DNA from: Leeuwenhoekiella parthenopeia
GTDB taxonomy: Bacteria; Bacteroidota; Bacteroidia; Flavobacteriales; Flavobacteriaceae
Direction of reading: 5' to 3'
Length of the DNA stretch: 64,000 bases
Assembly (NCBI RefSeq): GCF_020782115.1
Contig: NZ_JAJGMW010000002.1
Coordinates: 62,001-126,000, forward strand
The first letter of the stretch is position 1; every line of letters starts with the position of its first letter. Of the stretch, positions 1 to 64,000 are shown piece after piece. The notes beneath the pieces are model-generated. The model worked only from the letters and a program-made list of their open reading frames with translations, made no database searches and was not told the origin of the DNA. Made by a program: the position numbers and the translations under genes.

Positions 1-1
1 G

Positions 2-1303
2 CTCTACAAAAACGGAAGTTATAAGCCTGAAGACTTAGGCACTCAAAAAGAGTTTAGGGAGGTTATTACCAAAACGAATGCGTTTCTTTCTCGATCATTA
101 GTTGACAATGATCTGAGTGAACCCATGCTTAAGAGTTTACAGGAAGATATCTTTTTATTTAGTGGACTTAAAACGCACGCTCAGCTTTTTGAAGCTTCAC
201 AGCAGCTACTCACTTCAGACAAGAAAATTAAATCTTTTGAGGCGTTCTCGAATGATGTAAAAAGCATCAAGAAGAACTATAACGAGAATTATCTGGAGGC
301 TGAGTATGACTTTGCCGTGGGTAGTGTTTTGATGGCTGATAAATGGGAAAACTTTAGCGATAGTGACCGCTATCATTTGCAGTACAGAACCGCAAGTGAT
401 GATAGGGTGCGAGAGAGTCACGCAGCTTTGCATGATATCACATTACCAAAAGAAGATCCTTTTTGGGATAAATACTTTCCGCCCAATGGTTGGCGTTGTC
501 GTTGCACCGTTGCCCAGGTACTTGCATACCTCAATAAATTAAGTGATGCGAGCAAAGCTCAGGAAGCGGGCGAAGCTGCAACGTACAAAGAGGGCAAAAA
601 CGGTAAGAATAAGTTAGAGATATTCCGTTTTAACCCCGGAAAGCAAAAAGTAATATTTCCGCCTAAGCATCCTTACAATAAAGTAAAGGGAGCTGCAGCC
701 GCCAAGAAAGCTACCGTAAGTATTTCTCAAGGTCAAATACTAAAAAAACAACCGGGAGACGAGGAAGAAGTATTGACCATATTTGGCACCAGCAAAGCTT
801 CAGTAAGCAGAAGTCAGCGCATTAAAGACGCTAAAAAAGCACATAAGCGCATTACACACGTTGAGGCCTATTCAGTAATAAGATATACCGGTACGTTCTA
901 TCAAGATATCAATGAATACCTTAGAGCAGGAAAAAGAGACAAGCCCAATTATGAAAGTTATATACGTGTAACCAACAGTGGACTTGATAGGATTAAGAGC
1001 TACAAAGGCTATAGTTACAGGGGAACAAAGCTAGAATCTAAAGATTTTGAAAAGTATGTAAAGGCGAAAGATAACAATGAACCGTTTACGGAACCGGCTT
1101 ATCTATCAACAACTTCTGATACTACCAAAATATTTAACGGTAATGCATTCTTTGAAGTTAAATCTAAGAGTGGAAAATCTGTAAAAGAAATTTCATCTTT
1201 TCCAGATGAGCAAGAAATATTATTTAAAGCTGAAACTCGGTTTAAAGTTATTGAAGCAGTAGAAGTTGATGGGAAATACAATATAATCCTAGAAGAGCTT
1301 TAG
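2..1303 (+). CDS. MuF-type phage head protein fused to an ADP-ribosyltransferase domain (5' partial)
   Basis: The reading frame is open to the window edge, so the protein starts upstream; residues here are counted from the Met at 125. Residues about 100-130 hold the Mu F/SPP1 gp7 signature, ending in WDKYFPPNGWRCRC (114-127), typical of minor head proteins packaged in the virion. After a Lys-rich linker, residues about 262-392 look like an R-S-E class ADP-ribosyltransferase: Arg299 in YSYRG, the STT motif at 328-330 and the E-x-E pair at Glu362/Glu364. Such fusions are known as virion-borne effectors; NAD-dependent modification of a host protein on infection is inferred. Late phage genes follow on the same strand, and a small gene on the opposite strand overlaps its last four bases. 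Confidence 0.85.
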   Translation, partial: LYKNGSYKPEDLGTQKEFREVITKTNAFLSRSLVDNDLSEPMLKSLQEDIFLFSGLKTHAQLFEASQQLLTSDKKIKSFEAFSNDVKSIKKNYNENYLEAEYDFAVGSVLMADKWENFSDSDRYHLQYRTASDDRVRESHAALHDITLPKEDPFWDKYFPPNGWRCRCTVAQVLAYLNKLSDASKAQEAGEAATYKEGKNGKNKLEIFRFNPGKQKVIFPPKHPYNKVKGAAAAKKATVSISQGQILKKQPGDEEEVLTIFGTSKASVSRSQRIKDAKKAHKRITHVEAYSVIRYTGTFYQDINEYLRAGKRDKPNYESYIRVTNSGLDRIKSYKGYSYRGTKLESKDFEKYVKAKDNNEPFTEPAYLSTTSDTTKIFNGNAFFEVKSKSGKSVKEISSFPDEQEILFKAETRFKVIEAVEVDGKYNIILEEL

Positions 1304-1482
1304 GATTGCATTTTAGCAGCCAAATTGTTTTCAGCAGCCTCAAGACGCTCAACCTCACCCTTAGGTAAGTCTTGGCGGCGCTCAAGTTCCTGCTCGCGAT
1401 TCCACGCGAAGAACTCTTGGAATTTACCCAAGAGGGGTCTTCCGCTTTTATCAGCGTATGGATTTTTTTTAGACTGTGACAT
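1300..1482 (-). CDS. Small charged protein opposite the head-ART gene
   Basis: This 60-residue ORF exactly fills the gap between the MuF-ART gene and the gpG gene, but on the other strand. Its composition is protein-like: a basic N-terminus (MSQSKKNPYADKSGRP) followed by a Glu/Arg-rich helix. On the minus strand a TATCTTTG box, matching the Bacteroidota -7 consensus TAnnTTTG, lies only four bases before the ATG, so a nearly leaderless transcript is possible. It overlaps the ART stop region by four bases tail to tail. An immunity or regulatory role toward the ART is speculative. No family is recognised. Confidence 0.5.
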   Translation of the reverse strand: MSQSKKNPYADKSGRPLLGKFQEFFAWNREQELERRQDLPKGEVERLEAAENNLAAKMQS

Positions 1483-1503
1483 AATACAAAGATACTGATT
1501 TTT

Positions 1504-2052
1504 ATGAAATTAAATGAAGTCGTTGAAAATATAGTACAAGACACCGGTATAGACCTCACTCAAGAGTTTGACCGAAACTTCGAACGCAAAGCCTTTTTTA
1601 CTGATAAGTGGAAAGAAACCAAGCATCCAAACAGCCGGGGTTCACTTATGTTACGCAGTGGTAAACTGCGCAAGTCAATAAATAAAACACAAGGATCAAG
1701 TGAGATACGTTGGCGAAGTTCATTGCCTTATGCTACCATCCATAATGAAGGTGGAGAAATTGAAGTAACAGCAAAAATGAAAAAGTTCTTCTGGGCGATG
1801 TATTATAAATCTAGTGGTGCAATTACAACGAGACGCGATGGTTCTGCAAGTAAAAGCCAACGCAACATCAAGCTAACTGCAGAGGCAAAAAAATGGAAAG
1901 CGATGGCCTTAATGCCGGTTGGTACCAAAATGAAAATAGAACAACGCCAATTTATAGGTTGGCATCCTGAAGTTGATAAACGGGTTGAAACCATTATTGA
2001 TCACAACCTACAGGAGTATAACAAATCATTAATTGAAGACTTAAAGCAATGA
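1504..2052 (+). CDS. Phage virion morphogenesis protein, Mu gpG family
   Basis: This 182-residue protein resembles the gpG/phage_tail_S family that follows gene F in Mu-like phages and helps head-tail joining. Family-like features are the N-terminal helix, the segment with SLMLRSGKLRKSI, and the conserved SLPYATIHNEGGEI around residue 80. The C-terminal region (FIGWHPEVDKRVETIIDHNL) also fits. The start at 1504 sits just after the divergent small gene. The next gene overlaps by four bases (ATGA), which indicates translational coupling in the late operon. Confidence 0.8.
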   Translation: MKLNEVVENIVQDTGIDLTQEFDRNFERKAFFTDKWKETKHPNSRGSLMLRSGKLRKSINKTQGSSEIRWRSSLPYATIHNEGGEIEVTAKMKKFFWAMYYKSSGAITTRRDGSASKSQRNIKLTAEAKKWKAMALMPVGTKMKIEQRQFIGWHPEVDKRVETIIDHNLQEYNKSLIEDLKQ

Positions 2053-2501
2053 ATACTGTAATTGAAAACACTCAAAACAGACTGCAAGAAATAGCCGGTT
2101 TAAAGTACGTTGATGAAGATTGGGGGCAATTAGACTACTATAGCCCTAATCCGCCCGTAAAATGGCCGTGTGTGCTTATAGATATCGCAAATGCAAGTTT
2201 TAGCGACGTAGGTAAAGACCGAAACAAAACACCACAGAATAGGCAAATGGGTGATGAAGTATTATCGCTAACGGTTGCAGATATGCGTTTAACCAATTCC
2301 AGTGGCCGCGCTCCCTTACTTCAAAAGAATAATGCACGTTCTATCTGGGCAATTATGGAAGATATACATGCGAAGCTACAGGGTTGGAGTGCCACACCAA
2401 TGAGTGGAAAATTTATGCGACGCTCCAGACAACGTATAAGACGCGATGATGGAATACAAGAATACCGGTTGATGTATGTATTTAGCGAGACCGATGCTTA
2501 A
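2049..2501 (+). CDS. Probable phage tail terminator or neck protein
   Basis: The gene is coupled to the gpG gene by an ATGA overlap. The 150-residue product has no motif I can name with certainty. Its length, its position directly after gpG and its mixed alpha/beta pattern (KWPCVLIDIANASF, then VLSLTVADMRL) fit the tail-completion or tail-terminator proteins at this place in Mu-like and HK97-like late operons. It is the last rightward late gene here and meets a leftward gene with a four-base overlap at 2498-2501. Other head and tail genes must lie to the left, outside the window. Confidence 0.5.
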   Translation: MNTVIENTQNRLQEIAGLKYVDEDWGQLDYYSPNPPVKWPCVLIDIANASFSDVGKDRNKTPQNRQMGDEVLSLTVADMRLTNSSGRAPLLQKNNARSIWAIMEDIHAKLQGWSATPMSGKFMRRSRQRIRRDDGIQEYRLMYVFSETDA

Positions 2502-2743
2502 AAAATAGATAGCTGTCGGTCTTCTTCAGCCTGAATTTCTTTAAGCTCTTTAGAAACCGGGGTACCTAGAATTGTATAAAGTGTTGTACGGGAGATTGCC
2601 CACTCTGGGTATATGTATTTACGCCATACGGTCATTACACTATTATCCTCAGTCTTGTGCTTATGATACAGGTCTAAGATTTTTTGATAGCGGAGGAGCT
2701 TATTGCGTTGGGTGCCGGTAATTTGACGCTGACGTTTTGGCAT
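2498..2743 (-). CDS. Small basic protein, possible HTH
   Basis: This 81-residue, Lys/Arg-rich protein has a pattern suggesting a helix-turn-helix: KILDLYHKHKTEDNSVMTVWRKYI and then SRTTLYTILGTPVSKEL. It is the last gene on the leftward strand before the rightward late arm. A bidirectional-looking hairpin separates it from the cargo operon upstream. A regulatory role at the early/late boundary is possible but not shown; I do not recognise the family. Confidence 0.55.
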   Translation of the reverse strand: MPKRQRQITGTQRNKLLRYQKILDLYHKHKTEDNSVMTVWRKYIYPEWAISRTTLYTILGTPVSKELKEIQAEEDRQLSIF

Positions 2744-2790
2744 ACAGCAAACTTAGCATAAATACCTCATGAAGTCAAGTGTCAGAACAT

Positions 2791-2819
2791 AAAAAAACCA
2801 CCTGTTTAAAGGTGGTTTA
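2791..2819 (-). terminator. Rho-independent terminator of the cargo operon
   Basis: The stem AAACCACCT/AGGTGGTTT has a six-base loop. On the minus strand it is followed by seven T residues. It lies just after the stop of the exported protein at 2833 and ends the methyltransferase/ATPase operon. Confidence 0.85.
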
Positions 2820-2832
2820 AAATGCTTTTAAT

Positions 2833-3345
2833 TTAGTAGGTGTTGTTCCTTATTTCCCAAGGAGCGCCATTGTTAGAGAGCCTAATATTAACACCGGTAG
2901 TTTTGTCTTTTACATCGCGGTATTTAAAACTTGATTCTGCAAGCTCAGCAGTTACTGAAGGTAAGAACTCTGCTTTCCACACAGCAAAAAGATCTTCATA
3001 GTCACCGGCAACATTATTAAAGCGTATTCCAGTATCATACACGTCAAAATAAACGACTAGACAACTTGTACACCCCATCTCTAAAGCTTCATTAAAAGCC
3101 TCTTCAGACAAGCTTGCAGGTACATAATAGTAATTCAAGTGATTGTCTTCCTGCTCAGCCTTTAAAAGCCTGTAATCTGTCTCAGCTGCTCCAGCTATGT
3201 CATTGGCTAGATCAGCAGCGCTTAAGCTGTCAAGCTGTAATACCTTTGCTTTAATCTCAGTATAGGTTTCAGGTTTTAAGCTATAACCATCTTGGGCAAA
3301 GCTTACGGAACCAATTAATAAAAGTGTATAGAGTAAGTTTTTCAT
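2833..3345 (-). CDS. Small exported protein of the cargo operon
   Basis: I place the start at the ATG at 3345, where a clean Sec signal peptide begins (MKNLLYTLLLIGSVSFA, then QDG). The longer frame reaching 3438 would bury this signal and overlap the gene upstream. The mature part of about 150 residues is acidic, with a CTSC pair and a Trp-containing C-terminus, and belongs to no family I recognise. It begins one base after the stop of the GHKL ATPase gene, so it is very likely cotranscribed. An exported product is unusual beside a restriction-like pair. It may instead be a lysogenic-conversion protein. Confidence 0.6.
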   Translation of the reverse strand: MKNLLYTLLLIGSVSFAQDGYSLKPETYTEIKAKVLQLDSLSAADLANDIAGAAETDYRLLKAEQEDNHLNYYYVPASLSEEAFNEALEMGCTSCLVVYFDVYDTGIRFNNVAGDYEDLFAVWKAEFLPSVTAELAESSFKYRDVKDKTTGVNIRLSNNGAPWEIRNNTY

Positions 3346-3346
3346 A

Positions 3347-5227
3347 TTATTGGAACTCATCATATTTGTCAATAAATTCTTTGTGATATGATAGCGCATC
3401 TTGAAGTAAATCATGATATGATTTGAAGTATACGTCATTACTATCTCTGTAAGATTTAGCTTTTTTTATTGCTAAAGGGTTATCTGAAAGTTTATTACCA
3501 ATAACATAACAAAATACTTTACCTCCTTGATGCTCATTTAGAATTCTAGCTTCTAAAAAAGATACGTATGCCATTCCTTGTTCCAAATCCATAGCATTTA
3601 TTGTCTTACTTGGTCTCTTAAGTTCTACTATAAATTTTCCTTGACCAAATTTTAAACATAAGAAATCAATCCTTCTATCTTTCTCATCAAGTTCGACTTC
3701 TTCAAATTTCGTCTTTAGTAAGTCTGAGTAGGTCACCTCATCTTTAAATTCCATCATTCTAGGGTCAAGTATCCATGGGAATTCTTTTAAAAAATTATGC
3801 ATTGTTGGTACTTCCTTTGAATCTGCTTTTATATGCTCCTGAAATTTTTTAATGGCTTCCAATCGCACTTGAGCTATCTTATACATCTCACGAGACTCAA
3901 TGTGCTTCCATTCTTTAAGCAAACCAAGCACCTTTTCGATATCCTGTACATCACTTTGATCAATGTCATTTGCTAATTCCTTAAACGCTTCAAATTGAAA
4001 TGAGTCTTTGACAAATTTAACCAGTTCGGTAGATTTAGATTTATCAATTCCTTCACTATTTATAATTGAAGTCACCATTTTTCTGGCGAGAGTTCTTTCC
4101 AAGGAAGGTAGTTTCTCCACCCAAGAGTCAATTGATACACCTGATTGCTTTTCGAAATCTTTAATTTTAAACTCCTCTTTAATTTTTTTTGATTCATTAT
4201 AAATTTTGGAAATTACTGAGGCCAGATAACGTCGTAATTGTTTGGTTTCGTCCGTTTCCCAATTTAAAGATCTCCTATTTGTAGATATTACATCCTGATC
4301 AAATAGATCAATATAATCTACATTAAGCCATCCAGTTAAATAAGAATAACCGTGGCTAGTAGCAGTCAGATCGTAGAATTCATATTCGTTAACTAATTTA
4401 TTTCTTGAGAATAAAGAAATACCACGCATATTGTGGGGGACTGTTTCTTTTGAAAGAATAATTTTTCCAGTAATTAAATCTTCACAGTAATAATCTTTTG
4501 GATTCCTATCTTTATGAAACGGAAAAACCCAAGACTTAAGCTCGTGAATGTTGCTATAAATTAAACCATTCTGAACCTCAGTTTTATTAGCCTTATCATT
4601 ATGGTAAATTACCACATCAAATTCATTTTCATCAAAAACTTGAAAAGATTTAGCCAAAGAGTAGGCTATACTTTCTGGGTCGAATTGTGTCACTCTATTG
4701 ATATTATGTAAAGTTATCAATGTGCCATCACCCTTATCAACTTCCTTGTCTTGATGAATGATTTCAGGCTTATAATTTTCTTCTGAGCTACCTAAACCTT
4801 TAATTTTATTCCAGTCCAATATAAATTTGTTCTCCAATCCATTTGCGATGGTAACGACTTCAATACGATCAGAAATACCAAAAAAAGATAACTTTCCAAT
4901 ACCTTTTTTACCAATAACGAATCTTAAGTCATTCTTGCTTTTCTGAGATTGAGTATCAACCCTACGGTTTCTACCTATTCTTAGAAAATTAGTGTTAATT
5001 TCTTTAAAGGTCATACCGTGACCATCATCCTCAATTGATATTGACTTTTTTGCAGCTTTATCCCTTAAAAATATTTGAACTTTCTTAGCCTCTGCGTCAT
5101 ATGAATTAGATACAATTTCCGCAATTATTGGAGGTAATGTTGAATACATCTTAACTCCAAGATGCTCAATAGTGTTAGGATCAAACTTCATTTCTAACAC
5201 TTCTTCAGTAGCTTTATTCATTGACAT
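3347..5227 (-). CDS. GHKL (MORC/MutL-like) ATPase fused to a PD-(D/E)XK nuclease-like domain
   Basis: The 626-residue protein has an N-terminal GHKL ATPase domain: N box EIVSNSYDAEA with Glu37 and Asn41, G1 motif DDGHG (67-71), and G2 motif GKKGIGK (106-112). The middle is helical. The C-terminus (about 518-560) carries Asp521 followed by E-x-K at Glu535/Lys537 in a beta-rich context, a PD-(D/E)XK/DUF4263-like arrangement. MutL/MORC-type ATPases linked to nucleases and methyltransferases are an established restriction-system architecture, and the C5 methyltransferase directly upstream, 13 bases away, supports this. DNA cleavage coupled to ATP-driven clamping is inferred. Base composition is visibly more AT-rich than the surrounding phage genes. 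Confidence 0.8.
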   Translation of the reverse strand: MSMNKATEEVLEMKFDPNTIEHLGVKMYSTLPPIIAEIVSNSYDAEAKKVQIFLRDKAAKKSISIEDDGHGMTFKEINTNFLRIGRNRRVDTQSQKSKNDLRFVIGKKGIGKLSFFGISDRIEVVTIANGLENKFILDWNKIKGLGSSEENYKPEIIHQDKEVDKGDGTLITLHNINRVTQFDPESIAYSLAKSFQVFDENEFDVVIYHNDKANKTEVQNGLIYSNIHELKSWVFPFHKDRNPKDYYCEDLITGKIILSKETVPHNMRGISLFSRNKLVNEYEFYDLTATSHGYSYLTGWLNVDYIDLFDQDVISTNRRSLNWETDETKQLRRYLASVISKIYNESKKIKEEFKIKDFEKQSGVSIDSWVEKLPSLERTLARKMVTSIINSEGIDKSKSTELVKFVKDSFQFEAFKELANDIDQSDVQDIEKVLGLLKEWKHIESREMYKIAQVRLEAIKKFQEHIKADSKEVPTMHNFLKEFPWILDPRMMEFKDEVTYSDLLKTKFEEVELDEKDRRIDFLCLKFGQGKFIVELKRPSKTINAMDLEQGMAYVSFLEARILNEHQGGKVFCYVIGNKLSDNPLAIKKAKSYRDSNDVYFKSYHDLLQDALSYHKEFIDKYDEFQ

Positions 5228-5240
5228 AAACTAATTTATT

Positions 5241-6299
5241 TTAATTATTAACAATAGCTAGTCCTATTCTTTTGGCATACTCTGGAGGTACAGCGTTACC
5301 GATTAATCTTGCAACTTTTGCAATACTGGTACCTATAAACTTATAATCTTTCGGAAATGATTGTAAAGTAGCTCCCTCTCTAATTGAAAGAGCGCGATTT
5401 TCATCAGGATGTACAAAACGACCATTTGAAACACTAAAAAATTTGGTTGTAATTGTAGGTGAAGCACGATTCCACCATAGCCTACCAAAAGTATCTCTAA
5501 AAGAGTTTTCTCTACCTACAAAACATTTTAATTGCAATTCTGGATCATTAGCAAAACCAAACCGACTGCCTCCATTCTTCTTTACTTTTTTTAATCTTTT
5601 AAGAGTGACTTCATTAATTCCCGGTGCGGTATGAAAAAAATCTGTTTCGTCTTTTGTTCCTGCTGTAATTTTTGCAAAACCATTTTTCTCTCCAATAACA
5701 TCAGCAACTGTGAGTCTGAAATCTGATTTTACGGGTTCGAGTTCATTTTCATTAACCCTATTTGCAATTAACGTAAAACGTTTCCTGTTTTGCGGAACTC
5801 CATATTCAACTGTATTGTGAACTTTAAAGTGAACTTTATAGCCATTCTGATTTAGCCAATTTATAAAAGATTCTAATCCACTTTCACCTTTCTTTCGAAG
5901 CACCCCAGGTACGTTTTCAACAACTACATAACCGGGGTTAAAGTATTGAACAAACCTTTCAAATTCAACTAATAGGTTTTTTGATTTCTTAGATTTTTCC
6001 TTATCCGTATTTATGATACTCCAGAATTGGCAAGGACTGCAACCGATAAGTAATAAATTATCATCATTTCTAGTAATTGGCAATTTTTTTTCTAAGTCCT
6101 CCTCTTTTAGGTCAAAAACATCCTCATTAATAAATTTTGCACCCTTAATATTTGCCTCATAAGTTGCTTTGCAAGATTTTTCAAAATCTATTCCACCTAA
6201 AACATTAATTCCGGCTTGTTGCATACCGTAGCTCATACCCCCTCCACCACAGAAGAAGTCCACAGCTTTTATATTATTGTTTTTTATTTTCAATTTCAA
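5241..6299 (-). CDS. DNA (cytosine-5) methyltransferase
   Basis: The 352-residue protein has all core C5-methyltransferase motifs in order: I (DFFCGGGGMS, about 14-23), IV (CSPCQ with catalytic Cys90), VI (VENVPG, 127-132), VIII (QNRKRF, about 170-175), IX (SIREGATLQSFP) and X (GNAVPP). It transfers a methyl group from S-adenosylmethionine to cytosine. The start codon is TTG at 6299; the next Met lies beyond motif I and is too late. The target-recognition region, between VIII and IX, is short. It leads the cargo operon and probably protects DNA from the neighbouring ATPase-nuclease. Confidence 0.92.
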   Translation of the reverse strand: MKLKIKNNNIKAVDFFCGGGGMSYGMQQAGINVLGGIDFEKSCKATYEANIKGAKFINEDVFDLKEEDLEKKLPITRNDDNLLLIGCSPCQFWSIINTDKEKSKKSKNLLVEFERFVQYFNPGYVVVENVPGVLRKKGESGLESFINWLNQNGYKVHFKVHNTVEYGVPQNRKRFTLIANRVNENELEPVKSDFRLTVADVIGEKNGFAKITAGTKDETDFFHTAPGINEVTLKRLKKVKKNGGSRFGFANDPELQLKCFVGRENSFRDTFGRLWWNRASPTITTKFFSVSNGRFVHPDENRALSIREGATLQSFPKDYKFIGTSIAKVARLIGNAVPPEYAKRIGLAIVNN

Positions 6300-6315
6300 A
6301 AATTTGGTATACTCA

Positions 6316-6323
6316 CAAAAGTA
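6316..6323 (-). promoter_or_regulatory. Probable promoter -7 box of the cargo operon
   Basis: On the minus strand the sequence TACTTTTG matches the Bacteroidota -7 consensus TAnnTTTG. It lies 16 bases before the TTG start of the methyltransferase in an AT-rich gap of 61 bases. No clear TTG element is seen at the usual upstream spacing, so strength is uncertain. Confidence 0.45.
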
Positions 6324-6360
6324 TTGTTTATAATCAATTATTAGATATTCAATTTACGAT

Positions 6361-6633
6361 TTATAGAGATAGAAGTTTATTTGATTTTATTTTATGCCTT
6401 TGAACAACTACACAAGTTCCCAGAGCGTGCGTAAAAGATACATCAAGTCTTAAGGGGTTGTGGAGTTGAAACATGTGCTGAAAGTTTTTGAGCGTTCTGA
6501 TCTTTATAAAGCTTGGATCGTGGTACATTTCAATATTTAAGCCGTAGAGTAATGTGTAGGCTTCCTCGACTGTTTTGCATAAATAGCACGAGGGATATTT
6601 AGCACCGTGCTGTGTGTAGATGACTGTTACCAT
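6361..6633 (-). CDS. Hypothetical phage protein (90 aa)
   Basis: This is the last gene of the leftward early chain before the cargo operon. The product has a Cys pair (CYLC) near residue 16-19 and otherwise no recognisable motif. Its ATG overlaps the stop of a tiny hydrophobic peptide gene (TAATG), indicating translational coupling. I do not recognise the family. Confidence 0.5.
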   Translation of the reverse strand: MVTVIYTQHGAKYPSCYLCKTVEEAYTLLYGLNIEMYHDPSFIKIRTLKNFQHMFQLHNPLRLDVSFTHALGTCVVVQRHKIKSNKLLSL

Positions 6634-6713
6634 TATTTGCTATTTATTCCAGAGGCTGCTAAAAGCAATGCCAGTATCAAGCAGAGCATTAATATTTTAA
6701 TTGCTATTATCAT
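6633..6713 (-). CDS. Tiny hydrophobic peptide (26 aa)
   Basis: A 26-residue ORF reads MIIAIKILMLCLILALLLAA and ends with SGINSK, essentially one membrane helix. Its ATG lies inside the last codons of the 233-residue gene upstream, and its TAA overlaps the ATG of the gene downstream. This double coupling supports translation. It could be a small membrane peptide with a holin-like or inhibitory role, but nothing proves a function. Confidence 0.4.
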   Translation of the reverse strand: MIIAIKILMLCLILALLLAASGINSK

Positions 6714-7398
6714 TGTCGGTTGTTTTAGGTTCTTGCTTTTCTTTTGCTGCCTCTTCAAACATCTCGGCGATTATTGGGCTTTCGCGTTTGAGTTCGTTGC
6801 GCTTTCGGCTTCCTAGGCCGCCACCGGATCGCCTATAATTCACCTTTGTGATTCCTACTCCTTCAAACATCTTTTTGGCAACTTCCGGATGCATCTTATC
6901 GGTGTTGGCATTAAAGCCTTTCTTTTCCTTTTCGTTTAGGTAGGTTGCGGCCTCGCAACGCTCATCAAAGTACTCTTGTAACCATCTTAGTACTTTCGGC
7001 CCTGTAACGCTTTCAAAACTTGGCTCGTAGTATTCATCTTTGCAGCGGTCAAAAAACAGTGTCAAATCGGTTATTTTAAGCGGGTACTCGTCATAGATGC
7101 GCTCCGCTGTACGTTCGATCTGGGCATCGCTCATTTTGCGTTTAACTGTGCTGTAATCGTTAAGATCAAGTAGCCAAAGTGTGACGTAACCAATGATCCA
7201 GTCGCGCCCGTGTGCCTTTGCCAGTTCTGAAAGTCGCGGAGCAGGAACGCTTAGCGCATCGGTTACGCGTTTAAGCTTTCCGCTTTGCTCAAAACATTTA
7301 CTAGGAGCGTATAATGCCAAGTCTTTCTGCCGTTTTTGCGCGGAGGTCATCAGTTCCCCCGCTTGTTGCGTTTTTGCCGGTGTTTGCTTTGAGTTCAT
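6697..7398 (-). CDS. Early phage protein, unknown function (233 aa)
   Basis: A basic, largely helical protein. The N-terminal third includes KLKRVTDALSVPAPRLSELA; the C-terminal tail is Gly/Arg- and Glu-rich (RRSGGGLGSRKRNELK). The layout resembles uncharacterised proteins shared by Bacteroidota phages, but I cannot assign a function. Its 5' end overlaps the preceding gene by 98 bases in another frame. An internal Met at 7350 would cut the overlap to 50 bases and is an alternative start. Confidence 0.6.
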   Translation of the reverse strand: MNSKQTPAKTQQAGELMTSAQKRQKDLALYAPSKCFEQSGKLKRVTDALSVPAPRLSELAKAHGRDWIIGYVTLWLLDLNDYSTVKRKMSDAQIERTAERIYDEYPLKITDLTLFFDRCKDEYYEPSFESVTGPKVLRWLQEYFDERCEAATYLNEKEKKGFNANTDKMHPEVAKKMFEGVGITKVNYRRSGGGLGSRKRNELKRESPIIAEMFEEAAKEKQEPKTTDNDNSN

Positions 7399-7873
7399 TG
7401 AGAATGATATTTAGTTTTGAATTGATATATTTCAGGTCGGTGTTTTGCTTGTGGAAGTCACTAAGGTGTTTCCATTTGCTAAGAATGACTTTCCAGAGTT
7501 CGAGCGCGGCGGCATCGTCACCGGCGACTTTTTTGAGGTAGGTTATAATCTGTTTAAGCGCTTTGCCTTCAACGCCGGTAAACTTGGGTTCTATGCCCGC
7601 GAACTGCTCGTAAAAGACAAACCACGCGTCTGAGAACTGCGTATAGATGCTTTTCTTCTTTTCGATTTTGGTATAGGTGACATTTTTCCCGTAGCGATTC
7701 TGGTATTGCTGCAGCTCCTTTTCTAGAAGTGGTACCACAATGCCAAAGCTGTCAAGGATAGTATCGGTCATTTGACCAGAGACGCGCTCAACCCTCCAGA
7801 ACTTCCCGGAGCGGTATCCGACTTTAAGCTTAAGCTTGTGCTTTTCTATGTATATGGTGTAGTTGGTGGTCAT
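7301..7873 (-). CDS. Early phage protein, unknown function (190 aa)
   Basis: The 190-residue product has a beta-rich N-terminus (YTIYIEKHKLKLKVGYRSGK) and a helical second half with Trp-rich segments (ALELWKVILSKWKHLSDF), the sort of pattern found in phage replication accessory proteins, though no motif proves this. It overlaps its upstream neighbour by four bases (ATGA) and its downstream neighbour by 98 bases, as in densely packed early phage operons. Confidence 0.6.
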   Translation of the reverse strand: MTTNYTIYIEKHKLKLKVGYRSGKFWRVERVSGQMTDTILDSFGIVVPLLEKELQQYQNRYGKNVTYTKIEKKKSIYTQFSDAWFVFYEQFAGIEPKFTGVEGKALKQIITYLKKVAGDDAAALELWKVILSKWKHLSDFHKQNTDLKYINSKLNIILNELKANTGKNATSGGTDDLRAKTAERLGIIRS

Positions 7874-8175
7874 AAGGTGAAAAGATTTGGAGCCGTTAAC
7901 TCCTGATATTGCTTTTTTGTAAATAGTTTACGCTGCTGTGTAGCTTCTGGGAACGCATCCCAATCACAATCACAAAATGTTAATCGAGGGTCTTTATCCT
8001 TGCAAAAGCAAACGTGGTTGCAATCGTTCCAAACCAGCATAATTTTTGATTTATTCCCTTGATAAGACAGGCTCAATTCGCCATATATCGGATGCTCATA
8101 ATCTACCGTTGCAATCGCATAATCATTGTCAAATGCGTAGTCAACTGTTTTTAATATTTCAATCCAGTCTATCAT
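7870..8175 (-). CDS. Small Cys-rich phage protein (101 aa)
   Basis: The protein contains a cluster of cysteines and a histidine (CNHVCFCKDKD, then FCDCDW) that could bind metal. It ends four bases inside the next gene. No family is recognised. Confidence 0.55.
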   Translation of the reverse strand: MIDWIEILKTVDYAFDNDYAIATVDYEHPIYGELSLSYQGNKSKIMLVWNDCNHVCFCKDKDPRLTFCDCDWDAFPEATQQRKLFTKKQYQELTAPNLFTL

Positions 8176-8176
8176 T

Positions 8177-8332
8177 CTAAATACAATCGGTTTTTGGTTC
8201 TGTTATATCGGTTCCGCATTGGCGGCAATGCACTACGGTAGTTTCACAAGTGGCGCAGGTTGCAATAAGGCGTATGCGTCGCATTTCTTTTGGATGCTCG
8301 CAGATGGTTTCAAAGGGGCGTGGTGTACTCAT
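8177..8332 (-). CDS. Small zinc-ribbon-like protein (51 aa)
   Basis: A 51-residue ORF has a likely zinc site: ICEH near residue 11, CATCE at about 29-33 and HCRQCG at about 38-43. Its ATG overlaps the stop of the 51-residue gene upstream (ATGA) and its stop is one base from the next start, so it belongs to the coupled early chain. Role unknown. Confidence 0.55.
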   Translation of the reverse strand: MSTPRPFETICEHPKEMRRIRLIATCATCETTVVHCRQCGTDITEPKTDCI

Positions 8333-8484
8333 ATCGTACTTAAAACCTCTTGAATAGCTTCCTTAATTTTATCCTGAGCAGAATGAAGCCTTAGCCAGTT
8401 CTTGTTTGACTGTTCATTTGCTTTTTCTGAATCAAGGTCTTTAAGAATCATTGCTGCAGCCTGTATTATTAATCTTCTTTTCAT
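8329..8484 (-). CDS. Small helical phage protein (51 aa)
   Basis: A 51-residue, almost entirely helical product (MKRRLIIQAAAMILKDL...). It overlaps the genes on both sides by four bases (ATGA), strong evidence for translation in an early-operon chain. Function unknown. Confidence 0.5.
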   Translation of the reverse strand: MKRRLIIQAAAMILKDLDSEKANEQSNKNWLRLHSAQDKIKEAIQEVLSTI

Positions 8485-8780
8485 TTTGAATAGCGTTTAA
8501 CGGTCATACTTTCTAAAGCGGCAATCACTTTGCTCAGCTCTTGTGAGGTCATTTCTTCAAGCGGCTTTTTTACGGGGCTTTGGCCTATGGTAGAGTTTCC
8601 ACGTAACCAAGAATCCAAGGCGCCTAAATCTGCCACGGTATTGCCTGTTTTGTAATGCTCTTTTGACCATCCAAACTGTATGCATAAGCTTAAGATGTAC
8701 TTGTGTTTTGAGTTTGACTTGTCAAAATAAGACCACAGCTTACGGCGGTCTGTTTTGGGTTTAGCGGCTTGTGGTTTCAT
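8481..8780 (-). CDS. Possible Mu Gp16/GemA-like protein
   Basis: The 99-residue basic protein includes FGWSKEHYKTGNTVADLGAL and ends with MTSQELSKVIAALESM. This last segment resembles the C-terminal helix of the Gp16/GemA (DUF1018) family of Mu-like phages, whose members affect host gyrase-linked gene expression. The match is by pattern only. The position in the middle of the early operon fits. It is coupled to both neighbours. Confidence 0.5.
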   Translation of the reverse strand: MKPQAAKPKTDRRKLWSYFDKSNSKHKYILSLCIQFGWSKEHYKTGNTVADLGALDSWLRGNSTIGQSPVKKPLEEMTSQELSKVIAALESMTVKRYSK

Positions 8781-8949
8781 AGCAATTCTTTAGTAAGGTT
8801 TTGGCAAGGTCTAGTGTAGCGTTGATTTCGCTGTATGCGATGTAACACACGATTAGTAATAGCAGAGCCCAAATGGCTGAGGCGATGGCAATACCAGCAC
8901 GAAAACCAGTGCGGTAGTGTTCTTTAGTAAGTTTTTTGATGTCGCCCAT
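8761..8949 (-). CDS. Single-pass membrane protein (62 aa)
   Basis: A short protein with one predicted membrane helix at about residues 18-40 (AIASAIWALLLLIVCYIAYS) and a basic N-terminus. Its last 20 bases overlap the following gene. Role unknown; an early superinfection-exclusion protein would look like this, but that is a guess. Confidence 0.5.
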   Translation of the reverse strand: MGDIKKLTKEHYRTGFRAGIAIASAIWALLLLIVCYIAYSEINATLDLAKTLLKNCYETTSR

Positions 8950-8950
8950 T

Positions 8951-9151
8951 TTATTGATCTTTTAAAAGCTTTTCTTTAGCTCGTTTGAGTTCCGCGACGT
9001 CATCCTTTAGGTCTTGAATGATTAGTTGGTGACGGTATTTAAATTCATCTGATCCATTGCCGCTAAATGTGCTTTCAGCCAATTGCACGTATTTAAAAAG
9101 CTGCTCTTTGATTGCAATTCGCTCATTTATTCCTTTTATGGCTTCTTTCAT
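8951..9151 (-). CDS. Small coiled-coil phage protein (66 aa)
   Basis: A 66-residue, charged helical protein with a likely coiled coil (LIIQDLKDDVAELKRAKEKL). It ends one base before the membrane-protein gene. Upstream lies a structured non-coding stretch. Function unknown. Confidence 0.5.
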   Translation of the reverse strand: MKEAIKGINERIAIKEQLFKYVQLAESTFSGNGSDEFKYRHQLIIQDLKDDVAELKRAKEKLLKDQ

Positions 9152-9203
9152 AATTATAACCTGTATAGGCGATATTTAGTTTTATAACCTTTAGAGGCTA
9201 TAT

Positions 9204-9282
9204 TTTGACCCGGGTGCGGGGCTTGAACCCGCCTGCTGCCGTTCCCGGTGTTTTCCTACTTATCGCAGTAGGCGCGGTCCAA
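9204..9282 (-). ncRNA. Structured element with a tRNA T-arm-like hairpin
   Basis: On the minus strand a near-complementary outer stem (TTGGACC with GGTCAAA, one mismatch) encloses two hairpins: CCTAC/GTAGG with an eight-base loop (9255-9272) and GCGGG/CCCGC with the seven-base loop TTCAAGC (9216-9232). The second has exact tRNA T-arm geometry. No D arm, normal anticodon loop or standard acceptor is present, so this is not a working tRNA. It may be a tRNA remnant, a structured leader of the small genes downstream, or a phage RNA. Confidence 0.35.
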
Positions 9283-9292
9283 GGGTGAAAGA

Positions 9293-9445
9293 CTAGTCTT
9301 GAGTGTTTCGCTTTCTAAAAGCTACTTTCTCTTCAGGGCTTAGGGGTGTGTTAGCGATCCAGTTATCGCTAGCATCTTTATACACGTATTTATCATTGAC
9401 CCAATACGTGTCTGGTTCTGTACCTGCTTTGATTTGCACTCCCAT
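9293..9445 (-). CDS. Small phage protein (50 aa)
   Basis: A 50-residue ORF whose ATG overlaps the stop of the DUF3164 gene (TAATG). The sequence (GTEPDTYWVNDKYVYKDASD, then LSPEEKVAFRKR) is protein-like with aromatic repeats of a small beta domain. No known family. Confidence 0.5.
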   Translation of the reverse strand: MGVQIKAGTEPDTYWVNDKYVYKDASDNWIANTPLSPEEKVAFRKRNTQD

Positions 9446-10131
9446 TATAAAAAGTCGATTTCAGTACCTTCAGGAAAATCAGCCGTACTAATAGAAAGCG
9501 GTAAGCCTTGCTTTTTTCCGGTACCGTCTGTATATGAAGCTTCAATGAAATAACAGGTTTTTACCGGCTTATAGGCTTCCATAATAATGCGTACACCGTC
9601 CTTTAGGAGTTCGTTGCCTATCTTTTCAGCCCACTGGTTGAGTTCAATGACACGGCTGCTTTTAAGGTTCCCGTTCTTATCCTTTTTCAATAAGATGTTG
9701 ATCCCTTCAACCATCTCCTGACTTTCTTTATCTGTGGAGCGACCTTGTAAGAACTGCTTTACCTTTTCCATTCCGGTTGGTAGAGTGTCATCCCAACCAT
9801 CATTAACGCGATAGCCTATGGTTACTGTTTGATTACCGTCTGCACTTGAAAAAGTGTGAGACTGCTGACCGTCTTTAACCTCATAAGCATCTTTTTTAAG
9901 TGCAATAAGATCACGAGCCATTTCAAAAACCTTCTTTTTTGCTTCCTGAAGGCGATCATTGGCAACTGCCAATACGCGAAACATATCAGGTACCGTATCG
10001 GCTACCATTGTTTTGTAAGCCTCTCGGTTCTCTTTTAGTGCTTTTTTAGTAGCTTCTTCTTCAGCTTGGAATTGAGCTGCTAAATTTTGTCTTTGCTCTG
10101 GTGTGAGCTTGTTGATGTCTATTACTTCCAT
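9445..10131 (-). CDS. DUF3164 family phage protein
   Basis: The 228-residue protein has a helical N-terminus and the C-terminal arrangement I associate with DUF3164: KNGNLKSSRVIELNQWA, then a second helix (DGVRIIMEAYKPV) followed by beta strands (KTCYFIEASYTDGTG) and an LPLSIS ending. DUF3164 is common in the early region of Mu-like transposable phages; its biochemical function is unknown. It is coupled by a one-base overlap to the gene on each side. Confidence 0.65.
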   Translation of the reverse strand: MEVIDINKLTPEQRQNLAAQFQAEEEATKKALKENREAYKTMVADTVPDMFRVLAVANDRLQEAKKKVFEMARDLIALKKDAYEVKDGQQSHTFSSADGNQTVTIGYRVNDGWDDTLPTGMEKVKQFLQGRSTDKESQEMVEGINILLKKDKNGNLKSSRVIELNQWAEKIGNELLKDGVRIIMEAYKPVKTCYFIEASYTDGTGKKQGLPLSISTADFPEGTEIDFL

Positions 10132-10520
10132 TATTGTTCAAATTGTTTAAGATTTATTGATAATCGACCTCTATCGGTGCCGTTGAATGTGCATTTAAGC
10201 TGATAGCCTTCGCAGATGCTATCCAATAACCCCAATTGCTCAAGGTCTAAGGTCTCCCGGGTGAGTATTTTTACGTCTGTAGGTAAAGCCTCATCGTTAA
10301 AGGTGGTTTTGATCTCGTAGCGCTCTGTAAATACGCGCTCCACTTCGCTTAAAAATTGCTTGATCTGCAGGTTACTTTCCTGCTCTGTCATTGTTTCTAT
10401 TTCACTCATCATATTAGGGTTATATTCAACCTCATTTTGCCAGCGGTCGCGCACTAAATAGGCTGATATCATATTCTCGATATCAAAGCGCAGTTCTGGT
10501 TTATTTGAAGTTGTTTTCAT
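10131..10520 (-). CDS. Early phage protein, unknown function (129 aa)
   Basis: An acidic 129-residue protein (MMSEIETMTEQESNLQIKQF, then LDLEQLGLLDSICEGYQLKC). No motif is recognised. Its start overlaps the 50-residue gene upstream by 20 bases and its stop overlaps the DUF3164 start by one base. Confidence 0.55.
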   Translation of the reverse strand: MKTTSNKPELRFDIENMISAYLVRDRWQNEVEYNPNMMSEIETMTEQESNLQIKQFLSEVERVFTERYEIKTTFNDEALPTDVKILTRETLDLEQLGLLDSICEGYQLKCTFNGTDRGRLSINLKQFEQ

Positions 10521-10653
10521 TTTTAAAATTGATTTGTTGAAGTTTAAGGCGTTCCCGCTCTTGATGCTTTAAGCAATAGTCCGGATGGTTGGGATTATGC
10601 TGAAGCCAAAAGTTTAGGTCTTCAATTTTGTTGTTCAATTGTCTTGCGCTCAT
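10501..10653 (-). CDS. Small phage protein (50 aa)
   Basis: A 50-residue ORF with a heptad-like helix and a His/Cys-containing centre (HNPNHPDYCLKHQERERLKL). It starts within the end of the 112-residue gene and ends within the start of the 129-residue gene. The coupling and amino-acid composition support it. Confidence 0.45.
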   Translation of the reverse strand: MSARQLNNKIEDLNFWLQHNPNHPDYCLKHQERERLKLQQINFKNENNFK

Positions 10654-10960
10654 GTGCTTTTTTGATTAAAGGTTTTGAGAATCTGTTGTAAATCGCCTCG
10701 GTATGCTCTGCCCATAGTATCAATGCATCGTTTCTTGTCATTGTAGATGCATAAGGCGCTGAGGCTTCCATAAATTGAGCTTCTAGTTTGTGAAGCTCTC
10801 TTAACCACCAGTTTTGAAGCGGTTGGCAAATCAGTACTTTTTGTAAAGAGGTCTGATTGATCGTTTTTGAAGCACACCACTGGAACCATACATTGAAAAT
10901 CGTATCGCTGTATTGCTCTGGTGTAATCTGTAATCTTTGTATAAGTGCTTTTTTCATCAT
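10622..10960 (-). CDS. Early phage protein, unknown function (112 aa)
   Basis: A Trp-rich, helical 112-residue protein (IFNVWFQWCASKTINQTSL, PLQNWWLRELHKLEA). The first residues MMKKALIQRLQITPEQYSD look like a small DNA- or protein-binding helix pair. Another frame is open here (10650-11009), but it lacks the fitted gene spacing; this frame starts three bases after the RecA-fold gene. No family recognised. Confidence 0.55.
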   Translation of the reverse strand: MMKKALIQRLQITPEQYSDTIFNVWFQWCASKTINQTSLQKVLICQPLQNWWLRELHKLEAQFMEASAPYASTMTRNDALILWAEHTEAIYNRFSKPLIKKAHERKTIEQQN

Positions 10961-10963
10961 GGT

Positions 10964-11671
10964 TTAGTTTGCGTTTGCACCTTGTAATTTTTGATATCCT
11001 TCTTCCCAAATAATAAATTGACCACCATTAGGCCCGATGGTTCTCCCTTTGCAGGTTGCTAGATAGCCCTCTACATAAATTTTCATCTTAGCGTCGTACA
11101 TAATATCCTCTTCAATTTTTGCTCTTGGTTTCTTACCATCTGCGTGACCGCTGTAAACAAAAATCTTATCAGGGAACATACGTTTAAGGTTCATATACTC
11201 TTCAAAGCTCTTGGTGAAGTAGGTGGTTGAATCGATAACTACCCGCTTAGCTGATCCTTTCTTTTTCAAGTAGATTATTAGCTCATCATAGCTATAGCTC
11301 ACCGTTAAAAAGTTGTCTGCTACTTCATTCATTGCAAAAAGTTCTGTACGCTCTATGTAATCGCTATCATCTGTATCTTCTTCTAAGAGGTTGTAAAGGG
11401 TTTTTTCATCTTGAGCAAACTCTTTAGCTAGTTGCATTAAAAAGGCGCTTTTACCACTTCCTGAAGACCCCCAAACAAACCAGACACCCTTGGTTTGAGG
11501 TTTTTTAAAAGCTTGGTACCATTTCCCTGAAAATTGTACCCGTTCAACATTCTGGTTTTGAATATTGGCAACCGTTAAAGCTTTTTTCAACTTTATAGGC
11601 TTTTTAGGACTGGACTTCTTATGCGCTGGCCTCTTCGTTCTTTTTTCATTGGTGCTATTTGTTGGGGTCAT
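10964..11671 (-). CDS. RecA-fold P-loop ATPase (Sak4-like)
   Basis: The 235-residue protein has a Lys-rich N-terminal tail and then a RecA/KaiC-type core: Walker A GSSGSGKS at about 68-75, and a Walker-B-like strand KRVVIDSTTYF at about 143-153. The C-terminal part carries KGRTIGPNGGQFIIWEEGY. Stand-alone RecA-like ATPases of this size in phages are often annotated as Sak4 or AAA_24 and help single-strand annealing or replication. It lies directly after the MuB-like gene, suggesting a role in transposition or replication. Confidence 0.7.
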   Translation of the reverse strand: MTPTNSTNEKRTKRPAHKKSSPKKPIKLKKALTVANIQNQNVERVQFSGKWYQAFKKPQTKGVWFVWGSSGSGKSAFLMQLAKEFAQDEKTLYNLLEEDTDDSDYIERTELFAMNEVADNFLTVSYSYDELIIYLKKKGSAKRVVIDSTTYFTKSFEEYMNLKRMFPDKIFVYSGHADGKKPRAKIEEDIMYDAKMKIYVEGYLATCKGRTIGPNGGQFIIWEEGYQKLQGANAN

Positions 11672-11678
11672 AAATACT

Positions 11679-12626
11679 TTAGTACTGGTTTGACAGGTTC
11701 AACACTTTTTTGATAAATGGTACGGTGATTTCCTCTCCAGTTCGGTCAGCCTCACGACGTACAGGAACTAACACATCGTGCAACTCACCATAGTTATCGC
11801 ATATTTGAGTTAAGAAGGCTTGAACCGGCTTTGAAAGGCCATTTAAAAACAGTTTAAATGATCTATCAACAGTAGGAAGTTGACGAATACCAAATTTGAT
11901 ACGGCGGTAAAACTGAGGGATGCCGGGTTTATCTTTCTTGCGAAGGCTGTCAAGGTTTTTAAGGAGCTGAGGCGTACCAATAAGAATAATACTGGCGTGC
12001 TTGTGCAGGTAATCGTAAAGCTCTTTAGTAGCGCATAAAGCGGGTATCTTCATATATTCCGCCTCATCCATTATCAATTGAGGATTTGCACCGTTTTCTT
12101 TAAGATTTCTAAGCTTTGAGGCTATATCACGAAGCTTCTTTGATTTGGTCTTACCGGTTGTGATCTTTAGCTGATCTATGATTTTATCAATGATGTCAGC
12201 TAGGTTATCAGAGCTTCCTATGGTCACAACAAATGTGTCTGCCGGGTTTTTGCGGTAGAATAGATCAACAGCGTGAGTTTTACCGGCACCTGTATCACCT
12301 ATGATAAGATTAGTAGCTCCAAACTCTTTGGCATCTTTAAGGATTGATATAGCTGCCGTTAGTTGTGAGGTAGGTTGAACTTCCCAATAGGATTTTGAAA
12401 GCTGCAAGCCTATAAACTCAGCAATACGTGTGAAGTACTTATCAGCTATATTCACAACCTTATTTTTACCGGCTGAATAAGTAAAGTCTGAATCCTCTTT
12501 TAGGATGTGAGTAATAAACTCTTTACCCATACCGGCTTTAGCTGCAAAGTCTGATTGACTAAGGCCATTCTCATAGATATAGTTGCGGCATTCAAGGGCA
12601 ATGGTTTGTTTGGTTTGTAGGTTCAT
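11679..12626 (-). CDS. MuB-like AAA+ target-selection ATPase
   Basis: The 315-residue protein starts with an HTH region (about 1-60; SQSDFAAKAGMGKEFITHIL). An AAA+ core follows with Walker A GDTGAGKT (110-117), Walker B LIMDEAE (Asp187, Glu188) and a sensor-1-like strand ASIILIGTPQL. MuB proteins bind target DNA, recruit the transposase and give target immunity. The gene begins two bases after the transposase stop, the normal A-B order of Mu-like phages. Confidence 0.85.
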   Translation of the reverse strand: MNLQTKQTIALECRNYIYENGLSQSDFAAKAGMGKEFITHILKEDSDFTYSAGKNKVVNIADKYFTRIAEFIGLQLSKSYWEVQPTSQLTAAISILKDAKEFGATNLIIGDTGAGKTHAVDLFYRKNPADTFVVTIGSSDNLADIIDKIIDQLKITTGKTKSKKLRDIASKLRNLKENGANPQLIMDEAEYMKIPALCATKELYDYLHKHASIILIGTPQLLKNLDSLRKKDKPGIPQFYRRIKFGIRQLPTVDRSFKLFLNGLSKPVQAFLTQICDNYGELHDVLVPVRREADRTGEEITVPFIKKVLNLSNQY

Positions 12627-12627
12627 C

Positions 12628-14733
12628 TTAATCTAGGTATTCGTTAATATTCACTTTAGATTCGTAGTATTCGCGTTGCTCGTCTGCAAAGGTTTTAGCC
12701 TGCTTTTTAGCTTCTTTTTTAGCAGTACGCTCAACAAGCTTTTTGGAGTTATTTGCGGCTTCAATGCGTTGCTGTGATTTGTGGTTCTTGTGTTGACCAA
12801 GGCTATCGGTTAGCAGGTGTTTTGCAAGCGTGTCGTTAAGTTGTGGTGTGTCTAAGAATGGTTCTAAAATCCGCGCGTTTTCTGATCTAGTGTTAATGAT
12901 CATATTTACAGCCTCTTTATTGAAATTCTTGACGCGCTGTAATTCTTCAGAATCACCGTCCTTACGGTCAGCTAGAGCCATTGGCTGCACATACTTACGT
13001 TCAAGTAAATGCCGCTCTTTACCGTCTGAAGAAACTGCTAATACTTGATCAAGATTGTTTGTATCGTAGAGTAGTTCCCAGTCTTGGTGTGCTTGATGTC
13101 TAAAATTAATATCAAAGCTGTCGTAATAGTGTTTTTCACCTTCAATGGTGATCTTTACACCTTCACCCGTGAGCCTGTTAGTTGCTCCTGTAGTACTTCC
13201 AAAAGTGAGGAAGTAACTATCTAAGCTCATTATTTGTTTATGCTCAGGCTTAGTAGACAACCAGTTCTGTTTATACTCTTCAATTTTCTTAGAGCGTTCT
13301 GAGTTTACAATAGCTTCAATTTGACTAATGCAACCAGCTTGATCAGGAAATGACTTCTTGATTTTATCAAGGTATTCACTGTTAGGTTGGTTTTTTGAAC
13401 CGCTGTCGACATTAAAACCACTCCAGTTATTAAGAAGCTTGCAATACTTCTTGTTGAGCATACTGAAATACGGCTCAATCACTTTAGCTTTTGCATTACC
13501 TACTTGAGCAGGAGTAAAGTTTGGAGTGATGGCGTTATACGTTGATAAAAGCGCCTTTTTTGCGTAGTTGTCACTTTGCAATTGATAAGGCATATATAAT
13601 TCTCCAAAAAGCTCTCTAGTGTGCTGCATTGCGTTTTGCAATGCGTTCTTAATAAGCTCTGGACTTTCGTTAGTTCCTATTGAATAGCCTATAGGATAAT
13701 TGTTATGTGGATCAAGAACTTGAATTAATGTTAAGCGGTTATGGTAAGTAGTGCGTTTCTTACCGTCCTTATCGACCACCGTAGCTTGATACAATAACTC
13801 AACATCCCAACCATCTAAAGTCCAATAAAGCATTGGGCTGCTAGGTTTGCTACGCTTCACCTGCATAAGCTTTTTGTTTTGTAATGATTTTACACCGTTT
13901 CTTCCTGCATGTGTTACTAGACCGCTCTGTTGTTTTCTATTACCAACGGTCATCGCCGTAATAGTTGGCCAGTTCATTTTTTCAGCTACTGTGTTGTAGA
14001 TAGTCTTTATAAGCTCGTTGTCAAGGTTGGTGTGCTTCGATATTAACTCATCGAGCAGGGCCATCTGCTCTTTTTCAGTCACCTTCTTGGCGTTAGAGTT
14101 TTGCAGTTTTCCCGAAACAAGACTGAGGTATCCTTCTTTTTGGTATCGTGTTGCTTTGCGTCTTAAACCGTCACGGGTGGCAGGAAGGTTATGAGGAACC
14201 TCACGAAATGCGTTTACGTCATTGCTTAAGCTTTGCCAAATGTCGATTTTCACACCTCCCAACGCTTTTGCGTATGCGCGTCGGTTGGTTTTCATTTGCA
14301 GCACTGTATTCAATACTGAAGCGTTATAGGTGTATTGTTCTACAAGCTTTAGATCAAGCTTGTGCTCGTTTTTTTCACCGTAGCGATGGCGTGTATAAAA
14401 ATCAAAGGCTTTACGATCTGCGAAGTAGTGTTGGGCAAACCAACTCTCTTTAACTTCTTCCTTAGGATCGCCAAACTTTGTGGTTATTCTATCCTTCCAT
14501 TCTCGAGAAAGTGACGAGAATAAAATAAGTGTCTCATTGTTGAGCGCGCCCCGACGTAGCCTTTTTTCACAGCTAGACTTACGACGCATGCGTTTTTGTA
14601 ACGCATCATAGCTAATAAGTCTAAGACTCTCGCTATGTCGCTCGTATTGACCATCAACATCAGAGATAAGAAACTGAATTCTTACTCCGAGTTTATTGTC
14701 ATAGTATTCGTACGGGGTTTCTCGGTTAGGCAT
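12628..14733 (-). CDS. MuA-type DDE transposase
   Basis: The 701-residue protein matches MuA in size and layout. The N-terminal 290 residues contain helical DNA-binding domains. The RNase-H-fold core carries the DDE triad, most likely Asp307 in YWTLDGWD, Asp388 in LQSDNYAKK and Glu420 in KVIEPYF. A C-terminal basic helical tail (about 640-700) would contact the MuB partner. It catalyses strand transfer for integration and replicative transposition. It overlaps the small regulator upstream by eight bases. All catalytic residues are present, so activity is plausible. Confidence 0.93.
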   Translation of the reverse strand: MPNRETPYEYYDNKLGVRIQFLISDVDGQYERHSESLRLISYDALQKRMRRKSSCEKRLRRGALNNETLILFSSLSREWKDRITTKFGDPKEEVKESWFAQHYFADRKAFDFYTRHRYGEKNEHKLDLKLVEQYTYNASVLNTVLQMKTNRRAYAKALGGVKIDIWQSLSNDVNAFREVPHNLPATRDGLRRKATRYQKEGYLSLVSGKLQNSNAKKVTEKEQMALLDELISKHTNLDNELIKTIYNTVAEKMNWPTITAMTVGNRKQQSGLVTHAGRNGVKSLQNKKLMQVKRSKPSSPMLYWTLDGWDVELLYQATVVDKDGKKRTTYHNRLTLIQVLDPHNNYPIGYSIGTNESPELIKNALQNAMQHTRELFGELYMPYQLQSDNYAKKALLSTYNAITPNFTPAQVGNAKAKVIEPYFSMLNKKYCKLLNNWSGFNVDSGSKNQPNSEYLDKIKKSFPDQAGCISQIEAIVNSERSKKIEEYKQNWLSTKPEHKQIMSLDSYFLTFGSTTGATNRLTGEGVKITIEGEKHYYDSFDINFRHQAHQDWELLYDTNNLDQVLAVSSDGKERHLLERKYVQPMALADRKDGDSEELQRVKNFNKEAVNMIINTRSENARILEPFLDTPQLNDTLAKHLLTDSLGQHKNHKSQQRIEAANNSKKLVERTAKKEAKKQAKTFADEQREYYESKVNINEYLD

Positions 14734-14932
14734 TGGTTATTTTGTCTTCAATTGCTTTTTTTGCTGCGTTGTCAGCTTTTTTGTATTCTTTGCTAATCGT
14801 GTCTGGAAGTAGTCCATCACGATCTCCTCTTATACAAGCCCGAATGAAAGTTTTACCGACGCCATACTTTTTTTCTAGTGCAATAAGGATATCCTCATTA
14901 TAGCTTTGGCTTTTTTTAGTAGATTTACTCAT
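14726..14932 (-). CDS. Small Ner-like early regulator
   Basis: I start this gene at the ATG at 14932 (68 residues). The longer frame to 15025 would run through the operator and into the repressor gene. The product is basic and has a helix-turn-helix-like stretch (IALEKKYGVGKTFIRACIRG). Being first in the early operon and opposite the repressor, it sits where Ner or Cro-like proteins are found in Mu-like phages. Assignment rests mainly on position. Confidence 0.55.
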   Translation of the reverse strand: MSKSTKKSQSYNEDILIALEKKYGVGKTFIRACIRGDRDGLLPDTISKEYKKADNAAKKAIEDKITNA

Positions 14933-14959
14933 TTTAAAGAATCTGTTTTTTATTTGAAA

Positions 14960-14996
14960 CAAATATAGTAGATAAGTTTCTATCAATCCAAATATA
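14960..14996 (-). promoter_or_regulatory. Early promoter region and candidate repressor operator
   Basis: On the minus strand two TATATTTG boxes (14960-14967 and 14989-14996) match the -7 consensus TAnnTTTG. Between them lies the inverted repeat GATA-N6-TATC (14971-14984). A TTG on the minus strand lies 21 bases before the first box. Repressor binding to the repeat would sit between the -33 and -7 elements of the early promoter. Confidence 0.55.
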
Positions 14997-15013
14997 AACA
15001 TAGCTTTTTTTCT

Positions 15014-15697
15014 ATGATACGACAACGGCTAGCTGAATACCTTTCAAATAAAGGGGTCAGCAATTATCAATTTTATAAGGATACCGCCCTTTCAAACGGT
15101 TATTTAGACAAGGAAGGAAGTATACGTTCTGATATTATTGAGAAAATAAGCTACAAATACCCTGAGATCAATTTAACGTGGTTAATAACCGGTCAGGGTA
15201 ATATGATCAAAGAAGTAGACCCGGTTCAAGAAAGAACCAAAGTTTATTCATTGAGAACCGATAGGCTTTTAGATGATCAATCTATACCGCTTTATGATAT
15301 AGAAGCCTCTGCGGGATTGGTAGAATTATTTCGGCACAATGGGGATTCAACCCCGGTTGATACTATAAGAATTCCCGGCCTTCCCAAGTGTGATGGTTCC
15401 GTGTATGTCACTGGTGATAGTATGTACCCACTACTTAAGAGTGGCGATATTGTTGCCTATAAAGAAATCAATGACATACAGAATAATATATACTGGGGTG
15501 AGATGTACTTAATATCTATTGACTTTGAAGGTGAGGAGTATATAAGCGTCAAGTACGTTCAAAAATCAGAGAAAGGAGATTCACACATCAAATTAGTGAG
15601 CCAGAATGCGCACCATCAACCCAAAGATGTTCCCCTTGAAAAAGTAAGGGCAATAGCCTTAATCAAGGCTACTATTAGGATTAATTCAATGGGATAA
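15014..15697 (+). CDS. LexA/CI-type phage repressor with S24 peptidase domain
   Basis: The 227-residue protein has an N-terminal DNA-binding part (about 1-60) and a C-terminal S24 autocleavage domain. The likely cleavage site is Ala100-Gly101 in EASAGLV, the catalytic serine is Ser136 in GDSMYP, and the general-base lysine is probably Lys180 in ISVKYV. RecA-stimulated self-cleavage would link induction of the prophage to DNA damage. It is transcribed away from the early operon, across the operator region, as expected for the lysogeny switch. Confidence 0.88.
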   Translation: MIRQRLAEYLSNKGVSNYQFYKDTALSNGYLDKEGSIRSDIIEKISYKYPEINLTWLITGQGNMIKEVDPVQERTKVYSLRTDRLLDDQSIPLYDIEASAGLVELFRHNGDSTPVDTIRIPGLPKCDGSVYVTGDSMYPLLKSGDIVAYKEINDIQNNIYWGEMYLISIDFEGEEYISVKYVQKSEKGDSHIKLVSQNAHHQPKDVPLEKVRAIALIKATIRINSMG

Positions 15698-16147
15698 ATA
15701 TTAAAATGCTATAAACTAGGATATTAGCTAATTTATATAGTAGAAAAAAAGCTAATACGGGTTATTTTAATACACTGTTTTAGCCTCATTTTTTAATTTA
15801 TGGTATGTTTCGGGTGTAGTTGCTTAGTAGAAAATTATCTATCATTGTCCGCCCATCTGTCCGCCCAGTTGTCCGCCCATCATAATCAATCACTAAAAAT
15901 CAAAATGTCTCTCAAACTCAGGATGTTTACGGTGTTAGTATGTGTAAATGGCTTTTTAAATGCTTGGTAGTGCCTTATTTTAGTGCATTTAGCCTATTTT
16001 TAGATGTTTCTAGCGGTATATGATTTAAACTGCATTTCAATTGAGTTTAAAATATCGCTATAATAACGGTAAATAACTCTTAGTGTACATCTGGAATGAA
16101 TGCCTATAAAAACAAAAAAACGCCCGTAGGCGCTTATTTTACTATGA
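15698..16147. other. Non-coding prophage end region
   Basis: These 450 bases hold no convincing gene. They contain three tandem 12-base repeats (15846-15881), two hairpin terminators near the right end, and the sequence TTTTTAATTTATGG at both 15790-15803 and 16182-16195. In Mu-like phages the left end carries transposase-binding sites, which is the likely job of this stretch. The exact phage/host junction is not visible from sequence alone but must lie near 16190-16205, where HsdS similarity begins. Confidence 0.55.
15846..15881 (+). repeat. Three tandem 12-bp repeats (TGTCCGCCCATC type)
   Basis: The units TGTCCGCCCATC, TGTCCGCCCAGT and TGTCCGCCCATC follow each other without gaps. They are GC-rich in an AT-rich non-coding stretch about 150 bases after the repressor stop. 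Transposase or host-factor binding at the phage end is inferred. Confidence 0.7.
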
Positions 16148-16172
16148 ATGAGCCCTTTTTTGGCTCTTTTTT
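16121..16172 (+). terminator. Double terminator at the prophage edge
   Basis: Two hairpins follow each other: CGCC/GGCG with loop CGTA (16121-16132) followed by CTTATTTT, and GAGCC/GGCTC with loop CTTTTTT (16150-16166) followed by six T residues. They would stop rightward transcription from the repressor before it enters hsdS. Confidence 0.7.
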
Positions 16173-17107
16173 ATTGTGGGCTTTTTAATTTATGGGGGGT
16201 ATATGTAGTGAAAGGTCCTGGTTATGATTTAAAATTTTTATTCTACAACCTGCAGACCTGTAATTTGGAAAGGTTGAATTCAGATGCCGCTGTACCGGGA
16301 TTAAATAGAGAAAATGCCTATTCCCAAAGAATCGCAATACCACCCCTTCAAACCCAAAAAAAAATAGCCTCCATTCTCAGCGCTTATGATGATCTAATCG
16401 AAAACAACCTTAAACGCATCAAGCTTCTAGAAGAAGCAGCCCAGCGTATTTATAAAGAATGGTTTGTAGATTTCAAATTCCCCAACTACGAAAACACGCC
16501 CATAAATCCTGAAACTGGTTTGCCTGAGGGTTGGAGAAACATTGAGATTGCTGATTTTGGAGATGTTGTGACAGGTAAAACTCCGTCCACTAAGAAAAGG
16601 GAATTTTATCACGGAAAAATACCATTCATAAAAACTCCGGATATGCATGATGGTAATTATATTCTAAAGACAAGTTTAACTTTAACAGAAGAAGGCAGTA
16701 AAACACAGAAAAAAAAGCTATTACCTAAAAATTCTGTTTTGGTTAGTTGTATTGGTACTGCAGGAATCGTTGCAATTAATTCTGAGCCTGCTCAATTCAA
16801 TCAGCAAATAAATGCTGTAAGATTTGAAGAAGTATATAAGCATATTTATTTCTACTTTTTTGCTAAATCCCTAAAGGTACATTTAGAAGCTTTGGGAAGC
16901 AATGGAGCAACTATGGTCAATGTCAATAAAGGAAAATTTGAAAGAATTAAAATGTTGTGCCCGTCAGATGACTTGTTAAAATATTTTCATATCAAAACAT
17001 CAGGGATTTTTAGCCAGATTCTTCATTTAAAGAAACAGAATCAAAACCTCCAAGAAGGCAGAGACTTGTTACTACCCCGATTTATGAATAGAACCATTGA
17101 AGTATGA
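16148..17107 (+). pseudogene. hsdS: Type I restriction specificity subunit HsdS, 5' truncated
   Basis: Only the second half of an HsdS is present. Similarity starts around residue 20 of this frame (VVKGPGYDLKFLFYNLQ). Next come the end of the first domain (AVPGLNRENAY), the central conserved helix (QKKIASILSAYDDLIENN, about 70-87), a second target-recognition domain (about 118-270) and the C-terminal helix. The first target-recognition domain is missing, and the apparent ATG lies inside a phage terminator. The Mu-like prophage has most likely inserted into the gene, with the 5' part beyond its other end. A half-HsdS can sometimes dimerise into a working subunit, so function is not excluded. 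It overlaps hsdR by four bases. Confidence 0.85.
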
Positions 17108-20100
17108 GCAACGACTATTCCGAAGACAGCTTAATCGAGAAAACCACTATGAGACTTTTTGCAGATCTTGAGTGGGAAACAGCTAATGTGTTTTATAATG
17201 AATCCTTTGGCGCTAACGGCACGATAGGCAGAGATAGTCAGGATCAGGTTATACTAAAGCATCTTTTTCTTAAAGCGATTCAAGAGCTCAACCCAGACCT
17301 GCCCAGTGCTGCGTATATACAAGCTTATGAGCAGATTTCTAAGGCAGAGCTAAGCAAGACACTTATTGATATTAATAAAGACAAATATGAGCTTCTAAAG
17401 CGGGGCATACCGGTCACCTACAAGAATGATAAAGGAGAGCTTATCAGAGAGAAGAAATTAAAGGTCTTCAATTTTGATAACCCTACGAGCAATCATTTCC
17501 TTGCTGTACAACAGCTTTGGGTTGCGGGGGTTTCCGGTAGAAAGCGTCGCGCAGATGTTGTGGGTTTTGTCAATGGAATTCCATTAGTGTTTATAGAGCT
17601 CAAAGCGCATCATATACCCATCCGGCAGGCGTATGAGAAAAACATAAGCGATTACAAAGATGTGATACCAAAGCTCTGGCACACCAATGCTTTTATCGTA
17701 CTCAGTAATGGTATAGAGAGTAAGGTAGGCTCGCTGACCTCAAAATTTGTGCATTACCACGAGTGGAAGCGTATCCGAGAAGAAGAAGAGGGCATAATCA
17801 GTTTAGAAACGGTAATCAAAGGTACCTGTGACAAAAGTAATCTCCTGGATATCTTTGAAAATTATATACTCTACGATGACTCCTTAGATAAAACCGCCAA
17901 GCTGGTCGCTAGAAACCACCAATTCCTTGGGGTAAATAAGGCGTATAACCACTTCCAGGACTTGAAGTCAAAGTTCAAAGCAGGGTTGATATCGAGAGAA
18001 GAATCGCAACGTTTAGGAGTCTTCTGGCATACTCAGGGCTCCGGCAAGTCGTATTCGATGGTTTTTTGGACTCAAAAAATTCTTCAGACGTTAAGCAGTA
18101 CATACACCTTTGTGCTTCTCACAGACAGGACAGAGCTTGATGACCAGATCTACGGTACGTATGATGGGGTAGGGGTTGTAAAGAATAAGAAAGCTAAAGC
18201 CAGGTCTGCAGCTCATTTAAAACAGCTTCTACAGACCGATAACAAATACATATTCTCTTTAATTCATAAGTTCAATTTTGAAGAAGAGCTGAGCCTGAGA
18301 GATGACATTATTGTGATTTCAGATGAAGCGCATAGAACTCAGGGAGGGAGCCTGGCAATGAATATGCGCAAAGCTTTGCCAAATGCGTCATTCATTGGTT
18401 TTACAGGTACGCCTTTATTTAAGGATGATGAGCTTACCAAGCGCATCTTTGGAGATTACGTATCAAAGTATGATTTTAAAAGGTCAATCGAAGATGGGGC
18501 TACGGTACCTCTATACTACGAAAACAGAGGGGAGAAGTTACGTTTAGAAAATCCGCAGATTGATGAGAATATCAAAAATAAGATAGCCGAGTTTGACTTG
18601 GATGACAACCAGGAAGAAAAGCTGAAGCAGCTCTTTGCTCGCGAGTACCCGATTCTTACAGCAAACAAACGATTAAAGGCTATTGCCAAAGATGTCGTGG
18701 AACATTTTAATACTCGGGGGTACCGGGGGAAGGCATTGTTTATAGCGATTGATAAGGTCACTGCAGTCAAAATGTATGACTTTATTTCTGAAGCCTGGGA
18801 TAACTACGTTGAGGAGCTTGAGCAAGAGGCTTCAAAACTTAAGGACGAGCAGGAACAGTTAATGGCTTACAGAAACTTAAAATGGGTAAAAGAGACTGAG
18901 ATTTCAGTCATCGTAAGTTCTGAACAGAATGAGATTAAAAAGTTTAGGGATTGGGGATTAGATATTGAACCGCATCGTGAGAAGATGAACACCCGGGACC
19001 TGGAGAGTGAATTTAAAGATGAGAATAATCCATTCAGATTGGCGATTGTATGTGCAATGTGGATCACCGGCTTTGATGTAAAGAGTCTATCTACCCTCTA
19101 CATTGATAAGCCTCTAAAATCGCATACCCTTATGCAGGCTATCGCCAGGGCAAATAGGGTGCACACCGGTAAAAATAACGGCTTGATAGTCGATTACATC
19201 GAGACCTACAAAGCCTTACTTAAAGCTTTAGCTATTTACGGAGGAGGAGGTTCAGGAAAGCCTGATACGAATGACCCTCCTATAGATGAACCGCCGGTAA
19301 AGCCTCTTGAAGATCTGATCGAGGATCTCCGGGAAACCATTGATGCGATGGAGTCATTTCTGAAACATGATTGTGATTTTGATCTCAAACTTATCGCAGA
19401 AGCAGATGACACGATCTACCGTATAAAATACTTGCAGGAGGGGTACAATGCCGTTTGTGAAACTCAGGACACACGAAATAAATTCAACGTCCTTGCCAGG
19501 GAGGTTTTTAAGAAGTACAAGGCATTAATGCCGAATAAAGCGATATACGAGTTCAAATCGCAAAGAGATGCCATTAACGGGCTTTACAACTTGATTCAGG
19601 ACAAGGTTGAAGATTCAGATATTACGTATCTGGTGAAGCAAGTTCAGGATGAAGTAAATGAGTCTATCGAAACATATAATACGGAACTTGATAAGGTTGA
19701 TGACTATGGTAAGCAGGTAGACATAAGCAAATTGGATTTTGATCGTATCAAGGAAGAGTTCAATCAACTCAAAAGCAATAAGAGCATAGCGGTAAAAACC
19801 CTTCAGGAGCGCGTAAAGAAGAAGCTTGATGCCCTGGTGAAGAAAAATCCACTGCGCGTTAATTATTACGAGCGGTACGAGCAGATTATAGAAGACTATA
19901 ATCTTGGCAAGGAATACAAATCTATAAAGGAAGTTTTTGATGAATTGATCAAGCTCTTCGGAGATTTAAATGAGGAGGAAAAGCGCTCCGGCGCAGAGAG
20001 CCTGACCGAAGATGAACTTGCGGTTTTCGATATGCTGAACAAGGGTAAGACCATTACCGACAAGGAGAAAGCAGAAGTAAAAGAAGCCGCTAGAAATTTG

Positions 20101-20301
20101 CTAAAGAAACTTCAGGAGAACGAGTTTAAGGTCGTTAACTGGTCTGAAAAGAGTCAGACTAAAGCTGCTGTGAGAAAAGCTATTAATGACTACCTATACA
20201 GCAAATTGCCCTATCCTACGTACGAGGATGGCGACATCGCAGTTAAGACCGAGTTGCTCTATAACTTTTTTGAGCTGCAGTATCATAGTTATTCGGCGTG
20301 A
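17104..20301 (+). CDS. hsdR: Type I restriction endonuclease HsdR
   Basis: The 1065-residue protein is full length. It has an N-terminal PD-(D/E)XK nuclease (Asp151, Glu165-x-Lys167 in VFIELKAH), SF2 motor motifs I (TQGSGKS, about 310-316), II (DEAH, 407-410) and III-like (FTGTPLF), and a helicase C half (MQAIARANRVHTGKNNG). The helical C-terminus would bind HsdM2S. It translocates and cuts unmodified DNA when assembled with HsdM and HsdS. Here hsdM is absent from the window and hsdS is broken, so the complex may not form. The frame is intact, suggesting recent disruption or use with another HsdMS. Confidence 0.93.
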   Translation: MSNDYSEDSLIEKTTMRLFADLEWETANVFYNESFGANGTIGRDSQDQVILKHLFLKAIQELNPDLPSAAYIQAYEQISKAELSKTLIDINKDKYELLKRGIPVTYKNDKGELIREKKLKVFNFDNPTSNHFLAVQQLWVAGVSGRKRRADVVGFVNGIPLVFIELKAHHIPIRQAYEKNISDYKDVIPKLWHTNAFIVLSNGIESKVGSLTSKFVHYHEWKRIREEEEGIISLETVIKGTCDKSNLLDIFENYILYDDSLDKTAKLVARNHQFLGVNKAYNHFQDLKSKFKAGLISREESQRLGVFWHTQGSGKSYSMVFWTQKILQTLSSTYTFVLLTDRTELDDQIYGTYDGVGVVKNKKAKARSAAHLKQLLQTDNKYIFSLIHKFNFEEELSLRDDIIVISDEAHRTQGGSLAMNMRKALPNASFIGFTGTPLFKDDELTKRIFGDYVSKYDFKRSIEDGATVPLYYENRGEKLRLENPQIDENIKNKIAEFDLDDNQEEKLKQLFAREYPILTANKRLKAIAKDVVEHFNTRGYRGKALFIAIDKVTAVKMYDFISEAWDNYVEELEQEASKLKDEQEQLMAYRNLKWVKETEISVIVSSEQNEIKKFRDWGLDIEPHREKMNTRDLESEFKDENNPFRLAIVCAMWITGFDVKSLSTLYIDKPLKSHTLMQAIARANRVHTGKNNGLIVDYIETYKALLKALAIYGGGGSGKPDTNDPPIDEPPVKPLEDLIEDLRETIDAMESFLKHDCDFDLKLIAEADDTIYRIKYLQEGYNAVCETQDTRNKFNVLAREVFKKYKALMPNKAIYEFKSQRDAINGLYNLIQDKVEDSDITYLVKQVQDEVNESIETYNTELDKVDDYGKQVDISKLDFDRIKEEFNQLKSNKSIAVKTLQERVKKKLDALVKKNPLRVNYYERYEQIIEDYNLGKEYKSIKEVFDELIKLFGDLNEEEKRSGAESLTEDELAVFDMLNKGKTITDKEKAEVKEAARNLLKKLQENEFKVVNWSEKSQTKAAVRKAINDYLYSKLPYPTYEDGDIAVKTELLYNFFELQYHSYSA

Positions 20302-20326
20302 GCTTTGTGTGTAAAATCGGATTTAT

Positions 20327-21202
20327 ATGAATGAAGTCGCAGAAAATTTATTTAAGCAATTGATACCTTTAGGTCGGTTAATAGCCGTGATTCTTATTGT
20401 TTCTTCCTTTTTTTCGTGTGAAAGTAAGACAACTAATTCTTCACCAGCAAACCCTAAAATAGCGAAAGGTTTAGAAGATAAAACAGATTTAAACGAAAAG
20501 TATAAAGATTCTTTAGAGCTATTCAAGAACATTTATAAAGGCATGAGCTTTAAGGATTTTGAGTCATCCGTTATTGAACAGATTCAATCTAAAGAACTTT
20601 TTAGTTTGGATACGATCAGTGAAATAGGGAAGCTTTGGCTTGAAGGCAAACTTATAGATTCTGAAACTTTTAAAAATTTCAATATACCTGAACTAAACTA
20701 TTTTACTCTGTCCTTTGCTTCAGGGGTTTATTACCCATTGGTTGTAGGTTCAAAAACTTACTATCTAGAGGTGTTACCTCAATTCAATACAAATGGTCTT
20801 TACTCAGTAAGACTTGTTGGTCCTAATTATTACTTTTCTTCACATTCTTTAAATTCAGATGAGACCAAAAAGCGCCCTTACAATGAAGAAATTAATTTCA
20901 ATAAAGCTCTAAAAGAACTTTATGTTGAAAAATATGGAGTCTTTAGTAAGATTGAAAGTTCAACAGAATCGGATGACCCAATTTTTGATTTTAACGAATA
21001 CACTTACGATAAGAATATCTACATCCTAAAAACGGATGAAAGGATTGTTCAAATTTATATGCGTTGTTGCGACTTCAAAACTGTTGTGTCATATTTTGAC
21101 CTAACAGATTATAAAGCCGAAGAAAAACTGAAACAGGATCAATTTGAATCTGCAAAGAAACGTAATGATTCGATGAGACTAAAAAATGCTGAAGACATTT
21201 GA
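20327..21202 (+). CDS. Lipoprotein of unknown function (291 aa)
   Basis: The N-terminus has a hydrophobic segment ending in a lipobox (LIVSSFFSC, Cys at about 34), then a long, probably periplasmic part with mixed beta and helical segments (SGVYYPLVVGSKTYYLEVLP). No family is recognised. It lies 25 bases after hsdR and is followed by a second, decayed copy of the hsdR 3' end, so it appears to have arrived as an insert or by duplication in this restriction locus. Confidence 0.6.
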   Translation: MNEVAENLFKQLIPLGRLIAVILIVSSFFSCESKTTNSSPANPKIAKGLEDKTDLNEKYKDSLELFKNIYKGMSFKDFESSVIEQIQSKELFSLDTISEIGKLWLEGKLIDSETFKNFNIPELNYFTLSFASGVYYPLVVGSKTYYLEVLPQFNTNGLYSVRLVGPNYYFSSHSLNSDETKKRPYNEEINFNKALKELYVEKYGVFSKIESSTESDDPIFDFNEYTYDKNIYILKTDERIVQIYMRCCDFKTVVSYFDLTDYKAEEKLKQDQFESAKKRNDSMRLKNAEDI

Positions 21203-21242
21203 AATTGTATGCGAATGAATCAAGGTGGTAAACAGGTCTTAT

Positions 21243-21303
21243 AAAAGTCAGACTAATGCCTTTTTATAAATTTTTTGAGCTGCAATATCATAGTTATCGA
21301 AGT
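21243..21303 (+). pseudogene. Decayed duplicate of the hsdR 3' end
   Basis: Two pieces match the end of hsdR: AAAGTCAGACTAA at about 21245-21257 corresponds to about 20155, and TTTTTTGAGCTGCA(A/G)TATC plus ATAGTTAT at about 21272-21297 corresponds to 20266-20293, encoding FFELQYHSY. About 100 bases between them are missing compared with hsdR. The copy is too short to be functional. Confidence 0.7.
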
Positions 21304-21585
21304 GCTTAATAAGAAAAAGCAAACTTGAAATATTCTTGATTGATTCTCGTAGAGAATATTTACATCTACGTGATAGGTGTAAGTATGGTGCATGTTGAAT
21401 GCGCAAGTATTCGACCTGTATTAAGACCACTCTTATAAAAGATCATTAATATTGATATAGACTTTTGTATCTGAAATCTTTAGTTCGAGTATTGCAATTT
21501 GCCAACAGATAGCGTGTTTTTTTGCAAAACACGGGTGATAACTTATAATTTTGAACAAATACTCAAACCATACGCAGCAAGCAAT

Positions 21586-22035
21586 ATGAAATCTCAAGCA
21601 AAGATACTTCCGACGGAAAAATGCGACGCAGTACTAAGTCATTTAAATGATCGGAAGGATGTTTCCAGCTGTTTTTACTGGTACCGTTTGCCGCTTACCT
21701 ATCGCTTTTCATCAAAAGAAATAACTATCACTCAAAGGGAGCTCTTACATATTCTTGAAAAACTCCATCGTGATGGCTATTTAAGAATGACCCTTCAAGG
21801 AGCCGACGGTGTTCAGGGCGATGTTAAGCATTATGCAATAAACTTCGACGGTGAGGTATTTTTGCAGTCCGGTGGATACACACAGGCATATCTGAAAGAG
21901 AAGTTACTGCTTAAAAAAGCTGAGTCATTGGTAAGAAGGCAATTTATTTATGATACCATCCTAGTGATAGCTGCTGTTGCCGCAGCGATAGGAGGCTGTG
22001 GACTTCTCATAGTCGAATTAATAGCTTTGAAGTAA
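21586..22035 (+). CDS. Winged-helix-like protein with C-terminal membrane helix
   Basis: I start at the ATG at 21586 (149 residues); the longer frame from 21499 has a non-protein-like N-terminus. Residues about 35-90 look like a winged helix (SSKEITITQRELLHILEKLH, then GYLRMTLQG). The C-terminus has one membrane helix (TILVIAAVAAAIGGCGLLIV). Such small wHTH-membrane proteins are common accessory genes in Bacteroidota; no function is known. Confidence 0.55.
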   Translation: MKSQAKILPTEKCDAVLSHLNDRKDVSSCFYWYRLPLTYRFSSKEITITQRELLHILEKLHRDGYLRMTLQGADGVQGDVKHYAINFDGEVFLQSGGYTQAYLKEKLLLKKAESLVRRQFIYDTILVIAAVAAAIGGCGLLIVELIALK

Positions 22036-22114
22036 GTATCCAAGATAATATTTTTACTAGTTTTAATACTGTAATAGGGTGCCCTTGTCGGTACCGGGAA
22101 CATTTTATATTCTT

Positions 22115-22177
22115 GGAGTAGTTGGTTTTACTGCGTTTGTGGTCCTTGGTTCGAGCCCAAGAGGGGGAGCAAAGTGA
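22115..22177 (+). other. tRNA T-arm-like relic or gene 3' remnant
   Basis: At 22145-22161 the stem CTTGG/CCAAG with loop TTCGAGC has T-arm geometry, and AGTA/TACT with a GTTGGTTT loop upstream resembles a D arm, but only about 11 bases separate them, so there is no anticodon arm. The same stretch also reads as an open frame (VVGFTAFVVLGSSPRGGAK, stop at 22175), a tail I associate with GIY-YIG gene 3' regions in this phylum. It is a relic in either case, possibly an integration site. Confidence 0.35.
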
Positions 22178-22209
22178 AGCCTTAACTACTTGTAGTTGAG
22201 GCTTTTTTG
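22177..22209 (+). terminator. Rho-independent terminator
   Basis: A 13-base stem, AAGCCTTAACTAC with GTAGTTGAGGCTT (one G-T pair), is followed by a run of T. It directly follows the tRNA-like relic and isolates the upstream restriction locus from the PIN-like gene. Confidence 0.8.
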
Positions 22210-22293
22210 TTTTTAGGTGGTTTGGTTTTGTACCAAATAGTTTCTTTTGTAGAAAATAGGATCTTTATTTATTTTAAGCTTAAACTTATCCTG

Positions 22294-23281
22294 ATGCCAA
22301 AAGTTTACTTAGACTGGAATATTTACTCTTACTTAGCAAAGGGCGAAAATGATGAGTTGTATAATATTCTCAATCAGAGTAATCTAATTCTAATATACTC
22401 AATCTATCACCTTTCTGATGTCAGAAAGTCGATTGTAAAGTATGGTGGTATTAATGAATACACTCGTAATGAATTAAAAACCTTGAGCCACCTAACTAAT
22501 AATCGTTGCTTGTTTAGAGAGGCAACTGGTTTGGTGCAATCTGGTATAATCAATCCTGAGGAGTATCTAGATTCTCTAGAGATTCAGGATAATTTAATTA
22601 ATAACTTCAATCTCGACGCTATATTTGATGCCCTTGATGCTCCAGAATATCAAGATATTTTTGATAAAATTAAACAAGAGTTAAGGCGGATCGAATTACC
22701 GGATATACTTCTTGATTATAATTTGTTTGAGGGTAATAAATCGAATAGTTTAGATGATTTTTTAAAGTTTTCAGCAGATTCATATATAGATCTTACTACT
22801 ACAGACAGTTTCAAAGGAATGAGATCTGGCTTTCAAAAGACGGGTATTAGTCATAAGAGCTTCCATTCAAATCAGAACCCTTTAAAGGTTTTAGCAAAGA
22901 TATTTGAAGAAAGAGGGTATGGGGATATGGGCGAAACTATGTTCGCATTTAAGATGGAAAAGGATGAATGGTTTGATCAGATTGTTAGTCTCTATTTAAC
23001 TTTAGACTTTTGTGGTTACAGATCGGACTCTATCAATGTCAATAATAGAAAATCTCAAACTTTTTAAACCTTCTGAATGACGCATATCACGCCGCATTTG
23101 CTTTAAGGTGTGAATTTTATATAACTGACGATAGAAAGGGGGAGACAAAACTCAAGCAGTCTATGAATATTTAGGCATTAAAACCAAAATCTTAAATTCA
23201 AAGGGTTTTAATGAGCATTATGCTACTTTTTTGGGTGATCGTGACTTTGAGGATTTTTATTCTAGAATAAAAATCTTTTAG
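22294..23281 (+). pseudogene. PIN-like RNase gene with two frameshifts
   Basis: The frame from the ATG at 22294 begins with a PIN-type strand (MPKVYLDWNIYS) and runs to a stop at 23067. The expected C-terminal PIN signature appears in another frame just after (NDAYHAAFALRCEFYITDDR, 23073-23132). A third frame then carries the rest (AVYEYLGIKTKI to the stop at 23281). Two indels, near 23060 and near 23140, thus split one gene. PIN domains are metal-dependent RNases, often toxins. Sequencing error could mimic one shift; two in a decaying neighbourhood favour true inactivation. Confidence 0.65.
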
Positions 23282-23388
23282 ACTATAATTCCTCATTTTA
23301 TCTCTCTGAAGCTGAGTCTGCATCTGGCGACGACATATATGAATTAGACACTGAATTCTATCTGTTCAATTTTTTCAATAAGATATAC

Positions 23389-23661
23389 TTGCCTAACAAC
23401 AATAGTGCTAATCCTATTGTTGTTTTAGGCAAAGAAATGACTGCAAATACAAAGTATTTTATCTTATTTGAAGAATTGGTTGAACTTGTAAAAGTTTTGA
23501 CAGATTATTTGGGCGATGATGAACATGGTAGAAGTGAATTTAAAAGTGAAGAAAGTTTATTATTAAATTCGACTTTACGCAGGTGGTTACTTAACGAACT
23601 CATAATTGAGTTGGTCGTCTATAATGAACATATACAATTATATTTTAAGTATATAACTTAG
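23389..23661 (+). CDS. Hypothetical protein, possible remnant (90 aa)
   Basis: The frame starts at a TTG and remains open upstream to about 23281, so it may be the tail of a longer protein, perhaps a neighbour of the PIN-like gene. The acidic sequence (FEELVELVKVLTDYLGDDEH) has no known motif. The lack of an ATG and the decayed surroundings make it doubtful as a working gene. Confidence 0.35.
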   Translation: MPNNNSANPIVVLGKEMTANTKYFILFEELVELVKVLTDYLGDDEHGRSEFKSEESLLLNSTLRRWLLNELIIELVVYNEHIQLYFKYIT

Positions 23662-23799
23662 TCTGACTTCTTAAATTTAATTTTTGTTTTCTAATTCAAA
23701 ATATAGGGAGTAATTCCAATAATAATGTCATAGCTAGGATTTTTTATCTTTTCTTATCTCATCCCAATTCCTTAATTTCTCACTCCTGAATCATTCCCT

Positions 23800-24271
23800 A
23801 TGAAAAAACTTGCATTCCTTTTCCTTGCGCTTCCGGTATGGGTAAGCGCACAAAGCACTGCGTATACGGTAACTTCCTATAACGAAGAAGGGACCAAAGC
23901 GCCCAATACGCATTATCTGGGTGAAGCTTTTTTAAACAGCCTGGTGCGTGCGGAAGGCGATCTCGAGTATAACATCACCAAAGCAACCTTTAAGGCCAAC
24001 TCTACCCTTGACTGGCATAAACATGCCACGTCGCAGGTTTTGGTGGTGGTAGACGGCGCCGGTTATTACCAGGAGCGGGGGTAAAGATCCCATACTTATG
24101 AAAGCCGGTGATGTGATTCAATGTGCAAAAGACACCGAGCATTGGCATGCGTCGTCAAAGTATCACGATGTGACCTATCTGGCGATTTACGGCGAGCAAC
24201 CCACCGTCTGGACCGAAGTCTTAACCCGCGATGCCTATGACGAGGTTGCAGAGCAGCTCTCCAAAAACTAA
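23800..24271 (+). pseudogene. Exported cupin-domain protein with one frameshift
   Basis: The product begins with a signal peptide (MKKLAFLFLALPVWVSAQS) and a cupin barrel with the first metal motif DWHKHATSQVLVVVDGAGYY. A run of five G at about 24076-24080 shifts the frame to a stop at 24084. Removing one G restores GKDPILMKAGDVIQCAKDT, the second cupin motif with HWH, and a natural stop at 24271. It is either a slippage mutation or a homopolymer sequencing error; the rest of the gene is well kept. Confidence 0.75.
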
Positions 24272-24297
24272 AACCGGGAGGCCATTCTAAAAATTTT

Positions 24298-24338
24298 AAA
24301 TGTAAAGCTTGCTTTACATTTATTTTTGAGTATTTTTG
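24298..24338 (+). promoter_or_regulatory. Promoter with overlapping palindromic operator
   Basis: The inverted repeat AAATGTAAAGC-TT-GCTTTACATTT (24298-24321) covers a TTG at 24309-24311. Two TATTTTTG boxes follow, at 24321-24328 and 24331-24338; the second has 19 bases to the TTG, an ideal Bacteroidota promoter. A regulator on the palindrome would block it. The XRE protein at 24911 is the natural candidate. Confidence 0.65.
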
Positions 24339-24374
24339 TCAAGTACACTTTACATTAATCAAAAATCAAACTCT

Positions 24375-24764
24375 ATGAATACTCAAGTAATTGCCTCCCG
24401 TAACAAATTGGCTAAATGGTCAATCGCCTGGGTGTTGACCACGGCTTTAGTCACTTTTGGCTCCCAGTTTTTATGGGAAGCCCGGTGGATCACCATTATC
24501 GCGATCCTCTTAAGTCTGGCAGTCGGCATCGGGATGGTCCTGGCCAACCGTGATTTTGTGAATGCCGGTGACGAGCTGCAACGCAAAATACAATTGGAGT
24601 CTATGGGCTTAACCCTGGGACTTTCGGTGGTGTGCGGTATCGCGTACTCGCAGTTAGACACCACAAACCTGATCAAGCAGGACGCCGAGATCGCCTTTCT
24701 TATTTTGTTTATGGGGATCACCTACATTTTGTGTGTATTCTTCAATGCCCGTAAGTATTCTTAG
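24375..24764 (+). CDS. Four-helix membrane protein paired with an XRE regulator
   Basis: From the ATG at 24375 the product is about 129 residues with four predicted membrane helices (WSIAWVLTTALVTFGSQFL, ITIIAILLSLAVGIGMVL, a third at LTLGLSVVCGIAYS and a fourth at IAFLILFMGITYILCVFF) and the loop NAGDELQRKIQLES. Small membrane proteins of this layout often sit beside an XRE regulator; the substrate or role is unknown. A strong promoter with operator lies just upstream. The longer start at 24336 would overlap the promoter. Confidence 0.65.
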   Translation: MNTQVIASRNKLAKWSIAWVLTTALVTFGSQFLWEARWITIIAILLSLAVGIGMVLANRDFVNAGDELQRKIQLESMGLTLGLSVVCGIAYSQLDTTNLIKQDAEIAFLILFMGITYILCVFFNARKYS

Positions 24765-24910
24765 GTACTAATTCAGGAAGGGTTCAGTGTGAGATGTTCA
24801 GTCTGAGCCTTTCGAAAACCAGTTCTTTGGGAGCACCTACAAAATTTAGTGCCTGACCGAAGCACTAATTCAAATCAATGGGAACCGGTCTCTAACTTAA
24901 AATTTCGCAA

Positions 24911-25108
24911 TTGAAGAATACGATAAAAGACTACCGTGCCCGCTTCAATATGACGCAGGAAGATCTGGCTCAAACCATAAACGTCTCGCGCCAGACCATT
25001 AATGCGATTGAAAAGGGTAAATTTGACCCCAGTCTGCCTACGGCATTTCGCCTGGCGGCTGTTTTTAAATGCAGCATCGAGGAGTTGTTTCGCTTCGAGG
25101 CTGAGTAA
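24911..25108 (+). CDS. XRE-family transcriptional regulator
   Basis: A 65-residue, single-domain HTH protein starting at a TTG. The HTH is clear: FNMTQEDLAQTINVSRQTIN, then AIEKGKFDPSLPTAFRLA and the usual CSIEELFRFE end of the YvaO/Cro-like group. It lies about 150 bases after the membrane-protein gene and probably regulates it through the palindrome at 24298. Confidence 0.88.
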   Translation: MKNTIKDYRARFNMTQEDLAQTINVSRQTINAIEKGKFDPSLPTAFRLAAVFKCSIEELFRFEAE

Positions 25109-25119
25109 GACCAAGCACT

Positions 25120-25806
25120 ATGCAAAAAAACATACTAAGCCTGCTTCCTAAAATCCTTTCGGCTTTACTGGTGGTGGGCCTGGTGCTGTCGTATTTCTTC
25201 ATTCCGGAGGCCAAAGAATTTTTTAATGAAGCCTGGTCTGTTTTGACAAGCGGGGACGAAAAGCGTATTGAAGAATGGGTTTCGGGCTTTGGCTGGGCAG
25301 GTCCTTTGGTGCTCATCGCCGCTATGATCGCGCAGATGTTTTTGATCGTGATTCCTTCGGTGGCGCTTATGGTGGTTTGTATTTTGGCTTACGGTCCCAT
25401 CTGGGGCAGTTTGCTGGTTTTTGTCAGTATTTTTTCGGCCTCCAGCATCGGGTATCTTCTGGGAAAAGTTTTCGGGGCAGGCCTTATCAGCAATCTGGTG
25501 GGTTCTAAAACCGAAGATAAACTCGAGGATTTTATTGACGATTTTGGCTTTTGGGCTATAGCTATCACCCGGCTCAATCCGTTTCTGTCTAATGACGCCA
25601 TCAGTTTTGTAGGCGGAATTTTAAAAATGAATTACCTCAAATTTATAGGTGCTACGCTTGCTGGGATTGCCCCGCTAACCCTTTTTATCGCTATTATGGG
25701 CGAAAGCACAGACGGACTGAAAAACGGAATGCTCTGGGGATCTTTAGTAAGTCTGGTAATCTTTGGGTTTTACGTGTGGTGGAGTAAGCGGAAGCGCAAC
25801 AGCTAA
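25120..25806 (+). CDS. TVP38/TMEM64-family membrane protein
   Basis: A 228-residue integral membrane protein with about six hydrophobic segments. The VTT (SNARE-associated) domain is visible: YGPIWGSLLVFVSIFSASSI, the GYLLGKVFG turn, and ITRLNPFLSNDAISFVGGIL with the conserved R-x-N-P. The family is thought to scramble or transport lipids at the inner membrane. It begins 12 bases after the XRE gene and may be cotranscribed with it. Confidence 0.82.
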   Translation: MQKNILSLLPKILSALLVVGLVLSYFFIPEAKEFFNEAWSVLTSGDEKRIEEWVSGFGWAGPLVLIAAMIAQMFLIVIPSVALMVVCILAYGPIWGSLLVFVSIFSASSIGYLLGKVFGAGLISNLVGSKTEDKLEDFIDDFGFWAIAITRLNPFLSNDAISFVGGILKMNYLKFIGATLAGIAPLTLFIAIMGESTDGLKNGMLWGSLVSLVIFGFYVWWSKRKRNS

Positions 25807-26166
25807 TTACCACAATTTCAAAAACAGAAACACTGCGGCAATAAGAATGCTGTAGAAAATAAATTCGCCTGTTTCGAAACCGGCAAACAATCCGCGGAAT
25901 CGGCGTGTTGCAGGCGCATCTTCCGCCGGAATTTCCACATAAAAGTTTTCAAAAGGCCAAAACCCATCAAGTTCCTGCTCACGTGGCCCAACTTTACTAA
26001 GAGCAGGAGACTCTTTGGAGGTATCGGTTAATAAGAAAAATTCAAAACAGCTGTGATTTTTCTGAAAATCAAACCGTGGTGAAATTCCGCAGCAATTAAC
26101 CATAAAGGCAATGCTGTTTAATGCAATAAACAGCAAGGTAAGGCGGATGCAAAGTGCGTTATTCAT
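25807..26166 (-). CDS. Small membrane protein with two end helices
   Basis: I start at the ATG at 26166 (119 residues). An N-terminal hydrophobic helix (LTLLFIALNSIAFMVNCCGI) and a C-terminal one (FIFYSILIAAVFLFLKLW) flank a polar, probably periplasmic loop. It is immediately convergent with the TVP38 gene, with no bases between the stops. No family recognised. Confidence 0.55.
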   Translation of the reverse strand: MNNALCIRLTLLFIALNSIAFMVNCCGISPRFDFQKNHSCFEFFLLTDTSKESPALSKVGPREQELDGFWPFENFYVEIPAEDAPATRRFRGLFAGFETGEFIFYSILIAAVFLFLKLW

Positions 26167-26314
26167 ACCTAAAGCTTTGATACAAATGTAGCGGTATAGC
26201 CCTGTCGGGGTAAGGGGAATTTCCCCCATAATCTTAAAAGGTTCTTAAAACTACCTGCTTTTAAAATTGGCGTTATAGCTTGTGAATGCGTTACTTTGTA
26301 TCTTTTAAATCAGA

Positions 26315-27094
26315 ATGAGAAAGATTTTCGCCTATCCGCTAAGCGTGTTGTTTTATCTGGCTTTTGGTCTTACCATTTGCATTTTTCACCCCATTCAATG
26401 GGTGTGCTATAATTGGTTTGGCTATCAGGCACATAAAAAAAGTGTTGATTACCTCAATTTTAGCATTATGCGCTGCCTCAATTTGCTGGGCACGCGTTTT
26501 ACGTTTACCAACCCGTATACTATAAAGCGCGATCAGCCTATCATTATAGTGGCCAATCATCAGGGGCAGTGGGATATTCCGCCGCTTATCTGGTATCTGC
26601 GCCGAATTCATCCCAAGTTTATCAGCAAGATCGAATTAGGTAAAGGCATTCCCAGTATCTCGTACAACCTGCGAAAGGGCGGTTCGGCTCTTATAGATCG
26701 AAAAGACAAGCGACAGTCTATACTCGCCATCCGCGATTTAACCCGTACCCTTAATGCGACCAACAGGTCTGTGGTGATTTTTCCGGAAGGAACCCGCAGT
26801 AAAGATGGCGTGCCTAAAGAGTTTGCAACCGGCGGACTCATAACCCTCTTTAAAGCAATGCCTACGGCGATCGTGTTGCCGGTGACTATTGAAAATTCGT
26901 ATAAACTGATGCGCTGGGGTGGTTTTCCGCAGGATATTGGCGTTCACGTAAAACATACGGTGCACGAGCCTATTCCGGTTGCGGGGGCAGATCCTGAGGC
27001 TCTGGTTAAGCAGGTGCAGGATGTGGTTTTGGGTACCTTTCCCGAGGTACGCAAGCATCAGTCTAAATCAGTAATTCCACAAACCAGGCCATGA
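26315..27094 (+). CDS. plsC: 1-acyl-glycerol-3-phosphate acyltransferase (PlsC family)
   Basis: The 259-residue protein has an N-terminal membrane helix and the acyltransferase motifs: NHQGQWD (motif I, the NHx4D catalytic pair), FPEGTRSKDG (motif III) and a late VLPVTIENS. It acylates lysophosphatidic acid to phosphatidic acid in phospholipid synthesis at the inner membrane. The next gene overlaps by four bases (ATGA), so they form an operon. Confidence 0.85.
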   Translation: MRKIFAYPLSVLFYLAFGLTICIFHPIQWVCYNWFGYQAHKKSVDYLNFSIMRCLNLLGTRFTFTNPYTIKRDQPIIIVANHQGQWDIPPLIWYLRRIHPKFISKIELGKGIPSISYNLRKGGSALIDRKDKRQSILAIRDLTRTLNATNRSVVIFPEGTRSKDGVPKEFATGGLITLFKAMPTAIVLPVTIENSYKLMRWGGFPQDIGVHVKHTVHEPIPVAGADPEALVKQVQDVVLGTFPEVRKHQSKSVIPQTRP

Positions 27095-27771
27095 CCGATA
27101 CCGTATCCCTGCATCCCGAAGATCTGAAGCTCATAGAGCGCACCCGTGATTTTGTACAGGAAACACTGGCTAATGCCGAAGGCGGTCACGACTGGTTTCA
27201 TATTTTGCGGGTTTATAAAAATGCCCTTCATATTGCCAAGGGAGAGTCTGGTGCAGACGTGCTCACCCTGGCACTGGCTGCCCTGCTGCACGACATCGCC
27301 GATTCTAAATTTCACAACGGTGATGAGGAGAAGGGGCCAAAAATGGCCAGGGCTTTTCTTGCAAAAAATCACGTAGATGAAGTGCGTCTTGAAGCGGTTG
27401 TAAAAATTATTGAAAACGTTTCTTACCGGGGCGGACATAAGAAAAGTGACTATACCAGCCTCGAATTGCAAATTGTGCAGGATGCAGACCGCCTGGATGC
27501 CATTGGTGCCATAGGTATCGCCCGTACGTTTAATTACGGCGGTTTTAAAAACCGGAAACTCTACGACCCCACTATAAAACCCGATCTCGAAATGACTGCC
27601 GAAGATTATAAAAAGTCTGAGGCCCCAACGATTAATCATTTCTACGAAAAATTGCTGCTTCTTAAAGACCAGATGCATACCGCGACTGCAAAAGAAATCG
27701 CTGCAGACCGTCATAGATATATGGAAGGTTTTTTAGAACAATTTTACTCCGAATGGGAAGGTGTTAAGTAA
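27091..27771 (+). CDS. HD-domain phosphohydrolase
   Basis: The 226-residue protein has the metal-binding HD pattern: His in GGHDWFHILRVYKNA, then the HD pair in LAALLHDIADSKF, and the late Asp in VQDADRLDAIGAIG. It resembles the stand-alone YedJ-type HD hydrolases acting on nucleotides or phosphate esters; the substrate is unknown. Coupled to plsC. Confidence 0.8.
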   Translation: MTDTVSLHPEDLKLIERTRDFVQETLANAEGGHDWFHILRVYKNALHIAKGESGADVLTLALAALLHDIADSKFHNGDEEKGPKMARAFLAKNHVDEVRLEAVVKIIENVSYRGGHKKSDYTSLELQIVQDADRLDAIGAIGIARTFNYGGFKNRKLYDPTIKPDLEMTAEDYKKSEAPTINHFYEKLLLLKDQMHTATAKEIAADRHRYMEGFLEQFYSEWEGVK

Positions 27772-27835
27772 GTTTGTCCTAACTTAGACGTCCTTATTTT
27801 TTCAAAGTCAGAAAATCTATTTTTCACTGTTTTTT

Positions 27836-28080
27836 TTGACAACTTTTTCCGGCCAAAATTTCAAAAAGTTTACAAAAGTTGACAACTTTTGTATTTTTCA
27901 AGGCTTCTTAATTTTCATTTTTAAAATCGCATTAACGCCTGTGTATAAAGGCGTGAAGACTTCTGAACCAGCTTCATAATTTAAAATAATTACTTATACA
28001 ACTAATTGATTTTTAGATTTTTAAATTAAAAAAGTTAAAGCTTCAGAACGGCTTTTCAAATCAACCATGTTGACAACTTT
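27836..28080. promoter_or_regulatory. Three GTTGACAAC-type boxes upstream of ribonucleotide reductase
   Basis: The 409-base gap 27772-28180 has no gene. It contains TTGACAACTTTTT at 27836-27848, the perfect palindrome CAAAAGTTGACAACTTTTG at 27873-27891 and GTTGACAACTTT at 28069-28080. The spacing is about 38 and 190 bases. Repetition of a palindromic site before nrdB suggests an operator. It does not look like the NrdR box I know from other bacteria. The rest of the gap is AT-rich and unremarkable. Confidence 0.55.
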
Positions 28081-28180
28081 GTTGAAAACGAAGCTTCTTT
28101 TTTGAGGGTTACTCTTCATTTTTTTTCCAAATTTGTTAGTCCCTAGTGATTAGAAAAGTTAACCAAAAAATTTACCGAAA

Positions 28181-29167
28181 ATGAGTAATGCAGTAGAGCC
28201 GATTTTACAGGAAAACAGTAACCGATTTGTCATTTTTCCTATTCAACATCCAGACATCTGGGAATGGTATAAGAAATCGGAAGCCAGTTTCTGGACCGCT
28301 GAAGAAATCGACCTGCACCAGGATCTTACAGACTGGTCTTCAAAGCTCAATGACGATGAGCGTTATTTCATCAAGCATATTCTTGCTTTTTTTGCTGCAT
28401 CAGACGGTATTGTAAATGAAAATCTTGCAGAAAACTTCGTAAATGAAGTGCAATATTCTGAAGCCAAGTTTTTCTATGGTTTCCAAATTATGATGGAAAA
28501 CATCCACTCGGAAACGTACTCACTGCTTATTGATACCTACGTGAAAGACGAGAAAGAAAAAGATATGCTGTTTAATGCGATCGAAAACTTTCCGGCTATC
28601 AAGAAAAAAGCAGACTGGGCATTGAAGTGGATTGAGAGCCCTTCATTCGCTGAGCGTTTGATCGCTTTTGCAGCTGTTGAAGGTATCTTCTTCTCCGGTG
28701 CTTTTTGTTCGATTTTCTGGTTGAAAAAACGCGGACTTATGCCGGGTCTTACCTTTTCTAACGAATTGATTTCCCGTGACGAAGGCGTGCATTGCGACTT
28801 TGCGGTACACCTGCACAACCACCACCTGATTAATAAAGTTTCTAAAGAGCGCATCAAAGAGATCATCATCGATGCACTTAATATTGAGCGTGAGTTTATT
28901 ACCGAATCACTTCCTGCAAGTTTGATAGGTATGAATGCCAAGCTTATGACCCAATATCTGGAGTTTGTAACCGATCGCCTTTTGGTTGAGCTGGATTGCG
29001 AGAAGGAGTACAATGTGACCAATCCGTTTGATTTTATGGATATGATCTCGCTTCAGGGGAAAACCAATTTCTTTGAAAAGCGAGTGGGAGAATACCAGAA
29101 AGCGGGTGTGGCCAGTGGCAGCGGCGGAAAAGAAGGCTCAAAAATCAGTTTTGACGCCGACTTTTAA
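28181..29167 (+). CDS. nrdB: Class Ia ribonucleotide reductase small subunit
   Basis: The 328-residue protein is an R2 ferritin-like subunit. Helix motif MENIHSETY gives metal ligands Glu106 and His109 and a tyrosine (Tyr113) at the radical position, as in E. coli E115/H118/Y122. A second E-x2-H pair is in [12 protein letters not shown]. It generates the tyrosyl radical used by NrdA to make deoxynucleotides. It leads an nrdB-nrdA operon, with 146 bases to nrdA. Confidence 0.92.
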
Positions 29168-29313
29168 ATCGAATAATTTCAATTTGGCGTAAGCCAATAT
29201 CAAATACCTTTTATCCTGAACAGGGCAACAGTTGTGAAACTGTTGCCGGTAACCTTTATTTTCTAAAAACGAAAGCGAGATCGTTATAGAAATGCCTTAA
29301 AAACCAAAGACCT

Positions 29314-31839
29314 ATGTATGTAGTAAAAAGAGACGGCCGCAAAGAACCCGTAATGTTTGACAAAATCACAGCACGCATCAGAAAGCTTTGCTATGGTTTA
29401 AACCCACTCGTAGATCCTGTGAAAATTTCGCTTCGCGTAATCGAAGGGCTTTATGACGGGGTAACTACCAGTGAACTCGATAATCTTGCAGCAGAGGTTT
29501 CGGCAACGATGACCACCTCGCATCCTGATTATGCAAAACTGGCGGCACGTGTTTCGGTCTCTAACCTGCATAAAAACACCAAAAAATCCTTCAGTGAAGT
29601 TGTAACAGACCTGTATGAGTACATCAACCCGCGTACAGGACAAAAGGCACCGCTTATAGCAGATGAGGTGTATGAGGTGATTATGAAACATAAAGAAGAG
29701 CTCGATTCTTCAATTATCTACAGCAGGGATTTTGGTTATGATTACTTTGGTTTTAAAACTCTGGAGCGCTCGTATTTACTCAAGCTAGACGGTAAAATTG
29801 CCGAGCGTCCGCAACATATGTTGATGCGTGTGGCCGTAGGTATTCACCTCGATGATCTGGAGTCTGTAAAAGAGACCTATGAGTTGATGTCGAAAAAATA
29901 CTTTACCCACGCAACACCTACGCTATTCAACTCAGGTACGCCTAAACCTCAAATGTCTTCGTGTTTCTTACTCGCGATGCAGGACGACAGTATAGATGGT
30001 ATTTACGATACGCTGAAGCAAACCGCGAAGATTTCACAAAGCGCCGGTGGTATAGGTCTTTCTATTCACAACGTGCGTGCAACCGGCTCTTATATTGGCG
30101 GTACTAACGGTACTTCTAACGGTATTGTGCCTATGTTGCGTGTATATAACGACACCGCGCGTTATGTAGACCAGGGTGGCGGTAAGCGTAAAGGTTCGTT
30201 TGCAATGTACATCGAACCATGGCATGCCGATATTTTTGACTTCCTAGACCTGAAGAAAAACCACGGGAAAGAAGAGATGCGTGCACGTGATTTATTCTAT
30301 GCCATGTGGATACCCGATTTGTTTATGGAGCGTGTACAAAACAACGAGGAGTGGACCTTGATGTGTCCTAATGAGTGCCCCAATCTCTTCAACGTACACA
30401 GCGAGGAATTTGAAAAGCTGTATTTACAGTACGAGTCTGAAGGCCGTGGTCGTAAAACCATTAAAGCACGGGAGCTTTGGGAGAAAATTCTCGAATCACA
30501 AATCGAGACCGGTACGCCGTATATGCTGTATAAAGATGCAGCAAACCGCAAGTCCAATCAGCAGAACTTAGGAACCATTCGTTCTTCAAACCTGTGTACT
30601 GAGATTTTAGAATATACCAGCCCCGACGAAGTTGCAGTGTGTAACCTGGCGTCTATCGCGCTGCCTATGTTTATCAAAGACGGGCAGTTTGATCACAAAG
30701 AATTATTTAAAATCACCAAGCGTGTTACCCGCAACCTAAACCGGGTGATCGACCGCAATTACTATCCTGTAAAAGAGGCCGAAAACAGCAATATGCGTCA
30801 CAGACCTATTGGTCTTGGTGTGCAGGGGCTTGCAGATACGTTCATTAAATTAAGGCTTCCGTTTACTTCAGACGAGGCTAAAAAACTGAATCAGGAAATC
30901 TTTGAAACCCTTTATTTTGCTGCAGTTACAGCTTCCAAAGAAATGGCTATTGAAGAAGGTCCCTATTCAACCTTTAAAGGATCGCCTATTTCAAAAGGAG
31001 AGTTTCAGCACAACCTGTGGGGCATAAAAGATGAAGAATTAAGCGGTCGTTGGGACTGGGCAAAATTGCGTAAGGAAGTGATGGAGCACGGGGTGCGTAA
31101 CTCCCTGCTGGTAGCGCCAATGCCTACAGCATCAACTTCTCAGATTTTAGGAAATAACGAGGCCTTTGAGCCCTATACTTCAAACATTTACACCAGACGC
31201 GTGCTTTCGGGTGAATTTATCGTGGTAAACAAACACCTGCTTGAAGATCTGGTTGCTCTTGATTTATGGGATGAAGAATTGAAGCAGGCTATTATGCGTG
31301 CCAATGGTTCTATTCAGCACATAGATGGTATTCCAGAAGATTTAAAAGAATTGTACAAGACCGTTTGGGAGCTGAGTATGAAAGACATCATAGATATGTC
31401 GCGCCATCGCGGGTATTTTATAGACCAGTCGCAGTCGCTTAACCTGTTTATGGAGAATGCAAATTTTGCAAAACTTACTTCAATGCATTTTTATGCTTGG
31501 AAGAGCGGCTTAAAAACCGGAATGTATTATCTGCGTACCAAATCTGCCGTTGATGCGATTAAGTTTACCCTAAGCAAGGAAACGAAAAGCGAACCGGTAG
31601 CAGAGCGTCAGGTTGCACAGCGGGCTGCCGAAACCTTAAAGGCTAAGACACCCGTGCACCGTCCAGATTCTGTTGAAGAGCGTGCAGAGCCGTATGAAGG
31701 GCAGGAGGTTAAAGTACAGGTTGCAGCAGCTGCAAAACAGGTAGATACCCAGCCGATGACTGCCGAAGAAATGCGGGCAATCATCGCACAGGCTAAAGCC
31801 GCAGAAGGCGATGACGACTGCCTGATGTGCGGATCATAG
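29314..31839 (+). CDS. nrdA: Class Ia ribonucleotide reductase large subunit
   Basis: The 841-residue protein has an N-terminal ATP-cone ([20 protein letters not shown]), the catalytic barrel with SSCFL, NLCTEIL and VCNLAS cysteines and the N-x-C-x-E motif, the tandem tyrosines of the radical path (GMYYLRTK) and a C-terminal shuttle pair CLMCGS. It reduces ribonucleoside diphosphates with the NrdB radical; the cone allows dATP control. A terminator follows. Confidence 0.94.
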
Positions 31840-31862
31840 AACGATTTAAGTAAGTGAATCTT

Positions 31863-31900
31863 AAAAAGCTCTGACCATTTTTGGTTGGGGCTTTTTTATT
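31863..31900 (+). terminator. Terminator after nrdA
   Basis: The stem AAAAGCTCTGACC pairs, with several G-T pairs, to GGTTGGGGCTTTTTT over a short ATTTTT loop. A run of six T follows the last G-C pairs. Confidence 0.7.
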
Positions 31901-31947
31901 GATTCGGTATTATTTTAAGGCTGAAAGGCAAATTTTTGTAGAAAATT

Positions 31948-32787
31948 ATGGAAGAAGCGAAACGAGGTTGGTTGCGCATTTTACTTTTTGTATTGCCCTA
32001 TATTTTCATAGCGGGCGGAGTACAATTATTAGGGGCATACCTTATGGGAATAGATTTTCAGTCTGAAGATAAAACGTATTTTGATCGGTTTTTTCTGAAG
32101 CTGTTTGAGCTTGTAGGTATGTTTCTCGTCTTATGGATATTTATGAACTATGTTGATAAACGTCCGTTTGTAGATTTGGGATTTTCGTGGAAAGGCAGAA
32201 GTCAGGAATTTTTAGCCGGAATCGTATTAGGGGCAGTTATAATGGGGTTTGTGTTTGTTTTTCTGCTGCTAACCCGCGAACTGATTTTTAAGTCGGTAGA
32301 CTTTGATGCTAGCGGTGCTCTGGCTTCCATACTTCTATTTACGGCGGTAGCTGTAGGAGAAGAAGTGCTTTTACGGGGTTATGTGTTGCGCAATTTGATG
32401 CTGAGTTTCAGTAAATATAGTGCACTCGCGCTTTCCTCTTTGTTATTTGCAGCATTGCACGGCTTAAACCCCAATTTAGACGTATTGGGGATGCTTAACC
32501 TGTTTTTAGCGGGAATACTTCTGGGAACGTCTTATATATTCACCAAAAACCTCTGGTTTCCGATTGGCTTGCACTTAAGCTGGAATCTCTTTCAGTCTTA
32601 TTTTGGCTTCAACGTAAGCGGCCAGGATTTCTATTCAATCTTCAAATTTGAATTGCCGGAAGCAAATATCTTAAACGGCGGTTATTTTGGCTTTGAGGGC
32701 TCTGTACTGGCCGTTATTATCCAGCTTTTGCTGATAGGCTTACTCTTTAGCTATTATCAAAAACGACGGCAAAACAGTCTGATTTAA
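31948..32787 (+). CDS. CPBP-family intramembrane protease (CAAX protease-like)
   Basis: A 279-residue multi-helix membrane protein. The family motifs are present: EEVLLRG (E-E-x3-R) at about residue 136, FAALHGLNPN with its His, and HLSWNLFQ with the last conserved His/Asn. Members are intramembrane metalloproteases with varied or unknown substrates. It has its own start after the nrdA terminator. Confidence 0.82.
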   Translation: MEEAKRGWLRILLFVLPYIFIAGGVQLLGAYLMGIDFQSEDKTYFDRFFLKLFELVGMFLVLWIFMNYVDKRPFVDLGFSWKGRSQEFLAGIVLGAVIMGFVFVFLLLTRELIFKSVDFDASGALASILLFTAVAVGEEVLLRGYVLRNLMLSFSKYSALALSSLLFAALHGLNPNLDVLGMLNLFLAGILLGTSYIFTKNLWFPIGLHLSWNLFQSYFGFNVSGQDFYSIFKFELPEANILNGGYFGFEGSVLAVIIQLLLIGLLFSYYQKRRQNSLI

Positions 32788-32818
32788 ATACTTTAAAATA
32801 AAATGACCTACCCGGTTT

Positions 32819-35071
32819 TTACTTGCCTACCCTGTGCTTTTTATTCTCGATGTAATAATGCTCCAGCAGGTTCATAGTAGCTTTAACCAGATCTTCCGTC
32901 TCCTGAAGGATACTGAAATACAGCATGGTATTTTTAGGACTTGAGTCGCTGTTACGGGTGCGTTCTACCTGCTTTTCAATCTTCACCGATATACTTTCGA
33001 GCAGGCTTTGCTTTTCTTCAAGAATCGAGACGATCTCCTCAAAATTCTTAGCCTTAAAGGTATCTTCAATCTTTGAGAAGACTTTGTTGAGTTTGGTTTC
33101 GATCTCTTTAAGGTCTTTGAGCTGTGTAAACTTTAAGCCTTTATGATTGTTGTTGAGGTGATCGTAACTTGCAGTAGTGACAAACTCGATAGACTGGGTC
33201 ACGTCTTGCAGATAACCTAAAACATCAATGTAAAACCTACTGGCCTGTACATGGCTTTCATCCAGATTTTTGATGAAATAATACAGGTTATTACGCAATT
33301 CTTCGACCTCGTCGTTAAGCTTGGTAATCCCTTTTTTGCTCTTACGCAGTTTGCCCAGATCTACTTTGGCCAGACCTTCAATGGTACCTACATAAACCTT
33401 GTTTCCGCGTTTAAAGGCAGAAGCAACGTTGGTCGTACTCTCATTGATAATCCCCTGAATAGAACTGCTCACCGCACGTAGTAAACGGCCTTCTTCAGCT
33501 TCGGCTTCAGAACGCTTGCGGTGATTCATATAATTACGTACGAGAATCGCGATAGCAGCGGCAAATAAAAGGAAAAGGGCAACGCTTCCGCCTTTATACA
33601 ATACGAAAGCCATGACACCCGCAGCGGTAAAGGCACTTATTGCGGTCATAAACCAGCCGCCAATTACGTTAAGCACACCCGCAACCCGGTAAACGGCGCT
33701 TTCGCTTCCCCAGGCACGGTCGGCAAGTGAACTACCCATTGCCACCATGAAAGTAACATAGGTAGTACTCAAAGGTAATTTGAGTGAAGTAGCCATTGAG
33801 ATCAGCACACTGGCAACCATAAGGTTTACCGCGGCACGCACGAGGTCAAAAGCCGGCATATCTATACGGGCCACGCGGGTCGCCGGTGTTATTTTGGCAA
33901 AGCGGACTTCGATATAATCTTTAGAACGTTGTGGTAAAATGGTCATAAAGGCAGCGTTGAGCTTCATGGCTCCGCGTACCAGTGAGCGCGATATGGCATT
34001 GGCTTTAAATCGCTCGTGTCCTTCGTCCTGGCGGGCAAGATCAACTGAGGTTTTAACAACCCGACGTGCCTTCTTGGAAAACCAAAGGGTTAAGATCATA
34101 ACCAGACCTGCAACGAGTAACAGCAACGGCTGTGTGGGTACTTTTTCAGCCAAAGATTCCATTGTAAATGAACTGGCAGGTTCGCCACTGGCAAGCCAGA
34201 TGTCATAAGAATTGTAAGCGGCCATAGGCACGCCGATAAAGTTCACCAGGTCATTACCCGCAAAGGCCATCGCCAGGGCAAAAGTTCCCAGAACGATAAT
34301 CATCACGTAGACGTTGAGTTTAAAAGCCTTGATAAGTATATAAGACACTATAAACCAAACAATAAAACTAATGCCGAGAAATGGCCATAAGTTGTTGTTA
34401 GCCCAGTCAATAAAAGCACCCTGAACAAAATCTGCACTCTTTAAACCTTTAATAATGATGAAATAGCCAATGGCTGCCGTAGATATACCGCTAAAAACCG
34501 CAGCATACCAGGTAGGGCGCTTAGAAAAGTTGAAGGTGAGCAACAGGCGCGTTAAAAACTGCACCAGCGCTCCGATTGTAAAGGCTATGACGACCGAGAG
34601 GAGAATACCCGTTATAATTTCGATCGCTTTGTCTGAATTGATGTATTCTCCCAGGTGTAAAAGTGTATCGGAGTTCCCTGAAAGTTTAATGAAGGTCATA
34701 CAAAAAGCAGCACCGAGTAATTCAAAAACTATAGAAACCGTGGTAGAAGTAGGCAGACCCAGCGTATTGAAAAAGTCAAGGAGTAAAATATCGGTGAGCA
34801 TGACGGCCATGAAAATGACCATGATCTCGTCAAAATAGAATTTTTCAGGAACAAAAATACCTTTACGGGCCACTTCCATCATTCCGCTTGAGGAGAGGGC
34901 GCCAAAGGCTATACCCACGCTGGCAACGATCATAATGGTTTTAAAGCTTACAGCCTTTGAACCAATAGCCGAATTGAGGAAATTAACAGCGTCGTTACTT
35001 ACTCCTACTACCAGATCTGCAATGGCGAGAATGGCCAGAGCGATTAGCATTATCAGGTATATATTATCCAT
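32819..35071 (-). CDS. PiT-family inorganic phosphate transporter with C-terminal extension
   Basis: The 750-residue protein has two inverted PiT halves, each with its signature: VVGVSNDAVNFLNSAIGSKA near the start and FAGNDLVNFIGVPMAAYNSY at about 270-290, plus about ten membrane helices. Residues about 530-750 form a soluble, helical tail resembling PhoU-type bundles (KVDLGKLRKSKKGITKLNDE). It imports phosphate with a cation. The fused tail may sense phosphate or gate transport; this is inferred. The length exceeds the usual 400-500 residues because of the tail. Confidence 0.85.
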   Translation of the reverse strand: MDNIYLIMLIALAILAIADLVVGVSNDAVNFLNSAIGSKAVSFKTIMIVASVGIAFGALSSSGMMEVARKGIFVPEKFYFDEIMVIFMAVMLTDILLLDFFNTLGLPTSTTVSIVFELLGAAFCMTFIKLSGNSDTLLHLGEYINSDKAIEIITGILLSVVIAFTIGALVQFLTRLLLTFNFSKRPTWYAAVFSGISTAAIGYFIIIKGLKSADFVQGAFIDWANNNLWPFLGISFIVWFIVSYILIKAFKLNVYVMIIVLGTFALAMAFAGNDLVNFIGVPMAAYNSYDIWLASGEPASSFTMESLAEKVPTQPLLLLVAGLVMILTLWFSKKARRVVKTSVDLARQDEGHERFKANAISRSLVRGAMKLNAAFMTILPQRSKDYIEVRFAKITPATRVARIDMPAFDLVRAAVNLMVASVLISMATSLKLPLSTTYVTFMVAMGSSLADRAWGSESAVYRVAGVLNVIGGWFMTAISAFTAAGVMAFVLYKGGSVALFLLFAAAIAILVRNYMNHRKRSEAEAEEGRLLRAVSSSIQGIINESTTNVASAFKRGNKVYVGTIEGLAKVDLGKLRKSKKGITKLNDEVEELRNNLYYFIKNLDESHVQASRFYIDVLGYLQDVTQSIEFVTTASYDHLNNNHKGLKFTQLKDLKEIETKLNKVFSKIEDTFKAKNFEEIVSILEEKQSLLESISVKIEKQVERTRNSDSSPKNTMLYFSILQETEDLVKATMNLLEHYYIENKKHRVGK

Positions 35072-35268
35072 AAAATAGGGAATCTTTAAATGTGCAAATT
35101 TGATATTTATTTTACGGTCTAATGTTACGCAAAAGTTATAAGTAAGGGGTAATTAGGGCCTATTTTGGGCATAATTAGCTTAAAATGAGTGTTTAATAAT
35201 GTTAAATTTAAAATATAAAGCATTGTATATTAGTGTTTTACATTTTTAATGTTAATTCAATGTTACCT

Positions 35269-35304
35269 AAATGTAAATTTACATTTAAATATCATGTATA
35301 TTTG
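35269..35304 (+). promoter_or_regulatory. Palindrome and promoter before the MORN-type gene
   Basis: A perfect 18-base palindrome AAATGTAAATTTACATTT (35269-35286) is followed by the -7 box TATATTTG (35297-35304). The half-site AAATGTAAA is the same as in the operator at 24298, so one regulator may control both. Confidence 0.55.
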
Positions 35305-35337
35305 TAAAGTAAAGTTTAACCCTAAATACCTATTATT

Positions 35338-35697
35338 ATGAAAAAGTTACTTGTTATCGTTGCCCTTGTAGGTGCTGTAAGCTTTGTTTCTGCACAAGAA
35401 AAAAAGAATACGTACGTGAAAGAAGGTAATTTGATTAAGGCTACTTTGTTTTATGATAATGGACAAGTAAATCAAGAGGGTTACTACACAGCAGATGGTA
35501 AATTGCACGGAGAGTGGGTTAGCTATGATGCAGATGGAAAGAAAACTGCAGTAGCTAATTACACAAAAGGAAAGAAAACCGGAAAATGGTTTTTCTGGGA
35601 AAATGACACTTTACGCGAAGTAGATTACAGTCAATCAAGAATTACCAGTGTTAATACCTGGAAGATTGAAGGTGAGCGTGTAGTAAGCAATGAGTAA
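35338..35697 (+). CDS. Exported MORN-repeat (YwqK-like) protein
   Basis: The 119-residue protein has a signal peptide (MKKLLVIVALVGAVSFVSAQ) and three MORN-like units: FYDNGQVNQEGYYTADGKL, HGEWVSYDADGKKTAVANY and KTGKWFFWENDTLREVDY. Such proteins are commonly annotated as YwqK-family antitoxins in Bacteroidota, but here there is no toxin partner, and the signal peptide points to a secreted or periplasmic structural role. Confidence 0.8.
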   Translation: MKKLLVIVALVGAVSFVSAQEKKNTYVKEGNLIKATLFYDNGQVNQEGYYTADGKLHGEWVSYDADGKKTAVANYTKGKKTGKWFFWENDTLREVDYSQSRITSVNTWKIEGERVVSNE

Positions 35698-35731
35698 GCA
35701 AGTCCTGAATCAGGAAACAAATCAAAAAAAC

Positions 35732-35762
35732 AAATGCCTGTTGATTTTTCAACAGGCATTTT
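35732..35762 (+). terminator. Terminator after the MORN-type gene
   Basis: A perfect 13-base stem, AAATGCCTGTTGA with TCAACAGGCATTT, has a TTTT loop and is followed by TTCATTTT. It lies between convergent genes and may serve both. Confidence 0.85.
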
Positions 35763-35777
35763 CATTTTAAACCGGTA

Positions 35778-36071
35778 TTAGCGTTTGCTAATTTTATTGT
35801 GCGTGATTTGTTTTTGTCGTGAACTCTTAAAGGTTCCTTTGTCAAAATTACGCAGAGCTGCATGTTTGGTAGCACGACCCTGTACACGTTCGCGCCACAT
35901 CCTAAAGCTTGAAGGCTTCATTTGCCTGCGCATTAATTCAATAACTTCCTGTTCTTTTAATCCAAACTGAAATTCTATCGCATCAAACGTAGTGCGGTCT
36001 TCCCACGCCATTTCAATAATACGATCTAATTCACGCTCGGTAAAACGTTCAGAATAGGGATTGGTACTCAT
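35778..36071 (-). CDS. TIGR03643/DUF2805 family protein
   Basis: The 97-residue basic protein matches the TIGR03643 pattern closely: ERELDRIIEMAWEDRTTFDA, then FGLKEQEVIELMRRQMKPSS and FRMWRERVQGR. The central part resembles a helix-turn-helix. Function unknown; widespread in marine Bacteroidota and other aquatic bacteria. Confidence 0.82.
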   Translation of the reverse strand: MSTNPYSERFTERELDRIIEMAWEDRTTFDAIEFQFGLKEQEVIELMRRQMKPSSFRMWRERVQGRATKHAALRNFDKGTFKSSRQKQITHNKISKR

Positions 36072-36322
36072 AACTTTATCTTTATTGCAAGTTTATAACC
36101 TTGTTTTGTAAAACAGAAATGTAACCCCCGCATTTGTAAAAACTTAACGTTTAAATCCCGGCTTTAACACAAGGGAGTAAATTCTTTGTAATCAGTCTTA
36201 AAGTTTATGATTTATTTATCGTCGGCGCTATACGTGATAATTTAAAAGACCGTTAATTTTGTCTACTTAAAGCACCGGTTTAGTTTTAAAAATCAGTGCT
36301 GTATTAAACTTAAAATCAAATT

Positions 36323-36925
36323 ATGAGAACGATAAAATTTGCTTTAGGAACGGTGTTGCTTGCCGGCGCATTGATTTCCTGTAAAAATGACCAAAAAGAA
36401 GCTCAGGTTGAAGAGCGTAACGAGACAGAACAACAGGTTGAAAAGGATTCTGCAGATTTAGAGAGACTGCGTTATGCCGAAAATACAGATACAGGACTCG
36501 AAAGACCCAGACTTCCTCAGAATTATGAAATAGATTGGGATGCTGTAGAATCAGATCCTAAAATGCGTGCCGATATCGAGGGTTGGAATGATTACAACAC
36601 CTTTTCAGCTTCGGTGAAATCTTTAGGCCTTAATGAAGTTCCTCAGGAAGAAATAACAGATTATATGACGCGTCTTGAGCAGGAAGCAAATAATCTTCAA
36701 AATACCATTCCTGCATCGGTGATGACCGAAGAAGTTCAGGAAGACATTAAAGACATTCGTGAAGAAGTCGCAGACTTAAGAATGGTCCTAAAAAAATACG
36801 GTACCGATGAGAAGAAAATTGGTAACCAGGTTGAGGAGTTGATCGAAGCTTACGATGATTTAAATGAAGAACTTCAGGAAACTGCTTCAAAAAAAGGCGT
36901 AAGTCTATTAGATGACAATCAATAA
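36323..36925 (+). CDS. Lipoprotein, first of three related genes
   Basis: A 200-residue lipoprotein (lipobox LISC, Cys at about 20) with a Glu/Gln-rich linker and then the motif EGWNDYNTFSASVKSLG at about 92-108 and a long helical tail (EVQEDIKDIREEVADLRMVL). The next two genes encode shorter proteins with the same order: lipobox, linker, W-x2-[FY] motif, helices. Function unknown; a cell-envelope role is likely. Confidence 0.65.
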   Translation: MRTIKFALGTVLLAGALISCKNDQKEAQVEERNETEQQVEKDSADLERLRYAENTDTGLERPRLPQNYEIDWDAVESDPKMRADIEGWNDYNTFSASVKSLGLNEVPQEEITDYMTRLEQEANNLQNTIPASVMTEEVQEDIKDIREEVADLRMVLKKYGTDEKKIGNQVEELIEAYDDLNEELQETASKKGVSLLDDNQ

Positions 36926-36944
36926 TTGAATCATTTGATTCTTA

Positions 36945-36975
36945 AAATCCTGTCCCTGTGACAGGATTTTTTTTT
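36945..36975 (+). terminator. Terminator after the first lipoprotein gene
   Basis: The stem AAATCCTGTC/GACAGGATTT with loop CCTGT is followed by nine or more T residues. Confidence 0.88.
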
Positions 36976-37099
36976 GACCAAAGCGAAATTTTATAGCTTT
37001 TTTTAGAGAATATGATATTTTTTAAGGAAAGCTTATCATACCTCTCGGGTTCAGAACTGCCTAATCTTCTTAATTTTACCCAATTAAAAACCCCAAAGA

Positions 37100-37543
37100 T
37101 TGAAACTTTATTTCACCTGCATACTGGCTTTTCTAATTGTCCTCACTTCGTGTAAAAACGAAGATGAGTCAGATGTGTCCAGTCTCGATTTAAAAGTTCC
37201 GGTGGTTTCTTTAGATCGGGGAGCCTCGAGGGCCGTAAAAAATTGGATAGGGTACAGAGAATTGGAGAAAGATTTGGCCTTAATTACAAATACCAATGCC
37301 CTCAATGCTATAGATATGCTTGATGATCTGGCTTTAAACAGCAATCAGATGGCTATAGGCATTCCCGAAACATTGGCTACTCCCTCAATTCTGAAAAAGG
37401 TAAAGCGTATTGACACCGAAATAAATGACTTTTACGCAAATGTCAACCGTAGCGAAACCCGCGAATGGGTTGTTGAGCAGCATATTGAGACGCTGGTCAA
37501 AGCTTTTGACACTTTAAACAAAGAGCTTAATCGCAGCTTTTAA
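37100..37543 (+). CDS. Lipoprotein, second of three related genes
   Basis: The start is a TTG at 37100. The 147-residue product has the lipobox LTSC and, after a short linker, RAVKNWIGYRELEKDLALI, equivalent to the GWNDYNTF motif of the gene upstream, then a helical region with a conserved-looking IPETLATPS. It probably arose by duplication. Function unknown. Confidence 0.6.
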   Translation: MKLYFTCILAFLIVLTSCKNEDESDVSSLDLKVPVVSLDRGASRAVKNWIGYRELEKDLALITNTNALNAIDMLDDLALNSNQMAIGIPETLATPSILKKVKRIDTEINDFYANVNRSETREWVVEQHIETLVKAFDTLNKELNRSF

Positions 37544-37621
37544 GAATACCGCGACCAACATTTAAGTTCAGCTTCCCAAAATCTTAAAACTTTAATCAAA
37601 AGCATTGCTTATTTTTACGGC

Positions 37622-38212
37622 ATGCGAATACTCCTTTTTTTGCTTACGAGCCTCCTGCTTTTTGCCTGTAAAGAAGAGCAAAAGCAACTTCAAGATCCCC
37701 GTGACCTGACAGACACGCTGCAGATTTCTTTTTTAGACTTTAAAAAACCCGAAATCATTCTTACTCCGCCCACTCAGGATGCGATCGCAGGCTGGGATGA
37801 GTTTTCCGATTTAACTGCCAACATACGAAGCCTCGATACCGTGAGGCTGCAATATCTAAGATTGAATTCTAAAAAGTACTTAGATAATGCTGCTGCTTTG
37901 GTAACCAAATCACCAGATTCGTTAATAAACAATGCGATTCGAGCGAGGCTTTTGGTAGTCTATTCTAAAATGAATACCACCATACAGGAAGCTTCAAAGA
38001 TTCAGGTTGATACCCTGGCCGTTTCTCAGGAGGGTACCGAATTGTACAATGCCTTTCAAAATCTTAAACTTCAGCTCAATCTCAAGTACCAGAAATCTAT
38101 TGAAGAAATTCTGGAAGAATATGATATTGAAGCCGATTCCCTATCTACTGCCCGTGACACGTTAATAAGCGGAAGGGCACAAAGAGGCACATTAAATCCT
38201 ATTGAAAATTAA
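37622..38212 (+). CDS. Lipoprotein, third of three related genes
   Basis: The 196-residue product has the lipobox LFAC, a linker rich in Asp/Thr, and IAGWDEFSDLTANIRSLD at about 56-73, again the shared W-x2-[FY] motif, followed by helices. A terminator separates the first gene from the other two, so the three may not be one operon. Function unknown. Confidence 0.62.
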   Translation: MRILLFLLTSLLLFACKEEQKQLQDPRDLTDTLQISFLDFKKPEIILTPPTQDAIAGWDEFSDLTANIRSLDTVRLQYLRLNSKKYLDNAAALVTKSPDSLINNAIRARLLVVYSKMNTTIQEASKIQVDTLAVSQEGTELYNAFQNLKLQLNLKYQKSIEEILEEYDIEADSLSTARDTLISGRAQRGTLNPIEN

Positions 38213-38222
38213 AATTACAGAT

Positions 38223-38723
38223 ATGAAATTTAAAATAAGCTTACTGCTGCTTCTCGTTGTTTTTGGATTACAGGCGCAGGATCGCGATGCAACAGAGATG
38301 GCGATTAACACCCAACTTGAAAATTGGCATAAAGCTGCCGCAGATGCAGATTTTGACGCGTATTTTGATTTGATGACTAAAGACGGCGTGTTTATAGGTA
38401 CCGATGCAGAAGAAAACTGGCAGCTGGATGATTTTAAGGCCTATTCAAAACCCTATTTTGATGCGGGCAAGGCCTGGACTTTTAAAACCCTGGAGCGCAC
38501 CATTTATCATCCGAAGAAATCAAAGATCGCATGGTTTGATGAGCTTTTAGAAACGCAGATGGGTATTTGCAGAGGCTCAGGCGTGATGCGTCTCGACGGT
38601 AAAGAATGGAAGGTGCAGCATTATGTACTTTCAATAGCTGTTCCTAATGAAAACGTGTCTGAATTAACGGAACTTAAAAACGAGCACGACAGCGCACTGA
38701 TTAAGCAGATGCGATCTAATTAA
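38223..38723 (+). CDS. Exported SnoaL/NTF2-like protein
   Basis: I start at the ATG at 38223, which begins the signal peptide MKFKISLLLLLVVFGLQAQ; the upstream start overlaps the previous gene. The mature 147 residues have an NTF2-like fold pattern: MAINTQLENWHKAAADADFD, FDLMTKDGVFIGTDAEENWQ, and late strands SKIAWFDELLETQMG and GSGVMRLDGKEWKVQHYVLS. Ligand or enzymatic role unknown. Confidence 0.75.
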   Translation: MKFKISLLLLLVVFGLQAQDRDATEMAINTQLENWHKAAADADFDAYFDLMTKDGVFIGTDAEENWQLDDFKAYSKPYFDAGKAWTFKTLERTIYHPKKSKIAWFDELLETQMGICRGSGVMRLDGKEWKVQHYVLSIAVPNENVSELTELKNEHDSALIKQMRSN

Positions 38724-38752
38724 GAAAATTTACAACCCCTTTATATTTATTT

Positions 38753-40819
38753 ATGAAATCACTTTTTAAAACAATGATTCCGGTTTCAATCGGGATTTTA
38801 AGCCTTACAGCTTGCAAAGACGAGCCAAAAAATGAAGAGGCTGTTGCCGAAATGAAAATTCCGGCTTTAGACCTTACCAATATGGATACGTTGGTGCGGC
38901 CTCAGGACGATTTTTACAATTACGTAAACGGAAACTGGATGAAAACCACCGAGATTCCTGAGGAAGAATCGGTTTGGGGTGGTTTTAGCGTGTTGCGTAA
39001 AAAAACGCGTGAAGATGTATTGACAATTATCGAGGAAGCCCGTAAGTCTAATAACTACGCTCCAGATTCTGATCAGGCCAAAGCTCTGGCGCTTTTTGAG
39101 AGCGAACTCGACACGCTTGCTCGTAACGAAGCCGGCCTTAAGCCCTTGCAACCTGCTTTAGACAGTATTGCAGCGATTAACAGCGTAAGCGATATTCAGC
39201 GGGTAGGGCAGTTGCATAATGGCACGGGAACTCCGTTTTTTAACTTCCGCGTGTTTTCAGATTTTTCAAACAGCAATATGAACGCCGGTTACATTACTAC
39301 GGGAAGATTAGGTTTGCCCGATCGGGATTATTATCTGGAGCAGGATGCAAAGTCTAAAGAGATTCGCGAGCAGTATAAAGATTACATCAGCTGGGTGCTT
39401 CAGTATGCCGGTGATGATGAAGCTACTGCCCGGGATGAAGCAGCTCGTATATTGGTTTTAGAGACCAGGTTGGCAGAACCTCAATTGGATAAAGTCGCCC
39501 GAAGAGATGCCCGTAATATGAACAATCCGCGTAGTGTAGCGCAGCTTCAAAAAATGACTCCGGCCGTTGATTGGAAAGCATTTTTTGACAATCAGGGGCT
39601 TACTAAAGAGGTAGATACGGTTATTGTACTTCAGCCAAAATACATGACAGCTTTACAAAAGGTGTTAGCTCAGACTCCGATTGACGATTTAAAACTTTTA
39701 ATGCGTTGGGCAACCTTAAACGGTTGGGCAGATGCGTTAACCACCGAAATGGAATATGCAAACTGGGAATTTTACAGCAAAACCCTGAACGGTACGCCAA
39801 AGCAAAAACCTGCCGATGAGCGCGCCCTTGCAACCGTTGATGGTGCTTTAGGTGAGGCTTTAGGTAAGCTGTATGTAGATAAAATGTTTCCGCCGGAGGC
39901 GAAAGAAAAAGCGGAAGCTATGATTGCCAATATTAAGGAAGCTTTCAGGGATCGTATTAACAACCTGGAATGGATGACCGATTCCACGAAAATGCGCGCA
40001 ATAGATAAACTGAATAAGTTTACCGTAAAGATTGGGTATCCTGATAAGTGGGAAGATTATTCGGAGCTTGAAATTTCAGCAGATAAAAACTTTTTTGAAA
40101 ACAAGTTAGCTGTCGGAGCCTGGGCAATTGAAGAAAACAATGCAGATTACAAGGAGCCGGTTGATAAAACCAAATGGGGGATGTCTCCACAGACTGTAAA
40201 TGCGTATTTCAATCCTTCATTTAACGAGATTGTATTCCCAGCTGCGATTTTACAGCCTCCGTTTTACAATTATCAGGCTGATGAAGCCGTAAATTATGGT
40301 GGAATAGGCGCAGTAATCGGGCACGAGATTTCTCACGCTTTTGATGACAGTGGTTCGCGTTACGACGGTGATGGTAACCTAAAGAACTGGTGGAGTGATG
40401 CCGACCTTGAAGCTTTTACCGCACGTAGTGGAGCACTGGCAGATCAATACAGCGCTATTGAAGTGGCAGACAGCCTGTATATTAACGGTAAATTCACTTT
40501 AGGTGAAAATATTGGTGACCTGGGTGGTTTACTTGCTGCTTACAGCGGTTTGCAGAAGTTTTATGAGAAAAACGGAAAGCCGGGCGAAATAGATGGTTTT
40601 ACCCCGGAGCAGCGTTTCTTTATCAGCTGGGCAACCATCTGGCGTACCAAAATGCGGGATGATGCCTTACGCACCCGTATCAAGACCGATCCGCATTCTC
40701 CGGGAATGTATCGTGCTTACGTACCGCTTCAAAATATTGATGCCTTTTACGAAGCTTTCAATATCAAAGAGGGTGACCCCATGTTTGTTCCAAAAGAAGA
40801 CCGGGTACGCATCTGGTAA
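38753..40819 (+). CDS. M13-family (neprilysin-like) zinc metallopeptidase lipoprotein
   Basis: A 688-residue lipoprotein (lipobox LTAC) with the M13 architecture. The zinc site is GHEISHAFDD (HExxH), the third ligand is in GENIGDLGGL (E-x3-D), and the N-A-Y/F motif appears as NAYFNPSFNEIVFPAAIL. The C-terminal RTDPHSPG-type segment (RIKTDPHSPGMYRAY) is intact. It cleaves small peptides at the outer surface or in the periplasm. Confidence 0.92.
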   Translation: MKSLFKTMIPVSIGILSLTACKDEPKNEEAVAEMKIPALDLTNMDTLVRPQDDFYNYVNGNWMKTTEIPEEESVWGGFSVLRKKTREDVLTIIEEARKSNNYAPDSDQAKALALFESELDTLARNEAGLKPLQPALDSIAAINSVSDIQRVGQLHNGTGTPFFNFRVFSDFSNSNMNAGYITTGRLGLPDRDYYLEQDAKSKEIREQYKDYISWVLQYAGDDEATARDEAARILVLETRLAEPQLDKVARRDARNMNNPRSVAQLQKMTPAVDWKAFFDNQGLTKEVDTVIVLQPKYMTALQKVLAQTPIDDLKLLMRWATLNGWADALTTEMEYANWEFYSKTLNGTPKQKPADERALATVDGALGEALGKLYVDKMFPPEAKEKAEAMIANIKEAFRDRINNLEWMTDSTKMRAIDKLNKFTVKIGYPDKWEDYSELEISADKNFFENKLAVGAWAIEENNADYKEPVDKTKWGMSPQTVNAYFNPSFNEIVFPAAILQPPFYNYQADEAVNYGGIGAVIGHEISHAFDDSGSRYDGDGNLKNWWSDADLEAFTARSGALADQYSAIEVADSLYINGKFTLGENIGDLGGLLAAYSGLQKFYEKNGKPGEIDGFTPEQRFFISWATIWRTKMRDDALRTRIKTDPHSPGMYRAYVPLQNIDAFYEAFNIKEGDPMFVPKEDRVRIW

Positions 40820-40840
40820 TTCGATATTTTTTTAAAATTG

Positions 40841-40872
40841 AAAACCCGAAAGCTTTTGCTCTCGGGTTTTTT
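40841..40872 (+). terminator. Terminator after the M13 peptidase gene
   Basis: The stem AAAACCCGA/TCGGGTTTT, extended by AGC/GCT, is followed by T residues. It lies before a convergent gene. Confidence 0.88.
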
Positions 40873-40967
40873 ATTGGCACTGCCTCCAGGTTTAATAGCT
40901 TGGAGGCCTGCGGAAAAGTCAAAATTTGCTTCTGAATACCTTCGTTCTCTTGCCGGAAAGCAGTTTA

Positions 40968-41609
40968 CTAGCCCTTTATCTCATTAACCAATGCGAAGGC
41001 CTGGTTTACATATTCTTTTTCTAAGAACAGCGTGAAATAGTTAGAGGTAGAAATCGCTTCAAAAATAGGAATGCCCTCATACGCTAACAGCTTAAAGATA
41101 TAAAAGTAAAGACCTACTGTTTTTGAGTTATTGACCGGAAGCGCAATGGAAAGCGAAGATAAATCGTGCTTGACCATCACGCAGGTTTCATTTTGAAAAC
41201 AGCGCTCTACAATATCGGTAAGATCATTGGAGACCAGAATATTACTCTCGTGAAAGGTGCTCGAGTAGGTCAAATAGGCTTTGGGAATACGCTTGGTTTC
41301 TTCCAGTAACCGCGACTGACTTTCTAAAATCGTATTGGAGTTGAGAAAGGTAAAATCGGTAATCCCGCTGCGCACCACAATATCACCCAGATCGCGCATC
41401 ATACGCTCATCAAGGCGTTTCTGGGGATAATACCGACGTAAGGCCATTACAATAGAACCCACGTTTACGGGCTTGCCCAGTTCTTTTTCAATACGGGGTT
41501 GAAAATCTTCGGCCAGGGCACTGTAATTAATGATTTTACGCATCAGAGCGTCTTCGGTATACGGCTGGTGCTTGATAAGCTGCTCAACCACAGAGGTTAT
41601 GGTTTTCAA
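40968..41609 (-). CDS. ACT-like protein divergent from aspartate kinase
   Basis: The 213-residue protein has an N-terminal helical part (KHQPYTEDALMRKIINYSAL, VNVGSIVMALRRYYP) and a C-terminal half with two ACT-like beta-alpha-beta repeats, ending in GIPIFEAISTSNYFTLFLE, which resembles the aspartate-kinase regulatory repeat. It is divergent from the aspartate kinase gene across a 91-base gap. A role in sensing amino acids for that enzyme or its transcription is inferred. Confidence 0.6.
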   Translation of the reverse strand: MKTITSVVEQLIKHQPYTEDALMRKIINYSALAEDFQPRIEKELGKPVNVGSIVMALRRYYPQKRLDERMMRDLGDIVVRSGITDFTFLNSNTILESQSRLLEETKRIPKAYLTYSSTFHESNILVSNDLTDIVERCFQNETCVMVKHDLSSLSIALPVNNSKTVGLYFYIFKLLAYEGIPIFEAISTSNYFTLFLEKEYVNQAFALVNEIKG

Positions 41610-41700
41610 TGTTATATATTTAACAATTTGTACAAATTTATATAAAATTGTTGAATTTTTTTAAGCTTCATTTTATTGGCTGTATCTATGCACCACTAAA

Positions 41701-43035
41701 ATGAAGATGATGAACGTTTTAAAATTTGGGGGCACCTCAGTAGGAAGTGCTCAAAATATTAGAAAAGTAGTAGAAATACTTGGAGTTACTGAAAACCCAA
41801 AAATCGTGGTACTTTCAGCAATGTCTGGCGTTACCAATATGTTAGTTAGCCTTAATCAGGCCAGTATCGATAAAAATACTACAGCGATACAGGAGGTTTT
41901 GGGGCAATTAAAAGCCAAACATTATGAAGCGATTGCAGATTTATTTTCGGCAGAAAATCAGCCTGAAGCACAGGCGCAAATAGATAGTTTTTTAGCCAAT
42001 ATTGAGCAAATTGCTACCTCGGGTCGCACGCTTACCACCTATGCAGAATTGGTTACTTACGGTGAGACCATACTTACCTGGATTTTTTCGCGCTATTTAA
42101 CTCAGGAAGGCGTTTCTAACGTATTGCTTGATGCAAGCAGCTTTATGAACGTAGGTACTGTTGAAAACCCGGATATTGAAGCAGTTTCTAAAGCTTTAGT
42201 CCCTCAACTGGAGCAAAACCCTTCACAGATTTATATTACTCAGGGCTTTGTTTGTCGTGATGACCGTGGGTCTCTGGCCACTTTAAAGCGTGGTGGAAGT
42301 GATTTTAGCGCGACGATCATCGCTGCTGCGGTTAATGCGGAAGGTGTACAAATCTGGACAGACATTGACGGATTGCACAATAACGATCCGCGTTATGTGG
42401 AAGAAACCAATCCTATTGAACATTTAACCTATAATGAGGCGGCTGAGCTGGCTTATTTTGGGGCCAAAATATTACACCCGCAAACCGTGGCTCCGGTTAT
42501 TGACCGTGACATCCCGGTGTGGTTGAAAAATACCTTTGAGCCTTCAGCAGCGGGGACTAAAATCTCCAATGAGTATCACAATCGTGGCCTCAAAGCTATT
42601 TCGGCTAAAGATGGTATTACCGCGATCAAAATCCGCTCTAACCGAATGCTGGGTGCACACGGTTTCCTGCGCACCATTTTTGAAGTCTTTGACCGTCACG
42701 AGACCTCCATTGATATGATTACCACTTCTGAGGTTGCGATCTCGCTTACCATCGACGATACCACAAACCTGCAGGCGATAAAAAATGAACTTTCGGTAAT
42801 TGCTGAAGTTACGGTTGAAGAAGATCACAGTATCATCTGTATCGTGGGTGAAAACCTGATTGCCGATCAGGAGTCGTATAAAGCTTTTGGAATACTGAAT
42901 TCAATCCCCGTGCGTATGATTGCGTATGGTGGTAGTAATAATAATATCTCGTTGTTAGTACCTACGCGGGAGAAAATTAATGCCTTGCGGTATTTAAATG
43001 CGCAATTGTTCCAGTTACAGGGAGCAATAGCTTAA
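41701..43035 (+). CDS. lysC: Aspartate kinase
   Basis: The 444-residue monofunctional enzyme starts with the kinase signature KFGGTSVGS (about 8-16), has RGGSDFSATIIAAA (substrate and ATP site) and EAAELAYFGAKILHPQT, and two C-terminal ACT domains (HETSIDMITTSEVAISLTID and IRMIAYGGSNNNISLLV-type). It phosphorylates aspartate, the first step to lysine, threonine and methionine; ACT domains give feedback control. The first codons contain two Met (MKMMNVLKF), so the exact start is uncertain by one to three residues. Confidence 0.92.
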   Translation: MKMMNVLKFGGTSVGSAQNIRKVVEILGVTENPKIVVLSAMSGVTNMLVSLNQASIDKNTTAIQEVLGQLKAKHYEAIADLFSAENQPEAQAQIDSFLANIEQIATSGRTLTTYAELVTYGETILTWIFSRYLTQEGVSNVLLDASSFMNVGTVENPDIEAVSKALVPQLEQNPSQIYITQGFVCRDDRGSLATLKRGGSDFSATIIAAAVNAEGVQIWTDIDGLHNNDPRYVEETNPIEHLTYNEAAELAYFGAKILHPQTVAPVIDRDIPVWLKNTFEPSAAGTKISNEYHNRGLKAISAKDGITAIKIRSNRMLGAHGFLRTIFEVFDRHETSIDMITTSEVAISLTIDDTTNLQAIKNELSVIAEVTVEEDHSIICIVGENLIADQESYKAFGILNSIPVRMIAYGGSNNNISLLVPTREKINALRYLNAQLFQLQGAIA

Positions 43036-43088
43036 ACTTTTGTTAGTTAGTGTTAGCCTTTCTTCTGACCAACCAGGAGATTAACATG

Positions 43089-43120
43089 AAAAACCCGGTG
43101 TGTGCTTGCCGGGTTTTTTT
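43089..43120 (+). terminator. Terminator after aspartate kinase
   Basis: The stem AAACCCGG/CCGGGTTT with a ten-base loop is followed by seven T residues. Confidence 0.88.
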
Positions 43121-43228
43121 ATTGGCTGCGCCAAAGGCGAAAATCCACACACAGCTATTTTTTATCAGTTAGCCTTAATACTGAAATATTACTTTTTCAC
43201 AGACGCTTCAGGCTTAAGCCAGGAAGAC

Positions 43229-44029
43229 TTAAGGCTGTACCTGAAAGCTATATCCCAATACCGACTTTAAATTAACCGAATCTACCTGCTTAAAGGTTTC
43301 TTCCTCTTCGCTGTCGTATTGCGGCGGCTCCAGATTGAGTGCTTTTGCCTGTTGTGTGTAATAGTCTTCTTTAGTGGGATGCTCTGGGTGAACGGCATTG
43401 ATGATGTGGCCAAAAGCGTTTTTGTAGATTACAGCCAGAATAATTCCGATACAGTCTTCGCGATGAATCAGGTTTACCGGCGCTGCGCCATTGCTGAGTC
43501 CGCTGCGGCCGGCCAGGTATTTCACCGGATTGCGCGTACCGCCTACGAGTCCGCCAAAACGAATGATACTGGTTTTAACTGCAGGCGAAGTAAAGAACAA
43601 CTGTTCGACTTCCACAAGCTGTTTGCCTTTATCATCCTGAGGTTTCGGAGCATCTGCTTCGGTGACTTTGCCCTGAGCATCATCATAAACCCCGGTGGTG
43701 CTGCTGAGAATTACTTTTTTAACGTCTGATTTTTCGACCGCATCAAGCAATTGAGCCATACGCAGGGCATGATTGTGACCGGTGTTGCGACGCAGACCGG
43801 GCGGAATGAGAATGATCAGGATTTCGCTTTGCGCTAAAAAACCCTGAATCTCTCCGCGGATTTCGTCTTCTGCGATCTCAACACGGTAAATGTCAAAACC
43901 GTAGCTTTTTAATTCCTCTTGTTTGGACTGCGAGGTAACCGATCCTTTTATCTGATGTCCCAGTTCCTGCAAGCGGGCGGCCAATGGCAAGCCCAGCCAG
44001 CCCATACCGGCGATGGCAATTGTGCTCAT
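43229..44029 (-). CDS. NAD(P)-dependent epimerase/YeeZ-like oxidoreductase
   Basis: The 266-residue protein has an N-terminal Rossmann motif (AIAGMGWLGLPLAARL, G-x-G-x2-G). It continues with SSTTGVYDDAQGKVTE, the typical SDR active-site stretch in which Ser and Tyr are spaced as in extended SDRs, and INAVHPEHPTKEDYYTQQA. It resembles YeeZ-type nucleoside-diphosphate-sugar epimerase-like proteins of unknown substrate. Confidence 0.75.
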   Translation of the reverse strand: MSTIAIAGMGWLGLPLAARLQELGHQIKGSVTSQSKQEELKSYGFDIYRVEIAEDEIRGEIQGFLAQSEILIILIPPGLRRNTGHNHALRMAQLLDAVEKSDVKKVILSSTTGVYDDAQGKVTEADAPKPQDDKGKQLVEVEQLFFTSPAVKTSIIRFGGLVGGTRNPVKYLAGRSGLSNGAAPVNLIHREDCIGIILAVIYKNAFGHIINAVHPEHPTKEDYYTQQAKALNLEPPQYDSEEEETFKQVDSVNLKSVLGYSFQVQP

Positions 44030-44058
44030 AATCTTTTCTTTTTACCGAAATAAAACTT

Positions 44059-46365
44059 TTAAAACTGAATATCCTGAATGGTAATCAGGGCATCGGTATT
44101 TACAAAGGGCATCGGCATGCTGTTTGCGGGGCGCGAAGGTAGGCCAAAGTCGGGATTTTCTAAAAGATCATAACTGAAATCAAGCAGCGTAAAGCGTAGC
44201 GAATCGGCTTCGGCGATGGTGAGACTTACCTCAAGCGGCTCCCTGTTGCTCAGACGGTAGCTCAATAAATAGTCTGAGTTGCGATCAGCCAACGGAGCTT
44301 CTTCGCCCTCACGGGCTTCAACTTCCTGACCGTTGAAATTTAGTTTTATAAACCGGGTTTCTTTCGGGCTTAGGAGGATCATATCGCCCACATTTCGTTG
44401 CGGAAATACCGTAAAACGCAGGTTACGCTCACCGTTGATTACCGTATCAGTTTCAGTATAAACCTGAGAAGGCGCTACAAACTGGATTTCGGTTTCCTTA
44501 GCATAGCTAAAGCGACTGCCGTATTTACCCGATCCCGGACTGTCAAAAATTTCGGACGCTGGCTTTGGATTTTCGCCCAAAATTTCAGCAAGCCAGGAGT
44601 CGATATGCGTGTTATAAGTCGCGTAAAATGCCTTGTTACTGGTCAAATCGTTTACATAATTGATGCTTGACGGAAAGCGGCGTTCTTCGGTAAAGTCGCT
44701 TTTGGCATAAGCCGAAATAAATGCGCCGATACTTACTAACAGGAACAAGTTGGCGAGGCGGCCTTTCATCCTGTAATAGCCCATCACCGGAAGCAATAAT
44801 CCAAAAAGCAAAACGCTTAAAGCGGTGGTAGCAACCAACATTTTTAATCCCAAACCTACCGGAAATTCTTTGATGTAATGTGCTACGATAAATAAAGCCG
44901 GAGCACAAAGCAGCGTGAGCAGGAACAAATTTGGTTTGTTGCTGCGCAAAATGAGGAATACGGCCAAAAGCGCAAAATACACGGGGATCACAAAAAACGA
45001 GGCGCCTTCCAGATAGACTCCCACCCCGGTTGCGATAAGCAGCCAGAAGAAGACAGGAGCAAAACTGAGGCTTGCCGCATCGTTAGGCCGGTAAAAAAGT
45101 TTGTAAACGTAGAAAGTAACGGCAAGTGTAAGTGCAACAAAACCCGCTAGTAGTTCATAGCCGTTGTATGGAAAGCCCTGTAAAATATCGGACTGTGCTG
45201 GATCGAGAGCCAGAATGGCTTTCCAACCCCAGCTGATTCCGTAGGCCAAAATTAGGGAAATGAATAAGGGTAAAAAGCCGCGAAGCACTCCCATAATGCG
45301 TAGTTGTTGTTTCCGCAGGCCGTAAATGAGCACCACAAAAAATAAAATCCAGGCGAGGATAAGCATAGGGATAATCCAGCTAAAGGGATAATAGACCATT
45401 TTCAGGAGGGGTACATTGAAATAGACGTAATCCTGATCGGCCTTTAAATTGAGGTTTGCATCTTTAAAATAATCGAGCAGGGCAGTAAGATAACGTCCCT
45501 GATGCTCCAGCGATTCCCGATCGAGGCGCGAGGCGATGTCATTGGCCGTATGATAGTCAAAGTGATCGCCAATAAAAGCGAAGAAAAACCCGTCAATATC
45601 TCCATTTTCACGCAGTACGGTAGAGTCCGTATCATTAGGCAAAAGTTTGTAAACGCTGTACATTAGGGAGTTTGCGTAGGGATGCGAGGGGTTGGCCTGG
45701 GCAAACGCCTTGATAAGGCCGCCGTTGCCGCCATTGGTCTCTACAATCATGTTTGAAGGGCCACCGCTTCCGCGGGCTTCAAAGTTTAAAGCTAAATCAA
45801 CATCTTTCGCCCAGGGATGCTGATTTACAAAAACCGAAGCGCCGTTAAGACCCAGTTCTTCGGCATCGGTAAAAAGAATGATGATGTTGTTTTTAGCAGG
45901 TGCATCCTGTGCAAGAAAAGCTCTGATGCTTTCCAGAACTGCAGCAACTCCGCTGCCGGCGTCGCTGGCTCCGTGAGAAGCGGTGTGCGGCGCGCTGTCG
46001 TAATGTGACATCAGCAGGAGGGTCTGTTCGCCCACGCTACCGGGAATGCGGGCGATGATGTTTTCGGCCCGGCTTAAAGCACCCCAACCCGGCTTGTAGG
46101 CAAAATCGCTTTGCACTTCAACCTCAAGTCCCATTTCTTCAAGCGTTTGTACGATATAGTTCTGCACCTCTCCGTGTGCCGGCATTCCTACAGCGTGGGG
46201 TTTTTGAGCCAATGAATCAACATAGACCATCGCACGGGCGGTTGAGAATTCGGTAAGCGGGGTGTCAGGACCTGATACGCTTTGGGGTTTGTGGGTGTAA
46301 AAACTGAAATAGGTAAGCCCCATCAGGAGCAAAAAGGAGAGTATCGCAGCGTAGTTGGTTTTCAT
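44059..46365 (-). CDS. Membrane-bound M28-family aminopeptidase
   Basis: The 768-residue protein has an N-terminal anchor, a zinc peptidase domain and a membrane C-terminal half. Metal ligands are visible in MSHYDSAP (His, with Asp in HGASDAGSGVA), FTDAEELGL (Glu pair) and GDHFDYHTANDIASRL. Eight or so hydrophobic segments follow from about residue 320, then a soluble C-terminal domain. Such ER/periplasm-facing M28 proteins release N-terminal residues; the substrate is unknown. It lies 29 bases upstream of the epimerase gene on the same strand. Confidence 0.85.
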   Translation of the reverse strand: MKTNYAAILSFLLLMGLTYFSFYTHKPQSVSGPDTPLTEFSTARAMVYVDSLAQKPHAVGMPAHGEVQNYIVQTLEEMGLEVEVQSDFAYKPGWGALSRAENIIARIPGSVGEQTLLLMSHYDSAPHTASHGASDAGSGVAAVLESIRAFLAQDAPAKNNIIILFTDAEELGLNGASVFVNQHPWAKDVDLALNFEARGSGGPSNMIVETNGGNGGLIKAFAQANPSHPYANSLMYSVYKLLPNDTDSTVLRENGDIDGFFFAFIGDHFDYHTANDIASRLDRESLEHQGRYLTALLDYFKDANLNLKADQDYVYFNVPLLKMVYYPFSWIIPMLILAWILFFVVLIYGLRKQQLRIMGVLRGFLPLFISLILAYGISWGWKAILALDPAQSDILQGFPYNGYELLAGFVALTLAVTFYVYKLFYRPNDAASLSFAPVFFWLLIATGVGVYLEGASFFVIPVYFALLAVFLILRSNKPNLFLLTLLCAPALFIVAHYIKEFPVGLGLKMLVATTALSVLLFGLLLPVMGYYRMKGRLANLFLLVSIGAFISAYAKSDFTEERRFPSSINYVNDLTSNKAFYATYNTHIDSWLAEILGENPKPASEIFDSPGSGKYGSRFSYAKETEIQFVAPSQVYTETDTVINGERNLRFTVFPQRNVGDMILLSPKETRFIKLNFNGQEVEAREGEEAPLADRNSDYLLSYRLSNREPLEVSLTIAEADSLRFTLLDFSYDLLENPDFGLPSRPANSMPMPFVNTDALITIQDIQF

Positions 46366-46559
46366 CTGGTTAAAGTTTTATAATCTACAGATAATCCCTG
46401 TTTGCTTGCACCTGTAGGTATTGACTATTTATGAAACACCCATTTTAGGCTTTCCTGGAAATAGTATGGGTTTAAAGGTAGTGGCTCTTTCGCTTTTAAA
46501 CAAGATACGGGCAAATTTGACGCTAGGTTAATGAAAACGTTTTCGAGAATTCAAATAAA

Positions 46560-47054
46560 ATGCCTAATTTAAAGAGTCTAAAATCTAACTATATGGGAAT
46601 CAAGAGTTTTATGGGTAAGCGGTCTAAAGCCGTTGCCGAAGAAGTAAACATTAAAGTATCGGATTATATGTCTACCAAACTGATCACCTTTACGCCAGAC
46701 CAGTCGATTATGGATGTAATGCAGAAGCTGATCAAACACCGTATCTCCGGTGCGCCGGTGGTCAACGAGAATTATGAACTGCTGGGCGTGATTTCAGAAG
46801 GGGATTGTATCAAGCATATTTCAGACAGCCGGTATCACAATTTGCCTATGGACAATGCCACCGTGGGTCAAAATATGGCGATTGATGTAGAAACCATAGA
46901 TGGGAATATGAATGTTTTTGATGCCGCCCGTTTTTTTATAGAACGAAAGCACCGGCGTTTTCCTATCGTGGAGAACGGTAAACTGGTAGGTCAGATCAGC
47001 CAGATGGATGTGATTAAAGCCGCCTTACAACTGAAAGGAAACACGTGGAAATAA
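46560..47054 (+). CDS. CBS-domain protein
   Basis: Two CBS domains fill the protein: VSDYMSTKLITFTPDQSIMD to GVISEGDCIKHI, and DVETIDGNMNVFDAARFFIE to LVGQISQMDVIKAA. CBS pairs bind adenine nucleotides. There is no attached catalytic domain, so a regulatory role is inferred. An alternative start at 46593 (MGIKSFMGKR) would remove 11 residues and is equally likely. Confidence 0.82.
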   Translation: MPNLKSLKSNYMGIKSFMGKRSKAVAEEVNIKVSDYMSTKLITFTPDQSIMDVMQKLIKHRISGAPVVNENYELLGVISEGDCIKHISDSRYHNLPMDNATVGQNMAIDVETIDGNMNVFDAARFFIERKHRRFPIVENGKLVGQISQMDVIKAALQLKGNTWK

Positions 47055-47079
47055 CTAAAACTACAATTGGAAACAGATA

Positions 47080-47107
47080 AGCGATTGGGCGGCCAGTCGC
47101 TTTTTTT
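47080..47107 (+). terminator. Terminator after the CBS gene
   Basis: The stem AGCGA-TGG with CCA-TCGCT has one unpaired base on each side and a GCGG loop; seven T residues follow. Confidence 0.8.
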
Positions 47108-47176
47108 ACGGATTTTAAGGAAAACCGTAAGTCAGTCTTTTTGTTTTGTTTTATTTTTAACTGTAAAACTTATGAT

Positions 47177-47665
47177 ATGCCCAGAATAGTATTTTTAATT
47201 ATACCTGTCTTAATCTCAATCTTATTCACCTCCTGCAGTGATGATTATGAAGAAATTTCTAAATCTGAATTTATAAATACTGTTCTTCAAGATCAAAAAA
47301 TAACCAGTTTGGAAATAGAAAATAAAGAGAAGATACACATATACACCAATGAGAATAAGTATTACGTGATTAGTGATTTATCATCACACTCTTTAGATGA
47401 TTTAGTAGATGAAATAAGATCGAAGAATGGAGCGGTTTTGGTCAAATACCTTGCTCCTGAAACAAGTATTATCTTGGATGTTTTGATGTCCTTACTATTT
47501 TTGCCGCTTATAATTCCTGCTCATATTATTCTACTGTGGATTGCTCTCAGGAAAATAATTAAATCTGAAATAGAGCATACAGAGAAAATTCTTCACGCCA
47601 TTATTTCAATTTTCTTTCCATTTTTTGGGCCAATTATCTATTTAACAACAAAACGGAAATCTTAA
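47177..47665 (+). CDS. Lipoprotein with FtsH-extracellular-like domain and two C-terminal membrane helices
   Basis: I start at the ATG at 47177 (162 residues), giving a lipobox (ISILFTSC). The next 70 residues (SKSEFINTVLQDQKITSLEI, then EKIHIYTNENKYYVISDL) look like the periplasmic domain of FtsH. Instead of an AAA protease the protein continues into two membrane helices and a segment like the N-terminal domain of cardiolipin synthases (SEIEHTEKILHAIISIFFPF, then FGPIIYL). The combination is unusual; function unknown. Confidence 0.6.
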   Translation: MPRIVFLIIPVLISILFTSCSDDYEEISKSEFINTVLQDQKITSLEIENKEKIHIYTNENKYYVISDLSSHSLDDLVDEIRSKNGAVLVKYLAPETSIILDVLMSLLFLPLIIPAHIILLWIALRKIIKSEIEHTEKILHAIISIFFPFFGPIIYLTTKRKS

Positions 47666-47725
47666 AACGAAAATGTTTTAATCTGAAAAACTCATTGAAG
47701 AGTGGGAATAGGTATATGGTAATTT

Positions 47726-48349
47726 ATGATGAAAAACTTTTTACTTTTTTTACTTTTTCTTTATTCTCTCAATGGATTTACTCAAGAATTGACCAGAATA
47801 AATACGAATTTAGGCTTATCAGACTCTTTGACCAATTCTGTAGAAATTAGGGTCTATCAAGGTTTTGGGATAACAAATTATACATCTGTATTTAGAATGT
47901 TCAAAAACGAATCGGATAGCTGGAAAGCTGAGTTTTGTGAACATTTTGCTGCTGTACCTAATCATTCTGGTTTGAGGGTGGAAAAGCGAAAATTAAAACC
48001 GGAAACTGATTTCGAATATGTATTCCAAAATTTATTACGTAGTAATATTCAGAATATCCCGAGTGATGACAAAATTAATTGGAAATTCGCAAAGCGAAAT
48101 CCTGTTAAATTAATTGAGAATCAGGTTAGAGGTAAAGTTTATTCTGAATACAACTATGTGAAAACTATAACATCCATTTTGGATGGTACCAGTTATACAT
48201 TCCAGTTTAAAGATTTAAATAAAACGAATACATTTCACTATTCAAACCCGGAAAGCTATCTCAAAATTTATCCCGAAGTAGATGAGCTTATGTATGTTTG
48301 TGAAATGATTTCCCTTCTAAGAAATCAGTTTGGAATTTGGAAAGATTGA
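47726..48349 (+). CDS. Exported hypothetical protein (207 aa)
   Basis: Two Met at the start precede a signal peptide (KNFLLFLLFLYSLNGFTQE). The mature part is beta-rich and basic (VEIRVYQGFGITNYTSVFRM, IKLIENQV-like strands) without a known motif. It follows the FtsH-ext-like gene by 60 bases and overlaps the next gene; an accessory envelope cluster is likely. Confidence 0.6.
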   Translation: MMKNFLLFLLFLYSLNGFTQELTRINTNLGLSDSLTNSVEIRVYQGFGITNYTSVFRMFKNESDSWKAEFCEHFAAVPNHSGLRVEKRKLKPETDFEYVFQNLLRSNIQNIPSDDKINWKFAKRNPVKLIENQVRGKVYSEYNYVKTITSILDGTSYTFQFKDLNKTNTFHYSNPESYLKIYPEVDELMYVCEMISLLRNQFGIWKD

Positions 48350-48353
48350 TACT

Positions 48354-48698
48354 ATGATAGCACTGCGATTATTAGGAGAAGTACCCAGACCAGAAGAGAT
48401 TCAAGGTCATTTATCTGCAATTGATCTACCTAGGATCTATTTGGCGATTGTGGTCTTGTTTCTGGTATTTCTGAAATTACATTTTTTTAAAAAATACAAA
48501 GCGACAAAATCTTCAGACATTGGTCCAACCTGTATTGAAATTTCTGAATTAGATATTTTGGCTCAACCTAAAAAAGATAAAAATCAACAAACCCCATTCA
48601 CAAAATTCTCCTATTCCTATATCAGATTGAAAGAATTCATTATGATCCTAATTCTTGCAATTCTCTATTATTGGCTAATTCAAACTGAAATGCAATAG
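48354..48698 (+). CDS. Small membrane protein (114 aa)
   Basis: From the ATG at 48354 the product has two membrane helices (LPRIYLAIVVLFLVFLKLHF and FIMILILAILYYWLI) and a Lys/Gln-rich loop between them. The longer start at 48330 overlaps the previous gene by 20 bases; I prefer 48354, four bases after that stop. No family recognised. Confidence 0.55.
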   Translation: MIALRLLGEVPRPEEIQGHLSAIDLPRIYLAIVVLFLVFLKLHFFKKYKATKSSDIGPTCIEISELDILAQPKKDKNQQTPFTKFSYSYIRLKEFIMILILAILYYWLIQTEMQ

Positions 48699-48715
48699 GT
48701 AATTAAGGAGAAATT

Positions 48716-49477
48716 TCAAATCACCTTCCTTACCCCAATAAAAACAGGAATCAACAACGTCATTCCTAAAAATACCGGGATCACAAATTCCTCCAATCCT
48801 GTGGCCAGTAAAATACTGATTAGCAGCAATTGAAACCCTAAACCAAATACCGACACCAGGGTCATAAACCAGCCGGGCAGTTTACTACTTTTTACGGCAC
48901 ATGGATCTAGCCTGTAAATGATTTTATCAAAACTGCTGTAGAGCAGGGTGTATAGAAAATACATGGTGTTTACAGCAACCTGACTCTCGCCGGCGAGGGC
49001 AAGCGGTCTGGAGTCTTCAAAAATGCGGCTGGTGGTGTCCCCATTATGACGATTACGCAAAATCACATAATAATAATTGTAGAGTGTGCCTTGCAGTTGC
49101 AAGCCTAAAAATGCCAGAAAAGCGAGCCAAAGATGTGTTTCGGTAATGAGCGCCAGAGTGGTGAGCAGGATAAAGTTGAGCACGATATCTGCCACCGAAT
49201 CGTAATAGCGCCCGGTATAGGAGGGCGTATTTTTAAGACGTGCGAGTTCGCCATCAGACGCGTCGAGTATCGATTTTAAAATAAGCAACAATGCCGCGCT
49301 TAGGTAATACCCGTAGCTGATGCAAATCACAGCCGAAAGTCCCGCGACAACAAAAGCTGAAGTAAGATGAATGGGTGTGCACGAGGTTTCTTTAAAGCGT
49401 TCGGCGATAGATCTTCCTGCAGTTCTTCCGTAATCGGAAAGATCTGTAAATGCGTATTGTGGTGGGAGTTTAGACAT
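48716..49477 (-). CDS. CDP-alcohol phosphatidyltransferase family protein
   Basis: I start at the ATG at 49477 (253 residues). The family motif is clear: D-G-x2-A-R-x8-G-x3-D-x3-D in DASDGELARLKNTPSYTGRY, then YDSVADIV. About six membrane helices follow. The enzyme joins a CDP-activated lipid or alcohol to an alcohol acceptor in membrane lipid synthesis; the exact acceptor cannot be told. It lies four bases after the DMP19-like gene. Confidence 0.85.
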   Translation of the reverse strand: MSKLPPQYAFTDLSDYGRTAGRSIAERFKETSCTPIHLTSAFVVAGLSAVICISYGYYLSAALLLILKSILDASDGELARLKNTPSYTGRYYDSVADIVLNFILLTTLALITETHLWLAFLAFLGLQLQGTLYNYYYVILRNRHNGDTTSRIFEDSRPLALAGESQVAVNTMYFLYTLLYSSFDKIIYRLDPCAVKSSKLPGWFMTLVSVFGLGFQLLLISILLATGLEEFVIPVFLGMTLLIPVFIGVRKVI

Positions 49478-49481
49478 CGCG

Positions 49482-49958
49482 CTACAGATTAGAGGAAGGT
49501 ATAAACTGCTCCTGATTCTCACGAATGTAGGTCGCCAGTAAATCGGCTACCGGCTCTCCACTTTCGAACAGTTGGGTGAATAGATTTTCCCAGTGTTTGC
49601 GGGTGCTTGCGTGGAAAGCTTTGATAATTGAAAGACGTTCGGCCTTATTTTTGGGCACTTTTTTATCCGGAAAAACGCTAACGGCCTGTTCCAGCAGGCG
49701 CACGGTTTTATAAGCTTTGATGTTGGAATAGGCTTCAATGATCTCGTGTGTAAATTGCCCGGAATTCACAAAAAAGGACTCCAAACTGCCGGTATGTAAG
49801 GCAGCTTCAAAGACGTCGAGATAAATAAAGGTTTGTTCTGCCGGGTTGAGGTGTTCAAACTGATCGCGTTGTTTGATTTTTGGAGTGATGATTTCGCCAA
49901 CGGCCAGAATAAGCGCCTGATTGTCTTCAAGCGAAAAAACAGAATCGGGATTATGCAT
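49482..49958 (-). CDS. DMP19/DUF4375-like protein
   Basis: The 158-residue helical protein matches the DUF4375 pattern: LNPAEQTFIYLDVFEAALHT, then GSLESFFVNSGQFTHEIIEA and SNIKAYKTVRLLEQA. The related phage-world protein DMP19 is a DNA mimic that binds a transcription factor, but family members are diverse and this role is not shown here. It is cotranscribed with the phosphatidyltransferase gene. Confidence 0.7.
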   Translation of the reverse strand: MHNPDSVFSLEDNQALILAVGEIITPKIKQRDQFEHLNPAEQTFIYLDVFEAALHTGSLESFFVNSGQFTHEIIEAYSNIKAYKTVRLLEQAVSVFPDKKVPKNKAERLSIIKAFHASTRKHWENLFTQLFESGEPVADLLATYIRENQEQFIPSSNL

Positions 49959-50052
49959 GCAAATAAGAACTAAACCTTTTAAGAAAGGTTTTTGAGCGCC
50001 AAACTACACCGGTGCTCTTCTGCTGCAAAGATAGGTCATAAAGAAGTAATTA

Positions 50053-50400
50053 TCACTTCCGTTTCACCAGCGCATAATAATCGCCTTCAAGCGGCAAATA
50101 GCCCTGATCATACACAAAGTAATAAACGGTACCGGCTTTTGTGGTGTAAATGCTGGTAAAGAGGTTAAAATCAAAACCCAATATGGCGAGCTTGTCTCGG
50201 GTGGTTTTGGTTTTGTCTTCGGGATTGAGCTCTTCGAGAATGCGGTAGTTTTTGCGTAACTGATTGTTGGTATTGCGTATCAGATTGTGCTGATCACTAT
50301 TCAGCTTGTTATTGGCCGCGTTACGACAGGCGTCGCTGCAGTATTTTTTATCGGCGCGGCCAATGATCTTATCACCACATTCGGGGCAGGTCTTGCTCAT
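50053..50400 (-). CDS. DUF2116-type zinc-ribbon protein
   Basis: The 115-residue protein starts with a zinc ribbon (CPECGDKIIGRADKKYCSDA, then CRN), where four cysteines bind metal. A helical linker (NLIRNTNNQLRKNYRILEEL) and a C-terminal beta segment (GTVYYFVYDQGYLPLEGDYY) follow. It is a common Bacteroidota protein of unknown function. Confidence 0.75.
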   Translation of the reverse strand: MSKTCPECGDKIIGRADKKYCSDACRNAANNKLNSDQHNLIRNTNNQLRKNYRILEELNPEDKTKTTRDKLAILGFDFNLFTSIYTTKAGTVYYFVYDQGYLPLEGDYYALVKRK

Positions 50401-50433
50401 AATCGTTGTAATTCATTCTAAAATAATGATTTT

Positions 50434-50961
50434 CTAGGATTTAAGCGCGATTTTCATATGTTCCAAATGATGCCGGCAATGCCAGTCATACATACCCACA
50501 GCTTCGGCGAGATTGAATCGCTTGCCGTGCTCAGGATGAATGTATTCGTGTGCCAGGTCATCGCTGTGCAGGGACCGAAGCAGTACAACCCAGCGGGCGT
50601 GCAGGCTTTTAAGCAGGTTTATCGAGACCTGCGCATCTACCGAAGTCACATCGGGCAACAGCGCCCAGCGGTCTTCATGATAGGGTTTTATTTTTGGGGA
50701 CTCTTCGGTAAGGGCAAGCTTAAAACGAATGAAGGCGTTCATATGACTGTCTGCACAATGGTGCACCAGTTGCAGGATGGTCCAGCCCTCGGGACGGTAG
50801 GTCTTGGACCAGGTTTCTTTTGTGGCATCGGCTAAGAGCTGGCTAACGTTTTCAGGAAAGTTTTGAATGGTCTCGATCCAGCCGGTAAGGTGGGTTGCGG
50901 TTATAACTTCCGGCTTTTGAAAATTGCCAATAGGGTATTTTAAATGTTCAATATCAGACAT
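50434..50961 (-). CDS. DinB/YfiT-family metal-dependent thiol transferase
   Basis: From the ATG at 50961 the product is 175 residues. The three-histidine site of the DinB four-helix bundle is visible: VHHCADSHMN in helix 2 and YDWHCRHHLEHM near the C-terminus. The N-terminal YPIGNFQKPE is typical of the YfiT/BstA group, which moves bacillithiol or acts as a metal hydrolase. Substrate unknown. Confidence 0.82.
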   Translation of the reverse strand: MSDIEHLKYPIGNFQKPEVITATHLTGWIETIQNFPENVSQLLADATKETWSKTYRPEGWTILQLVHHCADSHMNAFIRFKLALTEESPKIKPYHEDRWALLPDVTSVDAQVSINLLKSLHARWVVLLRSLHSDDLAHEYIHPEHGKRFNLAEAVGMYDWHCRHHLEHMKIALKS

Positions 50962-51019
50962 CGTTGGTTTCGTTATATAGTCTGAAATTAACCATTTTTG
51001 CCTGCGCAAGCCCTTGCTT

Positions 51020-52405
51020 TCAGCTTAATTTTTCCGCGAAAGCGATAAAATAATCAAGATCGGCCTTAGTTGTTGCAATTCCTACCGAGATACGTATGGC
51101 CCCTCGCATTTTTTGAAGCGCATTGATAATCTCACGATAGCCGCCGTGCAGATTGCTGCTGAAAAATTCACCCAGTTCTTCGGAAGAAAGGTCGTTGTTG
51201 ATCTCGTCTATCCCGGGATTACAGAAACAGCCGGTACGGAGTGAGATGTTGCAGGCATTGGCTTTTTCTTCAACCTCTTCAAACGGAAGTGTTCTGCCGT
51301 GGGCATCGTAAAAATTCATAATAAGCGTGCCTCCGGTTTGCTCGCGGTCTGCAGGACCAAAAATGCGCACCTTAGGACTTCCGTCTGGATGTTTTAGAGC
51401 TCTTAGATGCGTAAACAAATAGCGGGTAAGCGAATTAACCCGGGCGTTGATGCGCTCAATACCAATCGCATCAATGTGATCAAGGCCTATTTTAAGTGCG
51501 GGGATATCCAGGTAATTGAGGGTGCCGTTTTCAAAACGCTCATGATTGCCGGCCAGAAAATGATGGGGCGACTTAACACTGGCAAGTGTCACGGTTCCTC
51601 CGGCAAACCAGGGCTTACAGAGTTTGTTGAACTTGTTTTTTTTGACCAAAAGACAACCCAAACCAGTGGGATATCCAAAAATTTTATAGAACGAAATGGA
51701 CACAAAATCGGGTTGAACCTCCTGTAAATCAAGTCTGGAACTCGTTACGAAAGCAGCCGCATCAAGCAAAACATCCCAGCCTTTTTGCTGGGCTTTTGCC
51801 ACCCATCCTAAATCGTGCTGCACGCCCGAAACATTAGACTGCGCCGGGTAGGCAAAAAGACGGTTAGAACCGGTATGCGGTATAGATAAGGCTTCTTCAA
51901 GAAATTGCCTTTCAACGCGAAGATCCTCAATTTGCATAGGCACATAGCGGTAATTGCCTCCCTTGCTTTTACAGTATTCCCGAATTCCGTTAACCGAGTT
52001 GTGATTGTCTGCAAACAACAAATATTCAGAGCCGGGCTGAAACGGATAGCATTCCCCCACAATTTTTAAAGCACCGGAAGCATTCTGGGTAAAAATGCAG
52101 AAGTAGTCGCGTGCATTAAAGTAGTCCAACACGCGCTGGCGTGCAGCCTCAACAAGCCGGGTGGCGTGTGTAGATGTGGGATTTGTAGAATGCGGATTCC
52201 CAAAGGTGTGCTCTTTGAGGATTTTATGATGCGCATCAAGCTGACTCGCCGCATATAAGTTGCCGCCGGTGTAATCCAGATAGACGTGGTTGTGCTCGTC
52301 AAGGCGGCTGTATTCCGCTTTGCGTAAACTGTTGAAGAATGACTCATCCAGGAGTTCAGCCGTCTGGAGTACGGTAGATTTTCGTTTAAATAGGGAGGCC
52401 AGCAT
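51020..52405 (-). CDS. Class V aminotransferase-fold PLP enzyme (cysteine desulfurase-like)
   Basis: The 461-residue protein has the fold-type I features: YLDYTGGNLYAASQ, FTQNASGALKIVGE (cofactor phosphate), DVLLDAAAFVTSS (the PLP ring Asp) and SFYKIFGYPTGLGCLLV with the Schiff-base lysine. It resembles the molybdenum-cofactor sulfurase N-terminal group as well as cysteine desulfurases. A cysteine motif (RTGCFCNPG) near residue 375 could accept sulfur. No Moco or Fe-S genes are beside it, so the pathway is unclear. Confidence 0.75.
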   Translation of the reverse strand: MLASLFKRKSTVLQTAELLDESFFNSLRKAEYSRLDEHNHVYLDYTGGNLYAASQLDAHHKILKEHTFGNPHSTNPTSTHATRLVEAARQRVLDYFNARDYFCIFTQNASGALKIVGECYPFQPGSEYLLFADNHNSVNGIREYCKSKGGNYRYVPMQIEDLRVERQFLEEALSIPHTGSNRLFAYPAQSNVSGVQHDLGWVAKAQQKGWDVLLDAAAFVTSSRLDLQEVQPDFVSISFYKIFGYPTGLGCLLVKKNKFNKLCKPWFAGGTVTLASVKSPHHFLAGNHERFENGTLNYLDIPALKIGLDHIDAIGIERINARVNSLTRYLFTHLRALKHPDGSPKVRIFGPADREQTGGTLIMNFYDAHGRTLPFEEVEEKANACNISLRTGCFCNPGIDEINNDLSSEELGEFFSSNLHGGYREIINALQKMRGAIRISVGIATTKADLDYFIAFAEKLS

Positions 52406-52788
52406 GCGTATTGATTTTGAAATAGTCTGTTAGTGGGTGCCAATTTGAAATTTATTCAGAATACAGTCAAGGGGTTATTTTCCCTTTTAACAAAGGGGTT
52501 CTACACAAAAACGCGTGCAGAATAACTTTTCAAAGGTGGTTTGCTTTTTTAGACCAAAACATAGGGCAAATGCCGTATTAACTGATGTTGGGCGGAATAT
52601 TTATCCGTTTGCAAATGCTTACAAACGACTATAAACGAAAGTAACCGCTTAACTACCGAATGTTTTTTGGTGGCTGTCTAATCTTTGCATCGTCAATCAG
52701 TTACAGCAAACGACCTGTAGCGAGGACAAATGAGATTTCCGCCTTCGCGGAAAAAATATATTAACTGTTTAACGTAAAAACAAAAATC
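52406..52788 (+). promoter_or_regulatory. ssb upstream region with leader hairpin
   Basis: No gene is seen in these 383 bases. At 52736-52753 a perfect hairpin TTTCCGC/GCGGAAA with a four-base CTTC loop lies 35 bases before the ssb start, followed by A/T rather than a T run, so it is more likely a 5' UTR element than a terminator. AATCTTTGC near 52680 is a weak -7 candidate. Confidence 0.4.
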
Positions 52789-53121
52789 ATGAGCACATTA
52801 AGAAACAAAGTACAGTTGATCGGAAACTTAGGAAATGATCCTGAAATCGTAAATCTGGAGTCAGGCAAAAAGCTGGCGAAATTCAGCATTGCGACCAATG
52901 AAACCTACAAAAACACCAAGGGCGAGCGGGTCACAGATACACAATGGCATAATGTAGTTGCCTGGGGTAAAACCGCGGAAATTATCGAAAACTACGCTAC
53001 CAAAGGAAAAGAGGTTGCCATAGAAGGTAAACTGACGTCGCGTTCTTACGAGACTAAACAAGGCGAGAAGCGTTACATCACCGAGATCGTATGCGACGAA
53101 TTGTTGCTATTAAGTAAATAG
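52789..53121 (+). CDS. ssb: Single-stranded DNA-binding protein, short form
   Basis: The 110-residue protein is one OB fold: NKVQLIGNLGNDPEIVNLES, FSIATNETYKNTKGERVTDT, QWHNVVAWGKTAEI and GKEVAIEGKLTSRSYETKQG. It lacks the Gly-rich linker and the acidic DDDIPF-type tip of housekeeping SSB proteins and ends in CDELLLLSK, so it probably cannot recruit the usual SSB partners. It may be a second, specialised SSB. Confidence 0.9.
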   Translation: MSTLRNKVQLIGNLGNDPEIVNLESGKKLAKFSIATNETYKNTKGERVTDTQWHNVVAWGKTAEIIENYATKGKEVAIEGKLTSRSYETKQGEKRYITEIVCDELLLLSK

Positions 53122-53123
53122 TT

Positions 53124-53264
53124 TCGATACAATTTTAATTGACTTTTAAGCGTCAAAAATCACTCAGCTACCTTTTTCGTGTAGTTGAGTGATTTTGTTT
53201 TTTACTTCCTGAAATAAATGCCGGTTGCTGAGTGAATGCCTAAGGGCATTTGTATCGAAGCACC
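53124..53264 (+). repeat. Hairpin-rich repeat, copy 1 (also ssb terminator)
   Basis: The unit begins with TCGATACAATTTTAA and a small hairpin (TTGAC/GTCAA). Next come the terminator stem AATCACTCAGCTAC/GTAGTTGAGTGATT (53157-53195) with a T run, then ATAAATGCCGGTTGCTGAGTG and a GAATGCC-TAAG-GGCATT hairpin, ending in TGTATCGAAGCAC. Copy 2 matches over about 110 bases almost exactly. Confidence 0.8.
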
Positions 53265-53336
53265 GGGATTTATGCTAAAGAATTTCAGAAATAGCTCATA
53301 CTAAAAACCAAGTAGTTCTTTTAAAATCCAAATCTT

Positions 53337-53649
53337 ATGGCAGGATACACCTATATTTTGGAATGTGTAAACGGCTCTTATTATACAGGAAGTACTAAAA
53401 ATCTGGAGGTGCGTTTGAAAACAATATCAGGAAGGAAAAGGAGCTCGGTTTACAGCCAAACATATTCCGGTTAAACTCGTATATCACGAGTGCCATAGTC
53501 GTATTGACGTCGCTTTTTACAGAGAAAAACAAATACAGGGCTGGAGTCGCAAAAAGAAAGAGGCTTTAATTTCTAATCAAACAACTGATCTTGTTTTACT
53601 TGCAAAGAAGGATTTTAGTGAACCACTGTATCTTCGATACAATTTTTAA
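53337..53649 (+). pseudogene. GIY-YIG nuclease gene with a frameshift
   Basis: The N-terminus in one frame (MAGYTYILECVNGSYYTGST, then KNLEVRLK) is the start of a UvrC-like GIY-YIG domain. After about 53420 the domain continues one frame over: QYQEGKGARFTAKHIPVKLV, HECHSRIDVAFYREKQIQGW and SRKKKEALI, to a stop at 53649. The net change is a single indel near the AAAACA run. The last codons (CTTCGATACAATTTTTAA) belong to the repeat that follows. Confidence 0.8.
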
Positions 53650-53766
53650 CGATTTGCAATCGCTAAAAATCACTCAGCTACCTTTTTCGTGTAGTTGAGT
53701 GATTTTGTTTTTTACTTCCTGAAATAAATGCCGGTAGCTGAGTGAATGCCCAATGGGCATTTGTAT
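53634..53766 (+). repeat. Hairpin-rich repeat, copy 2
   Basis: It starts within the last codons of the GIY-YIG gene (TCGATACAATTTTTAA). The small hairpin here is CGATT/AATCG, different in sequence but in the same place as in copy 1. The terminator stem AATCACTCAGCTAC/GTAGTTGAGTGATT and the following ATAAATGCCGG and GGCATTTGTAT parts are nearly identical to copy 1. Confidence 0.8.
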
Positions 53767-53827
53767 ATAAACCAATTTATCGTGATTTTGTCGAATCCCC
53801 GAATTCTCTTCAATAATTTCCAATATT

Positions 53828-53931
53828 AAAATCACTCAGTTACAATTAGAGATAGCTGAGTGATTTTTTTCTTTCGAGAAATAAATGCCGGTTGCTGAGT
53901 GAATGCCCTTGTGGCATTTGTATCGAAGCAC
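53828..53931 (+). repeat. Hairpin-rich repeat, copy 3
   Basis: A more divergent copy: AAAATCACTCAGTTAC with AGCTGAGTGATTTTTTT, then AATAAATGCCGGTTGCTGAGTG and GAATGCC-CTTGT-GGCATT, ending in TGTATCGAAGCAC like copy 1. It lies at the 3' side of acs and may act as its terminator on the other strand. Confidence 0.75.
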
Positions 53932-53937
53932 GGGCAT

Positions 53938-55848
53938 TTACTTAATCACATTATCCATTACTTCCTGAACCACTTCAGGGTTTAACAGGGTGCTGGTGTC
54001 GCCCAGGTTTGAAGTATCGTTTGAAGCGATTTTACGCAAAATACGACGCATGATTTTACCGCTTCGGGTTTTGGGGAGGCCGCTGGTAAACTGAATTTTA
54101 TCCAGTTTTGCGATTGGGCCAATACGGTCTGAAATCAACTGATTGATTTCCTTTCTCAGATTGTCCTGATTTCGGGTTTCTCCGGTTTCTTTCAGAATCA
54201 CGTACCCGTAAAGCGCGTTTCCTTTTACCTCGTGCGGGTAGCCCACGATGGCACTTTCGGCCACTGCGGGGTGTTCGTTAATCGCATCTTCAATGGGTGC
54301 GGTTCCCAGATTGTGACCGCTTACGATCACCACATCATCTACCCGACCGGTAATACGATAATAGCCTACACTATCGCGTAAGGCCCCGTCCCCTGTAAAA
54401 TACATATTTTTAAAGGCGGAAAAATAGGTGTCTTTGTACCGCTGGTGATTGCCCCAAATGGTGCGTGCCATAGATGGCCAGGGGAATTTGATACACAATC
54501 TACCATCAACCTGATTGCCCTTGATCTCTTTTCCTTCTTCATCCATAAGCGCGGGCTGAATTCCCGGCAACGGCAAGGTCGCAAAAGTTGGGATTGCAGG
54601 GGTGGAGTAGGGAATGGGAGAGATCATAATACCGCCGGTTTCCGTCTGCCACCAGGTGTCAACAATGGGGCATTTTTTCTTCCCGATATTTTCATCATAC
54701 CAGTGCCAGGCTTCCTCATTAATGGGTTCGCCCACAGTGCCCAAAACCTTCAGCGAAGACAAATCGTATTTCTCCACGTGTTCCAGATTTTCTTTGGCCA
54801 GAGCGCGTATTGCGGTAGGCGCAGTATAAAACTGCGTTACTTTATGCTTGTCTACGATTTCCCAAAAACGCCCGTAATCGGGATAACTGGGTACGCCTTC
54901 AAACATTACCGTGGTGGCGCCATTGGCCAGCGGACCGTAGACAATATAGCTGTGACCGGTGATCCAGCCGATGTCTGCCGTACACCAGTACACATCACCA
55001 TCGCGGTATTGAAACACATTTTTAAACGTAAAAGCGGTATAAACCATGTAGCCGGCGGTGGTGTGCACCATACCTTTGGGCGTTCCGGTTGAGCCTGAAG
55101 TGTAGAGAATAAACAGCGGGTCTTCGGCATCCATTATTTCGGGTTCGCAGGTGGCTTCGGCCTTATCGAGAAGGGGTTGCAACCATTTGTCGCGGCCTTC
55201 TTTCATCTCTACTCCGGAATCAATTCGGTTAACAACCAAAACCGTTTCTACACTATCGCATTTTTTCAATCCTTCGTCAACGATTCCTTTTAAATCGATT
55301 GTTTTGCTACCGCGAAAAGATCCGTCGCTGGTAATTACCATTTTACAATTGGAATCATTAATACGTGTGGCAAGCGCGGTTGAAGAAAAACCTGCAAACA
55401 CCACCGAATGAATAGCACCTATACGCGCGCAGGCCAGTACCGCAACTGCCAGCTCCGGGATCATCGGCAAGTAAATACAAACGCGATCGCCTTTTTGAAT
55501 GCCTTCGACCTTTAAAACATTAGCCATTTTACACACCCGGTCGTGCAGTTCGTTGTAGGTTATGTGCAGCGCTTCTTCGTCCGGATTATTGGGTTCAAAC
55601 AAAATAGCCGTTTGATCCCCTCGCGTGCGTAAATGCCGGTCGATGCAGTTTTCGGTAATGTTGAGTTGAGCACCTTCAAACCATTTAAATTCGGGTTTTT
55701 CAAAGTCGTAGCTCAACACATTATCCCAGCGTTTGTGCCACATAAAATGCTCTTCGGCAATTTCTTCCCAGTAACTTTCAGGATTGCGCACCGATTTGCG
55801 ATAGACTTGAAAATATTCTTCTAAATGTTTGATATGGTAATTACTCAT
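53938..55848 (-). CDS. acs: Acetyl-CoA synthetase
   Basis: The 636-residue AMP-forming enzyme has the P-loop-like A3 motif YTSGSTGTPKGMVHTTAGYM, the WWQTETGG A5 motif, the hinge YRITGRVDDVV and the C-terminal PKTRSGKIMRR, whose lysine is the usual acetylation site. It makes acetyl-CoA from acetate, ATP and CoA. The acetate symporter genes follow upstream on the same strand, so uptake and activation are grouped. Confidence 0.95.
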   Translation of the reverse strand: MSNYHIKHLEEYFQVYRKSVRNPESYWEEIAEEHFMWHKRWDNVLSYDFEKPEFKWFEGAQLNITENCIDRHLRTRGDQTAILFEPNNPDEEALHITYNELHDRVCKMANVLKVEGIQKGDRVCIYLPMIPELAVAVLACARIGAIHSVVFAGFSSTALATRINDSNCKMVITSDGSFRGSKTIDLKGIVDEGLKKCDSVETVLVVNRIDSGVEMKEGRDKWLQPLLDKAEATCEPEIMDAEDPLFILYTSGSTGTPKGMVHTTAGYMVYTAFTFKNVFQYRDGDVYWCTADIGWITGHSYIVYGPLANGATTVMFEGVPSYPDYGRFWEIVDKHKVTQFYTAPTAIRALAKENLEHVEKYDLSSLKVLGTVGEPINEEAWHWYDENIGKKKCPIVDTWWQTETGGIMISPIPYSTPAIPTFATLPLPGIQPALMDEEGKEIKGNQVDGRLCIKFPWPSMARTIWGNHQRYKDTYFSAFKNMYFTGDGALRDSVGYYRITGRVDDVVIVSGHNLGTAPIEDAINEHPAVAESAIVGYPHEVKGNALYGYVILKETGETRNQDNLRKEINQLISDRIGPIAKLDKIQFTSGLPKTRSGKIMRRILRKIASNDTSNLGDTSTLLNPEVVQEVMDNVIK

Positions 55849-56008
55849 GGTTGTAGTCTTAATTGGTATTTAAAAGGCTTAGTAGTTTTAGTTTTCAGCA
55901 TTAAAATTACTAAATCGATATCGAATCCCTTTGAACAATTCTGCTTAGAAGTCCTGTAATTGCTTAATTTTTTTATAAAAATATCTAAAAATTCGTGCGA
56001 TTTTAAAA

Positions 56009-56392
56009 CTAAACGGCCTCATTCACCTCGATCCAATACCCATCAGGATCCTGAAAATACACCTGCCGAATTCCATCGTTGCGGATGTAATTTTTTTGAG
56101 GAGTGTCTTTCCAATCTGAATAGGCAATGCCCAGCGCTTCTAAGTGGGCTATGAATTTGTCTAAACGCGGAGTTGCCAAAGCAAAATGAACAGCTTTGTT
56201 GGTTTTAATTTCAGCATCAGGTCTGGGTATCAGATGCAATTGCCGGTGTTCTCCCAGCGATAACCAGCGTGTCTTTGATTTGGAAGTCGTATTTTCAATT
56301 TCGGGAAACTGAAATACCTGCTGATAAAAGGAGACAGCAGTATCAACATCCTTTACGGAAAGGGCGATATGGTTGAAGGTAAACTTTGACAT
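56009..56392 (-). CDS. VOC/glyoxalase-fold protein
   Basis: The 127-residue protein has two beta-alpha-beta-beta-beta halves: FNHIALSVKDVDTAVSFYQQ with the first metal-type His, and a C-terminal RQVYFQDPDGYWIEVNE. The metal positions His, His (LHLIPR) and Glu (WIEV) are in place for a vicinal-oxygen-chelate enzyme. The substrate is unknown. It lies between the acs and symporter genes. Confidence 0.85.
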   Translation of the reverse strand: MSKFTFNHIALSVKDVDTAVSFYQQVFQFPEIENTTSKSKTRWLSLGEHRQLHLIPRPDAEIKTNKAVHFALATPRLDKFIAHLEALGIAYSDWKDTPQKNYIRNDGIRQVYFQDPDGYWIEVNEAV

Positions 56393-56413
56393 TAATCCTA
56401 TTCCTAGTTAAAG

Positions 56414-58186
56414 CTAATGACTCTGCGCTTCTCCCGCACCGCTGGGAATACGAATGTGCTCCACAATTTCCTGAACGCTCTCGGGTGGTGCCGGTGTGAG
56501 TCTGGAAACGATTACTGAGATGATCACATTAACCGTCATAGCTACAGTTCCAAAACCTTCTGGCGAAGTATCAAACCACCATTCTGAAGCCGGAAGCGGT
56601 TCCATAACGCCGATGAGGCCGGTTTTGAATCGTATCATATAAAACAGCATCAGGATGATACCTACAACCATCCCACTAATGGCACCTTGCTTGTTCATGC
56701 GTTTATCAAAAATACCCAGAACGATTGCAGGGAAAAATGAAGCAGCCGCAAGTCCAAAAGCCAGGGCCACAACCGCGGCCACAAATCCCGGCGGATAAAT
56801 CCCAAATAAGCCTGCGACGATAATGGCCACAAAAATGCTGATGCGGGCGGCCATCAATTCCCCTTTTTCAGAAATATTGGGTTTCAATTGTTTTTTGATC
56901 AGATCGTGAGAGACTGAAGTTGAAATAACCAATAAAAGTCCGGCTGCGGTAGAAAGCGCAGCGGCCAGTCCGCCGGCAGCAACCAAAGCAATCACCCAGG
57001 CGGGCAATTGTGCAATTTCCGGATTGGCCAATACCATAATATCCCGGTCTACATAAAGTTCATTGGTTTCGGCTGAAGCATTTGCGATAAGACGTTCTCC
57101 GCTGGCACCGCGCGCCTCGGTAAATTCGGGTTTTCCGGTGGTGGCTTCCCCGTTTACATATTGAATTTTTCCGTCCCCGTTTTTATCGCTCCAGGCGATA
57201 AGACCGGTGTCTTCCCAGTTTTTAAACCATTGTGGCAAAGCAGTATATTCCTGATTGCTCACGGTTTCGATTAAATTAGTACGGGCAAAAACCGAAACAG
57301 CAGGAGCGGTGGTATATAAAATGGCGATCAGCAAAAGCGCAAGACCGGCAGATTTACGGGCGTCTTTTACGTTAGGCACGGTAAAAAACCGTACGATTAC
57401 GTGTGGAAGACCCGCCGTCCCGGCCATTAAAGCCAGTGTAATGGCAAAAACATCCCAGGTAGATTTGGTGCCTTCGGTATATTCTTTAAAGCCTAATTGG
57501 GTGTGTAGGCTGTCTAGTTTTTCGAGCAGATAGGTGCCGTCTTCCACGCGACCGCCCATCCCGATCTGAGGTATAATATTACCTGTCATTTGGATGGAAA
57601 TAAAAATCGCCGGTACCATGAATGCGAAAATCAGCACGCAATATTGTGCAACCTGCGTGTAGGTGATGCCTTTCATTCCGCCTAAAAAAGCAAAAACCAA
57701 AACCACCGCCATGCCTATAACTACGCCGGTGGTAATCTCAACCTGAAGAAACTGCGAAAAAACAATACCCACGCCGCGCATCTGCCCGGCCACGTAGGTA
57801 AACGAAACGATAAGCGCACAAATTACCGCAACGGTACGCGCGGTATTTGAATAATACCGGTCACCTATAAAATCGGGTACGGTGAACTTGCCAAATTTTC
57901 GCAGGTAGGGCGCCAGTAAAAGCGCCAGCAAAACGTAACCGCCCGTCCAGCCCATCAGATAAACCGAACCGTCGTAACCGGCAAATGAGATAATACCTGC
58001 CATGGAAATGAAAGAAGCGGCGCTCATCCAGTCGGCAGCGGTTGCCATCCCGTTAGCCAGCGGGGAAACCCCGCCACCAGCAACATAAAATTCTTTTGTA
58101 GAGCCGGCACGTGCCCAGATGGCGATCCCAAAATACAGGGCAAAAGTGATTCCTACTAAAATCCAGGTCCAGAGTTGAACGCTCAT
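56414..58186 (-). CDS. actP: Sodium:solute (acetate) symporter, ActP-like
   Basis: I start at the ATG at 58186 (590 residues). The SSS-family core has about 13 membrane helices with ATAADWMSAASFISMAG (sodium site), VPDFIGDRYYSNTARTVAVI and AAGGLAAALSTAAGLLLVIS. It contains an extra hydrophilic insert at about 320-375. The partner gene upstream is DUF4212, the small subunit typical of the VC_2705 subfamily. Acetate is the likely substrate because acs is adjacent; other short organic acids remain possible. Confidence 0.88.
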   Translation of the reverse strand: MSVQLWTWILVGITFALYFGIAIWARAGSTKEFYVAGGGVSPLANGMATAADWMSAASFISMAGIISFAGYDGSVYLMGWTGGYVLLALLLAPYLRKFGKFTVPDFIGDRYYSNTARTVAVICALIVSFTYVAGQMRGVGIVFSQFLQVEITTGVVIGMAVVLVFAFLGGMKGITYTQVAQYCVLIFAFMVPAIFISIQMTGNIIPQIGMGGRVEDGTYLLEKLDSLHTQLGFKEYTEGTKSTWDVFAITLALMAGTAGLPHVIVRFFTVPNVKDARKSAGLALLLIAILYTTAPAVSVFARTNLIETVSNQEYTALPQWFKNWEDTGLIAWSDKNGDGKIQYVNGEATTGKPEFTEARGASGERLIANASAETNELYVDRDIMVLANPEIAQLPAWVIALVAAGGLAAALSTAAGLLLVISTSVSHDLIKKQLKPNISEKGELMAARISIFVAIIVAGLFGIYPPGFVAAVVALAFGLAAASFFPAIVLGIFDKRMNKQGAISGMVVGIILMLFYMIRFKTGLIGVMEPLPASEWWFDTSPEGFGTVAMTVNVIISVIVSRLTPAPPESVQEIVEHIRIPSGAGEAQSH

Positions 58187-58246
58187 AATTGGGTTGTTTT
58201 TGATCCGCAAAGCGGAATTGATATTGGGTTGGTGTGAAACACAGAC

Positions 58247-58507
58247 TTATTTCTCGTTGTATCCGTGTTTTTTATCAAGACGGTTCATCAGCCAGACGTA
58301 AACGAAAATGAGTATGACAAAAACATAAATGCTGCCTTGCTGCGCAAACCAGAAGCCCAGTTTAAAACCACCTAAACTATATCGATTGAGAAAATCCTTA
58401 AAAAGGATGCCGCAGCCAAAGGAAACTGCAAACCAAATGAGGAGTAAGACAGCTAAATACTTGAGATTGGCACGCCAGTATTTTCGGGCATTTTCAGGAA
58501 TGGCCAT
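58247..58507 (-). CDS. DUF4212 small subunit of the symporter
   Basis: The 86-residue protein has two membrane helices (YLAVLLLIWFAVSFGCGIL and GSIYVFVILIFVYVWLMNR) and the family N-terminus ARKYWRANLKYL. DUF4212 proteins always sit just before VC_2705-type symporter genes and are thought to form a complex. The gap to the symporter start is 60 bases. Confidence 0.88.
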   Translation of the reverse strand: MAIPENARKYWRANLKYLAVLLLIWFAVSFGCGILFKDFLNRYSLGGFKLGFWFAQQGSIYVFVILIFVYVWLMNRLDKKHGYNEK

Positions 58508-58599
58508 AATAGGATTATTGTTAATTTTTTACTAATATAATTCATTAATTATAAGTGTGCTAACCGCACTTACCCGTTTTAAGAAAAAACAAGGCATAA

Positions 58600-58637
58600 A
58601 AAAACCTGCTAGAAAAACTAACAGGTTGATTTTTTTG
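58600..58637 (-). terminator. Terminator of the lipoprotein gene
   Basis: On the minus strand AACCTGTTAG pairs with CTAGCAGGTT (one mismatch) around a TTTTT loop, followed by a run of T. It ends the gene at 58651 and separates it from the symporter operon. Confidence 0.8.
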
Positions 58638-58650
58638 ACAATGAGGATGC

Positions 58651-59169
58651 TTATAAAACAGAAAAGATAAACTTAACTGTTGGTGTGATAAGCAATGTAA
58701 ATTTTGCACCAGTTTCATTATTTAGAGATCCGCTTACGGCTACAGATGCCTTGCCATCTGCTTTAAGATCTTGTGCCAAAGCATTGAAAAAATCAGATTG
58801 CGCCTGGGTAATCGTACCCCCTTCACCAACAGCAATAGTTAAATTGCTAATCGCAGCTGTTTTACCGTCAGATGTCAAAGCACCATTTAAAACAGAACCT
58901 TCACCGCTTGTGACTGCAGTTATTTCGTAAGTAAAACCGGTAATGTCTACAGATTTGATTTTACTCTTATACTTCTGAAAATCTGCATTACCGGAAGCAT
59001 CAATATTAAAGTTGGTGTCAATAGAGTTTTCACCCTGAGTATCTATTGCTATAGAGGTTTTAAAATCATCTTCAACAGTTATATCTGGTGCAGCATCTTC
59101 AATGGCATCACACGAGTTAAGTGTCAAGGCGAATAGGCTAAGGGCAAAAAAGGTTTTTAAGGTTTTCAT
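58651..59169 (-). CDS. Lipoprotein of unknown function (172 aa)
   Basis: The signal ends in a lipobox (LTLNSC, Cys about 20). The rest is Asp/Thr/Ser-rich and beta-stranded (VDITGFTYEITAVTSGEGSV, AISNLTIAVGEGGTIT, KASVAVSGSLNNETGAKFTL), resembling an immunoglobulin-like or beta-sandwich domain of outer-membrane lipoproteins. No known family. It is flanked by its own terminator. Confidence 0.7.
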   Translation of the reverse strand: MKTLKTFFALSLFALTLNSCDAIEDAAPDITVEDDFKTSIAIDTQGENSIDTNFNIDASGNADFQKYKSKIKSVDITGFTYEITAVTSGEGSVLNGALTSDGKTAAISNLTIAVGEGGTITQAQSDFFNALAQDLKADGKASVAVSGSLNNETGAKFTLLITPTVKFIFSVL

Positions 59170-59302
59170 AATACATTTGGGTTGTTAAATTCGTTAACAA
59201 AAATAGCGCATCCATTTTATTGTACAAGCACTACACTAAAAAAGGGGAAAAATCACCGCATTTTTAAGGTTGTCTGTTTAAAATCAGGTATTTATTGCAT
59301 TT

Positions 59303-60205
59303 TTAGAAATAGATTTCCTGCGCGAGACGATAGGTATTCGCGTGGGCCTCGATGATGATTTTAATATCGGGAGAATAGCCGCCGCCCATACTCACCTGTA
59401 CCGGGATTTCGCTTTCGCGAAAACAATTCAGCGTAAAGTGATCGCGCTCCCTGCAACCTTCGGGGGTGCACGACAGCCTTCCGAGTTTATCGGTTTCCAG
59501 AATGTCAACACCACTGAGGTAGAAAATAAAATCGGGCTTTACCTGCTCAATCAGGCGAGGCAAGGTTTCTTTCAGCTTTGCTAAATAATAGTCGTCGCCG
59601 CTTTTATCGGGAATAGCGATGTCTAAATCTGAAACCTCTTTTTTAAACGGATAATTCCCCGCGCCGTGCATACTGAAGGTAAAGACCGAAGCGTCGTTTT
59701 GAAAAATCTCTGCCGTACCATTGCCCTGATGCACATCAAGATCTACGATAAGGATTTGTTTTGCAAGACCGTTTGACTGCAGGTAACGCGCACCAATCGC
59801 CTGATCGTTAAGCAAACAAAAAGCTTCGCCGTGGTCGCTGTAGGCGTGGTGGGTGCCGCCGGCAATATTGAAACTGATGCCGTGTTCTAAGGCAAACTCG
59901 CAACCCAAAATGGTACCCTGTGCAATAATCTGCTCGCGATCTACCAACTCCTGAGACAACGGAAAACCAATTTTTCGCGCCTCGCGCCTGTCCAGATTCA
60001 GGGCTTTTAGATTGGTTACGTATTCTTCTGTATGAACGGCCGTGATGTAGCGTTCTTCGGGGAAGCCCGGCTCGTAAAAGTTGTCCTGCGTACAGGTGCC
60101 TTCGTGCAGGAGCTGCCTGGGGAGCAGTTCATACTTTTCCATCGGGAAGCGGTGCCCTTCGGGTAACGGATGGCGGTAGATGGGATGGTAGGCGATTTTA
60201 AGCAT
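59303..60205 (-). CDS. Histone-deacetylase-family amidohydrolase
   Basis: The 300-residue protein keeps the deacetylase core: GGTHHAYSDHGEAFCLLND (catalytic His pair), IVDLDVHQGNGTAEIF (Asp and His zinc ligands), HGAGNYPFKKE and YLSGVDILETDKLGRL (third ligand Asp). Bacterial members act on acetylated polyamines, acetoin-related or other amides; the substrate is not known. It overlaps the tex gene by eight bases, so the two form an operon. Confidence 0.9.
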   Translation of the reverse strand: MLKIAYHPIYRHPLPEGHRFPMEKYELLPRQLLHEGTCTQDNFYEPGFPEERYITAVHTEEYVTNLKALNLDRREARKIGFPLSQELVDREQIIAQGTILGCEFALEHGISFNIAGGTHHAYSDHGEAFCLLNDQAIGARYLQSNGLAKQILIVDLDVHQGNGTAEIFQNDASVFTFSMHGAGNYPFKKEVSDLDIAIPDKSGDDYYLAKLKETLPRLIEQVKPDFIFYLSGVDILETDKLGRLSCTPEGCRERDHFTLNCFRESEIPVQVSMGGGYSPDIKIIIEAHANTYRLAQEIYF

Positions 60206-62333
60206 TCAATTTATGCAATTTAAGCTGAATCCGTTTCCGCTTGATATCAACTTCAAGCACATTAACAACAACCTGTTCCTGAAGACTCACGTGGGCGTTG
60301 ACATCGCTTACAAAGCCGTCAGCCAGATTGGAGATGTGAATTAACCCGCTTTCTTTGATGCCGATATCTACAAAAGCCCCAAAATTGGTAATGTTATTCA
60401 CAATTCCCGGAAGCAGTTGTCCTATCTCGAGATCTTCAATTTTGCGAATGTTTTGATTAAAGGTAAAGGCTTTTGCCGGTTCGCGCGGATCGAGACCCGG
60501 TTTTTCGAGTTCGTCAAGAATATCTTTCAGCGTAGGCAGCCCCACTTCATCGGTCACAAAATCGTTGAGGTTGATTTTTTTCAATAAAGCCGTATTGCCA
60601 ATGAGTTCACTCACGGAAACCTTCAGTTTAGATGCCATATCTTCCACCACTTCGTAACGCTCGGGATGTACGGCGGAGTCGTCGAGTGGATTTTCAGCCT
60701 GTTTAACGCGCAAAAAACCGGCGGCCTGCTCAAAGGCTTTTGCGCCCAATCGGGGAACATCGAGGATTTGATTTCGCGAAGCGAAAGCCCCGTTTTCATC
60801 CCGATAGCTCACAATATTTTCGGCGAGTTTAGGCCCAATGCCCGAAACGTAACTGAGCAGCGGCACACTGGCGGTGTTGAGGTTAACACCTACCGTATTC
60901 ACACAGCTTTCTACCACGCGGTCGAGTTCGCTTTTTAATTTGGTTTGATCCACATCGTGCTGGTATTGCCCCACACCAATGGACTTTGCGTCTATTTTTA
61001 CCAATTCGGCGAGTGGATCTGCAAGCCTACGACCAATAGATACCGCACCCCGCACGGTCACATCATAATTGGGAAACTCGTCGCGGGCGATTTTTGAAGC
61101 CGAATAAATACTGGCTCCGGCCTCGCTCACTACAAAAACCTCGAGGTCCCGATTAAATTGCATGCGTTTAATAAACTGTTCGGTTTCCCGACTAGCGGTT
61201 CCGTTACCAATAGCAATGGCTTCTATCTTGTGTGCATCTACCAAAAAACTGATTTTACGCATCGCGCCTTTGGTGTCATTTTTGGGCGGGTGCGGGTAGA
61301 TGGTTTCGTTATGCTGAAGTCCGCCATTTTCATCCAGACACACCACTTTACAACCGGTTCTAAAACCGGGATCTATTGCCAGGATGCGTTTTTCGCCCAA
61401 AGGCGAACCCAGTAAGAGTTGGCGGAGGTTTTTGGCAAAAACGGAAATCGCCTCGGCATCTGCTTTTTCCTTAGCAAGACCTAAAGCCTCATTACTCAGC
61501 GCCGGAAACAGTAAACGTTTGTAGGCATCAGCTGCGGCGAGTTCGATTTGCTCTGCACAGGCGCCCTTTGATTTAACAATTCGACTGCTTATGTTTTGTA
61601 ACGCACGCTCTTCATCAATCTCCAGTTTTAAGCGAATAAAACCTTCATTGGCCGCCCGGGTGAGTGCCAGAAAGCGGTGTGAGGGTATGCGGGACAATGA
61701 TTCATCCCAGTCGAAATAATCTTTGTATTTCAGCGCCTGTTCCTCGTCTTTTTTAGACTTGACCACCTTGGTAATAATCTGGGCGTGGCGTTCTATTTGA
61801 TTGCGTAGATAATTACGAATATCTGTGCGCTCGTTAATCCATTCTGAAATGATGTGGCGTGCACCCTCCAGTGCTTCTTCAATCGAAGTTACAGCTTCAC
61901 CACGATAATTATGCGCGGTGCTCTCCAGATCACGGGCGTTCTGGGCCATAATGATTTTGGCAAGCGGTTCGAGTCCGTTTTCGCGTGCGGTATCGGCTTT
62001 GGTTTTTCGTGTCTTTTTATACGGAAGGTATAAGTCTTCTAAAACCGTAGCATCGGTGGTGTTTTCTATTTGTTTTTGAAGTTCGGGCGTTAATACCTCC
62101 TGCTCTTCCAAAGCTTTTAAGATGGAAGTTTTCCGCTTTTCTAAAGCTTCAAACTGTTCTTTAAACTTGACGATTTCGCCCAACTGTACCTCATCCAGAT
62201 TTCCCGTGCGCTCCTTCCGATAGCGCGAAATAAAAGGAATGGTAGCGCCTTCTTCCAGCAGTTGAAGGGTGTTTTTAATACCTGCTTCGGGTAAGTTGGT
62301 TACAGATTTTAGGTAGGAGAGGATGGTGGGCAT
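60198..62333 (-). CDS. tex: Transcription accessory protein Tex
   Basis: The 711-residue protein has the full Tex layout: N-terminal helical HTH part (YRKERTGNLDEVQLGEI), YqgF/RuvX-like RNase-H domain (RILAIDPGFRTGCKVVCLDE), helix-hairpin-helix pair (LSYVSGIGPKLAENIVSYRD, then the DVPRLGAKAFEQAAGF segment) and a C-terminal S1 RNA-binding domain (NFGAFVDIGIKESGLIHISN). It binds nucleic acids and transcription complexes. Confidence 0.94.
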   Translation of the reverse strand: MPTILSYLKSVTNLPEAGIKNTLQLLEEGATIPFISRYRKERTGNLDEVQLGEIVKFKEQFEALEKRKTSILKALEEQEVLTPELQKQIENTTDATVLEDLYLPYKKTRKTKADTARENGLEPLAKIIMAQNARDLESTAHNYRGEAVTSIEEALEGARHIISEWINERTDIRNYLRNQIERHAQIITKVVKSKKDEEQALKYKDYFDWDESLSRIPSHRFLALTRAANEGFIRLKLEIDEERALQNISSRIVKSKGACAEQIELAAADAYKRLLFPALSNEALGLAKEKADAEAISVFAKNLRQLLLGSPLGEKRILAIDPGFRTGCKVVCLDENGGLQHNETIYPHPPKNDTKGAMRKISFLVDAHKIEAIAIGNGTASRETEQFIKRMQFNRDLEVFVVSEAGASIYSASKIARDEFPNYDVTVRGAVSIGRRLADPLAELVKIDAKSIGVGQYQHDVDQTKLKSELDRVVESCVNTVGVNLNTASVPLLSYVSGIGPKLAENIVSYRDENGAFASRNQILDVPRLGAKAFEQAAGFLRVKQAENPLDDSAVHPERYEVVEDMASKLKVSVSELIGNTALLKKINLNDFVTDEVGLPTLKDILDELEKPGLDPREPAKAFTFNQNIRKIEDLEIGQLLPGIVNNITNFGAFVDIGIKESGLIHISNLADGFVSDVNAHVSLQEQVVVNVLEVDIKRKRIQLKLHKLNA

Positions 62334-62442
62334 GTTGTGTGATATTATTTATTGGTGGCGCTCACTGTGGCGTAGAGGACCACCCCTCTTTCAGCAAAGC
62401 TGAAATTTTCCCCTCCTTTTTAAGGAGGGGAGCATTTTAAAT

Positions 62443-64000
62443 CTAACTAATCACCCCACCATTCTTAACCCCGGCAGTATCTGGGTTCATAAACACCAGT
62501 TTACCCTGTGCGTCTTCGGTCATGAGGATCATACCCTGACTTTCTACGCCGCGTAAGGGACGAGGGGCAAGATTTACCAAAACGGTTACCTGTTTGCCAA
62601 TAATATCTTCCGGCTTAAAGCTTTCGGCTATACCTGAAACTATAGTGCGTACATCAATACCGGTGTCAACTTTTAGAACCAATAATTTCTTGGTTTTTGG
62701 CATTTTTTCGGCTTCTAAAATGGTACCTACACGCAGATCGAGCTTGGTAAAATCATCAAATTGAATGGTGTCTTTTTGCGGTGTTACTGCTGTATTTTCG
62801 GCTTGATTGCTCATTTTGGTGGCTTCGAGTTTATCGAGTTGTTTTTGTATTTGTTCGTCTTCAATCTTGCTAAACAAGAGGGCGGCGGCATTAATGGTAT
62901 GACCTACCGGAAGCAGGTCTATTTTTTCGCCAAGACACTTCCAGCTTAAAGGCTTTGGCAGACGCATCAACGGATTTTCACTTTCGATATTGAGCATATC
63001 TTTCAGCGTTTTTGCTGTATGAGGCAGGAAGGGTTCGCTTAAAACCGCCAGTGTCGCTGCGATTTGCAGGGCAACGTACATCACGGTCTGGGTGCGTTCC
63101 GCATCGGTTTTTACAGTTTTCCAGGGCTCTGCGTCAGCAAGGTATTTGTTTCCTAAACGGGCGACATTCATCAGTTCGTTTTGCGCTTCGCGGAAACGGT
63201 ACCGCTCTATCGAACTCGCAATAACCGCGGGATAAGCTTTCATTTCGGCCAGCGCCTGATCGTCTTCTTCGGTAAAGTTTGAAGCCTGTGGAATTTTCCC
63301 TTCGTAATATTTATTGGTCAATACCACCACGCGGTTGATGAAATTCCCAAAAATCGCCACGAGTTCGTTGTTGTTACGCGCCTGAAAGTCATTCCACGTA
63401 AAATCGTTGTCTTTGGTCTCGGGCGCATTTGCGGTGAGCGTATAGCGTAACACGTCTTGCTGTCCCGGGAAATCCTGAAGATACTCGTGCAGCCATACCG
63501 CCCAGTTTTTGGAGGTCGAAAGCTTATTGCCTTCCAGGTTTAAAAATTCGTTTGCAGGCACGTTATCGGGCAAAATGTAACTGCCTTCCGCCTTAAGCAT
63601 ACTTGGGAAAATGATGCAGTGAAAAACGATGTTGTCTTTCCCGATAAAGTGTACCAGTTTGGTGTCATCGGCTTTCCAGTAGTCTTCCCAGTTTTTGCCT
63701 TCGCGCGCGGCCCATTCTTTAGTTGATGAAATATAACCAATAGGTGCATCAAACCACACGTAAAGTACTTTGCCTTCTGCGCCTTCAACCGGTACGGGAA
63801 TTCCCCAATCCAGATCGCGGGTCACCGCACGTGGGCGTAGACCATCGTCGATCCACGATTTACATTGGCCGTAAACATTCGATTTCCAGTCTTTTTTATG
63901 GTCTTCAAGAATCCATTGCTTCAGAAAATCTTCATAGCGTTCCAAAGGTAAAAACCAGTGACGGGTTTCCTTTAAAACCGGCTTAGCGCCTGAAATAGTT
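62443..64000 (-). CDS. metG: Methionyl-tRNA synthetase (5' end outside window)
   Basis: The frame remains open to the window edge, so the N-terminal half with the HIGH motif lies outside. Visible parts are [16 protein letters not shown], the catalytic core with AWKSNVYG-like and [17 protein letters not shown], the KMSKS-equivalent NKLSTSKNW, the anticodon-binding helical region and a C-terminal tRNA-binding OB domain ([20 protein letters not shown]). A TTG at 63945 is not the true start. The enzyme charges tRNA-Met. Confidence 0.93.

Follow-up and report, generated by a model that had tools for sequence, protein, structure and literature searches.

A probable restriction-modification gene pair of paraMORC3 kind within a Mu-like prophage of Leeuwenhoekiella parthenopeia

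The paraMORC3 proteins, described by Iyer, Abhiman and Aravind (2008) as prevalent in proteobacteria and bacteroidetes, consist of a GHKL plus S5 ATPase with a C-terminal restriction-fold domain carrying an E-D-ExK motif (PMC2292703). Proteins of the VcSduA type were once annotated as paraMORC3, and the change of either an ATPase or a nuclease residue abolishes the anti-phage activity of VcSduA (PMC12137116). Among cytosine methyltransferases of restriction systems, M.HgiDII methylates C5 in GTCGAC (PMC5867850). With respect to phages, the fF4-like phages of Flavobacterium are described as carrying an adenine methyltransferase (PMC7761591).

The window analysed here, a stretch of 64,000 nucleotides, contains on its minus strand a trio of adjacent open reading frames (6299-5241, 5227-3347 and 3345-2833; gaps of 13 bases and 1 base), encoding a C5 cytosine DNA methyltransferase (M), a GHKL ATPase with a predicted nuclease domain (R) and an exported protein, respectively. 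Very probably, M and R form a two-gene, type II-like restriction-modification cassette, controlled by methylation and defensive in role, in a Mu-like (fF4/hankyphage-type) prophage, the exported protein being separate from this pair. The M-R pair is not a new system because its architecture was described in 2008 (PMC2292703), but a Mu-like phage of Bacteroidota is hereby added to the carriers of paraMORC3 restriction-modification pairs.

The flanking DNA is a Mu-like prophage with convergent arms, as the initial annotation had recognized. The rightward late arm ends with a neck/morphogenesis gene and its neighbour (1504-2501, plus strand; phrog_26 and phrog_6911, with PF05069 for the first), and the genes for a MuB-like ATPase (phrog_296) and a transposase (phrog_310) are located at 11679-14733 on the minus strand. 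On the phage side of the slot at the convergent junction, an 81-aa gene of the phage lineage (2498-2743, minus strand) has relatives of 49-57% identity next to the exported gene in L015, L033, L034, L038 and L039, with which the prophage is syntenic (L038 and L039 being compared in part). With its transposase, MuB, terminase, neck genes and convergent arms, the carrier is of the fF4/hankyphage type; its terminase is about 46% identical to that of Bacteroides phage p00, and a D12-class adenine methyltransferase is also present near its far end. The prophage sits inside hsdS of a host type I system. In a comparison of 13 genomes of the genus (its own included), the only match to the hsdS-hsdR stretch in another genome was one of 53 bases, and the empty site was thus not recoverable from a relative.

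M (352 aa, TTG start; 5241-6299, minus strand) matched PF00145 over residues 11-350 (1.5e-55), in agreement with the first description of a complete C5 methyltransferase, and TIGR00675 above its cut-off (6.1e-44). It contains the C5 methyltransferase motifs FCGGGG, PCQ, ENV, QNRKR and GNAVP, and is 71% identical to the product of the gene adjoining the R relative in a Bacteroidia MAG (L001). Since M, the single PF00145 match in the genome, is the only C5 methyltransferase gene found there, any C5 methylation would be directly attributable to M.

R (626 aa; 3347-5227, minus strand) was assigned, by family matches and modelling, as a GHKL plus S5 ATPase with a C-terminal PD-(D/E)XK-type nuclease, resembling paraMORC3 and BbrUII/HgiDII. 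R matched HATPase_c_3 of Pfam (2.5e-22), its C-terminal part matched HSDR_N_2 weakly (0.0042, under the Pfam cut-off), and residues 9-624 were covered by phrog_6203. In addition, R scored 115 bits against REase_II of PADLOC and 306.5 bits against NF050001 ("BbrUII/HgiDII family restriction enzyme"). The latter score is below the curated cut-off of 550, which counts against the restriction-modification reading, and R is therefore taken to be of the same kind as BbrUII/HgiDII, though not necessarily the same enzyme or of the same specificity.

Conservation was examined in alignment A5 of 23 rows, comprising 19 of the 80 viral relatives, hand-picked as near full length, together with P0002 and L001-L003. 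The GHKL residues E37, N41, D44, D67, G69, G71, G106, K108, G109, G111 and K112 are kept in all 23 rows. Within the putative nuclease active-site stretch, recognized from the alignment and the model (residues 472-537; 3617-3814, minus strand), E472, D521 and E535 are likewise kept in 23 of 23, the R of the window included. D521 and E535-x-K537, named in the initial annotation as marks of a PD-(D/E)XK-type domain, are present as given, and E472 completes the E-D-ExK set. Position 537 is K in 16 of the 23 rows but M in seven, a point against the restriction-modification reading.

In the AlphaFold2 model of R (pLDDT 79), the nuclease topology anticipated for the C-terminus is predicted at the level of secondary structure, with helix 472-482, strands 522-525 and 531-536, helix 545-562 and strand 571-577; an S5-type domain is predicted to follow the ATPase domain, as judged from the fold and not from a domain model. 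R fits the paraMORC3 kind, with an E-D-ExK-bearing C-terminal restriction-fold domain modelled at partly low pLDDT, which drops to 48-59 at residues 491-530. The Foldseek search with the model returned HtpG, MORC2, MORC3, TRAP1 and GyrB chains (371-563 columns aligned), and a restriction-type nuclease was absent among the 50 matches listed for full-length R. Both this absence and the low pLDDT weigh against the preferred reading.

The linkage of M and R recurs in relatives. In 78 of 80 viral loci, a C5 methyltransferase lies no more than 500 bp from the R relative; in one more the distance is 959 bp, and one of the 80 is without it. These are the best 80 of 153 viral R relatives, not dereplicated (L104-L106 show the same figures) and with some short flanks. 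In viral contigs, neither R nor the exported protein retrieved relatives as a single query; alignments did. In the phylum sample with flanks of 1.5 kb, the linkage was found at 11 of 15 R loci, and relatives of R occur also on plasmids and in genomes, several being annotated beside a cytosine methyltransferase. Adjacent methyltransferase and endonuclease genes, as in type II systems, are present at the locus, the endonuclease being called by family and model. The predicted nuclease topology and the linkage support the earlier proposal of a MORC-linked restriction architecture carried as prophage cargo, here of paraMORC type; of the three-gene order expected in other genomes, the M-R part recurs, but the exported gene does not (see below).

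A C5 methyltransferase was not found within 1.5 kb at the remaining four of the 15 phylum loci, nor in about 21.8 kb around the R relative of the Gastranaerophilales L002 and L003. These loci, together with the single viral one, count against the restriction-modification reading, and M may accordingly be dispensable to some relatives of R. They would agree with the alternative that R is a Shedu-like anti-phage nuclease sensing, instead of an unmethylated site, DNA ends or superstructure, for example, with M loosely associated or only masking self DNA. GHKL clamps can sense DNA structure. VcSduA, with similar domain order, is described as Shedu (PMC12137116). This alternative is quite improbable, however, given the C5 methyltransferase adjacent in 78 of the best 80 of 153 viral loci, the lack of a match of R to DUF4263 (Shedu nuclease) in Pfam-A at E up to 1, a search whose HMMER filters let few very weak matches through, and the identity of the nearest curated family as a restriction enzyme.

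The M-R pair also differs from its carrier in composition: the G+C content is 31.9% for R and 33.8% for M, but 37.6-46.3% for those other genes of the prophage that were measured in the window. The pair has the look of a cassette that was inserted next to a gene resident in the phage. GTCGAC was seen twice in the prophage against 2.0 expected from shorter words and 5.3 from base composition; this absence of clear avoidance is a further point against the preferred reading. Of all 64 six-base palindromes, GAGCTC showed the strongest avoidance in the prophage, with 0 seen against 6.5 expected.

The exported protein (2833-3345, minus strand; signal peptide by eye, no lipobox) is 170 aa long as counted from the ATG that gives the signal peptide, the longest open reading frame starting at 3438. 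It had initially been grouped with M and R as a third member, and in a true three-gene defence system it would be the sensor or effector outside the cytoplasm, as might be suggested by the contiguity of the closely spaced genes on one strand. However, relatives of the exported protein occupy the same convergent junction, close to the neck genes, in 10 further Mu-like phage loci (and weakly in one more), and neither M nor R is beside them in the compared stretches of these loci. Moreover, the exported gene is at none of the 80 viral R loci (best 80 of 153) and none of the 15 phylum-sample R loci (1.5-kb flanks), and its G+C content of 39.0% fits the phage and not M-R. A three-gene system was rejected after this comparison of related phage loci and is considered very improbable; most likely, the exported gene is simply one of the genes usual in this phage lineage, separate from the M-R pair. 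Genes that adjoin in a phage can thus be unrelated: comparison of related phages split what had looked like an operon of three genes.

Most loci of the exported family come from searches with that protein and hence show where the gene is present, not in how many such phages. With the neighbouring late gene as query, 10 places besides the window were obtained, with the exported family in five (L015, L016, L017, L018 and L034) and weakly in L033; by profile, it was absent in four, namely L035 and L036 (slot filled by a different exported-looking protein), L026 (contig end) and L037 (contig end, stop inside the match). L043, a duplicate of L017 (100% over 16462 bases), was left out. In two genomes, G246 and G335, relatives have no phage gene within 1.5 kb, so that the family extends beyond phages. 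Comparison of the exported protein with Pfam, NCBIfam, PADLOC, PHROGs, PDB sequences and phage records yielded nothing useful. For its model (pLDDT 75.9), the best Foldseek E was 0.066 in PDB and 0.0094 in BFVD, no match reaching 0.001. A few NTF2-like and cystatin-like chains are in the PDB list at E >0.3, and no fold is claimed. One guess from its export and position is that it acts in the lysogen envelope, for instance in superinfection exclusion.

An intrinsic-terminator-like hairpin of nine pairs with a T-rich tail was detected by consensus scan directly after the exported gene (2795-2818, minus strand); over 12 kb, the scan counted 15 sites of this type, where 9.7 (sd 3.0) were expected. 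Because they are contiguous on one strand and followed by this hairpin, the three genes may well be co-transcribed. Upstream of M, the box TACTTTTG (6323-6316, minus strand) fits the TAnnTTTG promoter motif and is, by pattern match, a possible promoter element; with 63 occurrences in the window and 73 expected, however, the pattern is not above chance, and a well-spaced second box upstream was not seen by eye. Of the operon with its own promoter and terminator that was initially proposed, the hairpin with its T run stands, the box is weaker than claimed, and a single unit is not confirmed.

As a restriction-modification cassette, M-R would have entered the prophage at a point with the end of the early arm on one side and the resident exported gene on the other. 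M would methylate cytosine C5 in a specific site and so mark host and prophage DNA; R would bind ATP and close on DNA as a GHKL dimer clamp, in the manner of MORC/MutL/Hsp90-type ATPases, and its C-terminal PD-(D/E)XK domain would cut DNA with unmethylated sites. In the lysogen, superinfecting phages and other incoming DNA would be restricted, and prophage loss would be made costly by M-R. That M is mainly an anti-restriction shield of the phage, like mom or dam in transposable phages, with R as an addiction part of little defence value, has hardly any likelihood: the D12-class adenine methyltransferase in the same prophage, as in fF4-like phages (PMC7761591), would agree with it, but R is intact and retains its key residues, and its relatives on plasmids and in genomes include several annotated beside a cytosine methyltransferase. 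A wider reading, unlikely on balance, is that the junction of convergent arms in flavobacterial Mu-like phages is a cargo slot, in which the resident exported family acts at the envelope against superinfection, the paraMORC3 pair added beside it completes an outer and an inner barrier, and insertion into hsdS disables the host type I specificity gene; if so, the phage would swap the barrier of the host for its own.

Among known systems, the carrier resembles the fF4-like phages (by description; PMC7761591) and hankyphage p00 of Bacteroides (BK010646) in being transposable, with transposase, MuB, convergent late genes and an adenine methyltransferase near the end, but p00 contains no match to M, R or the exported family. 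Escherichia phage PhiR44_1 (PV340563) likewise carries a paraMORC3 gene beside a dcm (C5 methyltransferase) gene, but is P2-like by its annotated genes, has the two genes convergent on opposite strands, and its paraMORC3 is 23% identical to R. The anti-phage protein VcSduA (Shedu) shares with R a GHKL ATPase N-terminus and a nuclease domain in similar order (PMC12137116), but is different from R with respect to the DUF4263 match, lacking in R, and the C5 methyltransferase linked to R. BbrUII/HgiDII (NF050001) share the C5 methyltransferase partner and the family match of R. Different from paraMORC3 as presented in the sections of PMC2292703 compared here, where such a location is not described, M-R is the cargo of a Mu-like prophage; what it has in common with paraMORC3 is the predicted fusion of a GHKL plus S5 ATPase to a restriction-fold nuclease, the E-D-ExK motif and the linked DNA methylase (PMC2292703).

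Three adjacent minus-strand genes were recognized as ORFs between the two arms of the prophage, in the order M (C5 cytosine methyltransferase; 6299-5241), R (GHKL/S5 ATPase with a C-terminal PD-(D/E)XK-type nuclease; 5227-3347) and the exported protein gene (3345-2833), with 13 bases between M and R and one base between R and the exported gene; the initial annotation had placed them correctly. On the left, the plus-strand phage head and neck genes (ORFs and PHROGs matches) end at 2501, and on the right are located the phage early genes, up to a MuB-like ATPase and transposase (11679-14733; PHROGs matches) and a repressor-like gene (15014-15697; named by eye). The window is part of contig C12, and the genome totals 4.42 Mb.

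M matched PF00145 over residues 11-350 (Pfam; E 1.5e-55), this being the only PF00145 match genome-wide, and scored above the cut-off of TIGR00675 (NCBIfam). It carries the usual C5 motifs. The nearest relative found, with 71% identity in a Bacteroidia MAG (L001), adjoins the nearest R relative found (52%). For R, the top NCBIfam row was the model for BbrUII/HgiDII restriction enzymes (306.5 bits, below the cut-off of 550), two PADLOC models of type II restriction enzymes were matched (at 115 and 92 bits), and PHROG 6203 (function unknown) was aligned to residues 9-624.

The proposal that R combines an ATPase with a nuclease was supported by both alignment and modelling. Among 23 sequences including R itself, E472, D521, E535 and the checked ATPase residues were invariant, and position 537 was K in 16 and M in seven. 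The AlphaFold2 model (pLDDT 79, falling to 48-59 at residues 491-530; pTM 0.59) shows a helix (472-482), strands at the acidic residues (522-525 and 531-536), a second helix (545-562) and a further strand (571-577), which is the order of a restriction-type nuclease core. The top Foldseek chains were HtpG, MORC2, MORC3, TRAP1 and GyrB, and a restriction-type nuclease was absent from the 50 rows listed.

The pairing of M with R, expected to occur in other genomes, does recur. R relatives were found on 153 viral contigs, and among the best 80 of these, with redundancy left in, a C5 methyltransferase ORF was located within 500 bp of R in 78, at 959 bp in one, and was not found in one; it was on the same strand in 50 of 79. 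In the phylum sample, R relatives were present in 14 of 385 genomes, including this one, and the methyltransferase was within the 1.5 kb flanks at 11 of 15 further loci. The order-level search (395 genomes; 1e-30) detected R relatives in only this genome and one other. Strict linkage is weakened by two R loci (L002 and L003), where no C5 methyltransferase was found in about 21.8 kb. Three plasmid-collection records, NZ_CP119142, NZ_CP119140 and NZ_CP030101 (2.2-2.9 Mb), are chromosome-like in length.

The exported protein had been taken as a third member of the M-R system, and this reading is not supported: its family occurs at phage junctions where M and R were not found in the stretches examined, and was found near R in none of the best 80 of 153 viral loci and none of the 15 phylum loci (1.5 kb flanks). 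The protein, with a signal peptide judged by eye, was unmatched in NCBIfam, PADLOC, PHROGs and the PDB sequences; Pfam gave a single row far under the cut-off (E 0.24). Relatives are present in genomes of the order and on viral contigs. Apart from the window, ten distinct loci (L015, L016, L017, L018, L034, L038, L039, L040, L041 and L042) have the gene at the convergent-arm junction, within a few small genes of neck-gene relatives and on the opposite strand; at L033 the match in this slot is weak (9e-4). M and R were not found in the stretches examined of these 11 loci, nor in those of L035, L036, the Bacteroides hankyphage p00 (L124) and a Porphyromonas phage (L125); in the last two, an exported-family profile match was not found. 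Since most of these loci were located through the exported protein itself, a less biased count begins from the neighbouring late gene: among 10 places besides the window, the family was present in five, weak in one and without a profile match in four, of which L036 has a different exported-looking protein and two are at contig ends. Exported-looking proteins of weak or undetectable similarity occupy this slot in Mu-like phages at L033:7904-8338 and L036:10647-11144, and the slot thus appears to house fast-changing exported proteins. Two genomic relatives lie outside phages, with no phage gene within 1.5 kb, and adjoin a response-regulator-like gene (L138 in G246) and a proA-like gene (L140 in G335), both named by eye. 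Judging from these sequences, the surprising third gene is most likely a resident gene of the phage.

The G+C content agrees with setting the exported gene (39.0%) apart from R (31.9%) and M (33.8%); the prophage genes in the window range over 38.7-42.2% (late) and 37.6-46.3% (early), and the dip spans about 3350 to 6500. The simplest history would have M-R inserted where the resident exported gene met the early arm.

The prophage is 37 kb in length, from L020:19129, in the stretch left of the window, to window position 16205. Both ends fall in the hsdS gene of a type I restriction-modification locus, the left (L020:18895-19134) and right (window 16148-17107) fragments each matching PF01420, with HsdM and HsdR flanking the split gene, one on each side; elsewhere in the genome, PF01420 was matched only by a piece close to the end of a contig. 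TATGTA was noted by eye at both junctions, which would fit a short duplication of the target. GAGCTC, one of 64 palindromes tested, occurs 0 times in the prophage vs 6.5 expected from shorter words. A 33-base stretch at the hsdR end (about 20260-20292) is repeated with 94% identity about 1 kb downstream (about 21265-21297), the two copies flanking an ORF (20327-21202).

The terminase shares about 46% identity with its p00 counterpart, and as much as 48.5% with another record. The organisation resembles that described for fF4, a transposable phage of Flavobacterium columnare, in the part of PMC7761591 consulted. The D12-class adenine methyltransferase at the far prophage end (PF02086, 7e-8; L020:19235-20000, some 20 kb before the window begins) is likewise annotated in p00, and is reported near the end of fF4-like phages in the same part of that paper.

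M and R would form a phage-borne, type II-like restriction-modification pair with the nuclease driven by ATP; we infer a clamp mechanism for R, site specificity, and defence by the pair. The mechanism is supported by analogy with VcSduA of similar domain order, for which the portion of PMC12137116 consulted reports that defence requires both an ATPase and a nuclease residue. A Mu-like prophage as carrier was not found described in the portions of the literature examined, and the pair itself is of an already known kind: R shares the domain order named paraMORC3 by Iyer et al. 2008 (PMC2292703, in the part consulted), and Escherichia phage PhiR44_1 is already annotated with a paraMORC3 gene adjoining dcm.
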